Below, one piece after another: positions 1 through 64,000 of a DNA stretch of 64,000 nt. Position 1 is the stretch's first letter, and each line of letters starts with the position of its first letter. Made by a program: the position numbers and the translations under genes. The notes beneath the pieces are model-generated. The model saw only the letters and a list, made by a program, of their open reading frames with translations. It made no database searches and had not been told where the DNA came from. This stretch comes from a virus, in IMG/VR virus record IMGVR_UViG_3300030090_004128, positions 1-64,000 of that record; one strand, 5' to 3'.

Positions 1-672
1 GTTTCTCCAGTCTATTCTACTATTTAAAGCTTCTGACTTAGTTACTTTAGAATAGTTTTTTGTTATCTTTTGACCAGGAGTATTAAAACTAAGAGTGCTT
101 TTAGGATTATCACTACCATCTATAATTGGTTGAAAAAAGAATGGTAAACTTCTAAACATATATACAAGCTTATCTGTAAATAAAGACTTAGCGTCAGCAC
201 CAGTCTTACTTGTTATACCTCCATGAGAATTATATCTAGCTGTTATTTCATACAACAACATAGCTGCACCTTTATAAGAAGCTCCCTCCCTACGGTGCTT
301 AACCATTATCATTCCAAAACAATCAGGATCTTGTTTACATATTTCCCAGAAGATAAAAAACCTTCTATCTCTATCTCTGTACTCAGGATATCCAATATCC
401 ATCTTGCACCAATTTAAATAATAATAATGTTCTCCTGTTATATAGGTGGGCTTCCCATTGTTCATAAACCAAACACCTTCGTCTCTTCTTTTAAATTCCT
501 GATCTATAAACCATGAGTATTTAGGAATAGTATCCTCGTTAAGACCCTCTGGCATATCAGTTCTTTTCCATTTTTGATCTTTTTTCTTTAGATCTGAAAA
601 CAATATGTCTTTTTTCTTGGGTTTAACAGGTAGCTTGAATTTTAAACCATTTACTTTTATATACCCTGTCAT
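1..672 (-). CDS. terL: Terminase large subunit, N-terminal part (runs off window start)
   Basis: ATP-driven DNA-packaging motor that docks on the portal. Translating the minus strand from an ATG at 672 gives 224 codons open to base 1. Residues 124-135 carry a terminase-type Walker A variant (VKHRREGASYKG), followed by a region typical of the ATPase domain, and the frame ends at DWRN. The remainder of the protein is found at the other window edge (62699-64000) in the matching frame, which implies a circular genome with a short missing piece. No ATG-started alternative is needed; 48 bases separate the start from the upstream gene. The ATPase call is firm because the second part holds the Walker B and nuclease motifs. 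Confidence 0.88.
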   Translation of the reverse strand, partial: MTGYIKVNGLKFKLPVKPKKKDILFSDLKKKDQKWKRTDMPEGLNEDTIPKYSWFIDQEFKRRDEGVWFMNNGKPTYITGEHYYYLNWCKMDIGYPEYRDRDRRFFIFWEICKQDPDCFGMIMVKHRREGASYKGAAMLLYEITARYNSHGGITSKTGADAKSLFTDKLVYMFRSLPFFFQPIIDGSDNPKSTLSFNTPGQKITKNYSKVTKSEALNSRIDWRN

Positions 673-720
673 AATAAATTTTAGCCAATTATGCAAATAT
701 AATAAAATAAATTATACTCT

Positions 721-1014
721 CTATTTTTTAGCGTACTTTTCTGAGAAGCCAGCTTTAAAGGATTTATCCTCTAGTTCAGGTTCGTTTTCAATTATATCGC
801 CATCATTAATTTGATTCTGCATTTTATGTATAGCCATTAGAATATCTTGAGCATCCATAAAGCACTCTTTTTTAGCCTTCATAGCATTTCTAGCTTTATC
901 ATCTTGCAAGTCTGGATCTATAGGTTTTTTAACCTCTTCCAATAATAAGTCAAAAGCTTTATTCCCTGATTCTATCAGTCTCTCTATTTTCTTGCTGACA
1001 TCTATTTCTTTCAT
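721..1014 (-). CDS. Small conserved-type phage protein, helical
   Basis: A 97-residue protein of unknown function immediately upstream of the terminase on the same strand. It is charged and mostly helical in appearance, with a KKIERLIESGNKAF start, a central KAKKECFMDAQDIL segment and an acidic-then-basic C-terminus. Its start overlaps the end of the preceding gene by 56 bases, so the two are probably co-translated. The position just before terL would fit a small terminase subunit, but no DNA-binding motif is visible, so that role is only a guess. Confidence 0.6.
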   Translation of the reverse strand: MKEIDVSKKIERLIESGNKAFDLLLEEVKKPIDPDLQDDKARNAMKAKKECFMDAQDILMAIHKMQNQINDGDIIENEPELEDKSFKAGFSEKYAKK

Positions 1015-1252
1015 TTAATTTTATATTTAACAATACAGAACACCTTTCATAATATTCCATGTCCTCATAATAATTTATCATAAAATCTATAAAACTATCA
1101 AATATTTCTTGATCAAGTTCTTCTTCAACAACATTCCATAAAAAATATGGCCTACTTGATGAATCTAATATGTCTTCTATAGATTTTTTTCCTGTTAATA
1201 AATTATATGAGTTTTCCACGCATATATCTATTATTTCTTGGGTTCCTATCAT
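959..1252 (-). CDS. Small acidic protein with YYED-YERC motif
   Basis: A 97-residue protein of unknown function. It has a strongly acidic middle and the motif INYYEDMEYYERCSVLL near residues 59-75, a pattern also seen at the C-terminus of the early protein at 18273-18473. The last ~18 residues are unusually polar and overlap the next gene by 56 bases, so that tail may carry little function. The start overlaps the stop of the GroES-like gene in a TAATG junction, which suggests translational coupling. Confidence 0.6.
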   Translation of the reverse strand: MIGTQEIIDICVENSYNLLTGKKSIEDILDSSSRPYFLWNVVEEELDQEIFDSFIDFMINYYEDMEYYERCSVLLNIKLNERNRCQQENRETDRIRE

Positions 1253-1830
1253 TATTCTACTTTTGCTAGTATATCAAAGTTACGCATTCTTAACAACTTT
1301 TCCCCCTCTATTACCATTTCATATTCAGAATTTTCAGAAAAAACCACCTCATCATCCTTCTTTACACCTAGATTTTTCAAATCTTTATTCATGTATTTTA
1401 CATATCCATGCAACTCTATCTCTTCTGCTTCTGGCTTTAAATATATACCTGTGTCAGATATGTAATTAGATTCATCCTCTACTTTTTGTTTCACAAAATT
1501 CCAATGATGTAGCATCTTTATTTTCCCCTTTCTAACAATAGCATATACATAAGACCAATGTATGCTGAAAACTTTTTCATCTTCATGAAATTTAACCCTA
1601 TTCTCTTCGTTTGTTAAAAAATGGTGACAATAAATTTTATCTCCCACTTTAACATCTAAATTTATACCTTTGGGTAAACTGTGAGGTAGTGCAACAACTG
1701 TGCCATACTGTCTAGCATGTTTTAACTCGTCATAAGAGGTGTCCATAAATAATTCTCTACCATTTACTATTATAGTGTCCTCTTGGATTTTTTCTACTTC
1801 AACAAAGTAGTAATCTTTTACTGGTCTCAT
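1252..1830 (-). CDS. Tandem GroES-like co-chaperonin
   Basis: Predicted co-chaperonin that would cap host GroEL and help fold virion proteins, as phage T4 gp31 does. The 192 residues look like two GroES folds in a row. The first half begins RPVKDYYFVEVEK and has GTVVALP and DVKVGDKIYCHHF, then VYAIVRKG near residue 97. The second half has GIYLKP, HGYVKYM, GVKKDDEVVFSENSEYE and ends EGEKLLRMRNFDILAKVE, which matches the classic GroES C-terminus. Normal GroES is about 95 residues, so this is double length, like chloroplast Cpn20. The second repeat is the better match; the first is inferred from motif order. Confidence 0.75.
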   Translation of the reverse strand: MRPVKDYYFVEVEKIQEDTIIVNGRELFMDTSYDELKHARQYGTVVALPHSLPKGINLDVKVGDKIYCHHFLTNEENRVKFHEDEKVFSIHWSYVYAIVRKGKIKMLHHWNFVKQKVEDESNYISDTGIYLKPEAEEIELHGYVKYMNKDLKNLGVKKDDEVVFSENSEYEMVIEGEKLLRMRNFDILAKVE

Positions 1831-1831
1831 A

Positions 1832-2107
1832 TTAATTAACTTCGTAGTTTTCTCTATCTTGAATATCGTACTCTATAGCTGTAGGCTGATCAAAAAACCT
1901 CTTCCAAGGTCTTGAAAATTCATCTCCTCTAGCTTTAACATATACATCGTAGACAACCTGCTGGTGTTTATACCATGCAGCCTCATCTTGTATAATAGCT
2001 GTTATCTCCATATTTCCAGCATTCATTAATTGACCAACTTTATATGTTAATCCTTGTTTTAAATCTCCTATAGTTATTTTTCTTATAATAGGGCTTATAG
2101 CTTCCAT
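1832..2107 (-). CDS. Hypothetical phage protein
   Basis: A 91-residue protein not recognised. It begins MEAISPIIRKITIGDLKQGLTYKVGQ and is a mix of short strands and charged turns with aromatic residues (AAWYKHQQ, PWKRFF). It sits one base upstream of the co-chaperonin gene in the same operon, and eight bases after the Nmad1-type gene. Function unknown. Confidence 0.6.
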   Translation of the reverse strand: MEAISPIIRKITIGDLKQGLTYKVGQLMNAGNMEITAIIQDEAAWYKHQQVVYDVYVKARGDEFSRPWKRFFDQPTAIEYDIQDRENYEVN

Positions 2108-2114
2108 AATTATA

Positions 2115-2495
2115 TTATTTTTTATTTTCGTAGTATATGTCTAAATCTTCTATTGTTGCTATAGGTTTCCCATTTATATTAGCATGACCACCCATAGCTA
2201 TAGTTTCTTTAAACGCATCATATTCACTATTTCTTTCTTTATGCATAGCAACTTTAAGTAGTATTAAATATCCTATAAGATCTGATACTGTATCTTCTGT
2301 TTTATCATTTATCCCTTTGTTTTGTATACGCATAAGTTTGTCATCTATACGTGCACATAAAGAGTCTATTGGTGATCCTGAAGAAAATACGCTTGATGGG
2401 CTGGTGGCTGAGTCGCCATAGTCTCGATTCTTCTGTATAAGAAGATCTTTCATAGATTCACACATCTCCTCTATGAGTTGTTCTGTGTCTTTCAT
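2115..2495 (-). CDS. Nmad1/DUF1599-like (MazG-fold) protein
   Basis: A 126-residue all-helical protein. KNRDYGDSA at residues 23-31 followed by a helix with RIDDKLMRI and then DTVSDLIGYLILLKVA is the pattern of the DUF1599 / nucleotide-modification-associated domain 1 family, related to MazG-type NTP pyrophosphatases. Such proteins are common in phages and are thought to act on nucleotide pools or modified nucleotides. No base-hypermodification enzyme is visible in the window, so a housekeeping role on (d)NTPs is as likely as DNA modification. It is the first gene of the minus-strand group running into terL. Confidence 0.7.
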   Translation of the reverse strand: MKDTEQLIEEMCESMKDLLIQKNRDYGDSATSPSSVFSSGSPIDSLCARIDDKLMRIQNKGINDKTEDTVSDLIGYLILLKVAMHKERNSEYDAFKETIAMGGHANINGKPIATIEDLDIYYENKK

Positions 2496-2518
2496 AATAT
2501 TGTATTAAATTAAATTTC

Positions 2519-2531
2519 CACTAATATAGTG
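2519..2531. repeat. 13-bp inverted repeat CACTA-ATA-TAGTG
   Basis: A perfect 5-bp inverted repeat around three bases, in the 44-bp gap between the tail-fibre gene end (2540) and the start of the gene at 2495. It may be an operator or a small RNA hairpin; no good promoter box was found with it. Confidence 0.3.
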
Positions 2532-2539
2532 AAAATATT

Positions 2540-3898
2540 TTATTCAAACAATACTCTGCTAATTTTTTGGTAATGAACTACTAATTCTGTTGTTTTAGAT
2601 CCTGCCATTTGTTGAACACCAATGTAAGGTATGAAGTCATGATCATCTTCTAGTGCTAAAGATTTTGTCGTAACAACACTTTGAGTTGCTCCTCCAGCGG
2701 TTGCTGAGGTAACTAAACCATATTGAACATCATTTACAAACACAGAAACCTGTCTATTTGAATCTATTTCTATTCTAAACCTATAAGTGGTAGAAGCAGC
2801 TACTGCTATACCTAGATCTGTTATGTAATCTACATTATCTTTAGAATAAACAAAATGTAAATTAGCGTTTGTTGTTAGAGCACCTTGATCATCATCTGTA
2901 CAAAATAAGAAATAAGCCTGATCATCGTCAGTCGCATAAACTGGAGTATTTGTTAATTTCATGCCAGCCCAAAATGAATAGTCTGTTATAGTTCCATGAG
3001 TGGTTATAGCACACTCCCATTCTACTTGATTTTCTGTCCCCCATTTAATACCCGTCCAAGCTGATTGCCTAGCGTCTAAGTGTGGAGCTATAATAACTTG
3101 ATCGTTGTCAGCACCGTCTGTTTGTATTTGTATACCAGCGTAATTGTTAGAAAACGTAGCGTCACCAGTTCCAGCGTTAGTTCCTACTAATTCAAAGTTT
3201 CTGTTAACAGTCATTCGTGTTGCTTCAGAAGCGTCTTGAATATCAGCATTTTCATGCGGTAACATCTCAAAGAACTCTTCTAGATAATATCTTTCAGAAC
3301 TTCTTCTAAGATTTCCTTTTACTTCTAAATCTGCATTAACAGTAACTTTATCGTTAGCAGTATCCGCAACAAAGAATGTTGTATTACTACTACTAGTAAT
3401 TTTAAAAGCATTGGGATGTGCTCCCAAAGAAAATAGAGCTGTACCTGAATTAGATCCAACATGTAATGTGCACGTGGGTACAGTTTGATTTACCCCAAAA
3501 TATGAGGTTTTAGATACTATTCTACTGGAAGAATCCTCCACATATAAATATGTATTGTTGCCAGGAGATTTAACATCAATATCTCCAACTTTTACATTGT
3601 AAGAGCCTAAATAATCTCCTATATAAAATTTATTATATCCATTAACATTTTGAACTAACATTGACTGAGTTGTTGTCCCAATTATATGTAGATTGGCCCT
3701 AGGAGTTGATGTGGTAGATAAGTTAAAAGACAAACTACCCACTATATTAACCCTTGATTGACCCAAGTACATAGCACTTTGCCTACCACTTCCATCCTCA
3801 ATTCTAGTTGGAGTGTTACCACTAAAACCTACAGTTGATTCTGTTTTTAATAAACTTTTATAAGTGTCTTTTACTGCTTGTCCTGTTAATGTTGCCAT
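2540..3898 (-). CDS. Tail fibre / appendage protein with C-terminal jelly-roll
   Basis: Virion surface protein, 452 residues. The N-terminus (TGQAVKDTYKSLLKTE) resembles the virion-attachment segment seen in many marine phage fibre proteins. Then comes a long Ser/Thr/Asn-rich beta region with repeats such as NATLHI/FKIT/VADTANDKVTV-type strands, and from about residue 205 (YYLEEFFEMLP) a domain with FSNNYAGIQIQTDG, QAYFLFCTDDD and YRFRIEIDSNRQVSVFVND, which looks like a lectin/jelly-roll fold used for receptor or glycan binding. It lies in a group of four other appendage genes on the same strand. Fibre identity is inferred from composition and context. Confidence 0.65.
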   Translation of the reverse strand: MATLTGQAVKDTYKSLLKTESTVGFSGNTPTRIEDGSGRQSAMYLGQSRVNIVGSLSFNLSTTSTPRANLHIIGTTTQSMLVQNVNGYNKFYIGDYLGSYNVKVGDIDVKSPGNNTYLYVEDSSSRIVSKTSYFGVNQTVPTCTLHVGSNSGTALFSLGAHPNAFKITSSSNTTFFVADTANDKVTVNADLEVKGNLRRSSERYYLEEFFEMLPHENADIQDASEATRMTVNRNFELVGTNAGTGDATFSNNYAGIQIQTDGADNDQVIIAPHLDARQSAWTGIKWGTENQVEWECAITTHGTITDYSFWAGMKLTNTPVYATDDDQAYFLFCTDDDQGALTTNANLHFVYSKDNVDYITDLGIAVAASTTYRFRIEIDSNRQVSVFVNDVQYGLVTSATAGGATQSVVTTKSLALEDDHDFIPYIGVQQMAGSKTTELVVHYQKISRVLFE

Positions 3899-3899
3899 A

Positions 3900-4199
3900 T
3901 TATCCTCTACTTACTTTTAAAATTCCACTACTATTCCATAATTGACCCGCTACCCCTGGATCTGATGTGGGTATTGAGTCCCCCATTGTATTTGGCAATA
4001 ACAATTCGGCACTAACTATATACCTCCTTAATTCATCTATATCTTCCTGCATTAATTCCATTTGATGCAACAAAGCAGCTTCACTAGGGAAAGCTATTAA
4101 ATTGTGATGTTTATCGGCATTATATGCGTTTGTCATTTCAGTTAAATCACCCCCTGTCTTATCATGTATCTCTGCCGATCTTTTACTTGCTAAAGCCAT
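3900..4199 (-). CDS. Small tail-appendage protein with VAGQLWN motif
   Basis: 99 residues. It has a helical N-terminal half and a C-terminus reading SDPGVAGQLWNSSGILKVS, a short motif that recurs at the ends of many marine phage virion proteins. It ends one base before the start codon region of the 452-residue fibre gene, so the two are likely translated together. Probably a fibre-associated or chaperone-like accessory; the exact role is unknown. Confidence 0.6.
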   Translation of the reverse strand: MALASKRSAEIHDKTGGDLTEMTNAYNADKHHNLIAFPSEAALLHQMELMQEDIDELRRYIVSAELLLPNTMGDSIPTSDPGVAGQLWNSSGILKVSRG

Positions 4200-4217
4200 A
4201 TTATTATATTTTTATTA

Positions 4218-5825
4218 TTATGCTGTTAAAGTTACTTTTGCACCCCATAAGTATACAGAGCTACTTCCTAAAGCTACTTTTATCCATAAATCCTGAGCTG
4301 CACCTCCAGCTATTGAATTACCCCCTAAAGATATGTCAGTATTTGTATCCCCACTGGTTGTTGTTACAGCATTATCTCCTCCAGTATTGTAATTGTAAGC
4401 ACCAACAGTTACCGCACTAGAAACATTAGCACTTGCATAAACATGAACCGTTGTCACCGTATGTCCATAAGGTATCTCAATGTGAGCATATAGCTCGTCA
4501 GTTCCGTCATATTGGTGAATACCTAACTTATTGGTTTGCTGATCCGCAACAAAAACCGACCTTCCAGAGTCTCCATTAGAGAAAAACCTATCAGGCATAA
4601 TTTTCATAAAAGCTTGCTGAACCATCACTCTACCATCGCATTCCATTAAGGCAGCTGAATTTGCACCCTGTTCAAAAGTTATCGCTGCGGAAGCGTCTAA
4701 AGTAATAGCACCATCAGATTCAAGCTCAATATGAGCAGCAGCAGCAGCTGTATCAACAGTTCTAAGTTTAGTAAAACCATGCTCAAATACTTCAATAACG
4801 AAGTAGTCAACCGAAGAAGCTCCACCTGCTTCATACATTTGAAGTACGGTTGCGTCATCCCCTGTTATTGAACAACGTATATTTGCAATAGTGTTATTAG
4901 CATTTAAAGATGTTCCAGAGCTTCCTTTAAGAGAACCCCTAAAAGTAACACCCCCTGGCACTGCATTTCCAGTTGACTCCCCACCACTTAAAAATAATGA
5001 ACCCCCAGCATCATCCGTTTGACCAGCAGTAGCATCTCCTCCTTTCAACTCTAGTCCACCACCAGGTCCATCAGAGTGAGGTAGTCTCGTTATTTTAGCA
5101 ACTGTATTATCATCTGCACCCATCCAGGTATATAATCCTTTAGGATCTATATACATATTTCCATCAACAACAAATTTTAAATGAGCGTTTGTTCCATCAT
5201 CATCAATAGTAGTCATTGTGGTTTGACCTGCTGCTGTAGTAGCTATAGTAAATAAATCTCCATTATCAGCACTACTTTGAATAGCTATATCTGCAAAAGC
5301 CCCATCATCAGTACGTATAGAAAGCCCACGTGTTTCAGCTAAATCACCACCTGAACATGAAATAAATAAACCAAGATGAGTTATAGTTCCCGTATTGTTA
5401 CTACTGTCAAGAGTAATAATTTGACCACTCATACTAACTGCTCCAGAACCATTATTTGTGGCGTTATCGTCAATATCCACTGTAAGTCCAGTTATTTGCT
5501 TCGTTTGGCCAGGTGCTGTAACTCCATTCTTATCATAATTAATATACATCAACCTTGTGTTAGCTGTTACAGTACCAGTATCAACGAGTGTCATACCAAT
5601 AGCATGACCAGTGGTAAGTGTTGTGGAAGTTATATCTATAATATTAGCTGTTGTATTATTAGCGTTTATATCTAGAGCTATCTGGTCTTCGTCAAGATTT
5701 GATATTGTAGCTGCGGCAGTACCGCCAGCTGTTGGGTTTTCTATAAATAGTTTTCCCCATGATTTTGCTGAGGTTCCTAAACCTCCTTCCTGATCGGCTC
5801 TAGGTACTATGTTTGGTGTTGCCAT
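4218..5825 (-). CDS. Beta-rich tail fibre protein
   Basis: 535 residues, very rich in Thr, Ala, Gly, Asp and Asn, with the start IVPRADQEGGLGTSAKSWGKL that is typical of marine phage fibre N-termini (reference-grid style 'IGTSAKSWGK' motif). The middle is a chain of short strands and DDD/NN turns like a beta-helix or repeated-strand fibre. The last ~100 residues (IEIPYGHTVTTVHVYAS onward) look like a compact beta domain that may form the tip. It lies upstream of, and co-directional with, the other two fibre genes. Structural role is inferred. Confidence 0.65.
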   Translation of the reverse strand: MATPNIVPRADQEGGLGTSAKSWGKLFIENPTAGGTAAATISNLDEDQIALDINANNTTANIIDITSTTLTTGHAIGMTLVDTGTVTANTRLMYINYDKNGVTAPGQTKQITGLTVDIDDNATNNGSGAVSMSGQIITLDSSNNTGTITHLGLFISCSGGDLAETRGLSIRTDDGAFADIAIQSSADNGDLFTIATTAAGQTTMTTIDDDGTNAHLKFVVDGNMYIDPKGLYTWMGADDNTVAKITRLPHSDGPGGGLELKGGDATAGQTDDAGGSLFLSGGESTGNAVPGGVTFRGSLKGSSGTSLNANNTIANIRCSITGDDATVLQMYEAGGASSVDYFVIEVFEHGFTKLRTVDTAAAAAHIELESDGAITLDASAAITFEQGANSAALMECDGRVMVQQAFMKIMPDRFFSNGDSGRSVFVADQQTNKLGIHQYDGTDELYAHIEIPYGHTVTTVHVYASANVSSAVTVGAYNYNTGGDNAVTTTSGDTNTDISLGGNSIAGGAAQDLWIKVALGSSSVYLWGAKVTLTA

Positions 5826-5853
5826 ATTATTTCTTTTTTATATATTTTTATAT

Positions 5854-6186
5854 TTAACCTTCACTATTATAAGGCTCAGGGAATGATGCTGGATCTATAG
5901 GTTGAAGACCTCCTCCAGCGTCTAAATCCCAATACCCTTCATCACTTGAAGGATCTTGAGGCATATAATCATACATGCTATTTATTAATCCTGTAGCTAT
6001 ATCTAAATCCCAGGCATCATTAAAATCATAGAGGGTTGGTATAGGTGTCACCGCATCGTATGTACTTCCAGATCCAGTTGAAGTTGTCCCCACCCACATG
6101 TAATCCTCTGTGAATAAAACAGCAGCAGAAGACCCTGCCCCCACTAAATCACCACATACTAATGAACATCCTAATCCTAATGCCAT
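5854..6186 (-). CDS. Small acidic appendage protein
   Basis: 110 residues, Gly/Ser-rich at the N-terminus and strongly acidic with aromatic residues toward the end (DYMPQDPSSDEGYWDLD). Not recognised. It is placed between two virion-type genes and probably encodes a structural accessory. Confidence 0.5.
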   Translation of the reverse strand: MALGLGCSLVCGDLVGAGSSAAVLFTEDYMWVGTTSTGSGSTYDAVTPIPTLYDFNDAWDLDIATGLINSMYDYMPQDPSSDEGYWDLDAGGGLQPIDPASFPEPYNSEG

Positions 6187-6196
6187 ATTCTAACTT

Positions 6197-6562
6197 TTAA
6201 TGTGTTGGACCAAAGTAAACTATCACTCCTCCATCAGCATCAGCAGTAGCTAACATAATAGTTTTCCATCGTCCATAGATAGTCAACCCTTTAGGGAATA
6301 TTGTGCTACTTGTAATTACATCCCCACCAGACCCTTCACTTCCTGTGTATGATGAATGGGCAGCGTTACTCATATTAGGAAATATTCTTGTACCAGCATC
6401 AGCCTCGTAAGCTTGCATCGCTTGCAGAGTTGTGTCCGCCATAAATGTAATTGCACATATAATTCTATCTGCTGGAGGTAAAACAAGATCTGTTCCATTT
6501 ACAAATGCTGATCCATACTGACCCAACGTTACCTCTTGTGCTTTTGTTCCTGATAATGCCAT
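6197..6562 (-). CDS. Small beta-rich virion protein
   Basis: 121 residues with an all-beta look (VTLGQYGSAFVNG, DRIICAITFMADTTLQAMQ, TIYGRWKTIMLATADADGGVIVYFGP). Proteins of this type are common near fibre genes in marine phages and probably form a small trimeric or decoration domain. It is the first gene of the appendage operon, read from a likely promoter at about 6590-6621. Confidence 0.55.
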   Translation of the reverse strand: MALSGTKAQEVTLGQYGSAFVNGTDLVLPPADRIICAITFMADTTLQAMQAYEADAGTRIFPNMSNAAHSSYTGSEGSGGDVITSSTIFPKGLTIYGRWKTIMLATADADGGVIVYFGPTH

Positions 6563-6589
6563 ATTATATTATTTTTTAATTGTTCCGTA

Positions 6590-6621
6590 CAAATATAGTA
6601 ATTAATTCCAAATATAAGAAA
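6590..6621 (-). promoter_or_regulatory. Bacteroidota-type promoter for the appendage operon
   Basis: On the minus strand, TATATTTG (6597-6590) matches the -7 consensus TAnnTTTG, with a TTTC -33 box 20 bases upstream (6621-6618). It lies about 30 bases before the start codon at 6562. The -33 box has one mismatch. Confidence 0.45.
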
Positions 6622-6632
6622 TATTTAGTATA

Positions 6633-6665
6633 TTTGCTCTATTATAATTAAATTTAATACTTTTG
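6633..6665 (+). promoter_or_regulatory. Bacteroidota-type promoter TTTG-N21-TACTTTTG
   Basis: TTTG at 6633-6636 and TACTTTTG at 6658-6665 form a good -33/-7 pair facing right. The -7 box overlaps the TTG that is the only plausible start codon of the regulator downstream, so either transcription starts inside that gene or the message comes from elsewhere. Confidence 0.5.
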
Positions 6666-7010
6666 GATAGAGACAATTATCTTAAACATTATAGAAATGT
6701 TCTATTTAATTTTAGGGATAAGTATAGTCTAAAGGTTTCTGACATTGAATTTTTATTCTTTGTTTACGACAGTGAATGTTTTACAGGTTCAACTATAGCT
6801 AATTATTATAGATGTTCAAATAGCTTCATAACAAGAAATCTTCCAGAGCTAATGAAAAAGGGATATATAACAATATATTTAGAAAAAGCTCACAATAGAG
6901 CTAGAAGATATATGATATCTCAAAAAGGAAAAATATTAGTTACTAAATTTTATAGAGCATTAAAAGAATACAGTTATGGCTTACATGAACAAAAGAAAGA
7001 AAAAGTATAA
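6663..7010 (+). CDS. MarR-like winged-helix regulator
   Basis: 115-residue DNA-binding protein. It has a helix pair ending FLFFVYDSECFTG, a recognition-helix region CSNSFITRNLPELMKKGYI (about 54-72), and a wing with AHNRARRYMISQKGKIL (about 78-94), the layout of MarR-type winged-helix proteins. The start is TTG: an in-frame stop lies at 6645 and no ATG occurs before codon 64. It overlaps the next gene by 35 bases, so it is likely coupled to it. It may control the plus-strand block or the divergent appendage operon (inference). Confidence 0.65.
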   Translation: MDRDNYLKHYRNVLFNFRDKYSLKVSDIEFLFFVYDSECFTGSTIANYYRCSNSFITRNLPELMKKGYITIYLEKAHNRARRYMISQKGKILVTKFYRALKEYSYGLHEQKKEKV

Positions 7011-9579
7011 ACTTAATAGAAACGCCCCTAAAGCACAAGAAGGAATAGCAACTGTTGGCCAATGGGCTGAACACGTATGGGACGGTATAGTTGATACTAT
7101 TCAAAATATTAATCTTAATGCACCGCAAATAGATTTTGGTGGAGGTGCACGTAAAGGTGGGGAAGGTCCAGGGGGTGAGTCCACATCTGAGAATGATCCG
7201 TATAGTGGTGATTACGTCCCTTCTAACAAAAACAACTACACCAACTTGAGTAAGGATGATCTTATGTGGAGATATGGTAAGTATTATGATCTTCCTACAC
7301 ATTATAGTATGCTTGAAGATAACCCAAACCAAAGGAGAGGTGCAACTGGAAGACGTTTTGATTGGGCTAAACAGTTTCATACTCCAGAAAATGTAAATTT
7401 TGACTACGATGTAAAAAAAGGCAATCAAAAAAGCGGGAGAGATCAAGGTTTTAGAGTTGGTGATCAAATTACAAATAGACATCCTTATAATATTTCTGCT
7501 GTTCTTATGGACGCTCTCTATCAAGACCCTGAAGCTATACAAGCATTAAAAAGAAATTCATATCAATTTGCACCCAGAACAGACGCTGTTACAAACTTAA
7601 GTAAAAAACATGGTTTACCAGATGATAATGTAATTGGGCATAATAGGAGATTTTTAAGAGATATTGATCAGAAAAAATTAGATAGACAAAACGAGAAACT
7701 TGCTCTTTCAAAATCAGGTAAAAAATTTAAAAACTTCAAGGATCACGCTTATGATGTAGACTTAATGAATCAGTTACTGGGACCATATTTACCTAAAGGA
7801 ATGACTATTGATAGCCAGACAGCTGACATGATAAATTACTTTATAGGTGACGATATGTTTACTGATGCCGCAGCTGCTATGCATCCTGATATTTTCGATC
7901 CAGGAGTAGCAGGTGGAGGTCAAATGAAGGATGGAACATATTCTCCTTTTAGAACCAGAAAGGATCCAAGTGCGGGGTTTGACAAGTTTATTAATGCTCC
8001 CCAAAACTACATTTATAATTTAGAAGCATCTGGTATGAGTCCAGACGACAGACCTAGCCAAGAATGGCTACACATGCAACACTTATCTAACCAGGGTGCT
8101 AATGAGGGTATGGGTGGATATAATAAACATGAGCTTGCACAGATGTTGATGCAAGATAAAAACTTTCTTGCAAAGAACGCACTCAATAGAAATGAAATAT
8201 ATAGAATCTCTGAACTTGATAATTGGGGTGTTTTCCATAAAGGGGAAGATCCTAATGTTTTTAAATTTGGTGTTTCATGGGATGATAAAAATCAAAAGTG
8301 GTACTCTGAAGGGACAAAAGATTGGTTAACTGACAAGCAAGCTGCTGCACTTGAAAGAAATATAACTCAAAAATATATAGACGATTCTGGATGGCAACAG
8401 TTTGATCCACAGCATAATATAGAGCCAGTAACAATAGGACATGTTCCTTCTGGAAAAACAGATGAGGGGCAAATGCCAACTCCTGCTGGACCTTTAGGGT
8501 TTACAGATACTAGTGATGATCTTGAAACAGATATAAATGAATTTAATCAGGTTAATCAGGGTGTTGATGTGTCGGGAGGTACAGAAGGCACTGAAGGTGG
8601 TGGAGCTACTGAAACTACTGGTGGCGGTAGAGGAAAAAGTAGAGAAAGACGATCTATGGACGCTATTTTAGATTCTGTAACAAGTGGAACACACGTAGTA
8701 ACTGGAGAGAATTATAATGAGTCTGATTTAAAAAGAGATTCCGCAATTATAAAAAGAGAATTTGGAGACGATGCTTATAACACTTTATTAAAAGAGTTAA
8801 TGAGTGTAGACACAGTAGAGCCTGGGTCTGAAGAGACCGTTGTTAATGAGACACCAACAGGAGGAGGAGGTATGCCTAAAAAAAGAAATTTATCTGCCGA
8901 CTTTGTTGTAGATGATGAGGATAGTTTTTGGAATAGAAATCAAGGTGAAGAAGAAGAAATGTCTTTAGGGGAGTGGATATCAGCCATAAGAAACGATGAC
9001 TGGGATGATGAGGATGATGAGGAAGAAGAAGAAGTGGAAGGGCAAGAATCTGGAGCTAGTTATAGCGGAGACTCTATGAGTGGATTTGCTGGCGACTCGG
9101 GACTTTCTGGTATCAATCCTATAAATAGAAAAGGTGGATATTCTCCTTTCCCTGGTCAAATGAGTGCTGAAGAAATGCAGAGGATGATGGCTAAAGGTGA
9201 AACTCCTGTATATAAACATGGAGGATTTGGTAAGGGTTTTGACATGAATAAAATGAAATTCTATAGAAAAGGGGGTAAACCAATTAAAGCTGAAGGCGGG
9301 GTTGATCTATCTCAGGTTGCTAGGGCTTTTAGTGGAGGACAAGGAGTTGGTGGATTTAATATCGCACCTATTTATAATACAGCAGCTAAAGACCCTATAC
9401 AGGCAGGAGACACTTATCTATCAATGAAAATAATGAGGTTAGAAAAAGAATTATCACAGTTGGATCCAAATGATCCAGCTAATCAAGATACTATAGCTTC
9501 ATTAATGCAGGAAATAGAAGAGTCTAAAGCTGAACTTATAGCAATTAGAGGTGGAGGTGTTGGTGCTTCAAGAGGATAA
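6976..9579 (+). CDS. Large acidic virion-associated-type protein
   Basis: 867 residues. The N-terminus is basic (NKRKKKYKLNRNAPKAQEG), a style shared with the proteins at 45429-46823 and 28199-29116. A globular, polar middle (about 70-480) follows, then Gly/Thr-rich linkers near 525-550, a very acidic run of Asp/Glu near 670-685, Met- and Gly-rich tail with YKHGGFGKGFDMNKM and YRKGGKP, and a final helix. No enzymatic motif is visible. The composition fits a packaged or tail-associated virion protein, but it lies on the strand opposite to the other structural genes. Start could be 6976 or the second Met at 6985. Confidence 0.6.
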   Translation: MAYMNKRKKKYKLNRNAPKAQEGIATVGQWAEHVWDGIVDTIQNINLNAPQIDFGGGARKGGEGPGGESTSENDPYSGDYVPSNKNNYTNLSKDDLMWRYGKYYDLPTHYSMLEDNPNQRRGATGRRFDWAKQFHTPENVNFDYDVKKGNQKSGRDQGFRVGDQITNRHPYNISAVLMDALYQDPEAIQALKRNSYQFAPRTDAVTNLSKKHGLPDDNVIGHNRRFLRDIDQKKLDRQNEKLALSKSGKKFKNFKDHAYDVDLMNQLLGPYLPKGMTIDSQTADMINYFIGDDMFTDAAAAMHPDIFDPGVAGGGQMKDGTYSPFRTRKDPSAGFDKFINAPQNYIYNLEASGMSPDDRPSQEWLHMQHLSNQGANEGMGGYNKHELAQMLMQDKNFLAKNALNRNEIYRISELDNWGVFHKGEDPNVFKFGVSWDDKNQKWYSEGTKDWLTDKQAAALERNITQKYIDDSGWQQFDPQHNIEPVTIGHVPSGKTDEGQMPTPAGPLGFTDTSDDLETDINEFNQVNQGVDVSGGTEGTEGGGATETTGGGRGKSRERRSMDAILDSVTSGTHVVTGENYNESDLKRDSAIIKREFGDDAYNTLLKELMSVDTVEPGSEETVVNETPTGGGGMPKKRNLSADFVVDDEDSFWNRNQGEEEEMSLGEWISAIRNDDWDDEDDEEEEEVEGQESGASYSGDSMSGFAGDSGLSGINPINRKGGYSPFPGQMSAEEMQRMMAKGETPVYKHGGFGKGFDMNKMKFYRKGGKPIKAEGGVDLSQVARAFSGGQGVGGFNIAPIYNTAAKDPIQAGDTYLSMKIMRLEKELSQLDPNDPANQDTIASLMQEIEESKAELIAIRGGGVGASRG

Positions 9580-9585
9580 ATATAT

Positions 9586-10065
9586 ATGTCTATGGAAACA
9601 ATGATGATTATTATAGAGCCCATGAGCTCGCACTCCAAAGAAATGGCTAGTGATGGTCATAGCGGAGAGATGGATATCATGGGTTATCAAACTCAGAATT
9701 TTCATGTATGCCCAGGAGCACAAGAGTCTTTTAGTATGATGGTTAAACAAGGCCACAGAGATGAAGATGCTGACGCTTTAGTTAATCTAGCTATGTTGGT
9801 AGATGAATATTTAGGTATGAAATCAAGTGCTATGGAATCGGGGCCAAGCCCAGAGCTTATTAAAGGTATGGTAGATAAAGGTAATAGTGCTATGTTTCAC
9901 TTAGGATCCTTTGCTAATAAATTAGGCGATGAATCGATGATTCAGTTATTTGACTTTATGCCTGGACATATATTACAAGCTATGGGTCACGATGATGAGC
10001 CTATATCAATGGAAGGTTTAAACGATGAATCTCTGTCTATAGAAATGGGTGGGGGTTCTTGTTAA
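9586..10065 (+). CDS. Met-rich acidic protein of unknown function
   Basis: 159 residues, with many Met, His, Asp and Gly residues, no signal peptide and no recognised domain. A helical centre (DALVNLAMLVDEYLGMK; SPELIKGMVDKGNSAM) suggests a small folded helical core. It follows the 867-residue gene by six bases, so it is in the same operon and may be its partner. Its stop overlaps the stop of the convergent HNH gene by four bases. Confidence 0.55.
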   Translation: MSMETMMIIIEPMSSHSKEMASDGHSGEMDIMGYQTQNFHVCPGAQESFSMMVKQGHRDEDADALVNLAMLVDEYLGMKSSAMESGPSPELIKGMVDKGNSAMFHLGSFANKLGDESMIQLFDFMPGHILQAMGHDDEPISMEGLNDESLSIEMGGGSC

Positions 10066-10445
10066 CTTCTTACTTTAGATCTATTCCTTCTATATTCAAC
10101 TCTAGACTTTTTACAACCATCACATCGACATCCCTTTCTATATGCTGTAGTTGACGGACATGGAGCCCCCTCTTTTTGCCTGGCGGCAGCGTAATTGCAG
10201 GAAGCATGTGAAAACGCTATATTATCTAAGTTGAAAAAATTACCTACAGGATCCGAAGAATCTAACCATGGAGTCTTATGCTCTACAGTCATCCTCTTAG
10301 CTGTTTTTATTTCTGCTCCACACTGATAACACCAGTTGATTTTTAACCTTTTAGCTAAGCTGTATAATAATTCTTTTTTTAATCTGTTTGAAGCTGTGCC
10401 AGGATTCATTCCCAGCTGTTTAGTCTTTTTAGCTTTAATGCACAT
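10062..10445 (-). CDS. HNH endonuclease
   Basis: 127-residue predicted metal-dependent nuclease. CYQCG near residue 39 gives the first zinc knuckle, VEHKTPWLD (about 54-62) the first His of the HNH motif, and NLDNIAFSHASCNYAAAR (about 73-90) the Asn-His part and second knuckle. The C-terminus adds a CxC..C motif (GCRCDGCKKSRVEYRR). Phage HNH nucleases often aid packaging or act as free-standing homing nucleases; here it is not next to terL. Its start overlaps the preceding stop as TAATG. Confidence 0.8.
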   Translation of the reverse strand: MCIKAKKTKQLGMNPGTASNRLKKELLYSLAKRLKINWCYQCGAEIKTAKRMTVEHKTPWLDSSDPVGNFFNLDNIAFSHASCNYAAARQKEGAPCPSTTAYRKGCRCDGCKKSRVEYRRNRSKVRS

Positions 10446-10690
10446 TACTTTTTACGTTTGTTAATCTTTACGCCTCTAGCATTTCGATCACCAACAGTCC
10501 TAGTCTTATTGCCTCTATTCTTAGAAGGGTCTTCCATAATAAAGGATCCATCAGCCATATGAGAAACGTCCTTACCACCCTTACCATATATACCGTTATC
10601 CCTACGTATTTTATTGAGTGTAGCACGCTTTTTTTTAGCCTTATCGCTCTTATGAAACTTATCGTATTCTTCTTTGTAATTTCTTGGCAT
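10445..10690 (-). CDS. Small basic conserved phage protein
   Basis: 81 residues from the ATG at 10690 (longer in-frame versions would run into the control region). It is lysine/arginine-rich and contains GKDVSHMADGSF and KNRGNKTRTVGDRNARG, a pattern found in a family of small phage proteins often next to HNH nucleases; the DVSH piece resembles a reduced HNH motif. Probably nucleic-acid binding. A TATATTTG box lies only four bases before the ATG. Confidence 0.65.
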   Translation of the reverse strand: MPRNYKEEYDKFHKSDKAKKKRATLNKIRRDNGIYGKGGKDVSHMADGSFIMEDPSKNRGNKTRTVGDRNARGVKINKRKK

Positions 10691-10694
10691 AGGG

Positions 10695-10702
10695 CAAATA
10701 TA
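10695..10702 (-). promoter_or_regulatory. -7 box TATATTTG, possible leaderless start
   Basis: TATATTTG on the minus strand ends four bases before the ATG at 10690, so transcription from it would start at or next to the start codon. No clear -33 TTTG is present. Confidence 0.3.
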
Positions 10703-11116
10703 TAAAAAAATTGTGAGATAAGTGTAGGTTTGGGATAATAATGTAATGTAACAGGTGTGCAACCGATCCCGAAACCGATATTTTTTAGGGGGGTGGGTGT
10801 GCATATCTATATGCAAACGATTTGAAACATCGATTTTTGACAACTATTATCTAAATACATATATAATATATATACTACTACCTAAGTCCAAAATAAATAT
10901 ATATATATATACATACACCGAAAGTTTATTTTTATTTAGTTTTAATTATTGCACAAAAGATTTTAGCTATTAACTATGATTGTGTGAAGTGTGCGAAGGT
11001 AGGGGCTAATACCCTAACTAATTTTATTCATCATCTATTTAACATACTGAAACTATATTTATATAATTTATTTAAAACCTTTTTCCTCAAGAGAATGAAA
11101 ATAATTTACATTTTAC

Positions 11117-11148
11117 TAGGATATTAAAATTATTTAACATTATATTTG
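11117..11148 (+). promoter_or_regulatory. Early promoter for the small-gene block
   Basis: TATATTTG at 11141-11148 is a perfect -7 match. The -33 place holds TAGG (11117-11120) with a 20-base spacer, the same variant as at 18520. A GATAC-N9-GTATC inverted repeat just downstream (11156-11174) could be an operator. The first early gene starts at 11211. Confidence 0.5.
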
Positions 11149-11210
11149 TAGGACTGATACGTATTAAGTGTATCACTAACTAAACTAAATAACTAATAAA
11201 TTATACAACT

Positions 11211-11552
11211 ATGAATAAAGAATTTGGAATATGTAGAAAATATAACAGAGATGTAGAAATAAAGCAACTACATAAAAGAAACAATACAAAAACTTTAAAT
11301 AAATACTCAAAGATAGTAGATAAGATTGGAACAATAGGCGATACAGGGGGAACTCATCACGATACTCATTACTATAATTATCAAGGTGCTTTGGAAGATT
11401 TTTATCTATTAGAGGATAGTATTAAAGATGGATTATATGAAGTATCTAAAGCTATAATGTGCAGATTAGACAAGGCACTAATTGTATCAAAAACAATAAG
11501 CAAGATAGACAAACTTGAAGATATTCTAGATGAGAATATACAATACGGATAA
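11211..11552 (+). CDS. Early protein, unknown
   Basis: 113 residues, first gene of the rightward early block. The N-terminal half is basic (KYNRDVEIKQLHKRNNTK), a Gly/His/Tyr-rich turn GGTHHDTHYYNYQG follows near residue 46, and the C-terminal half is helical and acidic. No known domain. The ATG lies behind an A-rich leader ending ACAACT. Confidence 0.6.
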   Translation: MNKEFGICRKYNRDVEIKQLHKRNNTKTLNKYSKIVDKIGTIGDTGGTHHDTHYYNYQGALEDFYLLEDSIKDGLYEVSKAIMCRLDKALIVSKTISKIDKLEDILDENIQYG

Positions 11553-11555
11553 ATT

Positions 11556-11588
11556 AAATTACTAACTAATAAACTATAAAACTATGAA
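11556..11588 (+). repeat. 33-bp leader repeat, copy 1
   Basis: The 33 bases up to and including ATGAA are identical to those at 11745-11777. The repeat covers the gap and start codon of a new gene, so it looks like a gene-start cassette copied along the early block. Confidence 0.7.
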
Positions 11589-11742
11589 CCCTGAGATACT
11601 AGAAAGGAATAGAATGCTACTTAATTTGGTAAACAAGGAGATCGCTATAACAAACAAACAAGAAGAAGACAAATATAATATGTTGGAAGAATTGAGAAGA
11701 AATTTAGAAAGGACAATATCAATGCAATTATTTCAAGATTAA
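11584..11742 (+). CDS. Early 52-aa helical protein
   Basis: Small charged, probably helical or coiled-coil protein (MNPEILERNRML... ending SMQLFQD). It starts directly behind the 33-bp leader repeat, which is the main reason to call it. Function unknown. Confidence 0.5.
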   Translation: MNPEILERNRMLLNLVNKEIAITNKQEEDKYNMLEELRRNLERTISMQLFQD

Positions 11743-11744
11743 AT

Positions 11745-11777
11745 AAATTACTAACTAATAAACTATAAAACTATGAA
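11745..11777 (+). repeat. 33-bp leader repeat, copy 2
   Basis: Exact second copy of the cassette at 11556-11588, again ending in a start codon (ATG at 11773). Confidence 0.7.
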
Positions 11778-11925
11778 TGACTTAATAGAACAATTTGAAA
11801 TGGAACAAGCTAAACTTAATACTAATGTTAGCGACACCATAAACACGATCAATAAAGCACTATCGCCATTTAGAAATAAAGAGGCACACGAAAAGATAAA
11901 GCTAATGATTGATCAATTAAAGTAG
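11773..11925 (+). CDS. Early 50-aa helical protein
   Basis: 50 residues, charged and helical (DLIEQFEMEQAKL; HEKIKLMIDQLK). It follows the second leader repeat. Unknown function; similar in size and style to the gene before it, though not clearly homologous. Confidence 0.5.
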   Translation: MNDLIEQFEMEQAKLNTNVSDTINTINKALSPFRNKEAHEKIKLMIDQLK

Positions 11926-11955
11926 AGTATTACTGATGATAGCTAATAGCTTGAA

Positions 11956-11976
11956 ATAGGGGATAATCTCCCCTAT
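11956..11976 (+). other. RNA hairpin, 8-bp perfect stem
   Basis: ATAGGGGA (11956-11963) pairs with TCCCCTAT (11969-11976) around TAATC. It lies in the 79-bp gap before the gene at 12005 and is not followed by a T run, so it is more likely an RNA-processing or stability element than a terminator. Confidence 0.5.
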
Positions 11977-12004
11977 ATAATACTAAAAACTAAAGATTAT
12001 AACT

Positions 12005-12211
12005 ATGAAAGCATACATATTAAAACTGAAATACCTATTTATTAATAACATTGGAGAACTAGATTTTCATGGAGAAGATTTTACAACACTGCATATCGAT
12101 ATGATGTTCTCAGATAGGTCTTTCCAAGATGTTATATTAAATAACTATTACAACGGAACGAGTGTAATAGAAACATACGAAGAACTAGCCGAAGGATTTA
12201 TTACTAACTAA
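12005..12211 (+). CDS. Early 68-aa protein
   Basis: 68 residues with short strands and an acidic C-terminus (YEELAEGFITN). No recognised domain. The gap before it holds a strong hairpin. Confidence 0.5.
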   Translation: MKAYILKLKYLFINNIGELDFHGEDFTTLHIDMMFSDRSFQDVILNNYYNGTSVIETYEELAEGFITN

Positions 12212-12225
12212 AAAACTATACAACT

Positions 12226-12525
12226 ATGAATTACAATGAAGTAAACAACTATCGTAAAATTAAATTTAAATACATACCTGCAACAAATCATAGAGGATCA
12301 AGAATATCTGTATATGAAACTGCAAGATGGAATAGAGACAAGACAAGAAGAATATCTTTAAATAATAGTAATGAATATAATACAATAGATGAACAAGTAT
12401 TCAACTACTTAAAGGACAAAGGATTTAATATAATAGGCAAAGGATATGAAAATGAATATGGTTTATTCTTTGTAGATAATTGGGGGGAAGATTATATTGA
12501 AGTAAACGGAACTAAAAAAATATAA
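12226..12525 (+). CDS. Early 99-aa protein
   Basis: 99 residues: a basic N-terminal half (YRKIKFKYIPATNHRGSRIS, RWNRDKTRRISL) and an acidic C-terminal half with GYENEYGLFFVDNWGEDY. The shape suggests a small alpha/beta protein. Unknown function; same leader style as its neighbours. Confidence 0.55.
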   Translation: MNYNEVNNYRKIKFKYIPATNHRGSRISVYETARWNRDKTRRISLNNSNEYNTIDEQVFNYLKDKGFNIIGKGYENEYGLFFVDNWGEDYIEVNGTKKI

Positions 12526-12527
12526 TT

Positions 12528-12641
12528 ATGAATGACAAGGAATTAAAAGAATGGGAAGAAGAATATAAAGAAGTCCAACAAAATATTAAGTGGCTACTAC
12601 CACTAATGATAACAATTATAATCTTAAATATAATACTATGA
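12528..12641 (+). CDS. 37-aa single-pass membrane peptide
   Basis: 37 residues: an acidic helix (KELKEWEEEYKEVQQ) followed by a hydrophobic segment (WLLPLMITIIILNIIL) to the stop, so a tail-anchored inner-membrane peptide is likely. The start has the usual TAATTATG context, and the stop overlaps the next start as ATGA. Confidence 0.5.
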   Translation: MNDKELKEWEEEYKEVQQNIKWLLPLMITIIILNIIL

Positions 12642-12868
12642 ATAATATAAAACTAACAGACAAGGAACTTGTATTAATAATAAATGCACTAACTGAAAAG
12701 ATCAGATACAAAGGTGTACAGAAACTATTATCTAATATACACAATCAATTATTTACTAATGGTACACTAATGCTTGAAGAAGAAGAAAAAAAAACTAACA
12801 AAAGAAATTGGTTTGATTTTAACAAGGCACACCAAAAATATCTTGATAAATTAACAGATACAGAATGA
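12638..12868 (+). CDS. Early 76-aa protein
   Basis: 76 residues from the ATG that overlaps the previous stop (ATGA); an upstream in-frame ATG at 12590 lies inside the previous gene and is less likely. It begins NNIKLTDKELVLIINALTEK, a helical start, and has an acidic/basic switch near EEEEKKTNKRNWFDF. Unknown function. Confidence 0.55.
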   Translation: MNNIKLTDKELVLIINALTEKIRYKGVQKLLSNIHNQLFTNGTLMLEEEEKKTNKRNWFDFNKAHQKYLDKLTDTE

Positions 12869-12884
12869 AATAAAGTGAAAATAA

Positions 12885-12916
12885 TTTGCATATATGAAAT
12901 ATAATTCGTATGTTTG
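12885..12916 (+). promoter_or_regulatory. Early promoter TTTG-N20-TATGTTTG
   Basis: TTTG at 12885-12888 and TATGTTTG at 12909-12916 fit the Bacteroidota consensus exactly with a 20-base spacer. The next gene starts at 12948. Confidence 0.7.
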
Positions 12917-12947
12917 TAAAACAATCAACAACTAAAACTAAATAATT

Positions 12948-13187
12948 ATGAAACTAAACACAAAATACTTAACGGATCAATTAACTAATATACTAACTAA
13001 CACCAAGAATTTTTTAATCTATGTATTGCTACATATAGTAATGTTATCATTTTTAATAGGTGGTGGATATATGATGATGATGATAGTGATAAATAAGTGG
13101 TGGATCATACTTGAATTTGTTTGTGGTACACTAATGTTAACCTCAGGTATTATAATGATCTTAACTGCAATAGAAATAAATAAATAA
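12948..13187 (+). CDS. Two-pass membrane protein
   Basis: 79 residues with two hydrophobic segments, about 23-47 (FLIYVLLHIVMLSFLIGGGYM) and 50-75 (WWIILEFVCGTLMLTSGIIMIL), and a short basic end. Probably an inner-membrane protein with both ends on the same side; it could be involved in superinfection exclusion, but nothing shows this directly. Confidence 0.6.
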   Translation: MKLNTKYLTDQLTNILTNTKNFLIYVLLHIVMLSFLIGGGYMMMMIVINKWWIILEFVCGTLMLTSGIIMILTAIEINK

Positions 13188-13207
13188 TAACTTAAAACTA
13201 AATAACT

Positions 13208-13510
13208 ATGAATGATAAAACTATAATTGTAAACAAAGATACTAATGTATGGACTTTAATAGACACCAAGAATTTGATAACATTTGAAGAATTTAAAGAA
13301 CAATTAATACATTATAAAAGTAGTATATCATGGATCGACAAGTACGGAACAAAACATTATATGTATGGAAAAGATCCGATATTAAATGATGAGGGGGAAG
13401 TGGACTTTGAAATGGCTACAAAAATATGGCGAGAAAATGATAAGAAGTGTTATGATTGGATCAGAGAAAATAAATTGGACTTATTAATTAAAAAAAACAA
13501 TGGTTGTTAG
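13208..13510 (+). CDS. Early 100-aa protein
   Basis: 100 residues, mixed alpha/beta in look, with DTNVWTLIDTKNLITFEEF, a WIDKYGTKHYMYGKDPI strand region and a helical, Lys-rich end. Not recognised. Second gene after the promoter at 12885. Confidence 0.55.
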   Translation: MNDKTIIVNKDTNVWTLIDTKNLITFEEFKEQLIHYKSSISWIDKYGTKHYMYGKDPILNDEGEVDFEMATKIWRENDKKCYDWIRENKLDLLIKKNNGC

Positions 13511-13533
13511 GTTTTTAGTTTGATAAGTAGGTT

Positions 13534-13555
13534 AAGATTAGGAGAAACCAATCTT
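13534..13555 (+). other. RNA hairpin in an early-gene gap
   Basis: AAGATT-A-GG pairs with CC-AATCTT around AGAAA (one bulged A). It sits in the 131-bp gap 13511-13641, which has no gene; a second weak ATATGT/ACATAT pair lies just downstream. No T run follows. Confidence 0.4.
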
Positions 13556-13641
13556 GTAATTATAAGCTATATGTCGTGCTTATTCCCTACATATCATAAT
13601 CAAAACAACTAAAGTATTAACTAAATAAAAAAACTAAAACT

Positions 13642-13938
13642 ATGGAATTTAAAGTATTAAAACAACAAATAACAACAAGAGGTGGTGGAATAGAGATAGA
13701 CCTAACACCCTTTGGCTACAAATATATGAAAATGACTGCATATCAAAACTATTTAGGTGGTGGTATGTTGGGAAGTATTGCTAATGATTGTACCCTTAGA
13801 GATTGGGAAGATGATCCTAAATTGGTAGATATAGCAAAACATTTGAGTATGTATTTTCATGGATTAACTAATCCTGATTGCGAATATGAGGGAATGAGTT
13901 TTGAAGATAGACAAAGTTTGCCGACAAGTGCTTATTAG
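13642..13938 (+). CDS. Early 98-aa protein
   Basis: 98 residues with KVLKQQITTRGGGIEIDLTPFGYKYMKMTAYQNYLGGGM, which looks like a beta-rich N-terminal half with glycine turns, and a helical, acidic C-terminal half. Unknown function. The 179 bp after it carry only AT-rich sequence and the next leader. Confidence 0.55.
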   Translation: MEFKVLKQQITTRGGGIEIDLTPFGYKYMKMTAYQNYLGGGMLGSIANDCTLRDWEDDPKLVDIAKHLSMYFHGLTNPDCEYEGMSFEDRQSLPTSAY

Positions 13939-14117
13939 ATATAGCTATCCTTTGATACAAATAGCTACTAACATTAAGGAAGTAGGAGAAGTAGAAGACA
14001 AGAGATATATATTTTTTATATAAAAATTATATAACTAACATAGTTATCTACTAATAATGATCGGAAGGTACAAGAAAAAAATGAGAATGTCAAGTATTAA
14101 CTAAAAAAAATAAAACT

Positions 14118-14429
14118 ATGAACACAAACACATTAAACAAACATTTAGAAAATAGATCAACAAAAGATATAACTAAAATGATAAATGAAATAACAGATAT
14201 TTTTGATAAATATGATGAAGAATATAATATAAGACACCAAAATTTTTATCTTTTAAAGATTAATAAAAATGATAGGAATTGTAAAGAGAAAATAGTTTAT
14301 GAGGATAAATTATTTAAAATGAGCAACATAAGAGATATGTTAAGAAGTATGTTTGAAGAAAGATATTTTGATCGAATACTTAAAACAAGAACAGAGAACT
14401 TATTAAAGAAAGTAGAATTATTAGATTAA
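14118..14429 (+). CDS. Early 103-aa helical protein
   Basis: 103 residues, highly charged and helical throughout (DITKMINEITDIFDKYDEEY; FDRILKTRTENLLKKVELLD). No known domain; may form a coiled coil. Confidence 0.55.
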   Translation: MNTNTLNKHLENRSTKDITKMINEITDIFDKYDEEYNIRHQNFYLLKINKNDRNCKEKIVYEDKLFKMSNIRDMLRSMFEERYFDRILKTRTENLLKKVELLD

Positions 14430-14447
14430 CAAAAAAAAAATAAAACT

Positions 14448-14555
14448 ATGGAAAAAGAATTTGAATATATAAAATGTAGTGAGTGTTCTTTTGACTTATT
14501 AGATGATAACAAAAAATTATTAGAACACTATTGTATTAATGATGAACTTAAATAA
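14448..14555 (+). CDS. 35-aa zinc-knuckle-like micro-protein
   Basis: 35 residues with CSEC (10-13) and HYC (27-29), enough for one zinc site. Called from the conserved ATAAAACTATG leader and the complete frame between two genes with the same spacing. Confidence 0.45.
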   Translation: MEKEFEYIKCSECSFDLLDDNKKLLEHYCINDELK

Positions 14556-14563
14556 ATAAAACT

Positions 14564-14908
14564 ATGGAAAAGAAAATAAGTAAAGAAGAATTTGACTTTA
14601 GGGTTAAGTGTGTTGAATTATGTCTTGAAGATATTAAGAATAATGATGAGCCACTAAGAAGTTTGTTTGATATAAATATAGCAACAGATTTAGATGATAA
14701 AGAATGTTTAGATTGGTATGAAGGGGGTTGGGGAGAAAGGCAAATTAAAATTATGGAAAAAGAAAATATAAAATTTACACCAACAGAATTAAGTTGTCTT
14801 TTAGATATGGTAGAACAAGATATAGAAGATAATGATGAGTGTATTAGAGAACTACATAAAGAAACATTAAAAGATATATATAATAAATTAGTAATCTTAA
14901 ATAAATAA
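14564..14908 (+). CDS. Early 114-aa acidic helical protein
   Basis: 114 residues, acidic, with helical segments and a central YEGGWGERQ turn near residue 52-60. No recognised domain. It follows the 35-aa gene by eight bases and precedes the next start by three. Confidence 0.55.
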   Translation: MEKKISKEEFDFRVKCVELCLEDIKNNDEPLRSLFDINIATDLDDKECLDWYEGGWGERQIKIMEKENIKFTPTELSCLLDMVEQDIEDNDECIRELHKETLKDIYNKLVILNK

Positions 14909-14911
14909 ATT

Positions 14912-15301
14912 ATGGGATATAGAAGTAAAGTGATCTTTGGTGTAAAGAAAACACATAAAGATAAATTTGATAAATTAATAGATAAAGCAGATCGATTACA
15001 AGACAATGAAAAAGATAAATATGTATGCGACTATTTTAAGAAGAATGTTAAAATTGTTAAGCCAAAATATGAAAAAGAATACATTGTATTTGAAGATGAT
15101 TGGTTAAAATGGATAGGTTATGAGGGAGATGATAACTTTCCTTATATTGATTTAGTTAATGAAACTATTGAAGAATGGTATGATAGTGATGAAGATATGG
15201 GTGCTTTTATAATAGCTTTAGGTGAAGATGGCTATAAATTTGAGTACGGAGAATGGTATGATGTTGTTAGTGAAAAACATGAGATAACTATAAACGAATA
15301 A
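14912..15301 (+). CDS. MGYRS-type conserved phage protein
   Basis: 129 residues beginning MGYRSKVIFGV, an opening that recurs in a widespread family of small phage proteins of unknown role. The rest shows alternating strands and helices with many Trp/Tyr and Asp/Glu residues (FEDDWLKWIGYEGDD; IALGEDGYKFEYG). Probably an alpha/beta fold that binds a host target. Confidence 0.6.
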   Translation: MGYRSKVIFGVKKTHKDKFDKLIDKADRLQDNEKDKYVCDYFKKNVKIVKPKYEKEYIVFEDDWLKWIGYEGDDNFPYIDLVNETIEEWYDSDEDMGAFIIALGEDGYKFEYGEWYDVVSEKHEITINE

Positions 15302-15304
15302 ATT

Positions 15305-15445
15305 ATGGAAAAGAAAGTAGAACAAGTAAACAAAGAGATTGCAATAGAAGCATTAAGGTCTATGTTAGGTTGGTCGGATCGGATCGGATCAGATGAAAGA
15401 GATGAGATAGATTTTGTAATAGATATATTAACTAGAAAAAAATAA
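15305..15445 (+). CDS. Early 46-aa protein
   Basis: 46 residues, helical and acidic, with WSDRIGSDERDEID in the centre; the DNA here carries a short GGATC repeat. Complete frame with the standard leader and tight spacing to both neighbours. Function unknown. Confidence 0.45.
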   Translation: MEKKVEQVNKEIAIEALRSMLGWSDRIGSDERDEIDFVIDILTRKK

Positions 15446-15449
15446 AATT

Positions 15450-15593
15450 ATGGGATATACAGAAAAGTGGCGACTTAATGCAAGAGATTTTTGCGACCAT
15501 TGTGAAATAGAATGTGAGGACTTAATAGAAACTATTAATGAGGAATTTTTATGTAGTGGTTGCGATAGTAAAAGATTAATTAACGAACAATAA
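15450..15593 (+). CDS. 47-aa zinc-ribbon micro-protein
   Basis: 47 residues with CDHC (15-18) and CSGC (35-38), a two-knuckle zinc ribbon, so likely a small protein- or nucleic-acid-binding module. Standard ATAAAATTATG leader. Confidence 0.55.
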   Translation: MGYTEKWRLNARDFCDHCEIECEDLIETINEEFLCSGCDSKRLINEQ

Positions 15594-15603
15594 AAATAAA
15601 ATT

Positions 15604-15861
15604 ATGAAGAAATATAAATTAACAAAAAAGAGATTTGCAGATTGGTTGTTCTCAGATAGTGATGATGTAGAGTATTGGGGCAGAAGATTTGTGAGTGAAT
15701 TAAGAGATAGTGGAGAGTATAGTATAACATTACAAGAGATATTTGATGAAAGAGATGAGATACCTATATATATATTAGAAAACTACCACGATCTTAATGA
15801 AAAACAAGTAGATGATTGGGTTGATGAAGTATGTATAACAAAGGTTGAATTAATAGACTAA
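15604..15861 (+). CDS. Early 85-aa protein
   Basis: 85 residues with a basic start (KKYKLTKKRFADWLF) and an acidic remainder (SDSDDVEYWGRR, FDERDEIPIY). No recognised domain. Confidence 0.55.
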   Translation: MKKYKLTKKRFADWLFSDSDDVEYWGRRFVSELRDSGEYSITLQEIFDERDEIPIYILENYHDLNEKQVDDWVDEVCITKVELID

Positions 15862-15866
15862 TAATT

Positions 15867-15992
15867 ATGAATGATTACGATAGAGAACCATACCAAGATC
15901 AAGTAGATCAGACACCATGTAAATTCTGTGGAGAAGATACTAACTATGACTTTTGTTCTACCTCTTGTAATAGGGCATATTGGAATGACTAA
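15867..15992 (+). CDS. 41-aa zinc-finger micro-protein
   Basis: 41 residues with CKFC (18-21) and CSTSC (30-34), a compact zinc finger resembling the C-terminal finger of several small regulators. It ends inside the promoter that follows. Confidence 0.5.
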   Translation: MNDYDREPYQDQVDQTPCKFCGEDTNYDFCSTSCNRAYWND

Positions 15993-16024
15993 TTTGCATA
16001 AGTGAAAAAAATTTACTATATTGC
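15993..16024 (+). promoter_or_regulatory. Early promoter TTTG-N20-TATATTGC
   Basis: TTTG at 15993-15996 with TATATTG at 16017-16023 and a 20-base spacer. The 30 bases ending here closely match those ending at 18552, so this is a repeated promoter. It drives the genes from 16054. Confidence 0.6.
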
Positions 16025-16053
16025 ATTAACTAAAACTAATTAAAACTAAAACT

Positions 16054-16419
16054 ATGGATAAAAAAACTAGCGAAATGTGGTCTAAAAAAATTCTAGAATG
16101 GGGAAAAGAATACAGAAATAAACCCGTAGCACCAAGAGACAGATATATGGTATATGATCTTCAACAAGGGGAATACAGAGGGGAAAGTTCAATGTCTAGT
16201 ATTGGAGAACCTTATAAATACTCAACATTAATGGATATAGAGGGAGATTTATATCACTTTCACTCAGTAGATTGTGGTGGATTAGATAGTCAGGAAGAGT
16301 TTGATAGCATAAACCTTATTGATATGTGTTCTTTGTTTGGTTGGGAGATCAGAGATTTAAATGGCAACACTATAACTCTTTCTATGGGTAAAAATGGTAG
16401 ATATAAACTAAATAAATAA
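16054..16419 (+). CDS. Early 121-aa protein
   Basis: 121 residues, first after the promoter at 15993. It has a basic helical start, then strands with YMVYDLQQGEYRG, YHFHSVDCGGLDSQEEFD and FGWEIRDLNGNTITLSMG. Probably an alpha/beta fold; not recognised. Its end shares the YKLNK-stop sequence with the next gene. Confidence 0.55.
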   Translation: MDKKTSEMWSKKILEWGKEYRNKPVAPRDRYMVYDLQQGEYRGESSMSSIGEPYKYSTLMDIEGDLYHFHSVDCGGLDSQEEFDSINLIDMCSLFGWEIRDLNGNTITLSMGKNGRYKLNK

Positions 16420-16427
16420 ATAAAACT

Positions 16428-16631
16428 ATGAGAATTAAAATAGAAGATTACTTTGGTAATGATATAGTAGAATTACATATAAGAAATTATGATCAACAAT
16501 ATAAAAATATAGAAGAAGATATTATGGAAACAGATGAATATAATATAGCAGATGTAGATGAAGACGAGCATGGTATATATGTAAGAGTACAATTATCAAC
16601 TTCAATGACAATGTATAAACTAAATAAATAA
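16428..16631 (+). CDS. Early 67-aa acidic protein
   Basis: 67 residues beginning MRIKIEDYFGND, acidic in the middle (EEDIMETDEY, DVDEDEHG) and ending YKLNK like the gene before it. The opening MxIKIED is also seen at 16859. Function unknown. Confidence 0.5.
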   Translation: MRIKIEDYFGNDIVELHIRNYDQQYKNIEEDIMETDEYNIADVDEDEHGIYVRVQLSTSMTMYKLNK

Positions 16632-16635
16632 AATT

Positions 16636-16854
16636 ATGGAAGAAATTGAAATTAATATAAAAGGGCAAAAGGTTGTTGTAAGGACAGATATGGATTGGAC
16701 TGAAGAATATAATCAAGGTTGGAGATATGTTGTTTGGGTAGGTGGTTGTGATGATTACTTCACTAATTATGAAGATGCGAAATTAGAGCATGATATATGG
16801 AAAAATGAGGGGTATGATGAACTTGGCATTGAAAAATTAACTATAAATAACTAA
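16636..16854 (+). CDS. Early 72-aa protein
   Basis: 72 residues with strands EIEINIKGQKVVVRTD and RYVVWVGGCDDYF and an acidic helical end. Small alpha/beta protein of unknown function. Confidence 0.5.
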   Translation: MEEIEINIKGQKVVVRTDMDWTEEYNQGWRYVVWVGGCDDYFTNYEDAKLEHDIWKNEGYDELGIEKLTINN

Positions 16855-16858
16855 AACT

Positions 16859-17182
16859 ATGGAGATAAAAATAGAAGATCATTTAGATGATCAAAAGTGT
16901 TTAAGTATAGGTATATATATAAATGATAGATTTACAGGTTGTTTTTGGGATAGCCACGAACAAACTAATAACTGGATAATAAACGATATGAATATAACAG
17001 ATAATCTATGTGATTTAGGTTGCGACTTTGATGAAGATGATTACCAAGCTGTATTCGTACTATGTGTAAATATAACACAAAGATACCCAATAATGGGGGT
17101 TAGATTACTTAGACAAATAATGGAAGCCTTTGATCATAATTATGATAGTGATGAAGGTATAATAACTAAACTTAAAAAATAA
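16859..17182 (+). CDS. Early 107-aa acidic protein
   Basis: 107 residues beginning MEIKIEDHLDD, with five Cys residues scattered through an acidic alpha/beta sequence and a helical end (GVRLLRQIMEAFDHNYD). The opening matches that of the protein at 16428, so the two may share ancestry. Unknown role. Confidence 0.55.
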   Translation: MEIKIEDHLDDQKCLSIGIYINDRFTGCFWDSHEQTNNWIINDMNITDNLCDLGCDFDEDDYQAVFVLCVNITQRYPIMGVRLLRQIMEAFDHNYDSDEGIITKLKK

Positions 17183-17186
17183 AACT

Positions 17187-17357
17187 ATGAATAAAGAAGA
17201 ATTAATAGAATTATGGTTAGAGGCAGAAGAAGAATTAAGAAGTGGAAATGATAATAAATGTATAGAGTTTAAAGACTCTTTTCTCTACCAATATGCAAAA
17301 TTAAATAGGAACGAACAAGAGTATGTTAGAGACTATTTGGATAGTTGTGGGGCATAA
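17187..17357 (+). CDS. Early 56-aa helical protein
   Basis: 56 residues, acidic and helical (NKEELIELWLEAEEEL; NRNEQEYVRDYLDSCGA). Called from the full frame, the AAAACTATG leader and the four-base gap to the previous gene. Confidence 0.5.
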   Translation: MNKEELIELWLEAEEELRSGNDNKCIEFKDSFLYQYAKLNRNEQEYVRDYLDSCGA

Positions 17358-17382
17358 AAATAATAACTTAAAAAATAAAACT

Positions 17383-17790
17383 ATGAATAAGAAAAAAATG
17401 AAAGAAATAAGAAAACAAGTAAGAAGTGCTATGCAATCTTCAGTACAAGAAATGAGAAATGACTTAGATTATGCAAACTCTCAAGCAAATGAGGATCAAT
17501 TAAAAAAAGAAGAAAAATTTGTACCCCATGCAATAAGTAATGCAACATTTGGACACTACAGACAACAACAGAAAGAAATAGATGAAGCTATGAAAACATT
17601 AAGAAATGCAGGTTATTATGTGGATAGTATGTATCATATAGATGATGTAAAAAGTCATTATGATTGTGAAGATGAAATAGCACAAGAAATAATTGGCTTA
17701 GCTATTGACAGTGATGGTACTGCAAATCAAATATGGGAAGCTATAACATATATGGCTGAAGATGAGTATGGCTTAGAACCTAAAGAATAA
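17383..17790 (+). CDS. Early 135-aa helical protein
   Basis: 135 residues from the ATG behind the standard leader; an upstream in-frame ATG at 17323 lies inside the previous gene. The N-terminal half is basic and coiled-coil-like, the C-terminal half acidic (SHYDCEDEIAQEIIGLAIDSD; YMAEDEYGLEP). No known domain. Confidence 0.55.
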   Translation: MNKKKMKEIRKQVRSAMQSSVQEMRNDLDYANSQANEDQLKKEEKFVPHAISNATFGHYRQQQKEIDEAMKTLRNAGYYVDSMYHIDDVKSHYDCEDEIAQEIIGLAIDSDGTANQIWEAITYMAEDEYGLEPKE

Positions 17791-17793
17791 GAT

Positions 17794-17934
17794 ATGGATA
17801 TAATTATAAAATTAACAATGGTTTTTATAGTCTTGTATTTATGTATTTTTATAACTATATTTAGTTTTGTGGTTATATTGTCATTCTATACTCAATTAAT
17901 ACTACCTATAATAAAACTAATTAAAAGAATATAA
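17794..17934 (+). CDS. 46-aa membrane peptide
   Basis: 46 residues, almost wholly hydrophobic from residue 8 to 40 with a basic end (KLIKRI); a single- or hairpin-spanning inner-membrane peptide. Tight spacing (three bases before, one base after) supports it. Confidence 0.45.
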   Translation: MDIIIKLTMVFIVLYLCIFITIFSFVVILSFYTQLILPIIKLIKRI

Positions 17935-17935
17935 C

Positions 17936-18265
17936 ATGGATAGTATAACTTTTAGAAAAGCTCATGATCTTAAATTCTCTATTGAGAAGGTGGGTAAAAA
18001 ATCAAACTCATGTCAAGATTATGTTATTGAAAAAAAACTACAAAAGATAGTTAAGAATAGCATGAATGATAAAGACACTATAAACTCACTAATGGGTAAA
18101 AAGGGCTTTGGAAATACAGAGAAATCTGTTATTGAAAATATAAAAATAGTTATTCAAGATAAAATTACATCATTAAATGGCGAGGAGATTAAATACTATA
18201 TTGAAAAATTACAGAATGTTCCTGTTTCGAGTTGTATTAAGCAAATTAGAAAAAAATACTCATAA
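17936..18265 (+). CDS. Early 109-aa basic protein
   Basis: 109 residues, lysine-rich and helical, with GKKGFGNTEKSVIENIK near the centre and an end of SSCIKQIRKKYS. A nucleic-acid-binding role is possible from charge only. Confidence 0.5.
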   Translation: MDSITFRKAHDLKFSIEKVGKKSNSCQDYVIEKKLQKIVKNSMNDKDTINSLMGKKGFGNTEKSVIENIKIVIQDKITSLNGEEIKYYIEKLQNVPVSSCIKQIRKKYS

Positions 18266-18272
18266 TTTAGAT

Positions 18273-18473
18273 ATGTTAGTAAATCATACTGAAGAAGATG
18301 ATCTATATAAATACATATTTGAGGACAACAGGGATATAAAAAAGGTAATACCGAGAGGTTGCACTAAAGAATTTATGGAAGTCCTACAGCATTTGCTGTA
18401 TCATTATGAAGAAGATCAAGAATATGAAAAATGTCAGAAGATTTGCGACTTTATAGATCAATGGGAAATGTAA
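18273..18473 (+). CDS. Early 66-aa acidic protein with YEKC motif
   Basis: 66 residues from the ATG at 18273. The C-terminus LLYHYEEDQEYEKCQKICDFI echoes the YYED-YERC motif of the protein at 959-1252. Last gene before the replication promoter. Function unknown. Confidence 0.5.
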   Translation: MLVNHTEEDDLYKYIFEDNRDIKKVIPRGCTKEFMEVLQHLLYHYEEDQEYEKCQKICDFIDQWEM

Positions 18474-18519
18474 TGTCAACTGGCCTTGCGAATTATTTTG
18501 AAAAAAACTTTCAATAATA

Positions 18520-18552
18520 GTAGGATAAATGAAACTTATTTACTATATTGCA
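18520..18552 (+). promoter_or_regulatory. Promoter for the replication-recombination genes
   Basis: TATATTG at 18544-18550 is the -7 box; the -33 place has GTAG rather than TTTG. Fourteen bases (18539-18552) are identical to 16012-16025 and the upstream bases are similar, so this is a second copy of the same promoter type. The gene at 18579 follows. Confidence 0.5.
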
Positions 18553-18578
18553 ATTAAATTAACTTAAATTAAATTAAA

Positions 18579-19088
18579 ATGACGAAACTTAAAACAATAA
18601 ATATTAAAGGAAAGAAGTATGTAGAAGTAAACGAAAGACTTAAATACTTTAGATCAAACTACCCTAATCATTCATTAACAAGTAGGATAACACATATTGA
18701 CTCAGAGATGGTTGTTGTACAATCGGATATACTTGATCCTGAAGGTAGGATTTTAGCTAGTGGGCATGCACATGAAGAAAAGTCTGCTAGCTTTATTAAT
18801 AAAACAAGCTATGTAGAAAACTGTGAAACATCATCATGGGGTAGAGCATTGGCTAATTTTGGAATAGGTATTGATGAGTCTGTAGCTTCAGCTAACGAAG
18901 TAGATATAGCTATTAAAAAACAAAACACAAAACCCAAAAAAGCTAAAATGACTATAAACACGTATCAAGCTATGATGAAGGCTATTAAAGAAGGAAAGGG
19001 GGATTTTGTAAAGCAACATATGGATAAATACGATATATCTAAAGAGCAAGAAGAAGGTCTTAATAAAGCTATTAACGAAACAGCATAA
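18579..19088 (+). CDS. Single-strand annealing protein-like (Rad52/ERF-type)
   Basis: 169 residues. The stretch YVEVNERLKYFRSNYP, then ITHIDSEMVVVQSDILDPEGRILASGHAHEE, and NKTSYVENCETSSWGRALANFGIG with a following ASANEVDIA is the pattern of phage single-strand annealing proteins of the Rad52/ERF superfamily (the GRAL helix and ASA/DE motif). The C-terminal 50 residues are a separate helical tail. It is directly followed by a RecE-like exonuclease, giving a typical two-gene annealing-exonuclease pair. Family assignment rests on motif memory, so ERF versus Rad52 type is left open. Confidence 0.65.
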   Translation: MTKLKTINIKGKKYVEVNERLKYFRSNYPNHSLTSRITHIDSEMVVVQSDILDPEGRILASGHAHEEKSASFINKTSYVENCETSSWGRALANFGIGIDESVASANEVDIAIKKQNTKPKKAKMTINTYQAMMKAIKEGKGDFVKQHMDKYDISKEQEEGLNKAINETA

Positions 19089-19093
19089 TAATT

Positions 19094-19867
19094 ATGGATG
19101 AAATAATAAAAAAGTTTGCCTCTGATGAGGTATACTACAGCGACTATTCATTTGTGACTAACTCGCAATTAGGTTTAATTAAACGGAGCCCAGCTACCTA
19201 TCAACATTACAGGGATAATCCCAGTGATCGACCTATAACTAAAGCACTTAATTTTGGTAAAGCATTTCATATGTGTATGCTTGAGCATGATAAGTACAAA
19301 AAGGAAGTTGTGGTTGAACCTGATGTAAATAAAAGAACTAAAGCGGGGAAGGAAGAATATCAAAAGTTTTTAACCCTACATGAGGGTATGACAATACTAT
19401 CTAATGATGAGGATCAATCTTTAGTGGGTATGAGAAAGAGGTTGACATCTTCTGTTGAAGCTATGGAATTATTATCTGGTGGTGTAGCTGAACAAGTCAA
19501 CATTTGGAATGATCCTGACACTAAAACCCCATGTAAGGGTAAGGCTGATTATTGGAATAAAGATAGGAATATTCTTGTAGATATAAAAACGACTCAAGAC
19601 TCTAGCCCTGAAGGGTTTAGAAAGTCAGCATATAAATATGGATATGACAGGCAGGCCTCTTTTTATTTAGATGGATTTGGAGTAGAGCAATTTTGGTTCA
19701 TAGTTATAGAAAAGTCAGCTCCATATAATATGGCTATCTATAATTGTAGTGAGGAATTTTTAGAAGAGGGTAGAGCTAAATATAAACATTTATTAGATAT
19801 ACATGACTATTACTTTATACAGGAGCTTTTTGATCCATATGAACATGTATATACAGGAACATTATAA
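19094..19867 (+). CDS. PD-(D/E)XK exonuclease, RecE/exonuclease VIII-like
   Basis: 257 residues. The N-terminus has TNSQLGLIKRSPATYQHY and ALNFGKAFHMCMLE, the first helix-and-His part of the family. The catalytic core reads CKGKADYWNKDRNILVDIKTT (about 150-170): D of KADY and the VDIKT D-x-K complete the PD-(D/E)XK site. The following helix RKSAYKYGYDRQASFYLDG is also typical. It would resect DNA ends for the annealing protein encoded just upstream, in replication and concatemer formation. Confidence 0.82.
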   Translation: MDEIIKKFASDEVYYSDYSFVTNSQLGLIKRSPATYQHYRDNPSDRPITKALNFGKAFHMCMLEHDKYKKEVVVEPDVNKRTKAGKEEYQKFLTLHEGMTILSNDEDQSLVGMRKRLTSSVEAMELLSGGVAEQVNIWNDPDTKTPCKGKADYWNKDRNILVDIKTTQDSSPEGFRKSAYKYGYDRQASFYLDGFGVEQFWFIVIEKSAPYNMAIYNCSEEFLEEGRAKYKHLLDIHDYYFIQELFDPYEHVYTGTL

Positions 19868-19878
19868 AATTAAAAACT

Positions 19879-20085
19879 ATGAGTAAATTATTTAAAACAT
19901 TAAAACAAAGTAAGATAACAAAGAATAAGGTTGGGGATATAACTGGATTGTCTATACCTACCGTCAGAAAGTATTTAAAAAACCCTGACCTATTCTCTGT
20001 TGGAGATGGAAAAAACATTATAAAACACTTAAAATCAAAAAACTATGAGTACACTTTTGGAGAATTATTTAACACTGAAGAATAG
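19879..20085 (+). CDS. Small HTH DNA-binding protein
   Basis: 68 residues with KNKVGDITGLSIPTVRKYLKNP (about 16-37), a clear helix-turn-helix of the Cro/MerR-like size, and no other domain. It overlaps the start of the DnaA domain-IV gene by 41 bases, which is unusually long and suggests joint regulation. Confidence 0.6.
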   Translation: MSKLFKTLKQSKITKNKVGDITGLSIPTVRKYLKNPDLFSVGDGKNIIKHLKSKNYEYTFGELFNTEE

Positions 20086-20500
20086 CTTTAGGGATAGATC
20101 ATTTAGCAACACACTTCTTTTAATAAGTGAAACATTTAAAGTTAAGCCCAACCAGATAATGGCCAGTGGCGGTAGAAAAAGAAGATTTGTGCAACCTAGA
20201 AATGTGTTGTGTTATATGATGTATACTAAGTTGGACTATAGGCTAGAGGAAATAGCTGAAAGGGTAGGTTATCGTAATCACACTTCTGTAATGCATGCAC
20301 TTAATATGCATAGTGTTGACCTTAAGTGGGATGAAAACTATAAAGAAAAATATCAAATTGTTGTGGATGATTTAAAAATAGATGATCCGCATGAAACTGG
20401 TGTTGACTTCGGAAATACCGAAGGAACTCTAAAGTCTTTTCACTATAAACTATTAACAATAGAGAGTAGAATGGAGGCTTTAGAAAAATTTATTAACTAA
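20045..20500 (+). CDS. Stand-alone DnaA domain-IV-like origin-binding protein
   Basis: 151 residues. FKVKPNQIMASGGRKRRFVQPRNVLCYMMYTKLDYRLEEIAERVGYRNHTSVMHAL (given here in parts: residues ~30-90) carries the two hallmark elements of the DnaA C-terminal domain: the basic RKRR/ARQ-like loop and the GxRxHTSVMHA signature helix. There is no AAA+ domain. It probably binds DnaA-box-like sites in the phage origin or in the host chromosome. A coiled C-terminal tail (about 120-151) may serve for dimerisation. Encoded between an HTH protein and an SSB-tail protein. Confidence 0.78.
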   Translation: MSTLLENYLTLKNSFRDRSFSNTLLLISETFKVKPNQIMASGGRKRRFVQPRNVLCYMMYTKLDYRLEEIAERVGYRNHTSVMHALNMHSVDLKWDENYKEKYQIVVDDLKIDDPHETGVDFGNTEGTLKSFHYKLLTIESRMEALEKFIN

Positions 20501-20515
20501 TTAATTATTTATAAA

Positions 20516-20785
20516 ATGGAGAAATCTGAAAACATTTACTGCGGAAGCGGTACAGAGAAGGTCTTCGATGAAGGAAGATCACTCGTAAACTTTTCATTAG
20601 ATCTAGCTAAATTGAAAGATCACGTGTATGAGTATAACGGGAAAAAGTATGTCAACCTTACTATGGGTGCCAATAGAGATGGTGCTAATGAGTATGGTAA
20701 AACACACTATGTTAAAATAAATACGTTTAAACCTGAACCTCAAAATAACTCTACGGAGAAGAAAGAGGAAGCTTTACCGTTTTAA
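20516..20785 (+). CDS. Small ssDNA-binding-like protein with SSB-type tail
   Basis: 89 residues with a single small beta domain (SLVNFSLDLAKLKDHVYEYNGKKYVNLTM, read across residues ~22-50, then HYVKINTF) followed by a charged tail ending KKEEALPF. The terminal Pro-Phe after acidic residues is the hallmark of SSB C-terminal tips that recruit replication proteins. No obvious full OB fold is visible, so it could be an ssDNA-binding protein or only a tail-bearing accessory. Confidence 0.5.
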   Translation: MEKSENIYCGSGTEKVFDEGRSLVNFSLDLAKLKDHVYEYNGKKYVNLTMGANRDGANEYGKTHYVKINTFKPEPQNNSTEKKEEALPF

Positions 20786-20795
20786 TTTAACACTT

Positions 20796-20827
20796 ATGGA
20801 GAGGTTGACGGGGGTTGGCCTCTCTAT
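20796..20827 (+). other. 9-bp-stem hairpin in replication operon
   Basis: ATGGAGAGG (20796-20804) pairs with CCTCTCTAT (20819-20827), with one G-T pair and a G-rich 14-base loop. It fills the gap between the SSB-tail gene and the helicase-loader gene. No T run follows, so it may be an RNA-processing or regulator-binding site. Confidence 0.45.
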
Positions 20828-20842
20828 ATAAAAAACTAAACT

Positions 20843-21340
20843 ATGTATCTAAAAATATCTGAACACACATCTATTGATAGTAATTCTGTTGCGGGATTTT
20901 CTTGCGAAGGAAGAGTCTTATATATAATAAGAAAAAATCACGATAAACCTTTAGATATTATATATGATACAGAAGAAGAATGTAGCAGGATATTTCAAAA
21001 CCTAAATAAACATTTTAAAAGTAAGGACTTGATGATAGTGAAATCAAGTGTAGAAAAAACAGAGGATAGAGAAATAAAGATAGCTATGTTTAAAGCATTT
21101 TGGAACTTATATGATAAGAAAACAGGAATGCAGAGGTGTCAGGATAAGTTTTTAAAATACAATATGAGCACAATGCAGATAATCTTAGAGTCTGTGCCAT
21201 CATATATAAAAGAAACTCCTGATCCAAAATTTAGAAAGAACCCACTTACTTGGCTGAATGGAGAGTATTGGAAGGATGAGAAAGTAAAGGAAGAAGAGAA
21301 AAAGAAACAAGAATTTAATGTAAACGACTTATTTAAATGA
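20843..21340 (+). CDS. Helicase loader / replisome organiser-like protein
   Basis: 165 residues. The N-terminal ~65 residues form a small beta domain. The C-terminal part FWNLYDKKTGMQRCQDKFLKY...MQIILESVPSYIKE...NPLTWLNGEYWKDE (about 87-143) is the pattern found at the ends of phage replisome organisers and DnaT/DnaD-type loaders (FWxxYxxK...TWLNxxxW). It overlaps the primase-helicase start by four bases, which fits a loader that hands the helicase to the origin. Role inferred from pattern and position. Confidence 0.6.
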   Translation: MYLKISEHTSIDSNSVAGFSCEGRVLYIIRKNHDKPLDIIYDTEEECSRIFQNLNKHFKSKDLMIVKSSVEKTEDREIKIAMFKAFWNLYDKKTGMQRCQDKFLKYNMSTMQIILESVPSYIKETPDPKFRKNPLTWLNGEYWKDEKVKEEEKKKQEFNVNDLFK

Positions 21341-23088
21341 GCCTAAATAATGATAGAATACAGATTAATAAAACACAAGGTGAGGTAAGATGTGTATGTC
21401 GAAATTGTTCTACAGATCGTAAAAAGTCTAAAGAAAAATGTCTAGCTATAAATGGAGAGACTGGAGCATATATATGTCATCATTGTGGAGATAGTGGAAT
21501 TATTAATCAATATAAAACATACACTAAAGAGAAAATAGAATACTCTAGACCTAAAATGACAAACTCAACTGACTTGTCAGATGAAATGGTTGACTGGTTT
21601 AGAACTAGGGGAATATCTCAAAAGGTGTTAAATAAAAATAAAGTATCACAAAAAAAAGAATATATGCCACAAGTTTCTGCAAATAGAAATGTAATATGCT
21701 TTAATTATTTTAGAGATGGAGAGCTTGTGAACGTAAAATACAGAGATGGAGAAAAGAATTTCAAGCAATTTAAGGATGCGGAAAAGATATTTTATGGATT
21801 AGATGATATAAAGGATCATAGCGATGTGTATATAGTTGAAGGAGAAATGGATAAACTTTCTTTAGATGAAATAGGAATAAGTAATTGTGTTTCTGTTCCT
21901 GATGGAGCTCCTAATCCAGGTACTAAAAATTACGATAATAAATTCTCATATCTAGATAATTGCTGGGAGTATTTTGAGGATAAAGAAAGAATATATATAT
22001 GTTCAGATAATGATACTAATGGTAGGGTTTTATTGGAAGAATTAAGTAGAAGGATAGGTAGAGAGAGATGTTATGTGGTAAAATTTCCAAGTAATATAAA
22101 AGACGCTAACCAAATGTTAGTAGATGAAGGTGTGTTCGCCTTAGAAAAAATACTAAAAGAAGCTGAGCCATATCCAGTTGATGGTGTTTTTACTGTTAAA
22201 TCAGAAGAAGATTATATGATAGATGTTTTTAATAATGGTAAAAAGAAAGGATTAACTACAGGATATCAAGTTTTAGATAATCACTATACCCTCAGAACTT
22301 CAGAGTTAGATGTGTGGACAGGTATTCCAGGCTCAGGTAAGACAATGATGGCGTTTCAAATAATGCTTAATTCATCTGTTTTATATGGGTGGAAATGGGG
22401 GATATTTTCCCCAGAAAACTACCCAGTGGGAGACCTGTTCGACACTCTAGCTGAAATGTATATAGGAAACACATCAGATGTGGATGTTAATGATAGAATG
22501 TCTATACATGAATATCATGAAGCTATTGAGTTTCTAAATAAACATTTCTTTGCTATATATCCTGAAGATGATTTCAGTCTTGATAACATATTATCTAAGT
22601 TTAAACACTTAGTGTTAAGGCATGGAATAAAGGGTTGTTTACTAGATCCTTTCAATCAATTAGATCATAAGTTTGGAGGTAAAGATGAAACAACATATAT
22701 AGGGGAGTGCTTAACTCATATACGTAGATTTGAACAGGTTAATGATCTTAAATTTATAATAATAGCACACCCTAGAAAAATGGATAGAGATGATCAGGGC
22801 GGGTATAAAAAACCTACAGCGTATGATATTAGTGGTAGTCAAAATTGGTTTAATAAAGCGGATAATGTTATCTGTATACACAGAGATGATGCTATGGATA
22901 TAAACAATACTTCAGTAGCTTTTAGTGTTCAGAAGGTTAAGTTTCAGAAATTAGTAGGGGTTCCAGGAGAAGAATCTTTAAAATATGATAGAAGATCTGG
23001 AAGGTATCTGGACTACCATATGAACTGCCCTTTAGATACAGTAAGTCAGACTCATAGTCTGTGGAGACAAAATAATGATTTTTATTGA
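21337..23088 (+). CDS. Bifunctional primase-helicase (T7 gp4-like)
   Basis: 583 residues; primes and unwinds DNA at the fork. N-terminal zinc-binding domain with C19-C24, C35, C47 and C50 (YICHHCGDSG). TOPRIM primase core with VYIVEGEMDKLS (about 165-176) and ICSDNDTNG (about 220-229). C-terminal RecA-like DnaB-family helicase with Walker A TGIPGSGKT (about 328-337), Walker B KGCLLDPFNQLD (about 433-444) and a His motif IIAHPRKMDR near 475-484. All catalytic elements appear intact, so both activities are expected. It overlaps its neighbours on both sides. Confidence 0.92.
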   Translation: MSLNNDRIQINKTQGEVRCVCRNCSTDRKKSKEKCLAINGETGAYICHHCGDSGIINQYKTYTKEKIEYSRPKMTNSTDLSDEMVDWFRTRGISQKVLNKNKVSQKKEYMPQVSANRNVICFNYFRDGELVNVKYRDGEKNFKQFKDAEKIFYGLDDIKDHSDVYIVEGEMDKLSLDEIGISNCVSVPDGAPNPGTKNYDNKFSYLDNCWEYFEDKERIYICSDNDTNGRVLLEELSRRIGRERCYVVKFPSNIKDANQMLVDEGVFALEKILKEAEPYPVDGVFTVKSEEDYMIDVFNNGKKKGLTTGYQVLDNHYTLRTSELDVWTGIPGSGKTMMAFQIMLNSSVLYGWKWGIFSPENYPVGDLFDTLAEMYIGNTSDVDVNDRMSIHEYHEAIEFLNKHFFAIYPEDDFSLDNILSKFKHLVLRHGIKGCLLDPFNQLDHKFGGKDETTYIGECLTHIRRFEQVNDLKFIIIAHPRKMDRDDQGGYKKPTAYDISGSQNWFNKADNVICIHRDDAMDINNTSVAFSVQKVKFQKLVGVPGEESLKYDRRSGRYLDYHMNCPLDTVSQTHSLWRQNNDFY

Positions 23089-23360
23089 TGAGAAAACAGA
23101 TATATGTATTAACTATTGAATGTTCCTATCGAAATATTAATGTAAATAAATTAGGTAGAAGGGTGCCAAGTAAAAATAAAAACTATATAACTATTGATAA
23201 TGTTTTTACAGAAAATACTATTGAAGGGTTGCAAGGTTGTGAAAGATCTATGAATAAAATAAAATTTGAAATAAGAAAGAAGAATAAAAAAGATATTGAA
23301 ATAACAATAGATAGAATTTTAGACTCATTACCAGTTGGTATGAGTAATGATATATATTAA
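23088..23360 (+). CDS. Hypothetical protein after primase-helicase
   Basis: 90 residues from the ATG in the TGATG junction with the helicase stop. It has a beta-rich start (IYVLTIECSYRNINVNKLGRR) and a basic, then acidic remainder. Coupled translation with the helicase suggests a replication accessory, but no domain is recognised. Confidence 0.55.
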   Translation: MRKQIYVLTIECSYRNINVNKLGRRVPSKNKNYITIDNVFTENTIEGLQGCERSMNKIKFEIRKKNKKDIEITIDRILDSLPVGMSNDIY

Positions 23361-23375
23361 CCAAAATTATTAATT

Positions 23376-23795
23376 ATGAAGAGGATATTTTTTATTGCGT
23401 TTATACTGACGGGTCAGTTATTCGCACAAATTGAAAGCGGATTATATTATTCTGAGGATATTTATAAATCTGATGTGGAGAATAACAAAAGGTATAACAC
23501 TATTAAGATGGAAACATCTATGTATTTAGATATAGATGAAATAGGAATAAGGATGTATCTACCAAATAATGTAGGACTTTACCATGGATGGAAAGATATA
23601 GGTTTTTTTACAGATTATTACACTTATCTTTTAACCAACAACACTAAGATTTGTGTAGGTCCAGAAATAAATGGAATATATTATTTTTATGAAACTGAAT
23701 ATGATCATCTAGAGTATAAAAAGTTAATAGAATTTAGAGATCTTATTAGAGTATCTGATTTACATGGAAATGGTAATTACCTAATGGAGAGATAA
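23376..23795 (+). CDS. Sec-exported protein of unknown function
   Basis: 139 residues with a classical signal peptide (MKRIFFIAFILTGQLFAQ, cleavage after FAQ or FA). The mature part is aromatic-rich with many Tyr and short strands (GLYYSEDIYKS; IGIRMYLPNNVGLYHGW; GPEINGIYYFYETEYD). Expected in the periplasm. It is early-strand and overlaps the resolvase start as TAATG. It could protect against superinfection or aid envelope changes; no direct evidence. Confidence 0.6.
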   Translation: MKRIFFIAFILTGQLFAQIESGLYYSEDIYKSDVENNKRYNTIKMETSMYLDIDEIGIRMYLPNNVGLYHGWKDIGFFTDYYTYLLTNNTKICVGPEINGIYYFYETEYDHLEYKKLIEFRDLIRVSDLHGNGNYLMER

Positions 23796-24328
23796 TGAGA
23801 AGAAAAAAAAGAAATAAAAAAGTAAGGAATGCCACAGCCACCACATTTAATGGTGTTAAATTTAAATCAAAGTTAGAGAAGTTTACATACCAATGCCTTA
23901 AGGTGGCTGGCATACCTTTTAAGTATGAGGAAGATAGATTTGTATTGATAGATAAGTTTAAATATGAAGGCGAATGTATTGAGAAGAAAAAGAAGAAGGG
24001 GAAGAGTGTTTTTATAAAGTCTTCTGAGAATATATCGCAAGCAACATACCTGCCCGACTTCACTAACCTTGAGCAAGGATGGATCATAGAATGTAAAGGT
24101 TTAAGGACGGAGGCTTTTAATTTGAGATGGAAATTATTCAAGAACATGCTTGCAAAAGAGAAAAAAAGTTACGATCTTTACATGCCAGGGACACAGAAGC
24201 AGATAATGGAGGTTATTGAAAAGCTTAAATTAAAAAACAATGATTTCAAAGGAAGACAAAGAAAGGTTGAACAAAAAAATAAGAAGAGAGTCCCAGTTGG
24301 AAGCAGAAAAAAACGGAATGGATATTAG
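23795..24328 (+). CDS. DUF1064/T7 endonuclease I-like Holliday-junction resolvase
   Basis: 177 residues. FNGVKFKSKLEKFTYQCLK gives the conserved N-terminal Glu of the PD-(D/E)XK fold, YLPDFTN the catalytic Asp, and WIIECKGL the E-x-K pair (about 104-112); this is the pattern of DUF1064 phage endonucleases related to T7 endonuclease I. It would cut branched DNA before packaging and may degrade host DNA. Very basic N- and C-termini fit DNA binding. Confidence 0.75.
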   Translation: MRRKKRNKKVRNATATTFNGVKFKSKLEKFTYQCLKVAGIPFKYEEDRFVLIDKFKYEGECIEKKKKKGKSVFIKSSENISQATYLPDFTNLEQGWIIECKGLRTEAFNLRWKLFKNMLAKEKKSYDLYMPGTQKQIMEVIEKLKLKNNDFKGRQRKVEQKNKKRVPVGSRKKRNGY

Positions 24329-24378
24329 ATCTAAACCGTATAGGAATAAGAAGAAATATACAAGAAAAGAAAAACACA

Positions 24379-24765
24379 GTGATTCTAGGAGACATATTTA
24401 AAAGCTTAATAGGTAATGCATCAACTATAATAGATGAGGTAGTTACAACAAAAGAGGAGAAGCTATCTTTAAAGTTAAGAATGAAAGAGCTTATAGCTAA
24501 ATCTCAAATGAATGCTCAAGAGCAGGTCACTAGAAGATGGGAGGCTGATGCTAAAGCAGGATGGTTGCCAGCTAATATTAGGCCTTTAACTCTAGCTTTT
24601 TTAACTATTATGCTAGTAGTCATGTCGTTCTTTGATGGTAATGTGGGTGAGTTTAAAATGAATCCAATGTATGGCCCAATTTATACCCAACTCCTACTTG
24701 TAGTATACTCAGCATACTTCGCTGGTAGATCAATCGAGAAAATTAAAAATAATAAAAATAAATAA
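24379..24765 (+). CDS. Holin, 3TM/GTA-like family
   Basis: 128 residues from a GTG start. Helical N-terminus, then RRWEADAKAGWLPANIRPLTLAFLTIMLVVMSFF: the W-E-A-D...W-L-x-x-N-I-R-P pattern marks the phage 3TM holin family, with membrane segments at about 68-86 and 101-118 and a Lys/Asn-rich tail. It would make the inner-membrane hole at lysis. It sits near the end of the rightward block, two bases before the coiled-coil gene. Confidence 0.72.
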   Translation: MILGDIFKSLIGNASTIIDEVVTTKEEKLSLKLRMKELIAKSQMNAQEQVTRRWEADAKAGWLPANIRPLTLAFLTIMLVVMSFFDGNVGEFKMNPMYGPIYTQLLLVVYSAYFAGRSIEKIKNNKNK

Positions 24766-24766
24766 A

Positions 24767-25057
24767 ATGGAAGCAAAAAAATTAGAAGAAAAAGAAATTA
24801 AAGAAATTAAAGAAATAGCTAGTGAAAAAAATCAAATAACAGTTGATCTTGGTAAACTTAAAACTGACATGATTTTAATGGAGGCTCAAATGAAAGAATA
24901 TGAAAAAATGGAAGAAGATATGGTAGCTAAATTTAAAGGAAACCAAACTAAAGGAAAGAAGTTAATGGATAAAATGAATAAGAAATACGGTTCTGGTACT
25001 ATCAATATTGATCAAGGTGTATTTACTCCAAATACTAAAGAGAATGGGGAAGGCTAA
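24767..25057 (+). CDS. Coiled-coil protein next to holin
   Basis: 96 residues. A strongly charged helix (KKLEEKEIKEIKEIASEK... and LKTDMILMEAQMKEYEKMEED) predicts a coiled coil, then a short flexible end (GSGTINIDQGVFTPN). No signal peptide. Such proteins often follow holins in phage genomes; a spanin role is unlikely without a membrane anchor. Confidence 0.6.
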   Translation: MEAKKLEEKEIKEIKEIASEKNQITVDLGKLKTDMILMEAQMKEYEKMEEDMVAKFKGNQTKGKKLMDKMNKKYGSGTINIDQGVFTPNTKENGEG

Positions 25058-25190
25058 TGCCAAAAGGAAAGCTTGGAGAGAGAAATTGACTCTACTTAAT
25101 ATTCTTCGTAAACGAATGAAGAGAACTAAATCTGAGTCTAAATCTATGGAGATCCAAAATAAAATAAGCTCAATAAAGTCTAAGTTATAA
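25044..25190 (+). CDS. 48-aa very basic peptide
   Basis: 48 residues, about one third Lys/Arg (GKANAKRKAWREKLTLL; RKRMKRTKSESK), probably a helical nucleic-acid-binding peptide. Its ATG overlaps the end of the coiled-coil gene by 14 bases. Last gene before the converging terminator. Confidence 0.45.
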   Translation: MGKANAKRKAWREKLTLLNILRKRMKRTKSESKSMEIQNKISSIKSKL

Positions 25191-25199
25191 AACAATAAA

Positions 25200-25216
25200 C
25201 CCATCGGAGAGATGGG
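25200..25216. terminator. Hairpin between convergent early and late blocks
   Basis: CCCATC (25200-25205) and GATGGG (25211-25216) pair around GGAGA, with A-rich sequence to the left. It sits just after the last rightward gene and before the end of the leftward late block, so it can stop both messages. The T run is weak. Confidence 0.55.
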
Positions 25217-25225
25217 CTTATCGAA

Positions 25226-25248
25226 AACTTAAAACTAAAACTATGTAA
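25226..25248 (+). other. Orphan gene leader: ATG directly followed by TAA
   Basis: The sequence ACTTAAAACTAAAACT before ATG (25243-25245) is the same leader found before the early genes, but the ATG is followed at once by TAA. No rightward gene follows; it looks like the remains of a lost gene or a minimal ORF. Confidence 0.45.
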
Positions 25249-25319
25249 ACACGAATGTTAACACAGATTCAATATACAAATATTTATTGGTTTTTCACAA
25301 GTTTGTGGTAAAAAAATTA

Positions 25320-25817
25320 TTAACAACTGATTGGTGAGGAGTGTGAATCAAAATCTATATATGTTATTGTGACATCTTCGTCACATTCAATAGCCTTCAT
25401 TATATATTCATACACTCTCTTATAAGCTTGTGTAGATCTACCTATAAAACCGTCCTTCTTGATTTGATTGTTTTCCTGTGAGTCCCCAACAAGTAGACAC
25501 CCAGCTGTGTGTTCATCAGTATTGCCACAATGAATGAGAATATAATCAAAGCCAGGAACATTAGTGACATGAAGCATACCACGATGCATTTTACCAAACT
25601 TCTTAGAGTATCTAGAATGAAACCCACCAACATCTCTAATTTTAATTTCATAAGTTCCTGCTGGTATACGAGTTTCACCCCTAACCTTTTCACTTCTTTT
25701 TTCATCCTCTAAGGTATAACATAAGAATCTCTTTCCATCTAACTTATTGCTAGCGTCAAATAGAATCCCATTTGTAGAATCGGACTCACTAGAAAATCTT
25801 AATACCTCAAGTTCCAT
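25320..25817 (-). CDS. DUF5675 family protein
   Basis: 165 residues. CYTLEDEKRSEKVRGETRIPAGTYEIK, then KMHRGMLHVTNVPGFDYILIHCGNTDEHTAGCLLVG across residues ~33-110, is the DUF5675 signature, including His and the N-T-x-x-H/D-T-x-G-C end. The family is common in phages near lysis genes, and its conserved His/Cys suggest an enzyme, perhaps acting on peptidoglycan as L,D-transpeptidases do; the activity is not proven. It is the last gene of the late block, cotranscribed with the gene at 25818. Confidence 0.75.
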   Translation of the reverse strand: MELEVLRFSSESDSTNGILFDASNKLDGKRFLCYTLEDEKRSEKVRGETRIPAGTYEIKIRDVGGFHSRYSKKFGKMHRGMLHVTNVPGFDYILIHCGNTDEHTAGCLLVGDSQENNQIKKDGFIGRSTQAYKRVYEYIMKAIECDEDVTITYIDFDSHSSPISC

Positions 25818-26231
25818 TTACGCAGATATAAACATCATATACTCTACAGTCATGCTTGTTGCTACGCTTGGTGTATATACAATGTCATTATTGTCATCGT
25901 GAGCACTCCAAGGCATAAACATCCAGTCTCCAGCGTATAGTCTACCCATCTCTTCACCATTGATAGTAACAGTAATATATTCTGATCTAGTTGTAGAACA
26001 GTTTTTAAGATACACTTTATGAGCTTTATTTTGACCATAAGTTGTAGCTGGAGTTGCATTAAACAAAGTAACAGCATCAGTTGCTGTAGTTGTTTTTCTA
26101 CCTATACCTGTTGTTTGTGAAATACCAGTTGATGTACCAGTATCATACAGAGTAGCTGTTGTTGTTAAGCTTAAAGCATCTGACGTTAAGTCGCTAGAGG
26201 ATAACGTAATTTGTGCAGTTGTTGTCGCCAT
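25818..26231 (-). CDS. Small Thr-rich virion protein
   Basis: 137 residues. The N-terminus is Thr/Ser-rich (TTTAQITLSSSDLTSDALSL), followed by a compact beta domain (NKAHKVYLKNCSTTRSEYITVTINGEEMGRLYAGDWMFMPWSA, split here) common in marine phage minor virion proteins. It has its own promoter at 26267-26298 and ends next to the DUF5675 gene. Confidence 0.6.
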   Translation of the reverse strand: MATTTAQITLSSSDLTSDALSLTTTATLYDTGTSTGISQTTGIGRKTTTATDAVTLFNATPATTYGQNKAHKVYLKNCSTTRSEYITVTINGEEMGRLYAGDWMFMPWSAHDDNNDIVYTPSVATSMTVEYMMFISA

Positions 26232-26266
26232 TTATTTTTATTTTAAATTGTTAACTAATTTTTTAC

Positions 26267-26298
26267 CAAATATAATCATTTTATATCTCAAAACCAAA
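26267..26298 (-). promoter_or_regulatory. Late promoter TTTG-N20-TATATTTG
   Basis: Minus strand: TTTG at 26298-26295 and TATATTTG at 26274-26267 with a 20-base spacer, an exact consensus match. The -33 box lies inside the end of the upstream small gene. It would drive the last two late genes separately. Confidence 0.7.
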
Positions 26299-26463
26299 GT
26301 TCAAGATCATAAATCTAAATCTTTTACAACTACCTTTTTTGTTTTCACAATACAAGCAGGGGCAAAACATTAATTCAAATATAGTAAGTGTACTTATTCT
26401 GAATGTTAATTCGTATCTATCTTTTTTATTTCCTGAAGTCCAGGAATTAATCCAGTTAATCAT
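26281..26463 (-). CDS. 60-aa hypothetical protein
   Basis: 60 residues with an amphipathic middle (YELTFRISTLTIFELMFCPCLYC) and an end of FRFMILNFGFEI. Fills the gap between two genes and has a plausible A-rich start. Unknown; called mostly from context and composition. Confidence 0.45.
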   Translation of the reverse strand: MINWINSWTSGNKKDRYELTFRISTLTIFELMFCPCLYCENKKGSCKRFRFMILNFGFEI

Positions 26464-26486
26464 ATTTTTTATTTTTTTTATTATTA

Positions 26487-26903
26487 TTAATCTCCAAAGG
26501 GAACATCCTCATTCAAATCAGATGAGTCTTCTTCCACTTTTTTCTTTACCTTCTTTCCACCGTTATATTCAACAGCGTGACCTTCACTAACTAATGTCTC
26601 ATTAACATTAATTGGTAGATCCATATTGTCAGGATATACAGTTAAAACACCTAAGACTCTACCGTATTTGCCAACCTCCTTACTTTCAACAACCAAACTA
26701 CCTTTGTCAAGAATTTCAGTTAACCTGTATTTAGCGGCTAACCCTCGTTTCTTTTCTTCTAAATCTCTAGTTCTAGATTCTGGAGTATCTATCCCAGCTA
26801 GCCTAACTCTTTTGTGAACGCTAATATCAAAGCCTAAATTTATATTAACATCTACAGTGTCTCCATCGACTACCCTGTCTAATTTCGCTTTATAAGTATA
26901 CAT
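26487..26903 (-). CDS. Staphylococcal-nuclease-like nuclease
   Basis: 138 residues; Ca-dependent phosphodiesterase fold. DRVVDGDTVDVNI (9-21) holds the metal Asp residues, KRVRLAGIDTPE (31-42) the catalytic Arg and Glu (R34, E42), and KYGRVLG (79-85) the second catalytic Arg (R82). All key residues are present. Unlike many SNases it has no signal peptide, so it would act in the cytoplasm or be packaged. The acidic end (EEDSSDLNEDVPFGD) extends past the family core. Confidence 0.85.
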   Translation of the reverse strand: MYTYKAKLDRVVDGDTVDVNINLGFDISVHKRVRLAGIDTPESRTRDLEEKKRGLAAKYRLTEILDKGSLVVESKEVGKYGRVLGVLTVYPDNMDLPINVNETLVSEGHAVEYNGGKKVKKKVEEDSSDLNEDVPFGD

Positions 26904-26904
26904 A

Positions 26905-27297
26905 TTAATTGAATTTTGCGATCATGATTTGATCAATGCTTTTTTGCACTTCTTTTTTATCAGCTTCAAGTTCAAACATTATATTAGCTTTAAATCTTTC
27001 TTTCTCCTCTCCACTCTCAAATATAATAACAGTAGGTATGCAAGTTACTTCATACTTAGCTTGAAGATTAGGATATTCAGCTATATCAATTCTATACTTT
27101 GAGCAGTCATTTAAATTTGAAAGATCAACAAATTCATTAGACGAGTTCCATTCAACCCAAAATTCTACAGCCACTATATCTTTAGCTATTTTCTGATTGA
27201 AATTATCTTCATTAATAAACTCTTGTCCTGTAACTTTAGATCCTATAACAAGGATTAATATAAATGCTATTAATAATTTTAAGTCTAAATATTTCAT
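26905..27297 (-). CDS. Exported thioredoxin-fold protein lacking the CxxC site
   Basis: 130 residues with an N-terminal hydrophobic signal/anchor (about 5-20). VAVEFWVEWNSSNEFVDL (42-60) matches the thioredoxin active-site strand, but the usual W-C-x-x-C is W-N-S-S-N, so no disulfide chemistry is possible. The cis-Pro loop TCIPTVIIF (85-93) and a following helix complete the fold. A periplasmic binding or scaffold role is likely. It is one base upstream of the SNase gene. Confidence 0.72.
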   Translation of the reverse strand: MKYLDLKLLIAFILILVIGSKVTGQEFINEDNFNQKIAKDIVAVEFWVEWNSSNEFVDLSNLNDCSKYRIDIAEYPNLQAKYEVTCIPTVIIFESGEEKERFKANIMFELEADKKEVQKSIDQIMIAKFN

Positions 27298-27298
27298 A

Positions 27299-27580
27299 TT
27301 ATTTCATATTATCCATCTTCTCCCTAAGATATTTGATATCATCTTTTATCTCTTTTACATCCTCCTCTGTTTTTAAAATTGAAGCTCTTATATATTCATC
27401 TTTCATTTTGAACTCCATTTGAGTAACCTCTGGTTTTGGGGGCTCAGGAAGTAATTTAGCTTCATCAATATCAGCCTGTAAAGTGAACCACATACCAACT
27501 AATGTGGCTATTAAAAAAGCTATTCCACCCATTGTTTTTAGGCTTACTTCAAATTTAGAATCTTCTGATATTTCTTTCAT
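27299..27580 (-). CDS. Single-pass membrane protein with coiled-coil tail
   Basis: 93 residues: a membrane segment at about 17-35 (GGIAFLIATLVGMWFTLQAD) followed by a Pro-rich hinge (LPEPPKPEV) and a charged coiled coil to the end. The topology fits a lysis accessory (spanin- or holin-helper-like) or envelope protein. No lipobox. Confidence 0.55.
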   Translation of the reverse strand: MKEISEDSKFEVSLKTMGGIAFLIATLVGMWFTLQADIDEAKLLPEPPKPEVTQMEFKMKDEYIRASILKTEEDVKEIKDDIKYLREKMDNMK

Positions 27581-27582
27581 AA

Positions 27583-27990
27583 TTATTTCTTTTTTTTGTT
27601 AACTCTACATTTCCATTTTCTAAGTGCTAAAGCTTTTCTTGTTGGCTTACCTTTACTATCCTTCATTGGTCCCTTCATTCCACCCATTCTAGCACAAAAA
27701 GACTTACGTCTCTTAGCGTCTTTACTACCCTTTTTAACCTTCCCAGTTACAGGAGCCTTTAGCTTACTACCAGGGTTTTCTCTTTTATAAGAGTCCCTAC
27801 CTTTTTTATTTAATCCTCCTGTAGGATTTTTACCTTCTTTTCTTGTCCAAGCTGCTGTTTTAGCTCCCTTTTTAGCTTTAGGAAAACCAGCTTTCATGTC
27901 AGCATAAGACTCATCACTTATAGTAGAATCTTTTTTAGACCTACTTGTCCCAGCTTTTTTTCTTTTATTTATGTTAGCATACAAACTCAC
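27583..27990 (-). CDS. DUF6321-like basic phage protein
   Basis: 135 residues, extremely Lys/Arg-rich. AAWTRKEGKNPTGGLNKKGRDSY and then KSFCARMGGMKGPMKDSKGKPTRKALALRKWKC (in parts, about 46-130) follow the pattern of a widespread small phage protein family annotated DUF6321. Probably nucleic-acid binding and packaged; the exact role is unknown. It overlaps the next membrane-protein gene by four bases. Confidence 0.72.
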   Translation of the reverse strand: MSLYANINKRKKAGTSRSKKDSTISDESYADMKAGFPKAKKGAKTAAWTRKEGKNPTGGLNKKGRDSYKRENPGSKLKAPVTGKVKKGSKDAKRRKSFCARMGGMKGPMKDSKGKPTRKALALRKWKCRVNKKKK

Positions 27991-28199
27991 TTCTTAGCGA
28001 ATTTTTCTACACCACTAATACCAAAACAACCAAGGACAACCCATACAAACGAATCGTAAACAAACTCATTTATAACTAGATCATAACCATACCAGCCCGT
28101 CATTAGATCAGCGACCATTATTATACACATTATTAAGAAAGCTATAAAACCGATTATAGCCTTTTCATTCCAATTATTATCGTCTTTAAATATATTCAT
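27987..28199 (-). CDS. Two-pass membrane protein, holin-like
   Basis: 70 residues with two hydrophobic segments (about 14-32 and 46-62) joined by LMTGWYGYDLVINEF, ending in VEKFAKK. The size and topology resemble class II holins, so it may be a second holin or antiholin beside the 3TM holin on the other strand. Overlaps the next gene by one base. Confidence 0.5.
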   Translation of the reverse strand: MNIFKDDNNWNEKAIIGFIAFLIMCIIMVADLMTGWYGYDLVINEFVYDSFVWVVLGCFGISGVEKFAKK

Positions 28200-29116
28200 T
28201 ATTCTTTCATTTGTCTAACTCCTCCAAAACTTTCTTTTAAAACGTTCATTATCTCATCCTTACTCATATTTTGCATAAAAGCAGGTAATTTACCTTTTCC
28301 TTCTTCCTCATTATTTTTTGCTCCTTCAGCATTTTCTAGACTAGGTAGAACAGTTTCGTTCTGGCCAGCCATAATATATTTAATATAAGGTCTAAGATAT
28401 TTTTGACTATGATACATTTGATCCATATCTTCACCAGCGTCCATCATTTCATAAACTGTTATTAAAAAAGGAACATGTTCTTCAGAGGCACCATACGTTG
28501 GAGGCGGTTTGTCACCTAGCCATTTTTCTCCATCAGGTCTTTCAGTAGTTAGATTTTTTGTTGGATTACCAGCTTCTTCAGTGCTTTCTCCCTTCATCAT
28601 CTCAATTTCTTCAGGCGTTACGCCAAGCTCTCTCTGCATGTAATCGTCTACAGCGTCATTACGAAATCTTTCTTCCCAATGCATTTCCTCCTTAGATTCT
28701 TCATCAAATTCAGGCTTACCTCCATCCTGCATAAATTGCATTTTTGCCCCATCACGTGCATCAAAAGGTCTAAATGTTTTTGTGTTAATCCTTCTCTGAC
28801 CATCGTTATCCTCTCCAAAAAAATGAAGGTGATATTCATTGTTTAATATCTCACTTTTAGGAGCGTTCTTTTTATAAGACCCATCTTCTATAGCTGCATT
28901 AGCTTCTTCTAAACTGTTATATATATGTCCTGTATATGTTTTTTTAGATGGAACATTACCCGTTTCTTTACCTCCTTCTTGATAAGTTCTTAATGGAGTG
29001 TCTCCCTTATTACCCATTAAAGGGGTTAATGGTTGAGGACTTGGGAAAACCATAGATTGATTACCCATTCTTTTTTTATTAATTCCTCCTCCTTGATATT
29101 TTTTGTTTATTTTCAT
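28199..29116 (-). CDS. Gly-rich/acidic virion-associated-type protein
   Basis: 305 residues. The basic, glycine-rich start (KINKKYQGGGINKKRMG) and repeated QEGG/QDGG patches recall the 867- and 464-residue proteins. The middle includes HIYNSLEEANAAIEDGSY and RRINTKTFRPFDARDGAKM; the C-terminal third is helical and acidic. No enzyme motif. Probably a minor virion or assembly protein. Confidence 0.5.
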   Translation of the reverse strand: MKINKKYQGGGINKKRMGNQSMVFPSPQPLTPLMGNKGDTPLRTYQEGGKETGNVPSKKTYTGHIYNSLEEANAAIEDGSYKKNAPKSEILNNEYHLHFFGEDNDGQRRINTKTFRPFDARDGAKMQFMQDGGKPEFDEESKEEMHWEERFRNDAVDDYMQRELGVTPEEIEMMKGESTEEAGNPTKNLTTERPDGEKWLGDKPPPTYGASEEHVPFLITVYEMMDAGEDMDQMYHSQKYLRPYIKYIMAGQNETVLPSLENAEGAKNNEEEGKGKLPAFMQNMSKDEIMNVLKESFGGVRQMKE

Positions 29117-29928
29117 TTCAATAAGTATTTTATTTTACCACCCTCTATATATATTCCTTCTGGCTTTCTTATAACTCTACCAGTTAAATCATATAAAAGT
29201 CCAGTATCAATAGATTTATCTAATATTTCTTCCATCCCAGAATTGCAAGGCATTCCTGTATCACAATCTACATATTCTGTATTTATTACTTCAACATATT
29301 CTACAACAGTATCAACAACAACTATCTCTACATATTCAGTCTCTACAACTGTGTCTATCACTATCACTTCTACGTATTCAATAACATCTACATACATAGT
29401 GTCTAAAGCTCCATCCATCCATAACGTGTCTGTTACATATATATATTCAGGAACCATAACCTCAACCTCAAATGTATCTACAACAATCTGAGTTATATAT
29501 TCTGTTTGTATTATTGTGTCTAATTGTATTATAGTTTCATAGATATAAAAAGGAACTTCAACCTCTACTGTATCAGTTATATATTCTGTTTCAATAATTG
29601 TGTCTGTTTCATATATATATTCATATTCTACTACAGGTATCTCTACATACACTGTATCACATTCCTCTACAGGAGGAGCACAGTCTTCTAATGTTGTTGG
29701 AACAGCACCGTTTTCATCACTGGCATCGACACAATCTTCCCATTCGTCATTTATCCAAGAGTTTTGAACACAACCCATTGGAGCATACTGAGTCCAATTA
29801 GCTGGATCGTCACCACAATAATAACCACCTGCATTAGCACAATCTATACATAATTGTTGAAAATCATAACCTTGAGCATTAACAAACGAACAACTCAAAG
29901 TAAATAATATTATTAATAATTTTTTCAT
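29113..29928 (-). CDS. Exported repeat protein with T9SS-type C-terminal sorting signal
   Basis: 271 residues. Signal peptide MKKLLIILFTLSCSFVNA; a Cys-rich head (about 26-94) with six or more Cys; then about 130 residues of repeated D-T-[VIL]-x-E-Y/V segments (DTIIETEY, DTVEVEV, DTFEVEV, DTVVETEY, DTVVEYVEV); then a second small Cys pair; and a C-terminal stretch GLLYDLTGRVIRKPEGIYIEGG...KYLLK that matches the T9SS type A sorting domain (YDxxGR...GIYI...K). It would cross the outer membrane through the host type IX system and end up on the cell surface. No known enzyme domain; an adhesin or shield role is possible. Confidence 0.7.
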   Translation of the reverse strand: MKKLLIILFTLSCSFVNAQGYDFQQLCIDCANAGGYYCGDDPANWTQYAPMGCVQNSWINDEWEDCVDASDENGAVPTTLEDCAPPVEECDTVYVEIPVVEYEYIYETDTIIETEYITDTVEVEVPFYIYETIIQLDTIIQTEYITQIVVDTFEVEVMVPEYIYVTDTLWMDGALDTMYVDVIEYVEVIVIDTVVETEYVEIVVVDTVVEYVEVINTEYVDCDTGMPCNSGMEEILDKSIDTGLLYDLTGRVIRKPEGIYIEGGKIKYLLK

Positions 29929-29935
29929 ATCTATT

Positions 29936-30643
29936 TTATTTATCGTAACTAAAATATTTCACTTGAAAATCGGAACTTTGTTCTCCAACTTTATCTAATC
30001 CTTTTTCTGTTAAATGATTATTTATAACAACCATTTGTGGTTTATCCATTTCTTTTAAAACCTCTTTGTTTTTAATTGTTCTAACAAGTCTTCCATCATA
30101 ATACATTTCAATTACATCTTTTCTCCAGTTGCATCCATATTTTATAAAATGCTTTCTAGGATCTTTAAACATCATTCCAGCACGTGCAGGAAGATTAGTT
30201 TTAGTCCCCTCTGAAGTATTACCGTAGTGTATGCAAGACTCCACTTTATTGTAGGCTAATGGATTATGTATATTAAAATGTAAGTAATCTTGTCTATTAC
30301 CAGTATAACCCTCAAAAATATCTATCTCTGGGGGCCAAGGTGATCCATACATCCAAAATGCTGGCCACAAAGCATATCCCGTAGGCAGCTTAGCTTCTAT
30401 CTCAAAATATCCAAAATGAAATTTCTTAATAGATGATATAAGTCCCACACCATAATTAGATTTATAATTTACACCATTATGTTTAATTGTTGCTGGGTTA
30501 AATCGTGTCTTTAAGTGAATTACACCTTCTCCATCAATTTCAACAGCAGACTCATCATAATAATTCCAAGATTTATCAGGGTGTATTTTACCCCAAGGTT
30601 CTTGACATCTCCATTTAAAACCTGACCAATTCAGTTTTTTCAT
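29936..30643 (-). CDS. Glycoside hydrolase family 16
   Basis: 235 residues; endo-acting beta-glucan or galactan hydrolase (laminarinase/agarase/carrageenase class). GYFEIEAKLPTGYALWPAFWMYG leads to the catalytic motif EIDIFE (E106 nucleophile, D108, E111 acid/base). Short strands before and after complete the beta-jelly-roll, and the length is near the family minimum, with no carbohydrate-binding module. There is no signal peptide, so it is either virion-borne or released at lysis to cut host capsule or algal glycans. Substrate cannot be told from sequence alone. Confidence 0.85.
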   Translation of the reverse strand: MKKLNWSGFKWRCQEPWGKIHPDKSWNYYDESAVEIDGEGVIHLKTRFNPATIKHNGVNYKSNYGVGLISSIKKFHFGYFEIEAKLPTGYALWPAFWMYGSPWPPEIDIFEGYTGNRQDYLHFNIHNPLAYNKVESCIHYGNTSEGTKTNLPARAGMMFKDPRKHFIKYGCNWRKDVIEMYYDGRLVRTIKNKEVLKEMDKPQMVVINNHLTEKGLDKVGEQSSDFQVKYFSYDK

Positions 30644-30645
30644 AA

Positions 30646-31694
30646 TTAAAAGAACAAATAATTAAACCCAAACTTCACTTCATACACTGGTTTCATCCAG
30701 TATCTCATATGGGTTCCCTCTACAAACATACCTAAATGTTTTGTTATACGAGATCCAAATACCATACCTGCATCCCATTCTATATTATCCCATTCCTCTC
30801 TTCCATACTCAAATGAATACTCATCCATTCCATAGTGAAAAGGCATACAATTAGCCCATATATGTAGCCAAAATTTAGGGGTATATTTATAATATGCTAT
30901 TCCAACAACAGCACTTAATTCTTTTTGCATTCCAAGCTTTTCAAGCTCTCTTTCATTGTATCTTTCTACTGCGTCTCCGAAGTAGTGGTTGAAGAACTCA
31001 TCATTCGAGGTAGCAACTAAAACGGAGTCTCCACCACTAACATCGTACCAGTTTTGATTTACGTAAAAACCTTGAACCCATTGTTCTGGAGCAAACCCAA
31101 AGTCTTGAGCCAACTGTTGAAAAGTAGACTCGCCAGGTATCCAGAAATCTTCTATAGGGGTTACACCATAAACTGGATGCATACGAAAGACTCCACCTAT
31201 TGTGAAGTCCCAATTTCCTTTATTAATTCTAAATCTTGTATCAAATGAGTTATATCTTAAATTAACTCTCTGATTATCTTTATATTGAACTTTTGTCACG
31301 CATCTATTTCCAAGGTATCTAAGCCAGAAATTTTGCTCAGTATATTTATCCCCACGATTACGTATAAATGAATAATTAAGTAAATACTCCCAACCAACGC
31401 TATTACCAATAGTAACATTGTCTGCAACAGCTTTTTCAGTGCCATAATACCATGTTTTAACTTTGTATTCATAATCAAATCTTGCTATTTTACGCAAGCC
31501 TATAGTTAAATTATAATCATATGGATGGACTCAATAGCAATATAATCACCTCTCTCAACAAAAGGGGTGTTCATTGTCATTGAAGTATAAAAAGTTGAAT
31601 ATTTAAAAAAGTCTCCTTGACTAAAAGCAGTGGATATTCCAAACACCACTATCATCATTATTATATAAAGTATTTTACTTATGTCCTTTTTCAT
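30646..31694 (-). pseudogene. Frameshifted exported beta-barrel-like protein
   Basis: One gene in two frames. From 31694 a signal peptide (KKDISKILYIIMMIVVFGISTAFSQ) and QGDFFKYSTFYTSMTMNTPF follow; this frame stops at 31506. The other frame resumes at about 31524 with PYDYNLTIGLRKIARF and continues to 30646 with many aromatic strands (KTWYYGTEKAV; WEYLLNYSFIR; FTIGGVFRMH) and ends FGFNYLFF, like an outer-membrane beta barrel. A one-base loss between 31530 and 31506 joins the parts into about 348 residues. The second frame has no ATG start. It could be an assembly error, a real pseudogene or programmed shifting; no slippery heptamer is seen. Confidence 0.65.
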
Positions 31695-31731
31695 TTTGTA
31701 AATATAGTTATTTTTTTAATTACTACCTCTA

Positions 31732-34700
31732 TTACTGTGTTTTTTTATCATCTTCTCTCGCCCATACCGTCATCATATATTGAACTTGAGGATCTGTCAC
31801 TATACCCTCTTCTACAAATAAATCTTCTAAAGTTTGGTATCTAATCGGATTACCTACAGCCTCTTTTTGAGCTTCATAAACTATAAACGCTGCTGTCATC
31901 TTTTTACCCTGCTTAAAATCTATAACAGCTTGTTGAATATCAGATTCGTATTCCCCAAAATTCCAATCCATAAAAATTTTTCTAGCTATTCTGAGATCTA
32001 CCTGATCCCTATTCCATAATTTTTGATCTATCACTGGATCATTACCAAGCCTACCTTCAATCTGTCTATGAGTTTCAGCTATAACTTCTTGAGCTAACAA
32101 ATAATAATCATCTCTAGCATCATTACCAAAACGCAATTTTTTACCATTTTTATCTACCATAGCACCTGAGTTAGGATCTCTTCTTAAAGCAAATCTTTCA
32201 GATGCCGCCTTATAAGCTAAATTTAGGTTAGCTTGGAACCTCTCCTCTGTTTCTCTTATGTGGTCAGCTTCAGCTTGTAATTGTGTTTTTTGATTTCTAA
32301 GAAGATCAATTTCTCCAATATATCTTTTTGTTACTGGACCAAAAGCGTCATTTAAAAACACATTCATTTGATTACCGTACTTCTCTTTTTCATACTCATT
32401 TAAACCTCCAGTGGCAGCCACATAACTATGATTAACTACAGCGTTCCATGGACTCCTATCCATATTAGTAAGCATAGAGCCTATTGCTGACTTTATAGTT
32501 GTAACACCGAAACCTCCTTCTTTTAAACCCATTTTATCAAATCTCTTAGATAAATCCATTAACCACCTATCTTCATATTTATCATAATCACCCTCATATT
32601 GAGTATATCCGTTAGCTGCCTCATTGTAATCATTCCATACAGGTCTATTGTAAAAAGCATCATAGTTACCTAAAACTTTTAAAGATACATTTAAAAGAGG
32701 GTTTGTTGATATTAGATCCCTAGGGTTACCACCACCAGCTGGTATAGCTTTCTGTAGTATTCTACCGTAAGAATTTTTCTCATCACCTCTACCCCAAGGA
32801 GTATATGATGAAAAATCTTTAGACTGAATAAAGTAATCACTACCTGTTATGTGTTTAAATGCTAACTCTTCCAAAGGTAATCTAAAAACATTTAATCTAG
32901 CATCACTAGGTATCTTTAAATATCTAGGAGTCACAATTCTATTGTCAGACAACTGATTTTTTATTTCAGCTATCCTTTCATCTCTTTCTTCTCCAATCTG
33001 CATGCTTTCAGCTATTTTTAATTGCTCTTGTAGAGCCACTTCCTTTTCTTGACTAACTATATCTGTAACTTTACCAGGTAATATTACACAGTGGTAATTT
33101 TCTCGATCATAAGGGCTAATATGATTTATATAGTATCTTCTATTTTTATATAGTTTTTCTCTTATCTTTTTCTCTAATTCCCTATTTCCACTTGCTACAG
33201 CCTTATCTAAAGCATCTTGTAATCTTTTTTCTTCATCTTCGTCTAAAATATCAAAATGCTGTAAATTATAAGCCATTAAACCAAGACCAAAAACTGAAGC
33301 CCACTGTGCTGTATCCCAAAGAAATTGCTTAGGGTTTTCACTAACATACCTAACACTCTTATCAAACACTTGTGCCGCAGCATTAAGGTAAGCAAAGCCT
33401 AAAGAATCAAGAAATTTAATCGTTCTACCTCCATTATTAAAGTTAGCATAGTCAACTGCATTAGCTACAGCTCTTTTTTTAATAGCTATAAGGTCTTCTC
33501 CTGTGGGTTCTTGCCCATCATTTTTCTCTTTATATTCTTGTGTGTATTTTTTAATCCACCTTCTAGTATTAGCAAGTCTACCTGTCATTTCAGAAGTTGA
33601 GTTCATCTTCGCAAAAAAGTTTTTTATAGCGTTTTTATACACCTTTACGGTATTAGGATTTACATAAGGAGCGTCATCACCATACAACTTAGACATTTGT
33701 TCTCTAGCTGCCTTTTCTCTAGCACGCTCTTCATTGAGAGTGTTTTCAGGGTCTGACATTATCTCCCTTGCTCTTTTTGTTAACGCCACTTCGTCTATAG
33801 CTAAATCAGATGAATAATCCATTAATCCATATCTAGTTAAAAACTCTAAAGATCCCCCAAGCATTTTGTATTCTTGACTAAGAGGTCCATTTGTTCCCGC
33901 ATCCCAAAGTACAGCGGCCCAGTCAGTAAACGCCATCCCAAATTTAGCACCTAAACCTAGGAAGGGTACAGGATTGGTGGCCATACCATTATAAGTATCT
34001 GTAAACATAACTTGCTGAGCGAAATCATAAAATACATTAGCAACAAAGAAAAATGGTGCACCAACACCAGTAGCGAATACTTTAAGTGCACTACCACTCC
34101 ACCTCAAAGGTTTAGTAATTAATTTAAGTTTATCACCAGCAGGAACCATTTCTCTAGGGTGAGCAAATAAACTTTGGTAAGCTGCATTTTTCATAGCAAA
34201 TCTAACCTTTTTACCACCTTCATTGTAGCTCATTTCAACGTATCCAGGTTTTACTTTTTCCCCATCTTTTAATATATACCCTATATCTTCTATTGTCATT
34301 TGAAGACCATTAACATACTCAAATCCTTTTTTAGTTACTTCAGATATTATATTATATATACCTTTTCTAACTTCATTCTCGGCTCTTAATTTAGCTCCTG
34401 TAGCTAGCGTGTTCTGCAATAACTTAACTGGATCCATGTATAAAACACTATCACTACCTTGCTTTAACATTTTTAAAGGAGACTCTAAATGATCGCCCCT
34501 ATCTGAACGACCTGATTTTCTTTGCTCATTTAAATTTCTCTCTGCAAATATTACATAGTCAACAAATTTTCTTGGATTATATTTAAAGTTTTTAAGCTCA
34601 TTGTAAGTTGCTTCATCTATTAATCCTGCTTCAAAATTTCTTTTTAACTCATTACTATATTCTTGAAATAGTTTATCTGTAGTTTCTCTAATAATATTAA

Positions 34701-37700
34701 ATCCATCACCCTGTTCTCTCTTCATATTGTCAATCAATTCTTGAGCAAGCTCCTTATTTATCATAACTCTACCCTCACCTTTAGGGTTTTTAACATCTGG
34801 ATGTTTCATCCTCCAAGGATGAACCTTTTTCTTAGTAGTTGGATTTACTATTGATTTGATTCCAGGCTTCATTCTAACAACAATCTCTTTACCATCTTTA
34901 TCTTTAGTAAGATACTCTAATTCATATTTGGTGCTCTCCTTACCCCATCTTTTGCCATCGTATTTTTTATCTCTAATTTTACCTTTACTAATTCTAACAT
35001 TAGGATTGTCTTTATATATATTTTCTAATTGAGCTTCAGCTTGTTTAATTTGATCTTCTACAGCAGACCTTTCTTCTTTTGTTTTTACACTACTATATTT
35101 TTTAACTAAAGAATTTAAGTTTTTAATAATAGCATCCGCAGCAACTTTTTGAGCGTCAGATAAATTATCAAGCTCTATTATTCTTTCAAGTGTAGATAGT
35201 TGACCTACCAGTTTTATTTGCTTTGAAGATAAAGCTCCCCATATTTTTTTATTAGCCTGATCTATAAGTTCTTTAGCTGTACCTGGAACCGTTAACCATA
35301 AGGTTATAGAAGCAAGTGCGTTAGAAGCTGTCTCCCCCAAGTTCATATCTTTACCTATATTTCTAATAGATCTCTTTATTCTATATTTAGTATCTACCGT
35401 TGCCTCTTTTAACTTAACAAACGCATCGTCTAAAGATCTTTTGAAATCTGCAAGCCTTCCAAAGAAATTATCTTTACCTCTAGAGAATGCTGCATCTTGA
35501 TCCTTCTGTAATTCCTCTAAAACCTCTGAGTAATCTGAATCCGTCCACCCCTCCAGGTCTATCTCAGAATTTAAAGCGTCAATCATCTCAAGAGTTTGTT
35601 TTTCCCTCATCTCTTTTAAACGAGCCTCCTCCTCTTCAAGTTTAGCTGCCTCTTCTTCTGTTAATTCAGTTTCACCAGAGACACCAGCTTCTTTAGGATT
35701 AAACAGTCCTTCTTGATTAGATAAAAAGTTTTTAAATAATTCTCTTATTTTAACTTCTTGATCTGGTATAAAATTATCCCCATCAGTTTGAGCTTTCTTT
35801 AAGTAGTCTATAGCGGCATCTACAGCTTTAGCCACACTAGAAGTAGCCCTAAGAACAACAGAAGCTGTTTTAAGAGCCGCTCTAATAATAGGTATAGACA
35901 TAAACGGATCTGCATAAGCATTTCCACCCAAATCTTTATATATCTGATCTAATTTATCTGCAAAATCTGTTAAGATTTGAAAACGCTGAACGCTTCTACT
36001 AGAGTATTCATCTCCTGTTCTGAGATCTGAGATGTCCTTGGCGTTGTCCCCGCTATTAATAGCTCTTTGCCTTCTGGCAAGCTCTCTATTGATGTCTGTT
36101 TCAAACGACTTTTCTTGTCTTGTAGTGGTTTCGTATTCCCCATTTGTAAAAACTTTTGTGTTAATATATCCATTTTCTACGGTATTAAAAATATCTTCAC
36201 CGTATTTTTCTTGTATTTCTTTTATTCCTTTATCTACACCCTCAATCCATTTTGATTCAAAATCCTTAACGTTACCTACCGTCAATCCCTCACCCATAGG
36301 CTCCATTAAATATTCAGGAACAAACTGCATTGATAAACCTATAACTTCTCCTTTTTGATTGTAATTTACAGTCATTCCTTCTACTCCATTAGGACCAAAA
36401 TGTTCATTAGCAAACATTCTAGCATCAGTTAAAGTCATAGGAGAGTCAAACTCTATTCTTCTAAAAGGTCTAGCGTTAGGATCTTGCTTTGTTGTTACTT
36501 TAGATATAAATACAGACTCTTGTTCGTTATTGATAGCTGTGTTTAATAACTCATCAAATAAAATAGCAAGATCTGTTCCAGTATCAACAAGTATTTCTAG
36601 ATTTATAGTGTCTTCCACTTGATTCATATATATACCTTCCGATTGGTATGGTCTACCCATAGCACCTAACTGAGCAACTATAGCATCTAAATTTTGTAAT
36701 GCTTGATCCATTCTTACAGCTCCCTGCATTGTTTCCGCTATAACAGACGCTATCTCTTCTTCTGTAGCATTTCTTTCTAAAGCATTTTGAACAGCTCTGG
36801 CTGTAGCACTATATATTCTTCTTTTTTGATCTGGACTTGTATTCCCTATAAAAGTGCTAGCACCTATCATTATTCTATCTGTTATCTTAGCAGAATTAAC
36901 AGCATTTTCCATAGTTGCTTGATCTTTAGCTCTCACATCCCCAGTAAATCCAGATTCGTCATATATTTGTTTTTCTATAAACCACATAGCGGCTTGTAGG
37001 TCGTCAGGATTTAAATTTAATTGTCTAGCAGCTAAAGCGTATACACTTTGTGCAAAAGAAAAATCTTTACTACCCACTGTTGTTTCTTGAGATTGTCTTC
37101 TTCTAAATGGTACAAACCCACCTTGAGAATATAATATCCTTCTCATATTTCTAGCAGCCCAAACATCAATAGTAGCACTTCTGTCTCTTAGAGATAAGTT
37201 ATTGTAAAACTGTCCTGTTTTGTTAGCTGGATTATTAGATAACCAATTACCATATAAAACTCTAACAATACCTGAAGTAACTACTGGCAAACCAAATGAT
37301 TTTCCATTTTTCTTTTTTATTCCAGCTACAACATCTTTGTCAGAAGAAGCTTGTTTTATAAGCTCTTTAGCTTTAATTACAGCTTTTTTACCGACTCCAA
37401 AAACACCTTGATCATACTGAGCCATTATGTTTTTTACTTTATTGTCGTATATCTCTAGGGCTTCATCAAACTTACCCTCTGAGTAAGATTTTAAAACTTC
37501 AGTAGATTTTCTGAAATTAATTTGAGGTGGTGCTTGTGGAGATGTAACCCCTAATAATTCAAAGAATATTGATGCATTTCCACCAAACTTCTGTTGTATT
37601 AAGTTTTTTGTTTTACTATACCAACCTGTAGCTTTCTTTAAGTCTATTTTAGAACTATTAGCATTAAAATCCTGTACAAGAAGTTGAGAGGCTAATTCTA

Positions 37701-40700
37701 TTTTTTGTTGCTCTGACAATCCTTGGAAGATAGGAGCCCCACTAAAGTTAAAGGGAAGCTTTTTTATTACAGGTTTTCCATTCTTTAAAACTACAAATCC
37801 TCCATCAAATAATATTTGCATAGGATCTGATAAGCTAGGATCATTTTTCATGTCAACATTATTATGTTGATCTACTTTTGCTTGTAAGTTATCTATTTGT
37901 TTAAGTTCAGGTTTAGTATAATTACCTCTAACAACTTTAGGGTTAACTCTTAATTTAGCTATTTTATATATTTCTTTAGCTTCAAGTGTATTATATTGAT
38001 CTGGATATCTTTCTTGTAAAGCTTCAAAGAATTTAGCTCCAGTTATTTTATTAGCTATAGCTTCCTCAGCAAATTTAACAACCCCATCATTACTAAATAA
38101 AAATCTTCTTTTCAACATTTCTATAGACTTATCAGAGCCAACCTCATTAAAAGCTTCAGCAACTGAAAACTCCCCACTCAACAGCATTTCAGCTCTAAGA
38201 GAACCATCTACTATTCTGTCTGATTTTATAGCATCAATAGCTTTATCAAAAGCGACAGAAAGAGTTTGTCCCGCTTTTAAGCCTGCTTTTAACGTTTTTA
38301 AGAACAGTTCCCACGCCACTGGTCCTAGACCCATAGTTACATCCATATACAGGTTTTTGCCCTTATTTCGATTTATTCTATCTAATTCTGAGTCAATACC
38401 CCTAATTGTTCTATCTACAAGGCTTTCTGTGTTTTCTGGAGATTTTATATTCGGATCAACATCAGAATCATGAGCATTTGTAGAAGCATTTATTAAATCT
38501 ATTACACCAGCTAGCTCTTCTGTTATTTGATCATTAGCCTCCATTAGGTCTATATTCGCAGGACCCTCCATAGATAGCTTCAAAGTTTTTATAGCTTCTT
38601 TTTTAGTTCTTCCAATAGGGGTTTTAGTTGTTAACTCTATCCACTCTTGCTTCCCATATCTTTTAGCTATTAAAAATGGTTTACCATTAACAGTTCCCTC
38701 ATATACTTTTTTAGATCTATTATATTTAAAAGGAGTATCTTGAACCACTTCTGTTTCTGTGTCTGTAGACACTTCTGTTGTAGATGGTTGTTGGAATACA
38801 AATTGATCAGGAAGTAAACCTATTTTCTGGTCTGCAAAAGGCCTATCTTGAGGTCTCACATAATCAGGATCTCCTTTCTGAGGTATACTCCCATCTTCTC
38901 TTCTTAAACCTTGATTAAAGTTAACCCATGAGTTTTGACCTCTAGTTTCTGTTGTCATAGCTCTTCTAGCATCATGACTAAACATTCTAGAGTGATTAAG
39001 CCAAGCATTTTCCTCCCCTTTAATTCCAAATCCATTACCTAACTCTGTATGACCAAAGAAATCATGAACAGCTCTAAATAAGTCATTAACCAACAAAGGA
39101 TTACCGTTAACATCTTGAAATTCTGTAGGTTGAAGTAAGGGGTTTTCTGATCTCATTTGATCTGTTATTTGGCCTTGACCAAAACCAGCCTCTGTTCCAA
39201 ATATATATAAATGCTTATTATCTCTAACATCTTTTATCATCTCGTCACTATTAGCGTAAGGCTCTCCTTTACCATTATAAATTTCAATGGTGTACCCAGC
39301 ATTTACAAGTGATTGATATTGCATTTGAGTTTCATTAGCTAAAGCTGTGTAAGCTTTCTGAACTTTAGGGTCTTGTGGATTATGCTCCATAGACTCATAG
39401 GCATCAGCTATATTTTTAGAGTTTTCTTCATTAATCTCAGTAACTGGAACAGCATCAGAATGTTGTATTCCTAATTGAGGTGAGTTAGTGTTTATATAGT
39501 CTGACGTTATCTGTGATGTTTCTGGGTTGGGGTCATTAAATAGTCTATTACCAGGATTCACCGAGCTTATGCTTCCAGCAGAACTCCTTACCGACTCATC
39601 TTCAAATAAAGTTAGTTGTCTACCACCAGAAGAAGGCATGCCAATATCTTCGTCACGTTCATCTTTAACTGTAGGCAAACCACCAGGACCCTCTCCAATA
39701 GGAATAATAGGACCTCCAGGAGCATCTCCTCCATCATCTCCTCCGTCATCTCCATTTATTCCACTTAAGTGATCTGGAGTTTCTCCAACCATAGTATCAA
39801 AGTCTTCATCTCCCCATAGTGTTAATTGCTCTCCCTGTGGTGATTTTTTATATTCATCCATAACACCCAAAAACTCTTGAACTAATTGAGTATCTTCAGG
39901 ATTTAGAGTGCCAGAGTCCAGCATATCTTGGAAATTCTGCTCTATGCTATTAGCTGTTAAAGTTGTAAAAGCTGTAGATAACCCTACACAAATAATAGCT
40001 GTAGTCATTAACTTATTTATTCTCTCATCTTTTGAGTGACCAACTGTAGCCATTAAAGCTTCTTCCCAGTTAAAGCCCATATTAGTTAAGTTCTCAACAA
40101 ACTCACCTGAATACTCAGCTAATAACTCAGCACCACCACCCGCAAGTATTCTTGGGGGTAGGGTAGCAACTTTAACTCCTTTTTTACCAAAGTTTCTGTA
40201 TAATGTTAATAACCCTCTAGTTACAGGAGTTCTTTTAAATAAAGAGTTCATTACTTGTTCTGTTGCTCCCTCAGCAGCACCCATTCTCCATGTAGCCTGA
40301 TCACCTGATGTCATCTCAAAAGCAACAGCCCCTTTAACTACATTCTCACTAAACTCCCACCAAAATGTACCCACAGGAGTGCTTTTAGCAGCAATCATAG
40401 CGTTTTTAATCATAGGCACTTTGGTAAGAGTTTTTAAACCAGCACCAGCTAAAGGCATAGTAGCAATCATTTCAATCATAATAGGAAGTGTAGTACCTAC
40501 ACCTTGAGCTACCATATCATTCAAGCTTATTTCCCCCGCTACCTTTTGTTCATCTGTTAACTCTATTCCGTAAGCATTAGCTATGTCATCATAGTAGTTA
40601 ATCATATCATCCTCACTATGAACATGTCTTTTATGTACAGCGTGACCAAAAGATTCTGACATTTGTCTCAAGAACAAGCCTGTTCCAGTTTTCTCTGCCC

Positions 40701-43320
40701 ATTCTTTTCCTGGATCAACATTAAATGTTAATACATTAGATATAGCTACTAACTGAGTTTGATTTTCATAGTATCTACCTTTAAAATTCTTCAGCATTTC
40801 TATCATAAACTCAGCATCTTCTTTATTAGATCCCTTTGACCAAGCACCTACATTTTTAGCCCACATCATAGGTATAGACTTATCTATAGATCTTAATTGC
40901 TGTCTTAATCCAATAACACCCACACTTCTTTCAGCCTCGCTATCGAACTGTTCTCTTAATGCTTTTGATCCTCCACCAATACCCAAACTCCAAATAGAAC
41001 TTGTATCACCAGAGGCTTCTTGTATAAAACTATACATTTCTTCTAGTGTCATTTTTTGACCACTAGGAAGTGTTATCTTTTCATTCTTCCATATATCCTG
41101 ATTCATTAATTCAGTAGAATATAGACCATCTTGAGCCCTCATTAGTTGATCTACAAATGCACCGTAATCATCAGCTTGATTTAAAGCTTGCATAAAACTA
41201 GTCTCCGCAGAAACTATTTGTTGCTGTAGAATTTTATCCTCCTCCGTAGCTATAGGATCTTCCATCCTTTCTCCTGATTCTGTGAACATTTCTGTTCCCC
41301 TTTCATACCCTCTCTTTTCTCTATTCTCCTCTATCTTAGCTTTAATAACAGCTACGTCCTGCATTAGTTTAGTAGACTGCTCAACATATTCATCTTCCTC
41401 CATTTTTTCTTTTTTGGCCTCTAATTTTTGCAGTTGGAGATTTTTTTCTTTTAAAGCATTATTTAATTTTACCTGAGTTGTATAGGTTTCTTCATTTTGC
41501 CAGTCCGCTTGAGAAGCAAGAATATTAATATCATTAACTCTGGTTTTTTGGAAATCTTTATAAATATTCATAAAGACTTTATCTTGAAGCATTTCTTCAG
41601 GGTTTTTAAATTTCACACCCTTGCTAGCCTGATACTTGTCTAAAAGCTTTTTAGCCTCTGTGTCAACAGAAAATTCATTACTTAAATCCTGTTGTATCTC
41701 GCTTTTTAATTCACCTATAACTAAATTCATTTGGTAACTTTCAGACCTATCAATTTTAGAATTTATCTGATCATTACTACTATTAAAAAAAGCTACCCTA
41801 TCTTCATGAGTTTTTAAACCACCATAAGCTGTTTTAACATCATTGACACCATGTTTATTGGAGGTTGTTAACATTTGTGCTGTTAACTTAGTTTTAGCCT
41901 CTCTTACAGCATTTATTTGATTTGTTAAATCCTCATACTGAGTCCTTTGCTCCTCACTAAGTGTATTATAATTAACATTCCCAAGTGTAGTTCTTTCATC
42001 TACGCCCTCTTCATATACAGCTATTGGTCTGTAGTATTTATATTTTTTCTCTTCTTTATATACGTGACCACCACCAACAAGCTCACTCCTTTTATTTAAT
42101 AGGCTAGCCATATGATTATCCATATTTAAAATAGTCTCATACTGAGATAAGCCCAACTCATCTACAGATTGGAATGATTGATTTTCATCGCCTGTCTGAA
42201 GACCTGGCTCTATACCATATTCTGATAAAATCTCTTCATTTTCTCCACCACCGATAGGAACTTCATGAAAGAATGTGTTAGTATCAGGATTAACAGCAGA
42301 TAATAAATCTTTTCCATTTTCAGATATAGATGTTGTTAAAGGTATTTGCATGCCCTCATAATCTATAAACTGACCCTCTTCGACACCCTCTAATAATAAG
42401 TTAAAGTTTTCAGGATTTTCACTATATATTTGTGCTGCTTTATAAAAATTAAAATCACCTTCCTGACCGTAGAATTGTTCAAAGTTTTGGTTAAACTCTA
42501 CATTTTTTAATTCTGCTTGAATCTCAGGATTATTTCTCGACTTCTCTCTTTTTTGAAGATCATGTTGATTTTGTATATCTATCTTTAGATCCGCCATCAC
42601 ATTAAAAGGAACCTCAGCAGCATCCACAGGTGATCCATTTTTAGTAAAGGTTTTTAATATATAGTCATAATCCCAAATGTCTTCTTCGGCATTTATATCC
42701 ACCTCTGTGTTATTTTGTTCTTGAGGAACGATAGCTCCATCTTGAGCTGTAAAATATTTGTCTGTTGGAAGTTCTACTATCTTAGACGCTGGAGATGTTG
42801 TCATTTTACCTCCAGGTTTTAATATACCCTGATACCCACCATCTGCATAAACGTGTATAGGATAACCTTGTCTTCCTTCTAGTAATCTAGGTTCTTTGCC
42901 TTTAAAATTAAGAGTAGCTGAGGTGCCAGGTTTTGCACCTTCTAAACCTTTATATAATTCTTCATCTGAACTTAAATTAAGATCAGTTACAAAGGCTCCA
43001 TCTTTAGCTGTAAAACTCTTATTATTTTCGCTTATTTCTAATTGCTCCGATTCTCCAGTTTCCGATTCTAATAAACCATTTGCCGAATCTTTTTTTTTTA
43101 AGGCGTAATGATTAACTACACTTGTTATGTCACTATCACTAGGTTTATATTTAGTTAGTGCACCGTAAATGTCTTTAACCATGGTTTCATAATCACCATC
43201 GTACTGGGCAAAGATCGAATCAATCTCAACTTGAGTTAACCTATAGTTAGGTTTAAACTTCTTGTAGAAATCTGTTACGAATCTAATAGCGTTTTTATCT
43301 TTTTGATATACTACTGCCAT
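31732..43320 (-). CDS. Giant polyvalent, probably virion-internal protein
   Basis: 3862 residues with several modules. About 1-300: helical and acidic. About 935-1075: long hydrophobic/Ala-Gly helices (possible membrane-pass region). About 1180-1200: Gly/Asp linker. About 1330-1510: domain with VHDFFGH (1418-1424) and TETRGQNSWVNF (~1458). About 1900-2115: domain with ELLGVTSPQAPP, VDVWAARNMRR-like and DLQAAMWFIEK, as in phage DUF7178-type modules. About 3060-3340: segment resembling large-polyvalent-protein domain LPD38 (PFFFVANVFYDF; NFNNGGRTIKFLDSLGFAYLNAAAQ). Such proteins are injected with the DNA. No RNA-polymerase catalytic motif (DxDxD) was found. One gene, tightly packed between structural genes. 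Confidence 0.7.
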   Translation of the reverse strand: MAVVYQKDKNAIRFVTDFYKKFKPNYRLTQVEIDSIFAQYDGDYETMVKDIYGALTKYKPSDSDITSVVNHYALKKKDSANGLLESETGESEQLEISENNKSFTAKDGAFVTDLNLSSDEELYKGLEGAKPGTSATLNFKGKEPRLLEGRQGYPIHVYADGGYQGILKPGGKMTTSPASKIVELPTDKYFTAQDGAIVPQEQNNTEVDINAEEDIWDYDYILKTFTKNGSPVDAAEVPFNVMADLKIDIQNQHDLQKREKSRNNPEIQAELKNVEFNQNFEQFYGQEGDFNFYKAAQIYSENPENFNLLLEGVEEGQFIDYEGMQIPLTTSISENGKDLLSAVNPDTNTFFHEVPIGGGENEEILSEYGIEPGLQTGDENQSFQSVDELGLSQYETILNMDNHMASLLNKRSELVGGGHVYKEEKKYKYYRPIAVYEEGVDERTTLGNVNYNTLSEEQRTQYEDLTNQINAVREAKTKLTAQMLTTSNKHGVNDVKTAYGGLKTHEDRVAFFNSSNDQINSKIDRSESYQMNLVIGELKSEIQQDLSNEFSVDTEAKKLLDKYQASKGVKFKNPEEMLQDKVFMNIYKDFQKTRVNDINILASQADWQNEETYTTQVKLNNALKEKNLQLQKLEAKKEKMEEDEYVEQSTKLMQDVAVIKAKIEENREKRGYERGTEMFTESGERMEDPIATEEDKILQQQIVSAETSFMQALNQADDYGAFVDQLMRAQDGLYSTELMNQDIWKNEKITLPSGQKMTLEEMYSFIQEASGDTSSIWSLGIGGGSKALREQFDSEAERSVGVIGLRQQLRSIDKSIPMMWAKNVGAWSKGSNKEDAEFMIEMLKNFKGRYYENQTQLVAISNVLTFNVDPGKEWAEKTGTGLFLRQMSESFGHAVHKRHVHSEDDMINYYDDIANAYGIELTDEQKVAGEISLNDMVAQGVGTTLPIMIEMIATMPLAGAGLKTLTKVPMIKNAMIAAKSTPVGTFWWEFSENVVKGAVAFEMTSGDQATWRMGAAEGATEQVMNSLFKRTPVTRGLLTLYRNFGKKGVKVATLPPRILAGGGAELLAEYSGEFVENLTNMGFNWEEALMATVGHSKDERINKLMTTAIICVGLSTAFTTLTANSIEQNFQDMLDSGTLNPEDTQLVQEFLGVMDEYKKSPQGEQLTLWGDEDFDTMVGETPDHLSGINGDDGGDDGGDAPGGPIIPIGEGPGGLPTVKDERDEDIGMPSSGGRQLTLFEDESVRSSAGSISSVNPGNRLFNDPNPETSQITSDYINTNSPQLGIQHSDAVPVTEINEENSKNIADAYESMEHNPQDPKVQKAYTALANETQMQYQSLVNAGYTIEIYNGKGEPYANSDEMIKDVRDNKHLYIFGTEAGFGQGQITDQMRSENPLLQPTEFQDVNGNPLLVNDLFRAVHDFFGHTELGNGFGIKGEENAWLNHSRMFSHDARRAMTTETRGQNSWVNFNQGLRREDGSIPQKGDPDYVRPQDRPFADQKIGLLPDQFVFQQPSTTEVSTDTETEVVQDTPFKYNRSKKVYEGTVNGKPFLIAKRYGKQEWIELTTKTPIGRTKKEAIKTLKLSMEGPANIDLMEANDQITEELAGVIDLINASTNAHDSDVDPNIKSPENTESLVDRTIRGIDSELDRINRNKGKNLYMDVTMGLGPVAWELFLKTLKAGLKAGQTLSVAFDKAIDAIKSDRIVDGSLRAEMLLSGEFSVAEAFNEVGSDKSIEMLKRRFLFSNDGVVKFAEEAIANKITGAKFFEALQERYPDQYNTLEAKEIYKIAKLRVNPKVVRGNYTKPELKQIDNLQAKVDQHNNVDMKNDPSLSDPMQILFDGGFVVLKNGKPVIKKLPFNFSGAPIFQGLSEQQKIELASQLLVQDFNANSSKIDLKKATGWYSKTKNLIQQKFGGNASIFFELLGVTSPQAPPQINFRKSTEVLKSYSEGKFDEALEIYDNKVKNIMAQYDQGVFGVGKKAVIKAKELIKQASSDKDVVAGIKKKNGKSFGLPVVTSGIVRVLYGNWLSNNPANKTGQFYNNLSLRDRSATIDVWAARNMRRILYSQGGFVPFRRRQSQETTVGSKDFSFAQSVYALAARQLNLNPDDLQAAMWFIEKQIYDESGFTGDVRAKDQATMENAVNSAKITDRIMIGASTFIGNTSPDQKRRIYSATARAVQNALERNATEEEIASVIAETMQGAVRMDQALQNLDAIVAQLGAMGRPYQSEGIYMNQVEDTINLEILVDTGTDLAILFDELLNTAINNEQESVFISKVTTKQDPNARPFRRIEFDSPMTLTDARMFANEHFGPNGVEGMTVNYNQKGEVIGLSMQFVPEYLMEPMGEGLTVGNVKDFESKWIEGVDKGIKEIQEKYGEDIFNTVENGYINTKVFTNGEYETTTRQEKSFETDINRELARRQRAINSGDNAKDISDLRTGDEYSSRSVQRFQILTDFADKLDQIYKDLGGNAYADPFMSIPIIRAALKTASVVLRATSSVAKAVDAAIDYLKKAQTDGDNFIPDQEVKIRELFKNFLSNQEGLFNPKEAGVSGETELTEEEAAKLEEEEARLKEMREKQTLEMIDALNSEIDLEGWTDSDYSEVLEELQKDQDAAFSRGKDNFFGRLADFKRSLDDAFVKLKEATVDTKYRIKRSIRNIGKDMNLGETASNALASITLWLTVPGTAKELIDQANKKIWGALSSKQIKLVGQLSTLERIIELDNLSDAQKVAADAIIKNLNSLVKKYSSVKTKEERSAVEDQIKQAEAQLENIYKDNPNVRISKGKIRDKKYDGKRWGKESTKYELEYLTKDKDGKEIVVRMKPGIKSIVNPTTKKKVHPWRMKHPDVKNPKGEGRVMINKELAQELIDNMKREQGDGFNIIRETTDKLFQEYSNELKRNFEAGLIDEATYNELKNFKYNPRKFVDYVIFAERNLNEQRKSGRSDRGDHLESPLKMLKQGSDSVLYMDPVKLLQNTLATGAKLRAENEVRKGIYNIISEVTKKGFEYVNGLQMTIEDIGYILKDGEKVKPGYVEMSYNEGGKKVRFAMKNAAYQSLFAHPREMVPAGDKLKLITKPLRWSGSALKVFATGVGAPFFFVANVFYDFAQQVMFTDTYNGMATNPVPFLGLGAKFGMAFTDWAAVLWDAGTNGPLSQEYKMLGGSLEFLTRYGLMDYSSDLAIDEVALTKRAREIMSDPENTLNEERAREKAAREQMSKLYGDDAPYVNPNTVKVYKNAIKNFFAKMNSTSEMTGRLANTRRWIKKYTQEYKEKNDGQEPTGEDLIAIKKRAVANAVDYANFNNGGRTIKFLDSLGFAYLNAAAQVFDKSVRYVSENPKQFLWDTAQWASVFGLGLMAYNLQHFDILDEDEEKRLQDALDKAVASGNRELEKKIREKLYKNRRYYINHISPYDRENYHCVILPGKVTDIVSQEKEVALQEQLKIAESMQIGEERDERIAEIKNQLSDNRIVTPRYLKIPSDARLNVFRLPLEELAFKHITGSDYFIQSKDFSSYTPWGRGDEKNSYGRILQKAIPAGGGNPRDLISTNPLLNVSLKVLGNYDAFYNRPVWNDYNEAANGYTQYEGDYDKYEDRWLMDLSKRFDKMGLKEGGFGVTTIKSAIGSMLTNMDRSPWNAVVNHSYVAATGGLNEYEKEKYGNQMNVFLNDAFGPVTKRYIGEIDLLRNQKTQLQAEADHIRETEERFQANLNLAYKAASERFALRRDPNSGAMVDKNGKKLRFGNDARDDYYLLAQEVIAETHRQIEGRLGNDPVIDQKLWNRDQVDLRIARKIFMDWNFGEYESDIQQAVIDFKQGKKMTAAFIVYEAQKEAVGNPIRYQTLEDLFVEEGIVTDPQVQYMMTVWAREDDKKTQ

Positions 43321-43338
43321 ATTTAATTAATTTTAATT

Positions 43339-45426
43339 TTATGCCATCATTGTTTCATCAGCTCCAGGAAATCCCCACTCCTCATTAATTATGCTGTCGT
43401 CACCCATAGCTATTTCCTTTCTCTTACCATCTTCTATTATAACCTTCTTAATATCCTTCATTCTATCAAGCCCTTCTTTGTAAGGTTTTAACTCATCAGT
43501 GCTTAAAAGAGAACTATTTATAGGGAAGAATCCTGGAATACCTTTTTTGTCTCTCATTATATTATCAATCCATACTCTCTCTTCATTTTTTAAATTACCC
43601 TCAGCATCTCCAGAGTACAACTCTCTAACATCTTCTGGATTTTTAGCGTTCCAAAATCCATCAAAACCAAACACAACCATAGCATTTTCTGCGTCTTCTT
43701 CATTAGAAAACACAAACGAATTAGTTTGCTTATCCCATTGAGTGTTAGACATTAATCGACCTGTTCGCTTATCTATAACCCTATAACCCATTGTTCCTGC
43801 GGATAACTCACCTTGAGCAGCACCTTCTTGTAAAATTTTAGTCAGTTTAGGGTCAAAAGCTTGAAATCCTACGTCATTATAATCATTTAAATTATTTATA
43901 TCTGTAGGCTTCCATGGTCTGTCAATATTAGGTAAATCTTTACTTACTGTATGTATTCCTCCCATCGCACTAATAGATGACGATCCATCCATTAACTCTA
44001 TCTTTGTATTAAGAGTTCCAGCATTATCCCAATCCCAACTTAAATTTTTATTATCTATACCTGTAACAGTTGGATTATTAATCTTCACGCTAGTATGTCT
44101 AGCTTTCCACTGTTCTAGTATCATTTCCACCATGTAATCTTGATAAGTCTCTAACGTTTTTCCTGGAGCGTATTCACTAGATCTCTTTAATTCTTCTGGT
44201 AATTCTCCTAGTAAATTACCATCATTATCTTTATGGCTCCCCTGCTGAATCATTCTAATAATATTGCTCCTAGCCCCTTCACTAGGGTTATTATTTCCTT
44301 GCTCTGCTAGTATAGCATCTGCAACCTGATTAGAAGCTATAGTACCATAATCGTTCTGCCAATCACCTCTACCTTCACTTGCATTTCTATCCCACCCAGA
44401 AACACTAATAGCTTGATCCCATATACCATTCATAGCTTCAGCAGTTAAATAAGAATTTGTACCACCAACAGCCTCATCGTACATTCCTTCAAATTTTAAT
44501 CCTTGAGATATTTCATATAATCCATTTGTAGAGTATTTCTTTTTATCTATTTGAGTAAAGTCTCTGCTCCATTGTTTATAGAAAGGAGTTTCACTACCCT
44601 CTTCTCCATATACTATATTTCCTTTAATATCAAACCTAAGAAGCTTAGGATTATACTCTTGATTGTAAATGGACTCAAATTTATAAACGCCTGATTTAGT
44701 TTGAGAAACCTCATTGTTTGCGTTTAATTCATAGGCTGTTAATCTTTTACCATCCTCACCTAATAAATACTGCTCTCCGTTAGGACCTAGCTCATATTGA
44801 TACTCTCCGTCCTCATTTTTCAATGCTGTTTGTTGACCCATTCCATCATCATAGGCTGTACCTTCAGCGTTCCACATCCAGCTATAATCATCCATATTCT
44901 CTATAATGTTTCCACTCTCATCCTTACCCATTTTAGACTCTACCATTTCCTTAGTTAAATAAACTTCATCCTGCTCTATTAAGTCTAAATTGTACACGTT
45001 ATTACCAAACTCATCTACCTCATACACTTTATCATGAAATGCTTTATAGTCAGTTACATATGCTGTGGTGTGATCTGCAAAATCCTCTATCTGACGCTCC
45101 ATATTTCTATATACGGACCAATGGTAGTGGCTAAATTCACCTTCTATATCATCTGTAGCTGTGTTTTTATGATTTAATTCATTGGCATATTTAGCGGCAT
45201 AAGCATCTAGTTGCCTCATTAATTCTTCCTGACCAGGCATGAATTTCTCTTGAAACTTAGGGTCTATCTGAGACTGCCTAACAGCAGACTGTTTCATTTG
45301 TTCACCCTCTTTCCCTTGTTTTTTATTTATCTGCCTCTCCTTAAGTCTCAGTTCTTGTTTTCTTAATCTGTGACCAGCAAAATCAAATATCTGAGGGTCA
45401 AAGCCACTAGTAAATCCTCCAGCCAT
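43339..45426 (-). CDS. Large internal/structural virion protein
   Basis: 695 residues. The first ~80 residues are a basic coiled-coil-like region (HRLRKQELRLKERQINKKQGKEGEQ), then a long polar alpha/beta sequence with Asn/Asp/Glu/Tyr and no catalytic motif. It lies between the giant protein and the S74 protein, so it is probably another internal virion (cargo) or tail protein. Function inferred from position. Confidence 0.55.
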   Translation of the reverse strand: MAGGFTSGFDPQIFDFAGHRLRKQELRLKERQINKKQGKEGEQMKQSAVRQSQIDPKFQEKFMPGQEELMRQLDAYAAKYANELNHKNTATDDIEGEFSHYHWSVYRNMERQIEDFADHTTAYVTDYKAFHDKVYEVDEFGNNVYNLDLIEQDEVYLTKEMVESKMGKDESGNIIENMDDYSWMWNAEGTAYDDGMGQQTALKNEDGEYQYELGPNGEQYLLGEDGKRLTAYELNANNEVSQTKSGVYKFESIYNQEYNPKLLRFDIKGNIVYGEEGSETPFYKQWSRDFTQIDKKKYSTNGLYEISQGLKFEGMYDEAVGGTNSYLTAEAMNGIWDQAISVSGWDRNASEGRGDWQNDYGTIASNQVADAILAEQGNNNPSEGARSNIIRMIQQGSHKDNDGNLLGELPEELKRSSEYAPGKTLETYQDYMVEMILEQWKARHTSVKINNPTVTGIDNKNLSWDWDNAGTLNTKIELMDGSSSISAMGGIHTVSKDLPNIDRPWKPTDINNLNDYNDVGFQAFDPKLTKILQEGAAQGELSAGTMGYRVIDKRTGRLMSNTQWDKQTNSFVFSNEEDAENAMVVFGFDGFWNAKNPEDVRELYSGDAEGNLKNEERVWIDNIMRDKKGIPGFFPINSSLLSTDELKPYKEGLDRMKDIKKVIIEDGKRKEIAMGDDSIINEEWGFPGADETMMA

Positions 45427-45428
45427 AA

Positions 45429-46823
45429 TTAATTATATTTAAGTATTGGTTTAGGTCTATATCCCATTTTAGCTCCACCCATAGCATCTTGATCCATATT
45501 TTTTTCAGCATGCTCTCTAGCGTTTTGATCCCACTTATCGAATAATTGTTTTAATTTATTAAATACAGCATTTTTATCTCCGTCAGCAATTAATTGCTCA
45601 AATTCATTAACGTCTTTAGGTGGCATAATAGCCTCACCGCCAGTCATTTCTCCTATTTTCTCTCCATCCTGAACTATATCAATAGGATTCTCTTTGTGAG
45701 AAAATTTACCTGGAGTTACATCAGCTTCATTAGCTGGCATCATATCTTGTTTTGCTCCCTCTTCATATTCCTGCATCTTAGCTCCCTTTTCAGCTTTCAT
45801 CTCTTTCTCTTCCCCTTCTCCTTCTATTTTTTGTAGCTGTATATCTAACATATCATAATCAACACCTAATGTGTTTTTGTTTATTTTTTTAACAGCATCT
45901 TCATGCTCTGTGCCTATAAGATCTTGTGCTATAACACCTCTATATCTACCAGGACCCTCTGGAGCATCTTTATCTTTTTTGTAGTCAAAGTCACTAACAG
46001 GAACTCCTGATTCAGTTTCTCCTACTTTTTCAATATTTTTTTTCAACTTCTTATCAGACATTCCAGGAATCAAAGACAATAAAGACTCAAAAACTCCACT
46101 AATAAGATCTGATGTAGCCGCAGCTTCTTGACCCTGTAATTCTACTAGTCCCGCTAAAGCTGATGCTGCTAAGTCACCACTAGCACCTGCCGACATAGTA
46201 GTTAAATCTCCCGCTAGATCAAAAACAGCCTGGTCTGCACCAAACTCTTGTTGACCAAGTTGATTAATTAAAGAAGTTTCTTGTCCTGTTTCAAATTTTT
46301 CAATATCTGTTAATTGCTGTTGATATCTTTCGTCCATTCCAGCAGCTTTTTCTTGAGCCTGTATGTAAGCTTGATCAGCAGATCCTAATACATCTTTTAT
46401 ACCCGTCATCTTACCTGTTCTAGCTATATCCTGAGTGATACCCGCAGTCTGTTGACCAATAGTGTCTTTTATTCCCTCCGTAAATTCAGTGGAAGCTTTT
46501 TTAGGTTTAGTAAGTGATATTCCTTGATCAAAATAATCTTGTAATTGAGTTGATGGGCCAAAACCCATCTCCTCCTCTACACCTTCAGCTAGACCGACTC
46601 CATATTCATCCGCCAGGCCTTGATCTGTTAAAGCCCCTTGATATATGTCCTCTAAAGTATCCTCCATCGAACTAATACCCCATAAAGTACCAAGAGCATC
46701 TGCAATAAAACCAAATTGACCTTTAGGAACATCTTTATTGTTTATATAAGTTTTTTTCTTATTATTTCCTCCTTTGCCATATTTTACGGAAGATGTAGGC
46801 TTATATGTATACTTTTTTCTCAT
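45429..46823 (-). CDS. Virion protein with internal S74 chaperone domain
   Basis: 464 residues. Basic Gly-rich N-terminus, Gln/Ala/Asp helical region (about 100-240), then an S74/endosialidase-chaperone-like domain at about 253-325: SDKKLKKNIEKVG (SD cleavage-type start), YRGVIAQDLIG and LGVDYDMLDIQL. This domain normally sits at the C-terminus and cuts itself off after trimer folding; here another ~140 residues follow, acidic then His-, Gly- and Pro-containing. It may thus be a scaffold-like or spike-assembly factor. Own promoter at 46829-46860. Confidence 0.72.
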   Translation of the reverse strand: MRKKYTYKPTSSVKYGKGGNNKKKTYINNKDVPKGQFGFIADALGTLWGISSMEDTLEDIYQGALTDQGLADEYGVGLAEGVEEEMGFGPSTQLQDYFDQGISLTKPKKASTEFTEGIKDTIGQQTAGITQDIARTGKMTGIKDVLGSADQAYIQAQEKAAGMDERYQQQLTDIEKFETGQETSLINQLGQQEFGADQAVFDLAGDLTTMSAGASGDLAASALAGLVELQGQEAAATSDLISGVFESLLSLIPGMSDKKLKKNIEKVGETESGVPVSDFDYKKDKDAPEGPGRYRGVIAQDLIGTEHEDAVKKINKNTLGVDYDMLDIQLQKIEGEGEEKEMKAEKGAKMQEYEEGAKQDMMPANEADVTPGKFSHKENPIDIVQDGEKIGEMTGGEAIMPPKDVNEFEQLIADGDKNAVFNKLKQLFDKWDQNAREHAEKNMDQDAMGGAKMGYRPKPILKYN

Positions 46824-46828
46824 TTTTA

Positions 46829-46860
46829 CAAATATATTTATTATTTTTCACTTGTACAAG
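46829..46860 (-). promoter_or_regulatory. Late promoter CTTG-N20-TATATTTG with palindromic operator
   Basis: Minus strand: TATATTTG at 46836-46829, CTTG at 46860-46857, spacer 20. The -33 box lies in a perfect 12-bp palindrome ACTTGTACAAGT (46850-46861), a likely binding site for a dimeric regulator. It is five bases from the start codon at 46823. Confidence 0.6.
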
Positions 46861-49800
46861 TTAGTCGTCACTTAACTCACTATTAAATATTGTGGCACTA
46901 CCACTAAAAATTTCTAATAATTTTCTTGATCTTTTTCTCATTTTAACCTCCATATACCTTCCTTTCATTCTATCACCTTCAGCATAGCCATTTCTTTTTA
47001 TAAATAAAAAGTTACTATTAAAGTCAAAAGGTGAATCAGCAGCTAACGTTAATTGATTGCTACTATCTACGCTAAATATTGTTCCCACAAGAATATCATT
47101 ACCTGAGTCATTATAATATAATTGATCACCATAAGTAATTAGTGAGTCATCAGAAGATGTTCCTGTTATTATATTTGCAGCTCCAAAATTAGTTCCATTA
47201 CCAACAACAGTTATTAAATCTGTAGCCTCAACTGAACCAATTCCAAGACCTATAATCTCTGAGCCTGTACTATTTACTGTTACAAAAGGTATTTGTGCAT
47301 ACTGCTTATTTTCTCTTTGATCAAAATTATGTCTATCAACAAAAGTCTCTGTCATATCAGTAACTAAAGTCACATCATAAGAAGTATTAAGTTCACCCTC
47401 AAACTCAAAACCTTCAGAGTCTGCTTCAGGAGCTTGATTAGCTTCTAAAGTTAGTGATTTAAAACCTTTCACTGAAGATGGCCCTTCATTTATAGAAAAG
47501 TCTAATTCAGTATAAAAAGTTACTCCATAAAAAGTATTATAATTTTCCTCATCTACATCATGCAAGTATAAAAACCCTTCATCCCAAGAAACAAACAATC
47601 TATTTACCTTGCAATAATATTCAGCAAAATGAGAATAAAAACTAGTCCATCTTTTCTGTTTATCTCTCCATGCTGTTACAGAACCACCAACCAATATATC
47701 CTGCTGATCTGTTACTCCAGTCCCATCCCATTCACCTAGAACATCAAATGTTTCTTCTGTAATATTATAATGTCCTAATTGAGCTGGTATAGAATCCATT
47801 TGAACTATATACTCCTCATGCTTAGGGTTAAAGCCACCTTTTATTCTAAAGAATTGATGTTGCCCTGTCAACATTTCCCCCGATATATTACCATAATCAC
47901 TACTCCAATCAAATTGGGGATCATAAGACCTAAAATCTTCTTCTCTATCTCTAAAGTAATCATGCATTTTAGCATCAGATATAGGGGTTATACCGTCTCC
48001 AGATAATCTTAAAACAGCACCTCTTCTTATATCAGTCCAAAACAACACATTACCATTAGCTACAAAAGACTCAGGATTTTTACTTATACCATAATTACCG
48101 ACAAAAGGAACTACTGGGTTTAATATTTTATTAGAGACACCAACTGTACCTTTACCATCTGCACTAAGAAGTATATCTCTCTGTACAGGAACTTTATATG
48201 TTGCGTCCTCTTGTATCATCACTATATCAACTTCCCTGTAATGTATTTTCTGTATACTACCATCTATTCTACTATAATCCTCCCAGTTGCCCTCATTATA
48301 ATCAAATGTGCTTAAACCATTAAAACTAGTAGCTGGTTGATAAACATCAGAATATGTTATAGAAGCCTCCTTATCTTGTTGTCTATAAAAAGCAGAATAA
48401 ATATTTGCTCTACCTATATTAATATGATTACTATCTGTATAATCGTTTAAGAAATAATCCTCAACATAAAAGTTTTGAAGACCTCTAACGTTGTTAGCAA
48501 ACCTCTGCATATTTCTTTGCTTATAATATACATCTCCAAACATAAACTCCCCTACCGCTGGAGTACCAGATGTAGCATTACCAAAAGCATCATAAGTCCA
48601 TGGATATCCTTGATCAGATATAGGCCCCATATGCCTTCCGCCAGTATCTATTCCATATAATTCACTAAACTCAAAATATAACATCTCTCCTGGTTCAGGA
48701 TCTGCTTTAGGCTTATATATCTCAACTATAGCCTGTTCTAATAAATCTGTATTTGCAGCAACAGAGGCAGCGTTATAGTTAGCTATTGGGGTTCCATTAG
48801 AATCTATTAATTGCTCTATAATAAGATACCACCCATCTTCAGACCCATCATCATTAAGAGCATTTGTTGAAGGAATTGCGTTAGTTCGTATAGGTATGTT
48901 AGGATCGTTCTGAGCATAATACTCAAACCCTGAAACTCTAGCGTCAAGATATGTTGTTGTAACATTGTCTGCTGGTGCCCCAACTCCTGCACCTATTTGA
49001 GTGCCTGAAGTTATAATCCTTACTCTATCACCTTTTGTAAACTCATAATCTAAAATACTTATATCTGGATTTGGAACCGCATTAGGATCTAGCTCAGCAT
49101 TTGTTATGTATGAATCATCAGACCCTTTTAAGCCTCTTAAGTTTAAGAATATTCTATTATCAGTAGAGGCTGGATCCTGATTGTTAAATGCTTGTAAAAC
49201 CCTAAACTGAACAAATTCATCGACAGTATTATTCCTTGAATAAAACCACCTATAATGATTAGCCCAAAGAGGGGCTCTATGGTTTATTTCCCACTTCATT
49301 GTTACAGCTCCAGTAAGATCAAAGTTTGCTACACCAGTAGGTATATCTGCAAGCACTGTTCTTTCTGTGGGAAACTTAACATAACACCTTCCATCAGATG
49401 AATTACCACCTTTCTGTTCTGAGTCAACTAATACAGTAGAACATCTACCTTTTTCATCATAATATACTATACCAAAACTATGAAAGGCTCCACTTTTAAA
49501 AGAAGGGACAGCATCCCCTGTTTGAAGTGTTACTGGGTCTTGGTAGTTTGGACCTCCATATATTCCAGCTGAACTATAACCATATTGAGGTGTTACAGTA
49601 AAAGCAACTTTAGGAACATCAAACCCTTCGGTATAATTACCGTATGTTAATCTATTATTTCCTAATATAGTTTGTGTATGTGCAGATCTAGGAACAGCAT
49701 CATATAATCTCTCTCCTTCTCCCGCTTCTACAAGCGGAAAAGCTTGATCATTAAAGAAACGAAATGTTTGTTCTGAATCAGGGTCTAATTGCCAAGCACC

Positions 49801-51825
49801 AAAATTATTATCTAACGTAGCTACAATAGCATATGGACCCCTGTTACCTCTTCCTATAATACCTAAATCTTTACATTTTCTTCCAGCTACTTCTATTTTT
49901 TTAACTATACCTGAAGAGTTTTTTACAGATACTATTAAATGGTTATCAACTCCAGGAGTTATGTTGGTTTGTGATACATTATTATTATCAAAAGCAGATC
50001 TTACAATATCACTAATAGGCGACCATGCACTAACCTCATTGTCATAAAAAACATACCTATATCTAAATTGAAATAAATTCCCAAAAAGCTCATTTTTCGC
50101 TATAGAAGGACTACTTCCAAATACATATGTAGGTGCATGTAAAGGTGGTCTCTTAATAACTTCCACATATTGTCTTTTAGATTCTGATGGATATAATGGA
50201 TCATATAAGTTATACGGATAATAATCCTCTAAACTAATATCATCTGTTCCACCCTCCTCATTTAATATATATGGATCATCGAATAAATCTACAGCAGCTA
50301 TACTGTTTTTTGATTTTCTAACATTTATAGAGCAAGGCTCACCGTATTGTCTAGAAGTCCAGTATAAAACATCTCCCACTTTATCAATGTCATTAATAAG
50401 GAAGTTTTTTCTCCAGTTAAAAACCGATGTGTTAGAATTTCCTGAGTCCCTAAATACAGTCTCTATAGCACCCGTTTTAAGATCGTACTCTAATATTAAG
50501 TGATAATGATGATCACTGGCAACAAACCAATATATCTTATCATTTCTAGTATCTTCATAAGCACCTATAGTATCATAATTAATAGGTTCACCCTCGTCTG
50601 TGAGATCATTAGATATAGTAGCGTTTGCTTGCATGAAAGTTTTTACAACTTCAATATCATGTCCCGCACCAGACTCTATAGTTGTATGACCTACAGTCCA
50701 TCCGACAGACTCTAATCCATTTAAATATTCTGTAATATATAATTCCGCCTCATCTGATTCCCCAACAATACCCCAATCATCAGAGTTATTTAATTCTTCC
50801 TGGCCAGTAGCATATCCATATCCATCCTCAACTCCAGTATCTTCTGCTCCCCACCAGTATGGCTCCTCTCCATTAGAATTTGTAGTAAATAATGTTCCAG
50901 TTAAATCATCTACGATTCCAGCATCAAAAGGTTGTGAACTTCCTGATGTTTGTAGATCAACATAAAAAACTCCATCCTCAGTATAGCCATCACTAGAATA
51001 TGGAGCTTCAAATAAAAGTGCGTATGCAAAAACTTGACCTGGAGTGTAATCTTCATGATTAGCTACGTTCTCCATCGCAGGCTGACCAAAGAAATATGCA
51101 GTATCAAAATAAGGGCTATTATTATCAATAACGCTCACAGTTATACCTAATGCAGATATTTGAGAAGAGTTTTGACTAACCCAATGAGTTAGGTAATTAT
51201 ACATCTCTACATGAGTCTCTCCATTATATGAAATTTGAAATGTATTTGTTGGGGCTTGTAATTCAGCTAAAGAAAATCCTATAACAATATCAAAAAGTAA
51301 AAGAGTTATCGAAGGTTCACCTAAATCAGTATAAGTTGAAGACGCAGGCCCATCTTCACCTGGATTATCACCAGGACCGTATTGTTGTGCATAATAAGCT
51401 GGGAAGGGGTAATTTGTCACCTCAACCTCATAACCATATCCTAAAGGATATCCATCTTCATCGTAAGCAGATTCCCACGTTGTATATGTATTAGGATCAT
51501 TTTCATCTCTAAGGTGGCCATCAAAACCCTCTATGTTAGTTGCTAGATCAGAATCAGCATATCCAACACCACCATAATTAAACCAATAATTAGTCCAAGG
51601 CATAAAAAGACAGATTCTTCTTTTACCTTGCTGTGGAGGAGTAGGAAAATCATAAGCAACTTTTTTGTTTCCTTTTATGTTTTCAACAACACCTTCTGTA
51701 TTAGCTTCTGAAGAAATATTCCTTATATTTAAAGCGTGGTGATAATCACCATTCTTTAAAGCTCTAAGATCAGTGTCTTTATCCAATCCACCAACAAATA
51801 TTTTTTTAGACTGTTTACTAGGCAT
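46861..51825 (-). CDS. Large beta-rich stabilisation/tail protein
   Basis: 1654 residues. The opening KIFVGGLDKDTDLRALKNGDYHHALNIRN and VVENIKGN is the pattern of phage head-tail stabilisation proteins (P22 gp10-type beta-propellers, also found in crAss-like phages). The remainder is rich in Tyr/Trp/Asp/Asn with many short strands, in line with a long propeller or multi-domain beta protein. It follows the small ring-type gene at 51830 and precedes the S74 protein, so it is likely part of the short tail. Confidence 0.65.
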   Translation of the reverse strand: MPSKQSKKIFVGGLDKDTDLRALKNGDYHHALNIRNISSEANTEGVVENIKGNKKVAYDFPTPPQQGKRRICLFMPWTNYWFNYGGVGYADSDLATNIEGFDGHLRDENDPNTYTTWESAYDEDGYPLGYGYEVEVTNYPFPAYYAQQYGPGDNPGEDGPASSTYTDLGEPSITLLLFDIVIGFSLAELQAPTNTFQISYNGETHVEMYNYLTHWVSQNSSQISALGITVSVIDNNSPYFDTAYFFGQPAMENVANHEDYTPGQVFAYALLFEAPYSSDGYTEDGVFYVDLQTSGSSQPFDAGIVDDLTGTLFTTNSNGEEPYWWGAEDTGVEDGYGYATGQEELNNSDDWGIVGESDEAELYITEYLNGLESVGWTVGHTTIESGAGHDIEVVKTFMQANATISNDLTDEGEPINYDTIGAYEDTRNDKIYWFVASDHHYHLILEYDLKTGAIETVFRDSGNSNTSVFNWRKNFLINDIDKVGDVLYWTSRQYGEPCSINVRKSKNSIAAVDLFDDPYILNEEGGTDDISLEDYYPYNLYDPLYPSESKRQYVEVIKRPPLHAPTYVFGSSPSIAKNELFGNLFQFRYRYVFYDNEVSAWSPISDIVRSAFDNNNVSQTNITPGVDNHLIVSVKNSSGIVKKIEVAGRKCKDLGIIGRGNRGPYAIVATLDNNFGAWQLDPDSEQTFRFFNDQAFPLVEAGEGERLYDAVPRSAHTQTILGNNRLTYGNYTEGFDVPKVAFTVTPQYGYSSAGIYGGPNYQDPVTLQTGDAVPSFKSGAFHSFGIVYYDEKGRCSTVLVDSEQKGGNSSDGRCYVKFPTERTVLADIPTGVANFDLTGAVTMKWEINHRAPLWANHYRWFYSRNNTVDEFVQFRVLQAFNNQDPASTDNRIFLNLRGLKGSDDSYITNAELDPNAVPNPDISILDYEFTKGDRVRIITSGTQIGAGVGAPADNVTTTYLDARVSGFEYYAQNDPNIPIRTNAIPSTNALNDDGSEDGWYLIIEQLIDSNGTPIANYNAASVAANTDLLEQAIVEIYKPKADPEPGEMLYFEFSELYGIDTGGRHMGPISDQGYPWTYDAFGNATSGTPAVGEFMFGDVYYKQRNMQRFANNVRGLQNFYVEDYFLNDYTDSNHINIGRANIYSAFYRQQDKEASITYSDVYQPATSFNGLSTFDYNEGNWEDYSRIDGSIQKIHYREVDIVMIQEDATYKVPVQRDILLSADGKGTVGVSNKILNPVVPFVGNYGISKNPESFVANGNVLFWTDIRRGAVLRLSGDGITPISDAKMHDYFRDREEDFRSYDPQFDWSSDYGNISGEMLTGQHQFFRIKGGFNPKHEEYIVQMDSIPAQLGHYNITEETFDVLGEWDGTGVTDQQDILVGGSVTAWRDKQKRWTSFYSHFAEYYCKVNRLFVSWDEGFLYLHDVDEENYNTFYGVTFYTELDFSINEGPSSVKGFKSLTLEANQAPEADSEGFEFEGELNTSYDVTLVTDMTETFVDRHNFDQRENKQYAQIPFVTVNSTGSEIIGLGIGSVEATDLITVVGNGTNFGAANIITGTSSDDSLITYGDQLYYNDSGNDILVGTIFSVDSSNQLTLAADSPFDFNSNFLFIKRNGYAEGDRMKGRYMEVKMRKRSRKLLEIFSGSATIFNSELSDD

Positions 51826-51829
51826 TTAA

Positions 51830-52555
51830 TTATAATTTAGGAGCCTGCTTAAAAGCTTTTCTTGTAGTCTGCATAGCCTCCTGCTTATTGAATGACTGCA
51901 TTCTAGCTCTAGCAAGTCTCTTTTGGTTATAGTATTCTTTTTTAGCTAACATTTTTTCATTCATATTGATAGCCCTTTTTCTGTATATCGATTTCCAATA
52001 TATATATGACTTTAAAGCCTCCTCAGCAAAGGAGTGTACCTTTATTGATTCCCCCTGTAGATCAGATGATCCATCTGAAATATATTCTATTATTACAGTT
52101 CCTGTAGCATTAGAAAACTCAATAGTTTCCTCTTCAAAATTCTCTCTATAATACCCGTTAGCATTATTTCCTCCACCTTGCCCATATCTTCCCCATAATC
52201 CATCTCCAGGAGTGTTGTCGGTAAAGACTGGATGTTGGGTTGTATCTTCTGTATTAGAAGATGTTGACCCATGAACTAAATTTATTCTATCTCTAGCTCC
52301 CAAGTAATTTAATTCACCATTACTATTGACTTTAGATATTCTTATATATGAAACATAATCAGTTGGTAAAGAGACTGTATTTTTATGATCTATAGTTAAT
52401 TCTATAGATTTTATTTGCCTTACGGTATCGAAATTCAATTCCTTAAGTCCGCTCATAGCTAAATTAAAATATCTTAAATACTCATGCTCACTAGACTTCC
52501 CTTCTTCTATTAAAAGATTTTGTATTACTTCCTCAACTGGTATAAATTGTGCCAT
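51830..52555 (-). CDS. Head-tail connector (ring) protein
   Basis: 241 residues. FIPVEEVIQNLLIEEG, YLRYFNLAMSGLKELNFD and TVSLPTDYVSYIRIS match the pattern of ring/adaptor proteins of podoviruses and crAss-like phages; the C-terminus is a basic helix pair (EKMLAKKEYYNQKRLARARMQ). It probably forms a ring below the portal. Two bases separate it from the next gene. Confidence 0.65.
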   Translation of the reverse strand: MAQFIPVEEVIQNLLIEEGKSSEHEYLRYFNLAMSGLKELNFDTVRQIKSIELTIDHKNTVSLPTDYVSYIRISKVNSNGELNYLGARDRINLVHGSTSSNTEDTTQHPVFTDNTPGDGLWGRYGQGGGNNANGYYRENFEEETIEFSNATGTVIIEYISDGSSDLQGESIKVHSFAEEALKSYIYWKSIYRKRAINMNEKMLAKKEYYNQKRLARARMQSFNKQEAMQTTRKAFKQAPKL

Positions 52556-52557
52556 TA

Positions 52558-54207
52558 TTAATCTATATTATCATTAGCCATATCGTCACTAGCATTTTTC
52601 ATAACTGTTAGTAATTCAACTAAATTCTTTATTATTATTTTTTCATAATCTGCTGGTATAGGATAAGTTACATGATCTTCCACTAAAGACGATGTTCCTA
52701 TATAATGCACCCTAATAGTATTTCCATACTTATTTGTTTTATCATCCATGCTATATCTTTTATATAAGTATATAGCCGCTCCCCCTATTGGATTTGTCGA
52801 ACCACCAGCATTTACAAGGTTTTCTATGTAATAATACTGTCTTCCTGATCTTTTAACGGTTTTATCATATAGAGAATTATGTTGACTACCAGAGGGCATT
52901 CTGTAAAAAATTTCTGGGCTAAAGTTTACTGCTGAAGCATCCGCATTTGCACTTGCTGTACTATAATGTTCTAATGTAAATGCACTTCCTGGGGTAAAAG
53001 GTACTAAATCATAACCTCCACCTGGTTCTATTTCTTGAAAATTTAAAGTATAAACCTGATCAGGCACAACACCTAAAGTTTCTTTTTGAAGTCTAATGTT
53101 TTGCTCTTGAGCAATTTTAGTAGCATTTTCAAGCACAAACTTATCTATAGCGTCTACGTAAGAAACATCTCTTCTTCTTGACACAAACTCAGTTGTATAC
53201 ATAGTATCATTAATCATAAACCCTATACCATGAGAATCTGCATGCCCAACTATATCTACCTGTTCATTAGTGCTTCCTCCAAGATTCTTGATAACCCAAC
53301 TAAATCCAATATCATTTAATATCTCATTATTCATATTTATTGCAGCACCGCCATATTCACTATCAGTCCCATCATCAAATCCATTATCCCCAACTCCATT
53401 GATTTTAAAATTATCAATTCTAGACCCATATTTAGTCTCTAAAGTTATAGCCCCCGAATGCATTATCTGCACTGGATTATCAAACATTTGATTATCTTCT
53501 GCGGTTAAAGCTTCTCCCTGTTTCCAATCTAAACCATATCTAATATCAAAATCTTTAACAAACTTTTTAAAACCAGCACTATTAACTAAACATTTCATAA
53601 AGTCAAGATGTTGATTTTCGTAAGTATCATACTCAGAAGTGTCCACATTAAACTCTATTTTATGTTTTCTAATTCCAGCATATTGATGTTGCTCAGTTAC
53701 TCCATTTTGCATTATAGTTTTTGTTAGATGGAAATCGAAAGAAATAGAGTATTTTTTATCCATCACTTTAGGACCAAACTTAAAAATAAGGTCTACTTTA
53801 CCTGTGTTATAATGAGGGCCTTTCAGAGTTCCCGTCACTTTATATATATCGCTCTGTTTTTCAAATCTAACATCAACGGTCTCTACTTTTTGTATACCCG
53901 CATCATTAGGAAGAGAAATATAACCGAAATTTAATCTACCATAAAGAGCATGATTTCTACTGTCATCTCTTATCAAAGGAATTGTAGCTTGAGAAATCCA
54001 ACCACCATTTATTTCTAATTCACCTTTAGCTGTGGCTGTAGATTTAGTATAATGCCAATCCATTATTTCAGATTTTATAAGAGCATCTCTCTCTTGGTCA
54101 ACCAAGAGCATCACCTCTCTTATATCTATAGAGCTATCTTCAGTAGGGTCCCCACCGTTTACTATTCTAAGAACTTGTTCCGCTATTTTATATCTTGTTG
54201 TTGCCAT
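52558..54207 (-). CDS. Ring/tail structural protein
   Basis: 549 residues. It begins TRYKIAEQVLRIVNGGDPTEDSSIDIREVMLLVDQERDALIK (in parts, residues 3-45), a motif of connector-type proteins encoded beside ring genes in crAss-like and Cellulophaga phages. The rest is mainly beta with Gly and Asp turns. It is translationally coupled to the next gene by TAATG. Role inferred from position and opening motif. Confidence 0.6.
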   Translation of the reverse strand: MATTRYKIAEQVLRIVNGGDPTEDSSIDIREVMLLVDQERDALIKSEIMDWHYTKSTATAKGELEINGGWISQATIPLIRDDSRNHALYGRLNFGYISLPNDAGIQKVETVDVRFEKQSDIYKVTGTLKGPHYNTGKVDLIFKFGPKVMDKKYSISFDFHLTKTIMQNGVTEQHQYAGIRKHKIEFNVDTSEYDTYENQHLDFMKCLVNSAGFKKFVKDFDIRYGLDWKQGEALTAEDNQMFDNPVQIMHSGAITLETKYGSRIDNFKINGVGDNGFDDGTDSEYGGAAINMNNEILNDIGFSWVIKNLGGSTNEQVDIVGHADSHGIGFMINDTMYTTEFVSRRRDVSYVDAIDKFVLENATKIAQEQNIRLQKETLGVVPDQVYTLNFQEIEPGGGYDLVPFTPGSAFTLEHYSTASANADASAVNFSPEIFYRMPSGSQHNSLYDKTVKRSGRQYYYIENLVNAGGSTNPIGGAAIYLYKRYSMDDKTNKYGNTIRVHYIGTSSLVEDHVTYPIPADYEKIIIKNLVELLTVMKNASDDMANDNID

Positions 54208-55118
54208 TATCTTCTCATTGTAGTTGGTGTAGGTACTCTAGGTCTCCCCACTGATGGGCTTGAGGCACTCTGTTCTTTAACTTTAGCCTCTGCATAAGCC
54301 ATAGGCTCTTGATCTCTTAGCGATATTCCTATGTAGGATAACATTCTTTGAGCGATTTCTCTATGGGTTTTACTAGGTAGAGTTAATTCTTGACTACTTG
54401 CACTAGATGGATTATACACGTATTGATTATTAACCATATTATAGCCCCAAAATGGAGATATAGGTTTTGCTATGTAAACTAAATATATTTGTTTGTAATC
54501 TGTATCTTTTAATTCTGCTATCTCATTTGTTATTCCTTCTGCATTTTGTCCAGGCTCAAATCCATAAATTTCAAATCCTTTATCAAACATTACAGCTACA
54601 TAATTATGTTCATCTGGGTAAAGAATCTCACTATGTAATCTGTACGATAGTTGATCGTGAGTTATTAAATCTATTTTCCCCCTTCTTAGTTCTTTATTTA
54701 TATCTCCCCCATCATCATTTGTATGAATCATTCCAGGTTGAACTTCATTTGGATCAGGTGTCGCATTTCCAGGTATATGGTAAAGCCTTAAAAAATGTAG
54801 ATATTCTCCTGATATTTTTCCTTTGTCATCCATTTCATTCTCTGGATACTTCCAAACACCAAGACCACTATCATCATATGTAAGCTGTTTTCTAAAAACA
54901 ACACTTCTAATATCATCTAAAACAGAATGATTTTGAACTAAAACTTTAGACCCTTTACTCATAGCCTCAGCCTCAGTCTTATATCTAGCAACTCTATCAT
55001 GTATTAAATCTAGTTGAGCCTGTTGTGCTAATAAGTTAAATTCAGAAGGTTTTATAAACCCTCTTTGCTCTTTATTTGCTATAAGTTGTACAAACCTGTA
55101 TAATTCATCTATCGTCAT
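54207..55118 (-). CDS. Ring/connector protein
   Basis: 303 residues. TIDELYRFVQLIANKEQRGFIKPSEFNLLAQQAQLDLI (about 2-39, split here) is typical of one of the ring proteins of short-tailed Bacteroidota phages; the middle is beta-rich, and the C-terminal ~30 residues are Pro/Arg/Ser-rich. It is the first gene after a terminator and a strong promoter (55137-55167), so this promoter probably sets the level of the tail genes. Confidence 0.6.
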   Translation of the reverse strand: MTIDELYRFVQLIANKEQRGFIKPSEFNLLAQQAQLDLIHDRVARYKTEAEAMSKGSKVLVQNHSVLDDIRSVVFRKQLTYDDSGLGVWKYPENEMDDKGKISGEYLHFLRLYHIPGNATPDPNEVQPGMIHTNDDGGDINKELRRGKIDLITHDQLSYRLHSEILYPDEHNYVAVMFDKGFEIYGFEPGQNAEGITNEIAELKDTDYKQIYLVYIAKPISPFWGYNMVNNQYVYNPSSASSQELTLPSKTHREIAQRMLSYIGISLRDQEPMAYAEAKVKEQSASSPSVGRPRVPTPTTMRR

Positions 55119-55136
55119 TATTTGTCTATTTTAAAA

Positions 55137-55167
55137 CAAATATAGCAAAAAAAAAGGAGGTAACAAA
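55137..55167 (-). promoter_or_regulatory. Late promoter TTTG-N19-TATATTTG within a terminator
   Basis: Minus strand: TTTG at 55167-55164 and TATATTTG at 55144-55137, spacer 19, an exact match. The -33 box lies in the loop of the preceding terminator hairpin and the spacer contains its T run, so one 46-bp piece ends one message and starts the next. Confidence 0.75.
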
Positions 55168-55182
55168 CCTGTAACCCCCTTT
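55147..55182 (-). terminator. Intrinsic terminator after the gene at 55207
   Basis: Minus strand: AAAGGGGGTTAC pairs with GTTACCTCCTTT (one wobble, one mismatch) around AGGTTT, followed by a run of T. It sits between the genes ending at 55207 and starting at 55118. Confidence 0.8.
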
Positions 55183-55206
55183 AAGTAGCATTATTATATG
55201 TTATAA

Positions 55207-56106
55207 TTAATTCGTGGTTCCCATTTTTGCTTTTATTTGATCCACAATTCCACTACCTGCATCAGTCATACACATATCTGCTAAACAGTCCACTGGTTTA
55301 ACCCCTAACGGTACATGAGTTATAACAGGTCTTTGATTTCCCTGAACCCAAGTGATTTTTCCAGAGTCCCAAGATATCACACCAGCCTCTTTACCTCTAA
55401 GTATAGTTTGCTTAATTTCCATTTTAGGATCATCCAATCCAGCTATAAAATTAATAGGATCTTTTTCAGCTAAAACTTTCATATCATATCTTATCTCATC
55501 AGTAGATTTATCTACATTAACCCCTAAAACCTGTGCATATCCTAATAATTTATTTAAAGGCATATCAAATACAGTTCTTAAAGCGTCCATAGATTGAATC
55601 TCTTTTTCCATCTTTTCTTTAGCGTCTTTTTCAAAATCTAATCTCTTAAAAACTCTTGATGAACCAGGTATTCTATCAGGGTTACTAGCATTAGCATTAC
55701 ACATATCTAGATATTTTCTTAAAGTAGGATTAGTGTAATCTACCATTAACACTCCATTATTGAAAGTTATAGGAGATTTTACCATTGAATCCTCTTTTTG
55801 CTCATCTTCAAATATAGAAGGCTCTCCTGGTATATATCTAATTTTTCTATTTATACCTTTTTCTGGATCAAAAATAATATCTTCAGCTTTAAGCATATGT
55901 ACGATAGGAAATTTTACCTTTCCAGTTTTCTTATCCTTACGCTCCCTGTAAAGCCTATATGTTGTTGGTTTTCTAGTATTCTTCTTTCTCCCCTGATTAA
56001 GGTTTGCAATACCATTAGTGTTTGATTTTGGTGCTGTAGGAGTCTCAACAGTATTCATTACCGCTGTCTCTACAGACTTTGTAGTAGGTTGTTTTTTCTT
56101 TGTCAT
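55207..56106 (-). CDS. Structural-type protein near capsid genes
   Basis: 299 residues. The N-terminal ~60 are disordered-looking (Thr, Lys, Pro, Asn), followed by TYRLYRERKDKKTGKVKFP and a middle with strands and helices, ending in a Gly/Asp helix. No recognised domain, but its place between the capsid-type and ring-type genes makes a head accessory likely. The preceding gap at 56107-56162 holds no gene. Confidence 0.5.
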   Translation of the reverse strand: MTKKKQPTTKSVETAVMNTVETPTAPKSNTNGIANLNQGRKKNTRKPTTYRLYRERKDKKTGKVKFPIVHMLKAEDIIFDPEKGINRKIRYIPGEPSIFEDEQKEDSMVKSPITFNNGVLMVDYTNPTLRKYLDMCNANASNPDRIPGSSRVFKRLDFEKDAKEKMEKEIQSMDALRTVFDMPLNKLLGYAQVLGVNVDKSTDEIRYDMKVLAEKDPINFIAGLDDPKMEIKQTILRGKEAGVISWDSGKITWVQGNQRPVITHVPLGVKPVDCLADMCMTDAGSGIVDQIKAKMGTTN

Positions 56107-56162
56107 TTTTCTTAAATTAAATTAAACTATAAATAATACACCTATCTCTAGATGTTGTTTTT

Positions 56163-56576
56163 TTATTCTGGGTTATCTAAGGTTATATGGAACTTGTTGT
56201 TAGCAACTGATAAAGATGGATCATCTATCCAGTCGGTTCCACAATATGTACGAGGATCTGTAGATGCGTCAGCAATAACTATAAATCCATTATTTTGAGC
56301 TAAGTGATCACTTATTTTTAAAACTATGTCTTTAAAAGCTCTTTTATGATTCCATTTAGTAGCTATAGATATTGTTATGTAATCAACTCCTTTTGTGTCA
56401 TTCTCAGCGTCTGTTCCAATCGATTGAGCCGACTCGAAAAGCATATAAAATTGACTATGGCCTTTAACTGTAACACCTTTTAACCGACTTAAAGGATAAG
56501 CAGCACACATAGCTGTTGTTTCAGATCCCATATTAAAGTCTCCGTTTTCGCTGTTCATAAAATATAATAACTTCAT
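56163..56576 (-). CDS. Capsid-linked paralogue C
   Basis: 137 residues from the Met before KLLYFMNSENGDF (56576); a longer start at 56624 would overlap the gene before and is not needed. It shares with paralogues A and B the order LYF, CAAYPLSRLKG, LTIxT-type strand, KxHxRAFKDIVLKI helix and a VIADxS end. The family may be head decoration or cement proteins. Confidence 0.6.
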   Translation of the reverse strand: MKLLYFMNSENGDFNMGSETTAMCAAYPLSRLKGVTVKGHSQFYMLFESAQSIGTDAENDTKGVDYITISIATKWNHKRAFKDIVLKISDHLAQNNGFIVIADASTDPRTYCGTDWIDDPSLSVANNKFHITLDNPE

Positions 56577-56598
56577 ATCTCTTTTTTTTAAAACTTTA

Positions 56599-57003
56599 TT
56601 AATCTGCTGTTGCAGTTCTAACACTTATAACACAGTTAAGTATATCATCGTGTATTTTTTCACCGTTATATATATCTGAAATAACTAAAAATCTACCAGT
56701 TCTTGAAACAGGTTCATTTAGTTTATCGACTATTCTTTTCATAACGCTAGCTTGTTTACCAGCTGTAACGGTGAGTGCTATTAAGTCTGTCTCATCACTA
56801 ACGTCACCAGCGTCCTCTTGATTAACTCCTAACCCCCTCATTAAAGGCTTAAACCTCATATTAACAACCTCATCAGCTGCATCGCTACTAGTACAATCAA
56901 ATCCTAAAAAACTATCTACATGATACATTACCGCTGAATGTACAGCTTCCGATATTGTATTTATCTGGAAGTAAAGGAACTTATCTGTTTCATCTATAAA
57001 CAT
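56599..57003 (-). CDS. Capsid-linked paralogue B
   Basis: 134 residues. FLYFQINT, SAVMYHVDSFLGFD, VNMRFKPL, DLIALTVTAGKQASVMKRIVDKL and RFLVISDI line up with the proteins on both sides. It is the middle copy of three. A TATATTTG box lies at 57028-57035 just before it, after a terminator. Confidence 0.6.
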   Translation of the reverse strand: MFIDETDKFLYFQINTISEAVHSAVMYHVDSFLGFDCTSSDAADEVVNMRFKPLMRGLGVNQEDAGDVSDETDLIALTVTAGKQASVMKRIVDKLNEPVSRTGRFLVISDIYNGEKIHDDILNCVISVRTATAD

Positions 57004-57027
57004 AACTTATATATTTTTTAATCTTTA

Positions 57028-57035
57028 CAAATATA
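57028..57035 (-). promoter_or_regulatory. -7 box TATATTTG before paralogue B
   Basis: TATATTTG on the minus strand, between the terminator at 57055-57095 and the start at 57003. No clear -33 TTTG at 19-21 bases, so it may be weak. Confidence 0.35.
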
Positions 57036-57054
57036 ATGATTTATTTTTAATAAA

Positions 57055-57095
57055 ACACCTTTGGAGGAAGAAAAACTCTTCCCCCTTAGATGTGT
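57055..57095 (-). terminator. Terminator/attenuator after the first capsid paralogue
   Basis: Minus strand: GGGGGAAGA pairs with TCTTCCTCC around GTTTT, with an outer ACAC/GTGT pair and T-rich sequence after. It separates the MCP and paralogue A from B and C, so it can reduce expression of the later copies. Confidence 0.7.
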
Positions 57096-57142
57096 TCTTT
57101 AGACTGCCTGTATATCATTTCAAGACAGTTAGCAAAGTGCTA

Positions 57143-57562
57143 TTAAGCAGCAGCTCCAGCCTGAACAGTTATTGACATGTCAGAAATTGCAACAGCAGTT
57201 CCTGATGAGTCAGGTCCTACTGGAAGAAAATCCTGAAGCATAAGGTCAGCAATAACAATCATGCTCTTGCCAGTACCAGCAACTTTAGGTGCGTCTATAG
57301 CAGCTAAAATAGCTTCGATAACTTCTTTGTGCTTATCAGAAGTAATAGTTAGAGTAACAACGTCATTTACATTGTCACCTCCACCATCAGCGTCTCCAAC
57401 TTCACCTTCTATTGGCTTAAAACACATCGCAAGATGAGTTTGTGTTGTAGTCTGATTGGTAAATCCTCTAAAACTACTTACTGGATAAACAGCAACATCG
57501 TGAGCAGCGTTAAATAACTTATCACCACTTCCTCCTTTGCAGAAATATAAATACTTTTCCAT
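57143..57562 (-). CDS. Capsid-linked paralogue A
   Basis: 139 residues directly after the major capsid gene. KYLYFCKGG, AVYPVSSFRGF, LAMCFKPIEG, DVVTLTITSDKHKEVIEAILAAID and SMIVIADL define the family shared with B and C. Head decoration is the best guess from gene order and copy number; no known fold is recognised. Confidence 0.62.
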   Translation of the reverse strand: MEKYLYFCKGGSGDKLFNAAHDVAVYPVSSFRGFTNQTTTQTHLAMCFKPIEGEVGDADGGGDNVNDVVTLTITSDKHKEVIEAILAAIDAPKVAGTGKSMIVIADLMLQDFLPVGPDSSGTAVAISDMSITVQAGAAA

Positions 57563-57589
57563 TTTATATAAACTTTAAAAGGTTAATAA

Positions 57590-59038
57590 TTAAGACTTCT
57601 TAATCAGCATGTAACGGTTAGCCGCAAACCCTTCAAAACCTCTTTCACATCTGTAGTGCGATTGTAGCACGTCAGTTGTGTTAGTTTTGTTTTGTAGAAT
57701 AGCAGATCCCGTTAACCAGTGCTCCATATCTCTCGAATAACCATTAGCAGCTTTATATCGTATTCTCAACGATGGAATACTTTCACCAGATTTAGCGTCT
57801 TTTTTCATATCCATAGGAATACAAACACCATATCCAGGATAGTTAAATCCAGAAGCACCTAATAATCGTGGGTGATTAAACAAATCATAAGTTTTCTTAT
57901 GGAATGTATATCCACCTCTACTGAAAGAATTAAACCCTAAGTTTAACGCCATGTTTTTATTATTTTGAAAAGTACCAAAATTAGCACCACCCGCAGCATA
58001 CGCACCTTGAGCAGCTAATAAGTCATCGATATCTAGAGATAAATCAATACCAGCATAAATGCAGTATTCTTTAGCACCTCTATATTTATCTAATGATTTA
58101 ATCATAGCGTCAAAGTCTGCCATTGTAATTGAAGCAGCACCTAAGTCCATAGACTGTCCGTCTGTTTCAATCCAAGGAAGTAAACCTTGAGTTCCTCTAA
58201 GTGTTGAGTTATCAGCAACGTTGTTACCAGATTTAAAAGCTGTTGTAGTAGCCTCTAAAGTAGCGTTGTCAATATCCTCACCTAACATCATCATAATCTC
58301 AGAATAATCCAAGAATCTCTTATAAGTGTCTGATTCACCTTTTAAATACCATACATACCCTGAGCCCATTTTTTCATTGTCAACTTTTACGTAAACAACA
58401 TTTGTAGCCTCAGAACCTGTTACTTCAAAAGATTCTTTTAAGATCATACATTTATTAGAATATTCATGTACTAGCGGAGATAAACTATCTGGCTGTGATC
58501 CTCCTTCTGGATGAGCATTACCAATAATAGCAAATTCATAATCCACTCCCGTTGATTTAGCACCTGCACCACCAGTTGCAATAGAGTACATTGTTACTTG
58601 ATATGTACCCGCATTCGGGAAAGTTGTAGCTGTTACATAGAACATATCACCATCTTTATCTCGTAGAATATCACCAGGTCGAACTGGAGTATATTCACTA
58701 GTAGTACCTGCAAAGTTTGCAGCAAAACCACCAGCTTGTACCGCTAAAGTCACTGACGCTGCTCCAGGAGCTGCACCAGGGAATTGTCCTGTAATGCTAT
58801 TGTGTCTGAACGCTTCTTCATAGTGTTCAAACGTAGTGTTGTTCGATGGAGCTTTTGAGCCCATCAATTCCATAAGTCCCGTAATACCTTGTTCGCCATA
58901 ACGCTTAACAAGTTTTTCAGAGACATCTCTTTGACGTAAAGAGTTCGTAGTTAAATTACTTACGTAGTTCTCATTGGTTGCAATTTGAACCGCAGAAGGT
59001 TTAACATGAACTTGTCCGCCTAAACTTACTGTAGCCAT
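57590..59038 (-). CDS. Major capsid protein (HK97-fold type)
   Basis: 482 residues. The N-terminal QRDVSEKLVKRYGEQGITGLMELMG (in parts, about 35-60) and TTFEHYEEAFRH fit the N-arm region of capsid proteins of short-tailed Bacteroidota phages. A beta insertion with Gly/Ala/Asn follows (about 95-170), and the C-terminal third (DMKKDAKSGESIPSLRIRYKAANGYSRD, split) looks like the P-domain end. Gene order portal, scaffold, capsid strongly supports it. Confidence 0.82.
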   Translation of the reverse strand: MATVSLGGQVHVKPSAVQIATNENYVSNLTTNSLRQRDVSEKLVKRYGEQGITGLMELMGSKAPSNNTTFEHYEEAFRHNSITGQFPGAAPGAASVTLAVQAGGFAANFAGTTSEYTPVRPGDILRDKDGDMFYVTATTFPNAGTYQVTMYSIATGGAGAKSTGVDYEFAIIGNAHPEGGSQPDSLSPLVHEYSNKCMILKESFEVTGSEATNVVYVKVDNEKMGSGYVWYLKGESDTYKRFLDYSEIMMMLGEDIDNATLEATTTAFKSGNNVADNSTLRGTQGLLPWIETDGQSMDLGAASITMADFDAMIKSLDKYRGAKEYCIYAGIDLSLDIDDLLAAQGAYAAGGANFGTFQNNKNMALNLGFNSFSRGGYTFHKKTYDLFNHPRLLGASGFNYPGYGVCIPMDMKKDAKSGESIPSLRIRYKAANGYSRDMEHWLTGSAILQNKTNTTDVLQSHYRCERGFEGFAANRYMLIKKS

Positions 59039-59071
59039 TTTATATTATTTTTTAACTATTAATTATTATTA

Positions 59072-60223
59072 TTATCTAATCCACATTGATCCTGTTCCAT
59101 TCATTTGATCATCTAGTTCGTCTAAAATATCCTTTTTCTGATCCACATTTTGTCTAGGTTCGTTATTAAACGAAGGATTTTTAATATCCCTTACTACCTG
59201 CTCGGTTCCCTTAGACCTGTATTGATTAGCTACACTTCTTATTATATCTTGAAAATTATTCAATACAAACATATCAGTATTTAACTTATCAAAATTCCAG
59301 TTACCATCTTTTGATATATATTGATTAAAGAAAGAGTTTAAATTAGAATTTGCATCCACCAAACCTTTTCTATGATCATCTGTTAAGGAAAAAGTAAATT
59401 TCTCCCCAGAATCATTAATATCAAATGTTATAGACTCAACCTCATCAACTTGAGATGACATATTTTTAACCCAATCTTGCCTTACAGCTTCCTGTTCGGC
59501 TGAATTATCTTTTTTGTTTTCAACAGGCATTCTATATTTTTCCTGCATCTCTATAAGATTCTTCCTTGCGTTAGCAACATCCTTCTTAAGTTCAATTTTA
59601 CCAAGAGTTTTTTCAGCATCACTATGTTTATCCTTGCCTAACTTATATTTAGATTCTATTAAAACATTTACTTCATCCATACTTAATTCAGGATTTTCTT
59701 GCTTTAAAGTTAGTCTCATAACATCTTCATTAGACATTTTAGAATAATCAACAGCTTGCGTTCTAATGTAGTCCGCCATACTTCTCCCTGTCTCATTAAT
59801 AAAATTATTCATCTTCTCTATCTGCTCGTTAGCGAAAGATGTTTTTTTACTAGACAAAGCATTACTGAAAGAATCAATAGAATCAAAGTCTTGTTTAAAC
59901 TGCTCGTTTATAAACTTTAAAAACTCTTGCTTATTCTTATTAGTAACTTCGTTAGCGTCTACAACCTCTTTTTGAGATTGATTACTAGATTCATTATTTA
60001 AAGAACGATCAACATTATCCTGTGATTCTGATACAGACTCTTTTGGAGCCTCTACAGTTTCATCAGTTTTACTTTCTGTTGTGGTTTCTGTACTTTCTTG
60101 AGGTTGTTCAGTTTGAGTTGTTAAATCAACCGTTGTAGGTTGAAGCATTTGCTCCTGTACACCATCTGAAATTACTTCTCCACTTAATTGTTCAGCGATT
60201 AAATCGCCCATTTCATCTGCCAT
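59072..60223 (-). CDS. Scaffold-like protein
   Basis: 383 residues, strongly acidic and Gln/Ser/Thr/Glu-rich in the first ~100 (disordered), then long helices (about 100-240) and a helical, charged C-terminus. It has no enzyme motif and lies between portal and capsid genes, the usual place of the scaffold. A promoter lies just upstream (60254-60284). Confidence 0.72.
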   Translation of the reverse strand: MADEMGDLIAEQLSGEVISDGVQEQMLQPTTVDLTTQTEQPQESTETTTESKTDETVEAPKESVSESQDNVDRSLNNESSNQSQKEVVDANEVTNKNKQEFLKFINEQFKQDFDSIDSFSNALSSKKTSFANEQIEKMNNFINETGRSMADYIRTQAVDYSKMSNEDVMRLTLKQENPELSMDEVNVLIESKYKLGKDKHSDAEKTLGKIELKKDVANARKNLIEMQEKYRMPVENKKDNSAEQEAVRQDWVKNMSSQVDEVESITFDINDSGEKFTFSLTDDHRKGLVDANSNLNSFFNQYISKDGNWNFDKLNTDMFVLNNFQDIIRSVANQYRSKGTEQVVRDIKNPSFNNEPRQNVDQKKDILDELDDQMNGTGSMWIR

Positions 60224-60253
60224 AATATATTAAATTAAATTAAACCTTTTTTG

Positions 60254-60284
60254 CAAAAATATAACATTTACAGATATAATCAAA
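60254..60284 (-). promoter_or_regulatory. Late promoter TTTG-N19-TATTTTTG
   Basis: Minus strand: TTTG at 60284-60281, TATTTTTG at 60261-60254, spacer 19; exact match to the consensus. It would drive scaffold and capsid genes apart from the portal. Confidence 0.7.
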
Positions 60285-60301
60285 TTATCCATAAGTTTTT
60301 T

Positions 60302-62698
60302 TTACATTCCTAATTCTAAATCAGGATCCCCTATAGGACCCTCTTTACCTTTTCTTTGCTCTATCATTTTAGATTGAAAATGTGCACTTTTAGCTACCGT
60401 TTTCTCTCTAGACTCTCCTTGAGCTTTATTAGCTGCAACTTTTCCAATATTACCAGCTTGTATTTCTTTTAACTTTCTAACATGAGCAGCTTCCTCAAAT
60501 TGATTTTTCATTTGATACTCCATCTGTAATTTTTGCATATCAAACTGAGCATCCATCTCCTTCATTTTAGCGTCTATCTGAGCTTGCATTTGTAATTCTT
60601 GTTGCTTCATTTGTGCGGCCATAGCAGCTGATTGTTGCTGTTGTTGAGCGTTACTTTGAGATTGAGCCTGAACCATTTTCATCTGCTCCTCCTGATACTT
60701 CTTTCTCCTTAACATTAACATTCTAGATCCTAACTTAGGATTATTAATATCTCTTATCATTATAGCATCTTCTATTCTTAACTCTTTTTGAGCTAAAGAC
60801 ATTTGTATAGCTTGTTCTAATTGAGCTTTTTCTTGTTCATCTGGAGCTATTTCTATACCTATTCCAAAATCATGAAGAGAAATTTCTTTATTAACCTCTA
60901 TCGTTCTCATTACAGACTTTCCAAGTGCAGACATATAACCCTTTACAGGTTTGTCATAATCAACTATATCTTGAAGTTTCATGCAAATAGACTTAGCTAA
61001 ATTTTCAACCACCTTATTAAATCCATCATCTATAGCTCTAGTAGCATTATTAGATGCCATTAATTGTATTTTCTGAACACCAACCAAAGCCTCACTAGAT
61101 GGTTTAGCACCATCTCTAGCTTCATTAACACCTGTAACATCCCGAATCATACCTAGGTTGTGTTGATATATTTGTATGAGTTGCATCATATCTCTACCTA
61201 TACCATTCTCAAGTTCTTGTATGGGAATAGTATTAGAAGCTACACCTTCATCATCCACACGTCTATAATATATATTACCAGTTTGATCATAAATCTCCTG
61301 TAATTCTAGAGGTGTAAATGTCCCCCCATCACCCTTAGAAACATTCTCTAAAGATCCTATTTCAAAAGCAGCTCCTTTTGGTCTAGCTTTAGCTAAAACT
61401 TGTTGCATTTTTAAATGTGCTAATTGTATCTGATCAGCAAAAGGCATCATTCTTTCAACTAAAGATACATTACGCATATTATTTAAATTAGGACTATATA
61501 TTATGTATGATAATTTTGTTTCGGAAAGATTAGATTTAGGTCTAGACATATTCTTAGCTAATCCATAATCAAAAATATAATCAGTTCCAACTATATACTT
61601 TCCACTATAAACAACTTTTACTGTGCTGTTTAATTGTTCTCTTTTATATTTGGATTTTTTAGGAGGTTTATACCCCTTCTTTCTTTTACTAACAGAATAA
61701 CCTCCAAATGCGTTATCTTTTTTCTCATAGTTTAAATCGTAAGTTGATATAAATTCAGCGTCCATTATTTGAACAGAAAATTTATCATGCTCACTAGCGT
61801 AAGATGAATAGTTACCAAAAGACCTCCCATACAAGCTATCCTCATCTCTAAGTTTATTAGCATGATTTGTTGCTATATCATTATACTCATCTTCAGTAAA
61901 CTGATCTCCAGCCATTTCTTTTAACTGTGCTATAGTCACTGTATAAATCTCTCCCGCATGTTGAATGTTTCTATAATCAGAAGACTGTGAATGTGAAGTT
62001 ATTAGATTCAAAGGATCAACATATCTTATTTTTATACCTTCAGATGAATGTATGTATGTTTTTATCGCAGCTGTTCCCACAACAACCAAATCTCTTATAC
62101 ATTTCTTTTTTATCTCGTCAAAATCATTTTGCTGAAGAACAAACTCTATACCTCTCTCTATAGAAACCTCATGTGCCTGCTTATAGTTTAAACTCATAAA
62201 TAGTTGAATCTCCTCCATGTCGCCAGCAATAAAACCTTTTTTATTATGATCAAAGCCTGTTTTTTGAGAAATCTTTTGTCTAATTGGAGCGTTCATCATA
62301 TCAGCTACCATTTTTCTCCTATCTGAATCTCTTTTATCTACAGATAATTTATCTATAGCGTTAGCTTTTATAGCAAACTCTCTATTTGTCATATCACCAC
62401 ATACAACATCAACGAATTTAGGTATTATAGAAACTGGAGTCCAATCAATATTCATGTACGAAGAATCACCCTCGACATCTAATAGGTCTTTATATTTAGA
62501 AACACTTTGAGTCCCTTCCGCATAAGCTCTCATTTTATTAAAAGCTCTCTTCTTATCTTGATAAGCTAGTTCTGTACTATTTTTCCAATCAGAATACATA
62601 GTCTTAAAATACTGAAGACCATACTCTTTTGTTTCTTTTTCCTTATTTGTTGCGAAGATTGTAGGATAACCTCCTATTAATTCAAATTCTTTTTTCAT
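60302..62698 (-). CDS. Portal protein
   Basis: 798 residues; ring at the unique capsid vertex through which DNA is packed. The pattern AYQDKKRAFNKMRAYAEGTQS, VSIIPKFVDVVCGDMTNR and DEIKKKCIRDLVVVGTAAIKT (near 30-215) fits portal proteins of short-tailed Bacteroidota phages. Then comes a wing and stem-like part with EMAGDQFTED, RMMPFADQIQLAHLKMQQVLAKA and GMIRDVTGVNEARDG, and a C-terminal Gln/Met-rich coiled coil (about 660-770) like the barrel/extension. It starts one base after the terminase stop. Confidence 0.85.
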   Translation of the reverse strand: MKKEFELIGGYPTIFATNKEKETKEYGLQYFKTMYSDWKNSTELAYQDKKRAFNKMRAYAEGTQSVSKYKDLLDVEGDSSYMNIDWTPVSIIPKFVDVVCGDMTNREFAIKANAIDKLSVDKRDSDRRKMVADMMNAPIRQKISQKTGFDHNKKGFIAGDMEEIQLFMSLNYKQAHEVSIERGIEFVLQQNDFDEIKKKCIRDLVVVGTAAIKTYIHSSEGIKIRYVDPLNLITSHSQSSDYRNIQHAGEIYTVTIAQLKEMAGDQFTEDEYNDIATNHANKLRDEDSLYGRSFGNYSSYASEHDKFSVQIMDAEFISTYDLNYEKKDNAFGGYSVSKRKKGYKPPKKSKYKREQLNSTVKVVYSGKYIVGTDYIFDYGLAKNMSRPKSNLSETKLSYIIYSPNLNNMRNVSLVERMMPFADQIQLAHLKMQQVLAKARPKGAAFEIGSLENVSKGDGGTFTPLELQEIYDQTGNIYYRRVDDEGVASNTIPIQELENGIGRDMMQLIQIYQHNLGMIRDVTGVNEARDGAKPSSEALVGVQKIQLMASNNATRAIDDGFNKVVENLAKSICMKLQDIVDYDKPVKGYMSALGKSVMRTIEVNKEISLHDFGIGIEIAPDEQEKAQLEQAIQMSLAQKELRIEDAIMIRDINNPKLGSRMLMLRRKKYQEEQMKMVQAQSQSNAQQQQQSAAMAAQMKQQELQMQAQIDAKMKEMDAQFDMQKLQMEYQMKNQFEEAAHVRKLKEIQAGNIGKVAANKAQGESREKTVAKSAHFQSKMIEQRKGKEGPIGDPDLELGM

Positions 62699-64000
62699 CT
62701 ATATTTTCTTAGACATTAATCCTATATTCCTATATTTTTTCACAAAGTTAAGATTTATTTTTGGAATTTTCTTTTCTATTACATATTTTTGTGCCGCTAA
62801 AAGAGCTAAACTTGAAGCTACTGTGGCATCATACTTTGTTCTATTTGATGGTTCAAACCTACTCCAATCATCTAAAAGTCTATTAAAATAACATTTACCC
62901 ATCTCTTGAGTATCTGCATTCATACCCACATAATCATAAACATAACTAGCTACAGCTTCCGTTTGAGCATTAAGAACAGCTACACCAGTAGAAGGTATTC
63001 CTTTTGTTTGTTGTTTCCTACTACTCTCTGTGTGTGTAGACTCTGGTCTATCCATTAGATAATTATAATAACCTCTTCTTTCAAAATATTTTATTATACC
63101 TATTTTATTATTTTCTATAAGTATTGGGCACCCATAAAAGACGCAAGTTTTTAAAACATCTTCATAAAACATCTCAGCCTTTGGAGGTCTAGCTATATAC
63201 TCACAAACAAACTGATTGGAAAAGTCATCTATCATGCTAAATTTCTTATACACATAACAGGCAGCATCAGATCTTCTACCATCGGTAGTTGTATCATGAT
63301 CATAAGGGTCACATCCAGCAACCATTTCAATATCATTACCAGGAGCTTTTTTATTATATATCATTTTAATCTTATTCCGCCTATCCTCTGGTGGTATCCA
63401 AGAAATTCTCCATCTACCTTGAGAACCTGGCTTCCACATTACGGTTGTATCTTTTTCTCCATTACTCCAAATAAAATCACCTTTAACTATTAAATTTCTA
63501 GCTTCCTCATTGTAATCCATTTGTTGATATATTCTTTCTACATCAAAAGGACTATATCTTGAATCACTCCTAAATGCTTCATCAATAGTAAATGGTCTTT
63601 GTCTTTTTTCTTCAGATAACTTAGTGGTGTTCCCTTGATAAGCGTCTCTTATGTTTTGTAAATATTCTTTAGCTCCTATTTTTTTACCTATAAATTTAGC
63701 TTGATCTTTAGTTGGTGTATCAATAACAGAAAACCCATATTCATCTATAAATCCTTCATACCCATCATACGCTGGTGTAAAATAAGAATACATACCTGAT
63801 CTCGTTCTACCATTGGCATCTCTCTCCTCTATATCACTATCATACCATATATTTTTAAAGTTCTCACCTCCAGATATTTCTAATTCATTAACAGTAGATG
63901 GCATAAAACATCTTCCTATTATCTTATCCCCTAGAGTTAAACACGACCTAACAACTTCCCAATTCTTCTCAACACTAGCCTCTGTCCATTTACCAGCCTC
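62699..64000 (-). CDS. terL: Terminase large subunit, C-terminal part (runs off window end)
   Basis: The minus-strand frame is open from base 64000: 32 codons beginning E-A-G-K-W (after the Walker B Asp-Glu) precede the internal Met at 63904, and the frame then runs 401 codons to the stop. The RNase H-like nuclease part is visible: AGCDPYDHD (first Asp), an acidic ENNKIGIIKYF stretch, and DDWSRFEP...YDATVASSLALLAAQ (last Asp). With the N-terminal part at 1-672 it makes about 660 residues plus a short missing piece, in the usual range. Portal follows directly. Confidence 0.88.
   Translation of the reverse strand, partial: EAGKWTEASVEKNWEVVRSCLTLGDKIIGRCFMPSTVNELEISGGENFKNIWYDSDIEERDANGRTRSGMYSYFTPAYDGYEGFIDEYGFSVIDTPTKDQAKFIGKKIGAKEYLQNIRDAYQGNTTKLSEEKRQRPFTIDEAFRSDSRYSPFDVERIYQQMDYNEEARNLIVKGDFIWSNGEKDTTVMWKPGSQGRWRISWIPPEDRRNKIKMIYNKKAPGNDIEMVAGCDPYDHDTTTDGRRSDAACYVYKKFSMIDDFSNQFVCEYIARPPKAEMFYEDVLKTCVFYGCPILIENNKIGIIKYFERRGYYNYLMDRPESTHTESSRKQQTKGIPSTGVAVLNAQTEAVASYVYDYVGMNADTQEMGKCYFNRLLDDWSRFEPSNRTKYDATVASSLALLAAQKYVIEKKIPKINLNFVKKYRNIGLMSKKI

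Follow-up and report, generated by a model that had tools for sequence, protein, structure and literature searches.

A conserved phage protein family with a sequon-rich stalk and a short T9SS-type sorting tail shared with proteins of its probable hosts

In a stretch of 64,000 nucleotides of viral DNA (IMG/VR record IMGVR_UViG_3300030090_004128, positions 1 to 64,000; hereafter the window), one gene encodes a phage protein that the T9SS of the host probably displays on the surface of the infected cell. The computed support for this reading consists of the architecture of the protein, its conservation, the class of its C-terminal tail, a module shared with host proteins, the presence of PorV and PorU in the likely host family, and the pairing of the gene with a barrel gene in an operon. 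The identity of the host, export, glycosylation, cleavage, anchoring and the purpose of the display are what we infer. The preliminary description of the gene had already proposed a phage-encoded cargo of the host T9SS. Profile searches support this proposal, and so do chromosomal host proteins that end in the same stalk and tail and the occurrence of PorV and PorU. The parts of the protein and its neighbouring genes are listed in Table 1.

Table 1. Cargo gene, parts of its protein and neighbouring genes, with coordinates in the window.
Feature	Position	Strand	Evidence or remark
Whole cargo gene, for a 271-aa secreted protein: LDL-A-like head, DT stalk, short sorting tail of T9SS type (predicted)	29113..29928	(-)	ATG start
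Sec signal peptide, residues 1-18, then Gln19 (Bacteroidota Q-rule)	29875..29928	(-)	Sequence; homologues; helix 2-19 in model
Part of Cys-rich head resembling LDL-receptor class A (residues 35-83), with acidic W-x-D-C-x-D-x-S-D-E cluster	29680..29826	(-)	PF00057 sub-threshold, PDB profile, Foldseek
Stalk, residues 90-218; eight D[ST][AILMTV] O-glycosylation sequons, nine DT pairs	29275..29661	(-)	Sequon counts; pLDDT <50
Conserved linker TEYVDCDTGMPC, residues 217-228, common to host chromosomal proteins	29245..29280	(-)	Sequence comparison
Short T9SS sorting domain (predicted), residues 231-271; putative cleavage motif [GSAN][ILM]	29116..29238	(-)	Motifs, profile; model pLDDT about 80
Motif B YDLTGRVI, residues 246-253	29170..29193	(-)	Y 75/76, G invariant
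Motif D GIYI, residues 258-261	29146..29157	(-)	G 63/76 (S 9, D 4), I261 invariant
Motif E, basic end GKIKYLLK, residues 264-271	29116..29139	(-)	K/R within last 10 residues, 76/76
Partner: signal peptide and predicted outer-membrane beta-barrel ending in aromatic Phe, frameshifted here (ORFs 31506-31694, 30646-31497)	30646..31694	(-)	Upstream of cargo
Small two-TM protein, holin-like	27987..28199	(-)	Neighbour in 45/79 loci
Small one-TM coiled-coil protein	27299..27580	(-)	Neighbour in 67/79 loci
Secreted thioredoxin-fold protein without CxxC active site (WNxxN instead)	26905..27297	(-)	Neighbour in 68/79 loci

The window comes from the genome of a tailed phage, a distant relative of Flavobacterium elemo and Cellulophaga phages as judged from its terminase (35-40% identical). 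Relatives of the cargo gene were found in IMG/VR at 11 loci in a first search and then at 207 loci at least, while among cultured phages no relative of the cargo gene or of the barrel gene was found. The counts given below for signal peptide, head Cys and tail refer to 77 distinct proteins that were extracted, 76 of them complete. Other phage proteins were considered as carriers of the tail and rejected: the best 80 tail loci belonged to the same family, with the exception of one match at a contig edge.

Two features proposed in the preliminary description, a signal peptide and a Cys-rich head, are present throughout the family. By sequence, a Sec signal peptide ending in [A/S/G]Q was found in 77 of 77 homologues; in the window protein it ends in ...SFVNA before the Q. 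Of the 77 members, 76 have seven Cys in the head and one has eight; two further Cys precede the tail.

Every one of the 76 complete homologues has the C-terminal sequence YDLTGRVI...GIYIEGGKIKYLLK. Its motifs are those of a short class of sorting domain described in Prevotella intermedia, where the sortase cleaves the domains and the proteins are glycosylated, and where they measure 43-55 aa and contain a motif B with Tyr and Gly, a motif D of the form GxY-Ile and a basic motif E, with PT/GI as the preferred cleavage site and a conserved Ile at +2 (PMC11969387). In HBP35, the last 22 residues, motifs D and E included, are needed for transport (PMC3120885). In the phage family, Tyr of motif B is conserved in 75 and its Gly in all 76 tails, motif D has Y/F-I in all tails, and motif E has one to four K/R among the last 10 residues in every case; the distance from the GIYI core to the C-terminus is 9-11 residues. 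A putative cleavage site, [GSANQ][ILMV], lies at the expected place in 76 of 76 tails, with no PT in front. The length of about 41 aa is slightly below the published range.

The phage tail and the P. intermedia domains (PMC11969387) have in common the Y..G of motif B, the GxY-Ile of motif D, the basic motif E, the extreme C-terminal position and a size of about 40-45 aa; at the putative cleavage site, both have a small residue followed by Ile, Leu or Met, though the phage tails have no PT in front of it. They differ in that the former is phage-encoded and preceded by a Cys-containing linker and a DT stalk, has mostly Gln after the Gly of motif B, and lacks the Gly of motif D in 13 of 76 cases, where S or D replaces it.

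The preliminary description had assigned the tail to T9SS type A. A tail of the kind that it described (YDLTGR, GIYI, Lys-rich end) is found in all 76 complete members; the class was not confirmed. The profile search that had been suggested, with TIGR04183 and the Pfam tail family, matched nothing in the window protein even when E values up to 10 were allowed, and TIGR04183 matched none of 65 family members and nothing over its cut-off in 47 related phage records. The canonical long-CTD class (TIGR04183 / Por_Secre_tail) was therefore ruled out for the phage tail by the absence of a profile match.

We then used a profile built from the phage tails alone, with the reversed profile as a control. 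In five Bacteroidales genomes, it gave 17, 41, 35, 40 and 19 matches at E up to 1 (152 in total), compared to 0, 0, 2, 0 and 0 (2 in total) for the reversed profile. All of the 20 Bacteroidales matches that were read end 0-5 residues before the C-terminus. TIGR04183 found long tails in the same five genomes; in a comparison of the two lists, few of the short ones overlapped with its matches and none was above its cut-off. Because TIGR04183 scored none of the short tails of these five genomes above its cut-off, its silence on the phage protein is uninformative. In rumen Prevotella / Bacteroidaceae assemblies (L193-L220, G004-G008), dozens of short T9SS-type tails were seen; the published ones are from P. 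intermedia only.

In the structure model, the tail folds by itself (pLDDT about 80) into a helix, a hairpin and short strands, with no clear three-stranded sheet. The structure prediction that had been suggested for the C-terminus thus gave a small folded unit. The preliminary description had taken a missing TIGR04183 match together with a missing beta sandwich as evidence against a sorting tail; this test does not apply, because the tail appears to be a short sorting domain. In its motifs and profile, the phage tail agrees with the short T9SS sorting domains, and the resemblance exceeds chance.

When 298 genomes of the order Flavobacteriales were searched with the tail profile, four genomes (G968, G939, G981 and G1006) were matched at E=1e-15 to 1e-17, and all four are within one family of 12 genomes of 0.8-1.5 Mb. 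The matched proteins (L231-L234) have LRR, Cys-rich or other N-termini, followed by a DT stalk and a tail of the same type; they have a signal peptide wherever the N-terminus is complete, and three of the four have the linker Y[IL]DC.TG[LM]PC. Across stalk and tail, these proteins are 42-43% identical to the phage proteins. The stalk and tail of the LRR protein gave BLASTP matches to the window protein (E=2e-25, 42% over 169 aa) and to L090 (E=6e-39); these E values are inflated by stalk composition, and the tail alone is still significant. For three of the four proteins (L231, L233 and L234), the contig also carries housekeeping genes (lipB, rpiB, dxr, metG, mnmG). In the 12 genomes of this family, PorV was above the cut-off in nine and the PorU sortase in ten; long sorting domains can also be seen nearby. 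At L237:9908-11812 and L239:1-448, the family has further proteins that end in the same stalk and tail, here after numerous Cys repeats of the GCMDPxACNY type.

Among the genome matches, 8 of 21 were internal matches in another protein and were set aside as non-tails. Flavobacteriaceae were rejected as a source of the tail, with matches in 2 of 251 genomes, neither of them a C-terminal tail. In a sample of the phylum, 1 of 396 genomes was matched by the tail profile, again through the set-aside protein. The Flavobacterium-type host suggested in the preliminary description therefore has to be replaced: the best matches to the module are in the small-genome Flavobacteriales family and not in Flavobacteriaceae. 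As judged from the shared module alone, the phages most likely infect members of this small-genome family. Because the stalk and export tag are the same as on bacterial surface proteins, the phage probably uses the host T9SS for display.

The head of the cargo protein resembles an LDL-receptor class A domain (PF00057). This family matched the window head at E=0.0033 with 18.1 bits, below the gathering score of 24.1, and was likewise sub-threshold in 46 of 65 members (best E=4e-4). Nearly all PDB profile matches of the head were LDL-A, and so were the leading Foldseek matches, all with E above 0.5. The Cys spacing is partly the same as in PF00057 and the acidic DxSDE cluster is the same, invariant or nearly so in the family, but one of the six consensus Cys is replaced by Asn60; we therefore describe the head only as LDL-A-like. 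The head probably binds calcium. No enzyme domain was found in the cargo protein by Pfam search.

The preliminary description had reported a D-T-x-E-Y repeat in the middle of the protein. The repeat region is real, and its motif is rather a D-T-[I/V/L] sequon, which recurs every 8-18 residues. Most spacings are even numbers (8, 10, 12, 14, 16, 18), a pattern that an extended beta structure would give if the pairs lay on one of its faces. D[S/T][A/I/L/M/T/V] is the general O-glycosylation motif of Bacteroidota in exported proteins (PMC12871550). Such sequons number 7.4 per stalk versus 0.84 after shuffling, and their density is 2.95 per 100 aa in the cargo versus 0.25 in other window proteins. 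The D and T of the stalk DT pairs are conserved at 0.94, compared to 0.74 for the remaining stalk. The DT sequons are probably O-glycosylated in the periplasm. The structure model of the stalk is not confident, with pLDDT below 50. A mucin-like stalk was rejected, as Ser is nearly absent and the even spacings fit an extended beta structure.

A predicted outer-membrane barrel gene lies directly upstream of the cargo gene in 79 of 79 loci, usually with a gap of 1-4 nt. Conversely, among the best 80 of at least 579 barrel loci, a tailed cargo follows the barrel in all 77 that could be assessed. The model of the barrel has a pLDDT of 75, and its Foldseek matches are barrels. A relationship to PorV or SprF was considered and rejected: there was no Pfam or PDB sequence match, and the fold matches were generic (FapF, OmpG, autotransporter domains). 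In the window, the barrel gene carries a frameshift and missing bases at 31497-31510 when compared to intact relatives such as L052, through either a real mutation or an assembly error.

Downstream of the cargo gene are the genes for the coiled-coil membrane protein, for the secreted thioredoxin-fold protein and, in many loci, for the two-TM protein (Table 1). A GH16 glycosidase gene encoding no signal peptide lies between barrel and cargo (29936-30643); it was rejected as a partner since it is present in only 1 of 79 relatives (L052), and it is therefore regarded as accessory. At 27583-27990 there is a gene for a Lys-rich DUF6321 protein, a domain that forms the C-terminus of larger proteins in several PHROGs. 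Beside the structural genes, a single ORF of 3862 aa extends from 31732 to 43320, and for the C-terminal 922 aa of its product no PHROG match was clear.

We propose the following mechanism. Sec would export the cargo, and signal peptidase I would cut before Gln19. In the periplasm, O-glycans would probably be added to the DT sequons of the stalk, and PorV would recognise the short sorting domain at the C-terminus. The cargo would then cross the outer membrane through the T9SS translocon, after which the PorU sortase would remove the tail and attach the cargo to surface polysaccharide. The LDL-A-like head would then be held off the surface on a glycosylated stalk, beside the phage-encoded outer-membrane barrel. 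Late in infection, barrel and stalked protein may alter or mask the surface, which would keep phages from adsorbing to a dying cell and to what remains of it.

Blocking of re-adsorption or of superinfection by the same or other phages is accordingly the most likely purpose of the display, though a tentative proposal. The site of the gene downstream of structural genes suggests late expression, which argues against it; superinfection exclusion genes are often early. Still more tentatively, barrel and cargo may form a dedicated two-gene system, in which a calcium-binding head on a glycosylated, T9SS-displayed stalk controls adsorption together with the barrel.

Display by the T9SS might instead serve lysis or release, the barrel and the stalked protein, together with the two-TM, coiled-coil and thioredoxin-fold neighbours, disturbing the outer membrane or the surface layer at lysis. 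We regard this as somewhat unlikely. The cargo gene does have the structural genes on one side and, on the other, a block with holin-like, one-TM coiled-coil and DUF5675 proteins, and the neighbours are kept in most loci; however, the small neighbours matched no lysis family, and no enzyme domain or obvious lytic activity goes with a stalked, adhesin-like LDL-A head. A benefit to the host is an unlikely purpose. Here the protein would be an adhesin or a nutrient-binding surface protein that aids attachment of the infected cell or of the particle and has no anti-phage function, similar to roles proposed by the authors of the Cryophage study (PMC7468147). The LDL-A-like, probably calcium-binding head is in line with such a role, as is the host's own use of the same stalk and tail on LRR and Cys-rich heads, but a cell about to lyse has no evident gain from it.

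Two further explanations were considered. That the protein is a fibre or decoration of the virion, its signal peptide and tail serving another purpose or the protein joining virions at the cell surface, could be argued from the late-gene location adjoining structural genes and from the beta-rich stalk with its evenly spaced DT pairs. It is improbable given the Sec signal peptide in every one of the homologues, which is rare in virion proteins assembled in the cytoplasm, and given a stalk and tail common to chromosomal surface proteins of the host. We likewise give little credence to the tail as a folding or trimerisation cap that merely resembles a T9SS signal on a protein remaining periplasmic. 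Such a cap would account for the missing match to curated CTD profiles and for the small folded unit in the model; it would not account for the specificity of the tail profile against its reversed control, for the C-terminal position of all Bacteroidales matches that were read, or for the occurrence of this tail on unrelated proteins of a host family that has PorV and PorU.

Phage-encoded T9SS cargo is a kind of protein already known, since Cryophage cargo genes (PMC7468147) and one crAss-BACON ORF (PMC6949934) have been described earlier. The Cryophage genes are also phage-encoded and have a T9SS sorting domain, but they are described as variable and combine sorting domains of type A with PA14 or enzyme domains, whereas the present family is a single conserved one with a short tail and a constant barrel partner. 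The crAss-BACON ORF likewise has a phage-encoded T9SS tail near structural genes; it is, in contrast, a single case from gut phages, with BACON repeats. The closest architecture is that of the Flavobacteriales proteins L231-L234, which have the same DT stalk and tail but an LRR or Cys-rich N-terminus in place of the LDL-A-like head. As far as could be found in the literature, a large conserved phage family with a short host-type module, a sequon stalk and a fixed barrel partner is new.

The phage family appears to exploit a secretion system specific to the phylum, and probably host protein glycosylation too, through a module common to host surface proteins. The results also suggest that short sorting domains of the T9SS, hitherto reported from P. 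intermedia only, exist in Flavobacteriales and in further Bacteroidales. They provide a likely host family for many viral contigs that are still unassigned, and make it directly testable why phages should carry genes for T9SS cargo.
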